Positions 1 to 13,708 of a DNA stretch of 13,708 bases are shown here, one piece after another. A model generated the notes under the pieces. It had not been told where the DNA came from. It saw only the letters and a program-made list of their open reading frames with translations, and ran no database searches. The position numbers and the translations under genes were made by a program. The stretch is from the NCBI GenBank assembly GCA_016839955.1, contig JAEOTI010000060.1, forward strand, positions 1 to 13,708, read 5' to 3'. This DNA comes from Candidatus Hodarchaeota archaeon. GTDB taxonomy: Archaea; Asgardarchaeota; Heimdallarchaeia; Hodarchaeales; YT1-057. How positions within the stretch are numbered: the first letter of the stretch is position 1; every line of letters starts with the position of its first letter.

Positions 1-854
1 AGTTCAAGAGAGGAAAATTTTCTTAAATCTGCATTATTGAATAGAGCAGTTAATAGCGGATGATTCAGATGAGATATCAGTTCTTTTGTTATTTCTGATG
101 CAGCTAATAGGATTATTCGATTTTTTGCAAAATAATTTATGATTATTTCAGGAATAAGCCCCTCTATAGCGAAATCTTCTGATAAAACAGGTAATTGAAC
201 GATATTATTAATATCAGAGTCAAGGTCATAATCGCTGATTAGAATAATCTCTTCATAATCCTCAGAAAGGCGGGAGAGCTCATGAGGGTTTTCGAGTAAA
301 ATGACCTCACAGATTTGTCCGATTTCACTTTCGACAAGTAAATTATAGGGTTCATTTTCAGATACAAGAAATATTCGCGATCCAACATCGTAGGATTCTT
401 TAGCTCGCTTTAATGGTGAAATCTGACTCAATAATCCGTCTAGTCTTTTAGTTTTTTTAATTCCTAATTCAGCTAAAAGAGAGATACAATTCATAGTAAA
501 TTGTTGAAACGTCAGAATTGAATCAATCTGTTCAGTTGGAAGCGGAAAAAGGAGTTGTAATTTAGCAAACGAAAAACCAGTATTACCATGTTTAGATATT
601 TCTTTTTGAATCTCCAAATACATATTTCGAGAATCTTTCGTTGGTAAAAACGTTAAAGGATCGAGTTTTTTTTCCTGGCAATGACTTTGGCGAATTATTC
701 TTGCTGCTTGTCTTTCTGAGATTCCCTCTGTTGCTGATAGTGAGGAGAGATCAAATTCCCTAATAACTTGAATGACTTCGTCTTCTGAACCAAAGTGAGA
801 GATGAGTTTATCTGCTAACGATTGTCCTACACCCTTAATTTCTGTTAGCCGCAC
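1..854 (-). CDS. HhH-domain protein, probably archaeal MutS-related ATPase (partial, C-terminus missing)
   Basis: Translating the complement from a GTG at 854-852 gives 284 uninterrupted codons to the window edge, so the 3' part is missing. The protein begins MRLTEIKGVGQSLADKLI, a classic helix-hairpin-helix, followed by a second HhH-like unit around residues 35-54 (LSATEGISERQAARII). Tandem HhH at the N-terminus, then a few hundred helical and mixed residues with no motif I can name, fits archaeal MutS-related proteins, which carry N-terminal HhH and a C-terminal MutS-type ATPase. The ATPase would lie outside the window and is not seen, so the family call is inference; another HhH DNA-binding protein is possible. 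GTG is the only start after an in-frame TAG six codons upstream, and a GGTGAT Shine-Dalgarno-like sequence sits just before it. It lies 70 bp downstream of the SNM1-like nuclease on the same strand. Confidence 0.6.
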   Translation of the reverse strand, partial: MRLTEIKGVGQSLADKLISHFGSEDEVIQVIREFDLSSLSATEGISERQAARIIRQSHCQEKKLDPLTFLPTKDSRNMYLEIQKEISKHGNTGFSFAKLQLLFPLPTEQIDSILTFQQFTMNCISLLAELGIKKTKRLDGLLSQISPLKRAKESYDVGSRIFLVSENEPYNLLVESEIGQICEVILLENPHELSRLSEDYEEIILISDYDLDSDINNIVQLPVLSEDFAIEGLIPEIIINYFAKNRIILLAASEITKELISHLNHPLLTALFNNADLRKFSSLE

Positions 855-890
855 TCTATCACCAAGGTTCTACATATATATGATTGAAAG

Positions 891-900
891 ATTATAAATA
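891..900 (-). promoter_or_regulatory. Possible TATA box for the HhH/MutS-like gene
   Basis: The minus strand reads TATTTATAAT here, about 37-46 bases before the GTG start at 854. A start site some 25 bases downstream would leave a short leader. This suggests the HhH gene can be transcribed separately from the SNM1-like gene. It is based on base composition and spacing only. Confidence 0.35.
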
Positions 901-924
901 CAAAGAATTATCAAACTTGTTTTC

Positions 925-1818
925 TTAAATTAACTCTATTTCTCGTTTAGCCTTTAACGCAGCTCGATATTTTTTGAGTTGGAAATAATCATTATGCTCT
1001 GAATATGGTATATATGACACCTTAGGACTACTCTGCTTTAGACACGCCCATCCTGTAGCAATTATTTTATGAAAATCATTCGCTTTTGATAAAATTCCAT
1101 ATCTGGGAAGCTTTTTTTGATCCTTTAATGCATCCATTGGAACTACTGAGATCCAAGAATCTTCTTTTTTATCTGTCCAAAAAGAATCTAACCCTATTGA
1201 ACGATAGATTTTTTGTTGGAGAGGGTTAGCTAAATACACTTTCTTTTGAAGAGCCTGAGAAAGAGTAGTAAATAATCGTTCTTTCCCAATCAAATAAGAC
1301 CCTAAAAGTAATTCAGAGCCTTTTTTCTCAATGTCAATCGCGATTTTAACTGTTTCCGTAATAGCAGAGGCCTGAGTGGGAAATCGGAATGATCTATTGT
1401 CAAAAGTGGTATCAATATAACATAAGTCAGGTTCAGAAAATGAGTAAACTGCTTTTAAAATTTCATTGTTGAGTCTAAAATCCCCAGTTGCCACTATTCT
1501 TTCATTATCAAAGTTAAAATGAAACATTACACTACCAATGCAATGGTTGGCATCAACGACGGAAACTCGCAGTCCATCAAAGGTAATATCTTCACCAGGA
1601 CGGACAATAATGCAATTATCTTGAGGAACATCGTCAAGAAGTTCAATTATTTTTGAAGTCTGTTCCGTACAAACGATTTCGGCATCTTTTTCCTTTCTTA
1701 CATATTCTTTCAAGCCTTGTGTGTGGTCCCTGTGTCCATGGGTGAGAAACGCAATGTTGCTTGTTTTCTGTTGTGATCTACTAAAATCATCAACTCTCCA
1801 ACTTCTTATTATCGTCAA
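925..1818 (-). CDS. SNM1/Pso2/Artemis-family beta-CASP metallo-beta-lactamase nuclease
   Basis: A 297-residue protein with the full motif set of the SNM1 (DCLRE1) nucleases. The metal site THGHRDH covers residues 26-32 (H27, H29, D31, H32), DANHCIGSVMF starts at 89 (H92), TGDF is at 111-114 (D113), and YIDTTF holds D136. The beta-CASP segment includes GSYLIGKERLF (173-183), ATGW (254-257) and IPYSEHNDY (270-278, H275). DANHC-G-VMF and PYSEH are characteristic of the eukaryotic DNA cross-link repair and end-processing nucleases rather than of CPSF/KH-type archaeal beta-CASP RNases. The protein is about as long as the minimal catalytic core, without the long extensions of Artemis or SNM1A. Expected activity is metal-dependent 5'-to-3' DNA exonuclease or hairpin opening; this is inferred from the family. 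The start is TTG; no Shine-Dalgarno is obvious. It precedes the HhH/MutS-like gene, suggesting a repair unit. Confidence 0.88.
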   Translation of the reverse strand: MTIIRSWRVDDFSRSQQKTSNIAFLTHGHRDHTQGLKEYVRKEKDAEIVCTEQTSKIIELLDDVPQDNCIIVRPGEDITFDGLRVSVVDANHCIGSVMFHFNFDNERIVATGDFRLNNEILKAVYSFSEPDLCYIDTTFDNRSFRFPTQASAITETVKIAIDIEKKGSELLLGSYLIGKERLFTTLSQALQKKVYLANPLQQKIYRSIGLDSFWTDKKEDSWISVVPMDALKDQKKLPRYGILSKANDFHKIIATGWACLKQSSPKVSYIPYSEHNDYFQLKKYRAALKAKREIELI

Positions 1819-2136
1819 TCTAAGACAAGCCTCAATTGCGGATTACTATTGACAAAAAGGTAATAATTTTACAAAGATGTTATTCACAAATATTTTCTGT
1901 CGGCTCTAACTTAGAAATGTGAGTAAAAAAAGGTGACTTTTGTATTTATGTTAAATTACACTTTCATTTGTTGTTGAATCCCATCTTGTTGGATTTCCAA
2001 GGGGAATCGTTTAAGAACCTGTATCTCAAAAGTAAGGACGTGAAGTAAGGAACAACTTAAGCTAATAATTTAAGAGCTATAAAATAGTCTGTTAAATGAT
2101 GAATTGATTTTTTAGCTTAGAATTTTCAAGAAGATA
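1819..2136. other. Gene-poor AT-rich spacer
   Basis: I see no plausible coding frame or structured RNA between the SNM1-like start and the promoter region of the 5S-like RNA. It probably holds the promoter of the SNM1-like gene (reading left) but I could not fix a convincing TATA box. Confidence 0.5.
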
Positions 2137-2146
2137 ATTATTAATA
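2137..2146 (+). promoter_or_regulatory. Possible TATA box of the permuted 5S gene
   Basis: ATTATTAATA lies about 34-43 bases before the base of the processing stem at 2180. An archaeal start site about 25 bases downstream would fall near 2166-2172, just ahead of the stem. Weak evidence: the whole region is AT-rich. Confidence 0.3.
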
Positions 2147-2179
2147 AGCTATGTAGAAAGAGTTTTATTGTCCAATAAG

Positions 2180-2197
2180 AGCGGCACTTGCCGAATA
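2180..2197 (+). other. 5' arm of bulge-helix-bulge processing site on permuted 5S
   Basis: Bases 2180-2190 pair with 2320-2330 (11 bp, one G-U). Bases 2191-2194 (CCGA) pair with 2313-2316 (TCGG), and 2195-2197 (ATA) form the bulge on this strand. The archaeal splicing endonuclease normally cuts between bulge bases 2 and 3, here between 2196 and 2197. CCGA copies the helix III strand 2296-2299, so the precursor and mature pairings are alternatives. Confidence 0.72.
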
Positions 2198-2318
2198 GTT
2201 AAGCTTACTAACGTTTCTGTCGCGTACTGTTCTGCGAGAGCGAACGGGAAAGCAGGAAAGCTGGGTTTTGCCCGGTCAAAGTAGTAAGGTTCCACCCGAT
2301 CTCGTTCCGATCTCGGAT
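2197..2318 (+). rRNA. 5S rRNA, circularly permuted
   Basis: All 5S elements are present on the plus strand in rotated order. First comes AGTTAAGC (2197-2204), the end of helix III leading into helix II 3'. Helix II pairs 2204-2209 with 2283-2288 (CTTACT/AGTAAG), then a bulged A2210, then 2211-2212 with 2281-2282; the bulged A is a 5S hallmark. Helix V/loop E includes GTACTG (2224-2229) and CGGGAA (2245-2250). Helix IV pairs 2229-2235 with 2240-2245, capped by a GAGA tetraloop. Helix I strands 2260-2265 and 2271-2276 are joined by TTTTG instead of being free ends. TCAAAG (2276-2281) is loop A. Helix III CCGA/TCGG (2296-2299/2313-2316) encloses a 13-nt loop C. Re-rotated, the order matches archaeal 5S exactly. 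The region is clearly richer in G+C than its surroundings. Predicted mature circle: 122 nt. Confidence 0.88.
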
Positions 2319-2330
2319 ACAAGTGCCGTT
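2313..2330 (+). other. 3' arm of bulge-helix-bulge processing site on permuted 5S
   Basis: TCGG (2313-2316) forms the 4-bp central helix with 2191-2194. ATA (2317-2319) is the second 3-nt bulge, with the predicted cut between 2318 and 2319, and 2320-2330 closes the long stem with 2180-2190. The helix beyond the first bulge is weak (only G2198-C2312 is clear), so it would be a relaxed form of the motif. Confidence 0.72.
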
Positions 2331-2345
2331 GCTTCCTTTCATCCT
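2331..2345 (+). terminator. Possible pyrimidine-rich terminator of the 5S gene
   Basis: GCTTCCTTTCATCCT directly follows the processing stem. Archaeal RNA genes often end in T-rich tracts without a hairpin. This tract is mixed C/T, so the call is weak. Confidence 0.25.
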
Positions 2346-2519
2346 AAATAATCATATTACTTTCCCATTTTCGTTGTTACAAAATTATTATTAAACTCTT
2401 TATAACAACGAGATTCTCCATCAGGTTGGTCAAGAAACTAAGATAAATTAACCTTTTTGTTGAAAACCAACCGCTTTTAAAACAACTTAATACTTCTTAA
2501 TATCCAGAAGGAATTATTC

Positions 2520-4841
2520 ATGGGTCTTGGTGAGCTGGAAATCGCAGGTACGGTTGTAAAAGGACAATTTGCAGCATTTATAATAGCCACCTTTTGTCTT
2601 TTAGTGTTTTTAAGTGAAATTCAGAAATATTTCAAGTATAAAACTCGGGGTGATGCACTCGAACTTTCAGGAATAGCAATTGTTTTCTTTGGGGCTCTTG
2701 GACTATCAGAAGACTTTTTATTAGCTATTCTGATTTCTCTTTTCGTTATGATGTGTTTAGGAACATGGGAAGTCCGAGAAAATACAATTTGGTTACGCTT
2801 GATGTCTTCATTTACAATAACGTATGGTTTCATTCTCATAATGTATTTATCAAGTTTAATATTTGAAGATGAAAAAATCTTTGGAATTGGTTGGAATTTA
2901 TCTTTATGGGTTCTGTTAATTTCGTCTTTCCTCTTCTTTGGACGAAGATTTATTTTAGTCTCTAGGTTCTTATCACCTGCCTATGTTTATCTTTTTATGT
3001 ATGGACTTGCATATTTAGCCCTATTACAGGCAGGATTAGATTGGGAATTTCGATATCTTCTACTTTTTATTATTAACATGTTTATCTATTTGATATCGGG
3101 TCCAATCCTCAGAATTCTATTCGGAATAAAAACATTAGAAGATGAACGAGTAACTAAAATTTTGGAACAAGTTCAAAAGGATATTAAAACGCCTATAAAA
3201 CATATAGGAATAGTTAATGCTCCAATCTTGAACGCTTTTGCGTATGGTGCATGGTTTGACCAACGAATTGCTTTCATTGCAAGTGACATTTCAAAATATT
3301 CTGATGAAGAAATTGCAGGAATTGCAGCTCACGAATTAGCTCATTTAAAAGGAAAACACACACTTTTACTTCTTGTTGTGAGTTTTGTGGACTTAGCATT
3401 TCGTTTTCTTACCGATATTCCAGCTTCTTATTATGATTACGCCTTTAGAGAACAATCTCTCGGTTTCGTACAATATTATTTCATTAATTTCGCTTTAGGA
3501 ATCATTGCATTACTTTTTGTTAGAATTCTTGAAGGAAATGCAGATTTAAGAGCAAATAAGGCAGGTTATGGCCCTCAACTTGCAGCTTCACTATATAGAT
3601 TGGAAGGATATTACCGTGGTGTAGCTGGGGATTTAGGGCTAAGTACTCAACTTCTAACTGGCAAGGAACGTTCTGAATTTGAAGAAAACCGTTTTATGGG
3701 AGATGCAGCATTAGATTTGCATCAGGTGCTTATAGATGCTCCAAGATATCGTCTGATATTTAATATTATAATGAGTCATCCTCTCTCTGCATTCCGAATC
3801 GCAGCCATTCTGGATCAGAAGATTTCACCCTTGAAAGGTGCAGTTTTACCTTGGTTACTATTAATTCCAAAAGTTAGAGGTCGCTTATTAAAGCAACTAA
3901 GATCTAATGAGAAAGGATTCTCCACTTTACTAACAGAGAAATATCTGAAAGGACGAGATTCTATTACTACATACACAAACCTAACTCCTGAAGTTCATTG
4001 GTACAACAAGTGGAAAGGTAAAACAATATATTATAGACCTCGAAATAGTAAAGGAAGTTTTAATTTTGGTACACTTGAAGAAGTTGTTTCTGGTGAACTT
4101 ATTACCGACCCAATTAATTTCAGTCTTAAAACTACTGAAACATCAGATACAAAGGTAATCTCTGTTACTCATAATGAATTCTACTTCCTTAGCCTAGGAT
4201 CTGAGTATTTTCTTAAAGATGGAAAGAAAGTTGTCTTGAAAGATTTTCTTGTCACCAAAAAGGGAAAACTTAGGTTTCACTATGAATCTATGGGTAAGGA
4301 TATTCATAAAAAATATCTTGGTATTAATATTGAGGACCTTCCGAGAAATGGAGAAAAACTACTTCTATTTTCCCGAGGAGTAATTGAACTCGCAACAATC
4401 AAAACGTTTGATTGCAATAATGGATTTAAGACTGGAAAAATCGAACTTGAAAGCAATAATAATGACAAAAATGTATTCAATGGGAGAGATTTTATAGTAA
4501 GCAGACCTTTAAACTATATAATAATTTCAGGACGAAAAAAATGGAACCAACAAAAAGAAATATTTGATTGGCTTTGTCGTGAGGAAATTCCACTAACTCT
4601 GTTTGATAAAGATGATCTAGAAATCGGTCGTCATTGCTACGTGCATAATTTGGATGATCAATTTCTAGAATTACAAGTTTTAGGTAATAATAAAGTTCAG
4701 AGGCTTAATTCTGAACGCATAGATGCAATAATCCCTCGAACACCTATTTTTCTGTTTTATATACGGCAAGAATTAGGATTTGGTACAAGGATTGGGATGA
4801 GATTAGCAAATCGCGGAATCAAACCACAATTTATTCTCTAA
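2520..4841 (+). CDS. M48 (HtpX/Ste24-like) membrane metalloprotease with long C-terminal extension
   Basis: A 773-residue protein. Residues 1-200 contain about six hydrophobic membrane segments (for example 15-32, 50-80, 95-113, 125-140, 152-170, 178-200). The zinc site is HELAH at 271-275 within EEIAGIAAHELAHLKGKH. The third ligand is probably E338 in RILEGNADLRANKAG, equivalent to the E-x-x-A-D motif of HtpX. SHPLSAFRIAAI (419-430) matches the conserved HP-x-x-x-R-I segment near the end of M48 domains. Two further membrane segments lie at 280-297 and 320-336. HtpX-type proteases are about 300 residues; this one has an extra N-terminal membrane region and some 320 C-terminal residues with no domain I recognise, predicted soluble. 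The likely role is membrane protein quality control or processing. ATG start; AAGGA lies nine bases upstream. Convergent with the profilin gene, 34 bp apart. Confidence 0.82.
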   Translation: MGLGELEIAGTVVKGQFAAFIIATFCLLVFLSEIQKYFKYKTRGDALELSGIAIVFFGALGLSEDFLLAILISLFVMMCLGTWEVRENTIWLRLMSSFTITYGFILIMYLSSLIFEDEKIFGIGWNLSLWVLLISSFLFFGRRFILVSRFLSPAYVYLFMYGLAYLALLQAGLDWEFRYLLLFIINMFIYLISGPILRILFGIKTLEDERVTKILEQVQKDIKTPIKHIGIVNAPILNAFAYGAWFDQRIAFIASDISKYSDEEIAGIAAHELAHLKGKHTLLLLVVSFVDLAFRFLTDIPASYYDYAFREQSLGFVQYYFINFALGIIALLFVRILEGNADLRANKAGYGPQLAASLYRLEGYYRGVAGDLGLSTQLLTGKERSEFEENRFMGDAALDLHQVLIDAPRYRLIFNIIMSHPLSAFRIAAILDQKISPLKGAVLPWLLLIPKVRGRLLKQLRSNEKGFSTLLTEKYLKGRDSITTYTNLTPEVHWYNKWKGKTIYYRPRNSKGSFNFGTLEEVVSGELITDPINFSLKTTETSDTKVISVTHNEFYFLSLGSEYFLKDGKKVVLKDFLVTKKGKLRFHYESMGKDIHKKYLGINIEDLPRNGEKLLLFSRGVIELATIKTFDCNNGFKTGKIELESNNNDKNVFNGRDFIVSRPLNYIIISGRKKWNQQKEIFDWLCREEIPLTLFDKDDLEIGRHCYVHNLDDQFLELQVLGNNKVQRLNSERIDAIIPRTPIFLFYIRQELGFGTRIGMRLANRGIKPQFIL

Positions 4842-4875
4842 TCATGCTTAGAAATGAAAAAGGGGAGGATTTGGA

Positions 4876-5241
4876 TCAGCGGAAAACCGCTGCCATGCGT
4901 GAAACTTCTGTCTGAATATTAGTTGGAGGAATTTGGGTCTCGCCAGATGTCCAAGTTAGGAAGAAGTAACCATTTGGAGCTTGCTTCAATATGATTGTCC
5001 CTGCATTTTGAGGTATATTTTTTGCAACCAGTGTATCATCTGTTCGAGCTATAGCAGAAAATTTAGTTCCTGCGACCACATAGGAAGGTTGACTTTTTTG
5101 CCATTCACTGAGTAGAGTAGGACCATCAACTTGCCATTCTGGATTGTTAGTCCAGTAAATATTACCTTGAGCATCTAAGATAACACAAATATGGATAAAT
5201 CCTTGAGAGATTAGGTCTTGCATGACTTGATCGTAACTCAA
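4876..5241 (-). CDS. Profilin (Asgard type)
   Basis: A 121-residue protein with the profilin layout: an N-terminal helix (SYDQVMQDLISQGFIHICVI), a strand with GNIYWTN (26-32), a helix with the DG-x-x-L pattern (39-48), then VAGTKFSAIARTDDTLVAKN (56-75), matching the eukaryotic G-x-K-x-x-V-I-R segment and the following strands. A final strand pair (TIILKQAPNGYFFLTW) precedes the C-terminal helix that in profilins carries the poly-proline site. Profilins bind actin monomers and control filament growth; Asgard profilins have been shown to act on eukaryotic actin. No actin gene is visible here. It lacks the N-terminal extension of some Heimdall profilins and is near the short end of the family. 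The start is TTG (5241-5239), supported by GAGGAG six bases upstream; the next Met is codon 7. Confidence 0.85.
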   Translation of the reverse strand: MSYDQVMQDLISQGFIHICVILDAQGNIYWTNNPEWQVDGPTLLSEWQKSQPSYVVAGTKFSAIARTDDTLVAKNIPQNAGTIILKQAPNGYFFLTWTSGETQIPPTNIQTEVSRMAAVFR

Positions 5242-5247
5242 TTGTTT

Positions 5248-5253
5248 CTCCTC
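5248..5253 (-). promoter_or_regulatory. Ribosome binding site of the profilin gene
   Basis: The minus strand reads GAGGAG, with a six-base spacer to TTG at 5241. This decides the TTG start over the ATG six codons later. Confidence 0.6.
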
Positions 5254-5580
5254 TTCTTTTCATAAATGGTACAACTAGAAAGCTACTTAGGCACCTTACT
5301 TGAATCAATTCCTCTAAATACTTTTGAGTTTTGTTGGAAAGTTGTTTAGTAATAAGTCATAAGTATCATAAAAGGAGCCTTTTCAAGTGTTGTTACTACA
5401 AGACAATAATAACTATTGTCCTTTGTGGCGTTTTTAAAAAGAATCAAGTAAAGACTATGTGGTACAGGTTGTAATTTAGCATATTAGACGAAATATTCAA
5501 CTTTTATAGCAATAGAAATGGTAAGCCAAAAATACTTGTTAAAATAAATACCGAACTGACCGGATTAATGGGCTGAAGAT
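5254..5580. other. AT-rich spacer between divergent genes
   Basis: It should hold the profilin promoter on the minus strand and that of the Cys-rich orphan on the plus strand. A TATA-like stretch (minus strand AAAGTATTTAG, near 5315-5326) may serve profilin. The one clear structure is the inverted repeat at 5402-5420. No coding frame is convincing. Confidence 0.45.
5402..5420. repeat. Perfect 7-bp inverted repeat
   Basis: GACAATA (5402-5408) and TATTGTC (5414-5420) flank a 5-base spacer between the divergent profilin and Cys-rich orphan genes. It could be an operator for a dimeric regulator, or an RNA hairpin. A run of T follows about ten bases later. Confidence 0.45.
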
Positions 5581-5581
5581 C

Positions 5582-6040
5582 TTGCACTCTCAATTATCAC
5601 AAAGTCTAGATTGGAGTGAATTAGAAGAACTCGTTAAACGGTTGAAATATGCTCCCTGTCCATTTGCCCACGCCAATCGGATTACATGTAAGTTAGTTGA
5701 GGAGTGTTTTGCGAAGATTTTGAGTCTTAACATTGGAGACGATATGGCTGTATGTATTGCAGAAGAAATTCCCGCTGCGGATCTAGAAGTAATTCAAGAT
5801 GTTCTTAGAGGTATTATTCTTCAATCATGGCCTGAAGAACGTCTTGTTGGACCACTTCTGGAGATAAAACACTGTTTAGATGAACATGGTGATAATAATG
5901 AGAAGTGTAATCACCAAATGTTTGTATTCGCAGCAAGTACGTTGCCAAGTATTTTCGAGGAGAAGGGTACTTGTATAGAATGCTTATATTCTAACGCAGT
6001 TAGAGCTAAAAGTAAAAAACATTTAAAAAAAGACTTCTAA
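5582..6040 (+). CDS. Cys-rich protein of unknown function
   Basis: I do not recognise this 152-residue protein. It has eight cysteines (26, 36, 42, 58, 98, 109, 131, 134) and nearby histidines (30, 97, 101, 111). The pairs C26/C36 and C131-x2-C134, together with C98 and C109, could form a zinc or iron-sulfur site, but the spacing fits no standard zinc ribbon or ferredoxin. The middle (50-95) is helical and acidic; the C-terminus is lysine-rich. There is no signal peptide or membrane segment, so it is probably cytoplasmic. The start is TTG with only a weak upstream purine stretch, so the true start could be a little later. It lies 150 bp upstream of the deacylase gene on the same strand, too far for clear coupling. 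Confidence 0.55.
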   Translation: MHSQLSQSLDWSELEELVKRLKYAPCPFAHANRITCKLVEECFAKILSLNIGDDMAVCIAEEIPAADLEVIQDVLRGIILQSWPEERLVGPLLEIKHCLDEHGDNNEKCNHQMFVFAASTLPSIFEEKGTCIECLYSNAVRAKSKKHLKKDF

Positions 6041-6190
6041 AGAATGAGTTTTGCCCTATCTGAATTTGTTTCTGGTTAAGGTTTGCACTCAATTGTTTAT
6101 AGCGAATTTACACTTCTTTTTTCAAAGATTTACTAAAATCAATTTCCAAATCCACATAAAAAATTAGATTAACGAGTTTCTGATTTATAG

Positions 6191-7048
6191 ATGTGGTCAT
6201 TTATGATACTCATGCTTGCATCCCAAAATGATTTAGCAGCAAAAAACATACTAGGATATCTGTTATCAACTTATTCTTTCACTGAATTTAAAAAACAATC
6301 TGATTTTGGGAATCTATATCAATTAAATGAAATGGATCTTCTCGAAATCAATCAAGAGATAGTAACAGCAGATCTTACATCAATTGAGCATGAATTCAAT
6401 CCAAAACTAATTATTGTGCTTAGCCGTCACAGCGCTGAATCCGGTCAACCAGCATTATTAGCACATGCCCAGGGTAATTGGACAGAACAAGTTCTTCTCG
6501 GAGGATGTCCAGAAACACTTAGTATGACTTCCGCAACAGCCCTCAAACTAGTCATGGAAAAAATCCGTGAACAAAAAGAAGAATATAAGCTAAATGATTT
6601 TCTTTGTGGCTTAGAAGTAACTCATCATGGTCCTTTTACTTCTACACCTATGATTTTTGTAGAAATTGGAAGTTCTGAGAAACAATGGAAGCAGGCTGAG
6701 CCAGCAATTGCTGTGGGGGAAGCTGCGATGTATACAGCTAAAAATTGGCCTAAAAAATACCCAAGTGTGATTGGAATTGGAGGATCACATTATGCGCCTC
6801 GTTTTAACAAATTAATCCAATGCACAGACTTCGCAATAAGCCATATTGTCCCAAAATACGCTTTAGATACACTTAATTTTGCTAAAATGCTTAATCAAGC
6901 TGTTGAGAAAACTTTTGAAAAGATTGAGATTCTTGCTTATGATCATGGAGGGATAAAAAGCGCCCATAGAAAATTAGCTCAAGAAGTTGCCGATAATCTA
7001 GGTTTAGAGTTTATCCGTGTTCGAGACTTACTAAAGTTGAGTTCTTGA
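6191..7048 (+). CDS. dtdA: D-aminoacyl-tRNA deacylase (archaeal GEK1/DTD2 type)
   Basis: A 285-residue protein, the usual length of the family. Signature segments: SRHSAESGQPALLAHAQGNW (78-97), THHGP (144-148), PMIFVEIGSSEKQW (153-166), and GIGGSHYAPRF (195-205). These correspond to the conserved histidine and glycine motifs of the archaeal and plant DTD2 enzymes. The enzyme hydrolyses the ester bond of D-amino acids wrongly attached to tRNA, protecting translation. It sits next to ribosomal and translocon genes but faces them tail to tail. Start: ATG at 6191; Met5 (6203) is an alternative. A TATA-like stretch (ACATAAAAAA, 6155-6164) lies about 27-36 bases upstream and no Shine-Dalgarno is seen, so the mRNA may be leaderless. 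It ends with TGA. Confidence 0.92.
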   Translation: MWSFMILMLASQNDLAAKNILGYLLSTYSFTEFKKQSDFGNLYQLNEMDLLEINQEIVTADLTSIEHEFNPKLIIVLSRHSAESGQPALLAHAQGNWTEQVLLGGCPETLSMTSATALKLVMEKIREQKEEYKLNDFLCGLEVTHHGPFTSTPMIFVEIGSSEKQWKQAEPAIAVGEAAMYTAKNWPKKYPSVIGIGGSHYAPRFNKLIQCTDFAISHIVPKYALDTLNFAKMLNQAVEKTFEKIEILAYDHGGIKSAHRKLAQEVADNLGLEFIRVRDLLKLSS

Positions 7049-7051
7049 CTA

Positions 7052-7144
7052 TTAAAATAGTGAATCTAGTCCTAGGTCTTCTCTTGCTTCTTCATCATCG
7101 GCTTCTTCTGCCTTTTGTTCTATTTCTTCCACCGAATCTTTTAC
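7052..7144 (-). other. In-frame L10 C-terminal tail beyond a TAA codon
   Basis: Directly after the L10 TAA (7147-7145) the same frame stays open for 30 codons and then ends in TAA (7054-7052). The encoded segment includes EEIEQKAEEADDEEARED and ends LGLDSLF. An acidic run capped by a Gly-Leu-x-x-Leu-Phe tip is how archaeal L10 and L12 and eukaryotic P-proteins end; that tip contacts translation GTPases. L10 read to this point would be about 333 residues, the usual archaeal length. The segment fills all but 3 bp of the gap to the deacylase gene. It has no convincing start of its own (a GTG at its fifth codon is the only candidate). Confidence 0.72.
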
Positions 7145-8053
7145 TTATTTAATTGTAGAAGTACTATCAAAACCAATAGCTTCTGGAGAAAAACTAGAAT
7201 CATTCTTGGTCATCACTGAAGCAAGGCTTCTTCCTTTATTAAAAGCTTTAGCAAGTATTAAGCCAACGTTGTCAGAAGTAATTATATTTGCTTCAACTGC
7301 AAGAGATTTTGCAGATGTTGCAGCACGTTGCAAGAGAAATCTAATAGTTTCAGGAGATGGATACGCAACTTCAAGGGCTAATGCAATAGCATTGTTATAG
7401 GCATTAGATATTTGTGCAAAGGTTAATTCCTCGTCTATTATAAGACTAGTTCCATCTATTAATTCCCCAGCTTCAAAAGCAGTTGTTACTGATAATCCTG
7501 CTTTAAATGGTAGAATTCCTAGTCTTCTTAGAACTTCAGCATGCGGTGGAGTAACTTCGTCTCCAATTTTTAGGATTTCAGTGTTTTTTGTTATTCGAAT
7601 TTTACCTCGTTCAATCCTTGTGGGAAGACCAAGTGCATTAAGTTGCCCAATAACAGGACCTGGTTCGAGATTTGTGCTTCCTGCAGGAATAGATACGCTA
7701 ACTGGTGATATTTGTCCAATTTTCGCGTATGCTGGCATTTGATTAGCAACAAGGAATTTTTGCAATCGAAAGGGGTTCATTTCAGTAAAAACTAAGCCGC
7801 AGGAGCCAACAAAATGATCAACCAATTTATCAATGCCTTTTTTCTTCTTTGCTGCTTCTTCTAATGCAATTTTTTTGATCGTATTTTTACCCACTTTAAT
7901 CTCTGTAGCTTTCTCTCTAAGCGAAGCACGAATTTTTTGGATCGTTGAAGATCCTATTCCTTCAAGTTGTACTACAGCAGCTGTTGGATAACGTTCTGCT
8001 AGTGAAACTATATCATTTATAATCTGTTTTTTCTGGTCGATTGCGGTACTCAT
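7145..8053 (-). CDS. Ribosomal protein L10 (uL10, archaeal P0), apparent early stop
   Basis: A 302-residue protein. The N-terminal 100 residues are the rRNA-binding domain (IVSLAERYPTAAVVQLEGIG; LREKATEIKVGKNTI). An insert domain follows, with the archaeal/eukaryal P0 segment LEPGPVIGQLNALGLPTRI (129-147) and GDEVTPPHAEVLRRLGI (163-179). The last third carries the helical spine where L12 dimers bind. The protein forms the base of the ribosomal stalk that recruits elongation factors. It stops at TAA after STIK, without the charged tail typical of archaeal L10; that tail lies in the same frame just downstream (7052-7144). The start is ATG at 8053 with a purine-rich leader (GGGGAAAGGAA). It follows Spt5 by 114 bp; the usual L11 and L1 genes between them are absent and L12 does not follow. 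Confidence 0.93.
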   Translation of the reverse strand: MSTAIDQKKQIINDIVSLAERYPTAAVVQLEGIGSSTIQKIRASLREKATEIKVGKNTIKKIALEEAAKKKKGIDKLVDHFVGSCGLVFTEMNPFRLQKFLVANQMPAYAKIGQISPVSVSIPAGSTNLEPGPVIGQLNALGLPTRIERGKIRITKNTEILKIGDEVTPPHAEVLRRLGILPFKAGLSVTTAFEAGELIDGTSLIIDEELTFAQISNAYNNAIALALEVAYPSPETIRFLLQRAATSAKSLAVEANIITSDNVGLILAKAFNKGRSLASVMTKNDSSFSPEAIGFDSTSTIK

Positions 8054-8167
8054 TTCCTTTCCCCTTTTCTCTGAAAGGCATATTTTTGATTCTTATTTGG
8101 TTGATCGTTGGTTCTAATAAGCTTTCAAGGTAATTTTATTGGAAGTGGATTTATTCATTTTCCATCA

Positions 8168-8641
8168 TCAATCAAGTTCGCCTGGTGTTTCTGATTCTCC
8201 AGTTCTTATTATTCTAACATAATCTGCATGAATCACAACTGGTATAGTTACAGGACTATCCATTAACTCTACAGTAACTTCTTCTCTAGGCATATTTACC
8301 TGGGAAATTTTAGCAGTGGAGCCTTTAAAAGGTCCAGATGTGATCTCTACTATATGTCCCACAGCGATTTGTTCAATATTGGGTGTGGGTATTAGTAAAT
8401 GTTCTAATTCTTTAATTGCTACTTTTCCCACAACCTTCGATCTAACATGAGGAATACCCGAAATTGCATCTTCAATTGCCATTGGGTGAGCTTCGATGAA
8501 TAAATAACCTTTAAGGGTTTCTGGAACTAATAAGGACATAACATTGAGCTGGTGTAAATTGACTTTTTGTTGAATAAGCATGGCAGCATTACGTTCCTGC
8601 CCAATAGTCGTACGTAGTGTAAATATAGCCTGACGAGCCAA
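8168..8641 (-). CDS. spt5: Transcription elongation factor Spt5 (NusG-like)
   Basis: A 157-residue protein, the archaeal Spt5 size. The NGN domain spans about residues 3-85: FTLRTTIGQERNAAMLI at the start, then ETLKGYLFIEAHPMAIEDAI (41-60), the segment equivalent to the conserved PGYVLVE core, and the IPHVRS loop (63-68). One KOW domain follows (VGHIVEITSGPFKGSTAKI, about 94-112). With Spt4 it binds the clamp of archaeal RNA polymerase and increases processivity. The start is TTG; MARQAIF aligns with the expected first strand, so little is missing. It lies 92 bp downstream of SecE and upstream of L10, the standard archaeal gene order, so co-transcription is likely. It ends in TGA. Confidence 0.94.
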   Translation of the reverse strand: MARQAIFTLRTTIGQERNAAMLIQQKVNLHQLNVMSLLVPETLKGYLFIEAHPMAIEDAISGIPHVRSKVVGKVAIKELEHLLIPTPNIEQIAVGHIVEITSGPFKGSTAKISQVNMPREEVTVELMDSPVTIPVVIHADYVRIIRTGESETPGELD

Positions 8642-8733
8642 AAATATTCCATCCTATTGTTATTAATTGCTGATTACTGTTGAGAGGAGTTAAAAGGATG
8701 ATTAAGCCAGAAAATGGTTGATTTTTTCATATT

Positions 8734-8910
8734 CTATGTGGGTATGATCATGGTTGCTGCTTGACGGACTAAAAAACCAATAATTCCTACAAAAAGCATT
8801 CCTGCTGCGGTTACTTTGGTTACTAACCAAACTTCTCCTCGGTCTGGTTTTTTTGCAATTTTTAACATTCTCCATGAACGCGATAGAATTCCACCTGAGC
8901 TGGCTGACAC
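8734..8910 (-). CDS. secE: Preprotein translocase subunit SecE / Sec61-gamma
   Basis: A 58-residue protein. It starts with GTG (8910-8908) preceded by GGAGGA, and reads through SRSWRMLKIAKKPDRGEVWL (residues 10-29), the amphipathic surface helix with the K-P-x-x-x-E signature of archaeal and eukaryotic Sec61-gamma. One membrane segment follows (about 33-55, VTAAGMLFVGIIGFLV), ending TMIIPT and TAG. Size, single C-terminal membrane helix and position immediately before Spt5 all fit. It clamps the two halves of the SecY/Sec61-alpha channel and is needed for protein export. It is the first gene of the SecE-Spt5-L10 unit. Confidence 0.92.
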   Translation of the reverse strand: MSASSGGILSRSWRMLKIAKKPDRGEVWLVTKVTAAGMLFVGIIGFLVRQAATMIIPT

Positions 8911-8917
8911 GAAAAAA

Positions 8918-8923
8918 TCCTCC
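8918..8923 (-). promoter_or_regulatory. Ribosome binding site of secE
   Basis: The minus strand reads GGAGGA with a seven-base spacer to the GTG start. It fixes the non-ATG start of this short gene. Confidence 0.65.
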
Positions 8924-9000
8924 TTGTTACGTTAGATATGTTTTTAACTTGATTTAAAGTTGAATATGATCATCCTTTCAGTTTCTTACTAACTATAGCT

Positions 9001-9021
9001 AAAATATATATAAATATTAAA
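9001..9021. promoter_or_regulatory. TATA-rich shared promoter region
   Basis: AAAATATATATAAATATTAAA lies between the divergent secE and metallo-beta-lactamase genes (start codons at 8910 and 9105). It is the strongest TATA-like element in the window and could serve either direction; leaders would be about 60 bases long on both sides. Confidence 0.45.
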
Positions 9022-9104
9022 TTTTCTCACTACTGATTCTATTTCACTACATTCGAATGTACCTTTAGTAAAAACTTTCTAAAAAGAAACTTGAGGTAGA
9101 ATCC

Positions 9105-9830
9105 ATGACAAATTTAATTTTCTTGGGATCAGGGGATGCATTTTCAGCTGGAGGACGTTTCTATTCATCCTTATTAATAGTTCATGAAAATGAGAAGATT
9201 TTGGTAGATGTTGGACCTACAACAACCACTGCACTTAGAAAATTGAATGTATCCTTTAACGAAATTTCATATATCTTCATTACTCATTCTCATGGTGATC
9301 ATGTAGCTGGATTACCTTTTTTGTTTCTTGAATTTCAATACCGAGTTCCACTTAAACCTCCAATTACTATCGTAGGAGCGCCAGGCATAGAAGGGAAGTT
9401 AGAAAACTTAACTGAGACTATGTATGAATCACTTTCGAAATCAGATCGACGATTTCAAACAAAATATCTAACACTTGAAAATAGATTGATATTTGATTCA
9501 TTCAGTGTTGAGGGATTTCCAATGAGCCATGAACCATTATCACTTGGCTATCGATTTCATTTTGGGAACAAAATCTTAGCTATTACTGGCGATACTGAAT
9601 GGAATATGAACATCCCAAAACTTGCAGAAGGAGCTGATTTGCTTATAATTGAATGTAGTTTCTTCGATTTAAATGTTCCAGGACATCTTTCCTATAGAAC
9701 AATTGATAAGCGTTTAAATTCTCTAAAAAATGATAGAACGCTTCTTTATCATCTTGGTCAGGATGTTCTTAAGCACACGACTGATATCAAGTTGGAATTG
9801 GCACAGGATTTTATGGAAATTGAATTATAA
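9105..9830 (+). CDS. RNase Z-like metallo-beta-lactamase hydrolase
   Basis: A 241-residue protein with the metallo-beta-lactamase fold. It begins FLGSGDAFSAGGRFYSSLL (6-24), then LVDVGPT (33-39). The metal motif is THSHGDH (60-66: H61, H63, D65, H66), followed by AGLPFLFLEFQYR as in RNase Z and related phosphodiesterases. Further metal ligands are H142 (MSHEP), D163 (TGDTEW), and a late histidine, H194 (GHLS) or H216 (LYHLGQD). IECSFFD (182-188) matches the E-C-x-F segment of RNase Z. The protein is shorter than archaeal RNase Z (about 300) and I see no long flexible-arm exosite for tRNA, so a tRNA 3'-processing role is uncertain; a cyclic-nucleotide or other phosphodiesterase is as likely. 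GAGGT seven bases upstream supports the ATG start. It ends 8 bp from the convergent regulator gene. Confidence 0.8.
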   Translation: MTNLIFLGSGDAFSAGGRFYSSLLIVHENEKILVDVGPTTTTALRKLNVSFNEISYIFITHSHGDHVAGLPFLFLEFQYRVPLKPPITIVGAPGIEGKLENLTETMYESLSKSDRRFQTKYLTLENRLIFDSFSVEGFPMSHEPLSLGYRFHFGNKILAITGDTEWNMNIPKLAEGADLLIIECSFFDLNVPGHLSYRTIDKRLNSLKNDRTLLYHLGQDVLKHTTDIKLELAQDFMEIEL

Positions 9831-9838
9831 TCAAATTC

Positions 9839-10480
9839 TTATTTTGAATGTGTATTCTCACCTTTAAATCCCAATAAATTTAGGAATTCTTTTGCCAATT
9901 TCGGAAATTCTTCATCAAGATGAAGGTAAATATCAGCAAGGGTCGTAACTGCCTCATAAAGAAATTCTTGAGAGATTGGAACCTGCTGTAACTCTTCCAT
10001 TTCATTTGTCACTTTTTGTAACGCTTTATTACGATAAAGTCGATATTCCCTCATCATTTCATGTAGTTTTTCACTTACGTCTTTATTAAGTCCAAAAGAA
10101 CTAGCTAGTTCGGCCATTAATGGTTTATCATAAATATCTCGAGGCATTTCTTGCTCTGGATCATAAGCAATTACAAAAACTGGTTTAGTTCTTCTGTAAT
10201 ACGTTATAGAGCTCCTTTTTTTAGTTTCTTGACGAGCAATTTCAAGAAATCCAGTCTCAACTAGGACATCAGCATGGTGATACAAATTAGGAGATTTCTT
10301 TCCCAATTTCGAAGCAATTTCAGGTATTGTTAATTCATTGCGGATTCTTTCATCATCATCACGTATACCTTCTCGAAGTGCTCTTAGGATCTCTAAACGA
10401 TTCTCGTCAATTAAAGCTCGGATTCGTTTTGGATCTGTCACTATTTCGATATTTTTCTGTTTCATGGTCTCAAAAGACAT
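9839..10480 (-). CDS. ArsR-like winged-helix transcriptional regulator
   Basis: A 213-residue protein. Residues 15-97 form a winged helix of ArsR type: IDENRLEILRALREG (24-38), LTIPEIASKLGKKSPNLYHH (50-69, helix-turn-helix with the recognition helix about 63-76), LVETGFLEIARQETKKRSSI (73-92) and a beta-wing ending TYYRRT. The LYHHADVLVETGFLE pattern is the usual ArsR L-x-x-H-x-x-x-L-x-x-x-G-L-x. The rest is mainly charged helix (110-205), probably for dimerisation or ligand sensing; I see no cysteine metal site, so metal sensing is not supported. Similar two-part regulators are common in archaea, Asgards included. Its target is unknown. ATG start at 10480. Confidence 0.85.
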   Translation of the reverse strand: MSFETMKQKNIEIVTDPKRIRALIDENRLEILRALREGIRDDDERIRNELTIPEIASKLGKKSPNLYHHADVLVETGFLEIARQETKKRSSITYYRRTKPVFVIAYDPEQEMPRDIYDKPLMAELASSFGLNKDVSEKLHEMMREYRLYRNKALQKVTNEMEELQQVPISQEFLYEAVTTLADIYLHLDEEFPKLAKEFLNLLGFKGENTHSK

Positions 10481-10734
10481 TATTTTTGACTCCAGTTAAG
10501 TCGAAGTCTATTTTTACTAGATTATTGTTAATAAAGACAATTTACACCTTTACTACGTGAAAGATATTTAATCTGACCTTAAATACACAGCTTTTGAAAT
10601 CATTTGAATGTTAAACTTCATTATTAAAATTTAGAAATAGAACAAACTCTGATTTAGATCTTTGTTTATCCTTGATTTTAGGTGATTTCTCTTTTTACTC
10701 TGGAAAATAAATATTGTTACCAAAAAAAATCATA

Positions 10735-11727
10735 TTAAAGGGATATTTCCACGATTTCTCCAGAAATAAACGATTTTTGAGCTTTTTCAACAAGTTTTAT
10801 CGCGGAGATTCCATCTGAAAGTGAAACATTGGGTTTTTTTCCAGTATTAATACACTCCAAAAAATCAATTAATTCCTCTTGAAGTGGTTCTCCGTATAGT
10901 TTCATTCGTTCACCTTCTCTGAAGGGCGTCTTAGTTGCCCGTTCTTCTCCAGTGGCTACACCAAGGCTTCTTAGTTCTATAATTTGTGCAACAAGATCGA
11001 TTATCATAGTACCAGTGGCACCTTCGATCTCAATTACTCGTTTTCTTCCAGCAAATTCCCTACTCAGATGGATCACACACTGAGGACCATTTTTTTGTGA
11101 AAGAATTACTGTTGCAGCATTACAAATATCTCCTTCACCTTTAACTCCCACTACATGTAGCTTGAAATTTCCTTCTATTATAGAACGAATTAAATCGAAA
11201 TCGTGGACCCCTATATCATAAAAAACATCACCTACAGAAGGGATCCGTTTTTCAGGAACAGCTCCTCGCCGTTGGATAATAATACTTCGAATTTCTCCAA
11301 TGGTTTTTGACTTTAGCAAATTTAACATTCTTTCGACAACAGGATTGTATCGTTCTACATGTCCAACCATAAATAAAGCTGGGTGATTGTCGGCTATAGC
11401 TTTGAGTTGTTTAGCTTCGTTCAAAGATGATGTCAAAGGCTTTTCCACAAGAATTCCACGAACTGAAGGGAATTCAACTAATATTTCTTTGACTACAGAA
11501 AAATGAGTCTCAGTTGGAGTTGCTACAATGAATCCATCAGGTTTGATATCTGCTGCTAGCTCTTTAATATTGAGAAAAAAAGGGATATTCCTTCGTTCAG
11601 CAATTGATTGGACCTTAGAATTAGAATCGACTATTGCAACGAGAGCTTTGAGTCTTGAAAGTACCCTTGCATGGAGCTTACCCATATTTCCAGCGCCTAT
11701 CACGGCCACACGGGGAAAACTTTGCAA
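10735..11727 (-). CDS. Gfo/Idh/MocA-family NAD(P)-dependent oxidoreductase
   Basis: A 330-residue protein of usual family length. The Rossmann fold opens with VAVIGAGNMGKLHARVL (7-23; GAGNMG binds the cofactor). ATPTETH (69-75) and LVEKPLTSSLNEA (93-105) follow, with K96 of the EKP motif expected to act in catalysis. VGHVERYNPVV (121-131) leads into the substrate domain, with D171 and H175 in DIGVHDFD. The sequence resembles archaeal sugar-nucleotide dehydrogenases such as UDP-GlcNAc 3-dehydrogenase, but substrate cannot be read from motifs alone. The start is TTG, 5 bp after the peptidase stop; the upstream GGAG lies inside the end of the peptidase gene, so the two are probably translated from one message. 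A role in making surface sugars would suit a secreted partner, but this is inference. Confidence 0.88.
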   Translation of the reverse strand: MQSFPRVAVIGAGNMGKLHARVLSRLKALVAIVDSNSKVQSIAERRNIPFFLNIKELAADIKPDGFIVATPTETHFSVVKEILVEFPSVRGILVEKPLTSSLNEAKQLKAIADNHPALFMVGHVERYNPVVERMLNLLKSKTIGEIRSIIIQRRGAVPEKRIPSVGDVFYDIGVHDFDLIRSIIEGNFKLHVVGVKGEGDICNAATVILSQKNGPQCVIHLSREFAGRKRVIEIEGATGTMIIDLVAQIIELRSLGVATGEERATKTPFREGERMKLYGEPLQEELIDFLECINTGKKPNVSLSDGISAIKLVEKAQKSFISGEIVEISL

Positions 11728-11732
11728 AATGG

Positions 11733-13325
11733 TTAGTCTCCTTTTTTCATCCTAAAAAGAATTGATAGCATTCCCAATGTAACAAGCAATATTAATATTT
11801 GGAACCCTGGGCTCTCCGAACCCTTTTGTTGATCGGTGTCTCCTGGATCTGCTGAATCCAAAGGATCCCAACCTTTTGTTACCTCTTCCCCATCAGGAAT
11901 TTTATCTCCATCTGAGTCTCGTACTTTAGGATCTGTTCCAAGATTTACCTCATCACCATCTGAAAGTTCATCTGAATCAGAATCAACTAGACGTGGATTG
12001 GTATTATATATAATAATCTCTTCGTAATCAGTTAAGCCATCAGAGTCAGAATCGCTCTTCCAAGGGTTTGTACTCCATACCATCACCTCGTCTCCATCCC
12101 AGATGCCATCCTTATCTGAATCAGGATCGAGTGCTTCTGTCTCATATATTATAATTTCTTCACCATCTGACAGTTTGTCACTATCACTATCCCACTCTAA
12201 AGGATTAGTCTTGTAGATGTGAAATTCTTCACCATCGAGTAAATCATCATCATCAGTATCTGAGTCAGTTAGATCTGTACCTAATTTTAATTCGTCAGCG
12301 TCAGAGAGAGAATCATTATCATAATCTGTGGTTGATGAAACATTTTCGTAGCTTATTTGTGCTACTGCTGAAGCAAAAGAAGCTGCGACATCTGCACCCA
12401 TTGAATAATTATATTCAGGCTGATCGTAGGTGTCTGATGCAGAATGGTAGTGGGAGTTTCTTGAAAAAAAGGTTTCAATAGAGAAAATAGCGTTGAACCC
12501 TTGAGCTCTAAAAGATGCATGATCACTACCTCCACCGCTACCCTGAACTATTGTGAAAATATCTTCTCCGTATGAATGTGAGGCATTTTGTATAATCTCA
12601 GCGACACGCATTTCATCAGAGTTGCTTTGATAGATATTAACTCGCGCTCCTGTACCCACATCATCAAATAAGATCATATCTGCATTAAACATCATTTTTA
12701 CAGATACTCCAGCGTTGGCTAGAATCTGAGCAACTTCTGCACTTCCCCACAAACCATTTTCTTCAGCATTAAATGCCATAAAATAAATATCACATGGAAA
12801 ATGGTATTGGCTTAAAACACGAAGAGTTTCTAAAACTAAAGCAGTTCCAGAAGCATTATCATCTGCTCCAGGGGCAGCTGCAACTGAGTCCATATGACCT
12901 CCAACAATAACGATTTCTTCTGAATTCTCATCATAACCTTCAAGAATTCCTATAATTGATTGATATTCTCCCCAAATTTCTACTGTAATTGGGTTTTGAG
13001 AAATATCTTCCATAATCGTCTCGGTCCAAGAAACAGCTAAGTCATTGTTATCAGATCCATAAGGTCTTGGACCTATCGTATGACTTAATTGTTTAACAAA
13101 TGAAAAGAACATATCCTGATTAACTTCTTCAAAGATTTTTTCCCAAAGAAGCTTGTTTGATGTTGGAAATCTATTTTGTGAATTATTAATAGTTAGTTCA
13201 TCAATAAAAGCACCAAAATTGGCAGAATCAGTTGCATGAGAAGAGTTTTCGTGGTTTATTCCGGTATCAAGCGATATAAAGGAAAGTAAGAGCATTAGAA
13301 TAATAAAATATCTAACCATTGTCAT
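11733..13325 (-). CDS. Secreted M28 zinc peptidase with calcium-type repeats and PGF-like C-terminal anchor
   Basis: A 530-residue protein. Residues 4-20 are a signal peptide. The M28 domain (about 65-325) has its zinc and catalytic residues in place: H144 (GGHMDS), D155 (GADDNASG), E188/E189 (NAEENGLWGS), D216 (NADM) and H294 (HYHSASDT). Residues 334-490 hold six or seven acidic repeats of the type DSDSDGLTDYEE, usually followed by a short YxTNP-like segment: thrombospondin type-3-like calcium sites. The C-terminus is SPGF (505-508), a hydrophobic stretch (509-523), then RMKKGD. PGF, membrane helix and basic tail is the layout of PGF-CTERM proteins, which archaeosortase can process and attach to the surface. 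Likely an external aminopeptidase or carboxypeptidase for peptide scavenging. ATG start. Confidence 0.9.
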   Translation of the reverse strand: MTMVRYFIILMLLLSFISLDTGINHENSSHATDSANFGAFIDELTINNSQNRFPTSNKLLWEKIFEEVNQDMFFSFVKQLSHTIGPRPYGSDNNDLAVSWTETIMEDISQNPITVEIWGEYQSIIGILEGYDENSEEIVIVGGHMDSVAAAPGADDNASGTALVLETLRVLSQYHFPCDIYFMAFNAEENGLWGSAEVAQILANAGVSVKMMFNADMILFDDVGTGARVNIYQSNSDEMRVAEIIQNASHSYGEDIFTIVQGSGGGSDHASFRAQGFNAIFSIETFFSRNSHYHSASDTYDQPEYNYSMGADVAASFASAVAQISYENVSSTTDYDNDSLSDADELKLGTDLTDSDTDDDDLLDGEEFHIYKTNPLEWDSDSDKLSDGEEIIIYETEALDPDSDKDGIWDGDEVMVWSTNPWKSDSDSDGLTDYEEIIIYNTNPRLVDSDSDELSDGDEVNLGTDPKVRDSDGDKIPDGEEVTKGWDPLDSADPGDTDQQKGSESPGFQILILLVTLGMLSILFRMKKGD

Positions 13326-13414
13326 TTTTTTCTCGTAGAAAAGGAATAAGTTCAGGTTTTTGAGTTTTCATAAAGATGCATGACTGAGTTTGATTTCTTG
13401 GGTTGTTGTTACTC

Positions 13415-13708
13415 TCAATCAAAATGATTGATATCTTGAGTTTTTTTTTGTGGAAAATATCTCAGAAGAAGCCAAAAAGCTATAAAAACGAAATTAAACA
13501 TCACAAAAAGATTATAATGAGCTTTAACCCAAGAACCGTTTTTTATGGCATGGTATAGCATTGTAATAATGAACATGAAAATAGTAACTTGATGAACTTC
13601 CCACGAAAAGGAGTGAAACGGAGGCCAAAAATGCTTGAACGAAATGTTACCGAGTGTGCGGCGAGAATGCGACGGTTTCTTTCCGAGGATGTCATCAACC
13701 CGATCGGC
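13415..13708 (-). CDS. C-terminal part of a membrane protein of unknown function (partial)
   Basis: The minus-strand frame is open from the window edge for 97 codons to TGA at 13417-13415. It begins with a charged segment (ADRVDDILGKKPSHSRRTLG), followed by FKHFWPPFHSFSWEVHQ and two clear membrane segments: VTIFMFIITMLYHAI (residues about 44-58) and YNLFVMFNFVFIAFWLLLRYF (about 67-87). It ends in a short polar tail. Hydrophobic and tryptophan-rich content in an ordered pattern, plus the same strand as the peptidase and oxidoreductase genes, support it as a real gene end. I do not recognise the family; some HS/HH-containing membrane hydrolases look similar, but this is weak. The first 90 bases of this stretch (13620-13708) are richer in G+C than the rest. 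Confidence 0.55.
   Translation of the reverse strand, partial: ADRVDDILGKKPSHSRRTLGNISFKHFWPPFHSFSWEVHQVTIFMFIITMLYHAIKNGSWVKAHYNLFVMFNFVFIAFWLLLRYFPQKKTQDINHFD

Follow-up and report, generated by a model that had tools for sequence, protein, structure and literature searches.

We report here a 5S rRNA gene whose parts stand in circularly permuted order. The window, by which we mean the whole contig analysed (13,708 nucleotides), holds at 2197-2318 of the forward strand a complete 5S rRNA in this order, as an earlier reading of the DNA made without database searches (the sequence-only reading) had proposed; this is confirmed. At the level of sequence, the identification as a permuted 5S gene in an Asgard archaeon is supported by two independent models that agree. 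What is new is the predicted role of the flanks, which would form a bulge-helix-bulge (BHB) with a cut product of exactly 2197-2318. We consider it very likely that 2180-2330 is a permuted 5S gene whose BHB-folded flanks are cut off by the tRNA-splicing endonuclease EndA, with the ends then likely ligated by RtcB, yielding a 122-nt circular 5S rRNA. For comparisons we used the clade groups of the database, namely a class of 58 genomes and a phylum of 227, the latter taken as Asgard from its named members.

All of the 5S elements named in the sequence-only reading are located where it had placed them. The body, on the forward strand as are all the features given here, opens with the 3' strand of helix II, including GTTAAGC (2198-2212), which pairs with 2281-2288 and 2292-2293 according to the alignment and the pair counts. 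It continues with helices V and IV, the loop E region (GTACTG ... CGGGAA) and a GAGA cap (2214-2258), and then with helix I (2260-2276), a closed hairpin in which the usual 3' and 5' ends are joined by a short T-rich loop. The 5' strand of helix II (2281-2288) and helix III with a 13-nt loop C between CCGA and TCGG (2296-2316, Rfam positions 27-51) complete the molecule. Helices V, IV, I and III and the 5' strand of helix II are each identified by covariation, and helix I by its computed fold as well. The permuted gene thus has the five helices, loops C and E and length of about 120 nt of an ordinary 5S (RF00001), but it is rotated, with the usual ends fused and new ends at the junction of helices II and III. 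Two details needed correction. The helix I ends are indeed fused through a short loop, but it has 3 nt in the computed fold rather than the 5 nt drawn, and the new ends do lie at the helix II/III junction, but the window's joined junction, TCGGAT|AGTTAAG, is 1 nt longer than the usual AA. This longer form is common to the window and to genomes G048-G055 of the class.

The swapped order can be seen directly with a profile of 27 ordinary Asgard 5S genes, which were taken from Rfam matches in other genomes of the phylum. On the unrotated window, this profile matches in two pieces that abut at model position 49|50. Positions 50-115 lie upstream and score 15.3 bits, and positions 5-49 lie downstream and score 25.9 bits, which is not the linear order of an ordinary 5S, running from the 5' strand of helix I to its 3' strand. 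Once the window is rotated, a single match spans model positions 5-115 at 52.3 bits; the best score among 200 doubled shuffles was 1.7 bits. The search of a rotated sequence with a 5S covariance model, which the sequence-only reading had suggested, was run in mirror image: 19 of the 27 ordinary genes were permuted in silico, aligned and made into a covariance model (R3), which matched 2197-2317 over all 120 model positions with 77.9 bits (E=4.4e-17). The same model gives 60.7-94.5 bits for 13 permuted relatives and 38.7 bits for one ordinary 5S (L288). A second model (R1), built from 11 permuted relatives with the window left out, matches 2181-2328 with 115.4 bits (E=1.3e-25), the E-values of both home-made models being rough.

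The Rfam models, by comparison, find no family in the whole window at E<=1, neither the linear 5S nor any other. When the linear 5S model is applied to 2150-2360, it gives two weak pieces only, as had been expected of the unrotated sequence: model positions 27-51 at 2294-2318 (16.0 bits, E 0.65), and a piece with the 3' part at 2198-2267 (14.4 bits, E 1.7). Both are under the 38-bit cut-off of RF00001, and they stand in swapped order, which is the expected view of a permuted gene through a linear model. A 5S match over the full length was obtained only with the permuted model of ordinary Asgard 5S.

Compensatory changes, which the sequence-only reading had expected in relatives, are found in an alignment of the window with 12 relatives. 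Across the 5S helices and the outer stem of the flanks, 97.6% of 539 cells are paired, against a shuffled mean of 80.0%, and both-sided changes occur in 26 of 42 pairs; the 5S helices account for 20 of these, among 35 pairs, and the outer stem for 6, among 7. Such values never arose in 500 shuffles, and slid controls reached at most 46.8% and 12 pairs. The changes are unevenly spread, with helix III showing one such pair only and the two-pair end of helix II none. The minimum free energy (MFE) fold of 2179-2332, at -54.1 kcal/mol, contains the outer stem and the CCGA/TCGG helix and leaves the ATA on the 3' side bulged; 4 of 200 shuffles were equally stable. The 5' bulge opens into a multiloop in this fold, so that the prediction has no inner helix on its far side. 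Folded by itself, the excised piece gives a canonical 5S with helix III, with no extra stability relative to shuffles (z -0.87).

The sequence-only reading makes no mention of the inverted repeat in the flanks, which tells more than any other part of the locus. In the best register of our scan, the leader strand 2180-2190 pairs with the trailer strand 2320-2330 in an outer stem of 11 consecutive base pairs, which is also paired in the MFE fold. Inside it, a leader copy of the helix III 5' strand (CCGA, 2191-2194) pairs with TCGG at 2313-2316 to give the central 4-bp helix, flanked by two 3-nt bulges, both ATA, at 2195-2197 and 2317-2319. The window thus has a BHB element at the new ends, and the 3' bulge is bulged in the MFE fold too. 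The archaeal splicing endonuclease cuts each bulge of a BHB after its second base, so cuts are predicted at 2196/2197 and 2318/2319 and would release exactly 2197-2318. These predicted ends coincide to the nucleotide with those that the sequence-only reading had chosen from 5S anatomy alone.

We surveyed the flanks of 120 permuted loci, including the window, many of which are close relatives and so not independent; L115, loci cut by contig ends and others (among them L108, L116, L171, L189 and L190) are outside this set. A strict BHB, defined as the right register with four of four central pairs and an outer run of at least 4, is present in 62 of the 120 loci, and the outer run is at least 6 in 49. 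When the flanks were base-shuffled and scored identically in 12,000 trials, these figures were 2.4% and 0.3%. The other 58 loci fail the strict rule; in the G021-G047 range of the class, 16 genomes have outer stems of 0-3 bp, most of them with the central helix kept. The 49 loci with six or more outer pairs have 37 different outer stem sequences. The central helix is fully paired in 20 of 32 distinct leader/5S combinations, where re-dealing expects 3.9 (maximum 11 in 5000), a count flattered by registers having been picked for pairing, so that the shuffled flanks are the fairer control. In two of the BHB registers, CCGG AA^G with CCGG AA^A and CGTG AA^A with CACG GA^A, the joined ends restore the canonical CGGAAGTTAAG.

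The sequence-only reading had suggested no processing of the transcript; the BHB provides for it, in a predicted pathway in which excision would act as a switch between two folds. In the transcript, the leader and trailer would fold into the BHB, with the leader CCGA paired to the TCGG at the 3' end of the 5S. The tRNA-splicing endonuclease would cut at both bulges, and once the flanks are removed the 5S's own CCGA would capture the TCGG, so that helix III forms; cutting would in this way decide the contest between the two CCGA copies and turn the processing fold into the mature fold. RtcB would then probably ligate the ends into the 122-nt circle, and ring closure would make helices II and III continuous again; helix I, usually the open end of a 5S, is already closed by its short loop. 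Among the 227 genomes of the phylum, which are relatives of the window, the EndA family is present in 226 and RtcB in 202. Of the 25 genomes with no RtcB match at E<=1e-20, at least 16 have a permuted 5S, and some of them may be incomplete. We infer the cutting, the ligation and the ribosomal use of the circle from these patterns.

A circle might also be an intermediate: after ring closure, the RNA could be opened in the helix I loop to give an ordinary linear 5S, just as permuted tRNA genes give ordinary tRNAs. The loop that caps helix I is short and variable in all 13 aligned members, and the nuclease FAU-1 acts in pre-5S processing in Thermococcales (PMC7758197). On the other hand, the aligned members have no more than a few nucleotides in this loop and show no conserved signal for cutting there, and we regard re-opening as unlikely. 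It shares cutting and ligation with the circular reading, so the probabilities that we attach to the two overlap.

Another question is whether the ends are joined at all, and here genes with a different breakpoint are informative. In six genomes (loci L197-L202) the gene is opened in loop C. In five of these loci, the BHB register CTGG AA^C / CCGG TC^A joins ACCCGGTC to CCATCCGAAC, and the resulting junction is the loop C of related genomes that have the usual break; in L200, the register joins ACCCAGAA to ACATTCCGAA instead. These BHBs have outer stems of 3-4 bp and tie with other registers, and in L202 another register outranks it; single cases are weak, and it is their recurrence that forms the argument. 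If the BHB were cut and the ends left unligated, the 5S of the ribosome would be permuted but linear, its two ends lying between helices II and III. Such an RNA could fold with no need of ligation, given that a short loop closes helix I in each of the 13 members of the alignment, and permuted 5S rRNAs are known from organelles, according to work cited in PMC10085705. We nevertheless find it improbable. RtcB, described in PMC4731332 as the joiner of such ends in archaea, is present in most of the genomes, and the junction rebuilds the usual sequence, in loop C as well (five of six genomes), which would be needless with open ends.

The gene may also have been opened elsewhere. L281 288-406 (G084 C63 7487-7605) shows a possible third opening, which would separate the helix II 5' strand from that of helix III; a BHB (CCGA AAA / TCGG AAA) was recognized there by eye only, the scan having chosen another register.

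How widely the permuted gene occurs was followed outward from 80 uL10 loci in named genomes. Of these, 20 that carry the labels Heimdall- or Hodarchaeota, Asgard or plain archaeon were traced into their genomes. The linear Rfam 5S cut-off is passed in just 1 of these 20, and a lone helix III/loop C piece is found in 7; inspection of these sequences revealed permuted 5S genes, 11 of which were used for R1. R1 matches 54 of the 58 class genomes at E<=0.01, and 3 of 58 pass the linear cut-off, one of these matches being bacterial by eye and one overlapping a permuted copy. Across the phylum, R1 matches 122 of 227 genomes at E<=1e-4, a second covariance model in loop-C order (R2) adds 16 further genomes, and 64 are over the linear cut-off. 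In total, 138 genomes have a permuted 5S, 59 a standard 5S only and 30 neither, for which incompleteness, strict filters or other permutations may be responsible. The R2 matches of G086 and G087 (38-45 bits) are standard 5S and were left out of the permuted count. In a control phylum (Woesearchaeota and kin), 1 of 279 genomes gave a borderline match to a permuted model (L288, 27.5 bits, E=0.001), and this match is a standard 5S by eye. When loci were rescored with R1, the common permuted order gave at least 39.9 bits, standard genes 17.6-24.1 bits and loop-C genes 20.2-23.8 bits.

The order itself was checked with a profile built from standard and rotated sequences and applied to 143 loci, six of which were standard controls. 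The swapped order is seen in 128 of the 137 candidate loci (124 genomes and the window), in agreement with the expectation that related Asgard genomes would share it, and the six controls gave one piece each. The 9 candidates with a single profile piece are the six loop-C loci, G084, G163 and G096. One of the permuted genomes, G174, belongs to Ca. Odinarchaeum yellowstonii, whose named PheS is 100% identical to the one encoded there. This genome is a single contig, and its permuted 5S has a 10-bp outer stem and a full central helix. All three of G001-G003, whose records are titled 'chromosome', have a permuted 5S, and G023, a single contig of 3,326,783 bases, has two copies.

Both forms are over threshold in five genomes (G008, G110, G045, G028 and G134). 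With 5 of 138 permuted genomes also having a standard match, the two gene forms are nearly mutually exclusive. These five genomes are what favours the view that the permuted locus is a rearranged pseudogene while a standard 5S gene elsewhere does the work, but the standard matches in G008 and G110 are bacterial by eye and that in G045 overlaps the permuted copy. Given also the compensatory changes in the 5S helices, the near ubiquity of the permuted form in the class and the near absence there of the standard one, we judge a pseudogene very improbable, and these sequence patterns support the earlier view of the locus as a functional 5S rather than a decayed copy. L192 (G134 C263) and L188 (G028 C117) are 5S-like sequences in standard order, from genomes that possess a permuted 5S too, and contamination is possible. 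An assembly or chimera artefact, for which it could be said that the window is a 13.7-kb contig, can practically be dismissed, since the swapped order recurs throughout the candidate loci, including the 'chromosome' records and the single-contig Odinarchaeum, and the flanks are matched and covarying.

Returning to the circular product and taking breakpoints and distribution together, we lean towards a broader proposal. In much of the Asgard phylum, the ribosomes would work with a 5S rRNA that is a covalently closed circle, produced by the tRNA-splicing machinery from a gene opened in at least three places (the helix II/III junction, loop C and the 5' side between helices II and III), each at a BHB. 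Selection would then keep the circle and not the order of the gene.

Several genes carry extra sequence or extra copies. In permuted 5S genes, inserts of about 30 nt are found in loop C in L184, L195, L272, L273, L275 and L277, near the helix IV cap in L186 and L203, and at both sites in L185. The predicted circles of the insert-bearing genes measure 149-181 nt, compared with about 120 (the circle of L185 is left out of this range); the inserts could be further BHB introns or retained expansions. L120 1501-1798 holds two permuted 5S genes in tandem, with 16 nt between the model matches. The helix II sequences of the two copies differ, as do their processing stems, each of which matches itself. 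Three standard 5S genes of equal score stand in tandem in L204 (G087 C1 1399692-1400958), in a single-contig genome of the phylum (4.36 Mb), and tandem standard copies of this kind are a plausible starting point for a permuted gene. In some assemblies, contigs break in or at the edge of a permuted 5S body (G009 C112 start and C28 end; G045 C90, C106 and C132 starts; G028 C261 start), as if copies with a common body and different flanks had been collapsed in assembly.

The closest parallel is the SRP RNA of Thermoproteus. In Thermoproteus tenax, as for the permuted 5S, an essential archaeal RNA comes from a permuted gene, the conventional gene had been thought missing, and the leader and trailer form a BHB, at which endonuclease cutting and ligation give a circle (PMC4731332). 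There, circularisation has been demonstrated, whereas the 5S circle is predicted only. The SRP case also concerns a non-ribosomal RNA in Thermoproteus species (PMC4731332), whereas the permuted 5S occurs in 138 of 227 genomes with at least two breakpoints. Permuted 5S rRNA genes have been described from mitochondria (Valach et al., 2014, as cited in PMC10085705). They concern the same RNA, and the gene is likewise circularly permuted, but they are organellar, unlike that of the window: its contig carries an archaeal uL10 and an archaeal 5S model is matched, which does not fit an organellar origin. Archaeal 23S rRNA is known in circular or permuted forms with BHB processing stems (PMC7758197 and PMC12918454), but there an ordinary gene is transcribed and the RNA is circularised or permuted afterwards, while here the 5S gene itself is permuted. 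Evidence for circular 16S and 23S rRNAs in Asgard archaea is reported in PMC12918454, where the pure-culture studies mentioned give circles for 16S and 23S and not for 5S.

Among open-access full texts (a set with few subscription papers and no preprints), we found no account of a permuted 5S gene on a chromosome or in an archaeon. The authors of closed Heimdallarchaeum genomes were unable to predict 5S genes by various approaches (PMC8813620). The 5S seems to be missing from such genomes likely because the halves of the gene are swapped. A universal ribosomal RNA is encoded out of order across much of a phylum, where the Rfam linear model misses it. Where the presence of a 5S gene is made a condition of genome quality, as in PMC13036324, these lineages are likely to be put at a disadvantage. 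Should the ring be confirmed, circular 5S rRNA would be present in working ribosomes and the role of the splicing machinery would extend from 16S and 23S to 5S. The Asgard phylum contains the closest known archaeal relatives of eukaryotes, and a confirmed ring would bear on the ribosome of their archaeal ancestor.

The surroundings of the gene offer a few minor observations. A scan for bacterial-type promoters gave 3 promoter-like sites (1.1 expected, sd 1.2), one for bacterial-type terminators gave 0, and no tRNA was found near the permuted 5S. By eye only, an AT-rich TATA-like stretch can be seen at 2163-2169. The uL10 of the window's contig has its nearest named relatives in Heimdallarchaeota and Hodarchaeales. 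Together with a NusG/Spt5-like gene (named by eye), uL10 lies on the reverse strand at 7145-8641 of the window, about 5 kb downstream of the permuted 5S, and in L285 (G093) an Spt5-like gene, again by eye, lies about 4 kb from the permuted 5S.
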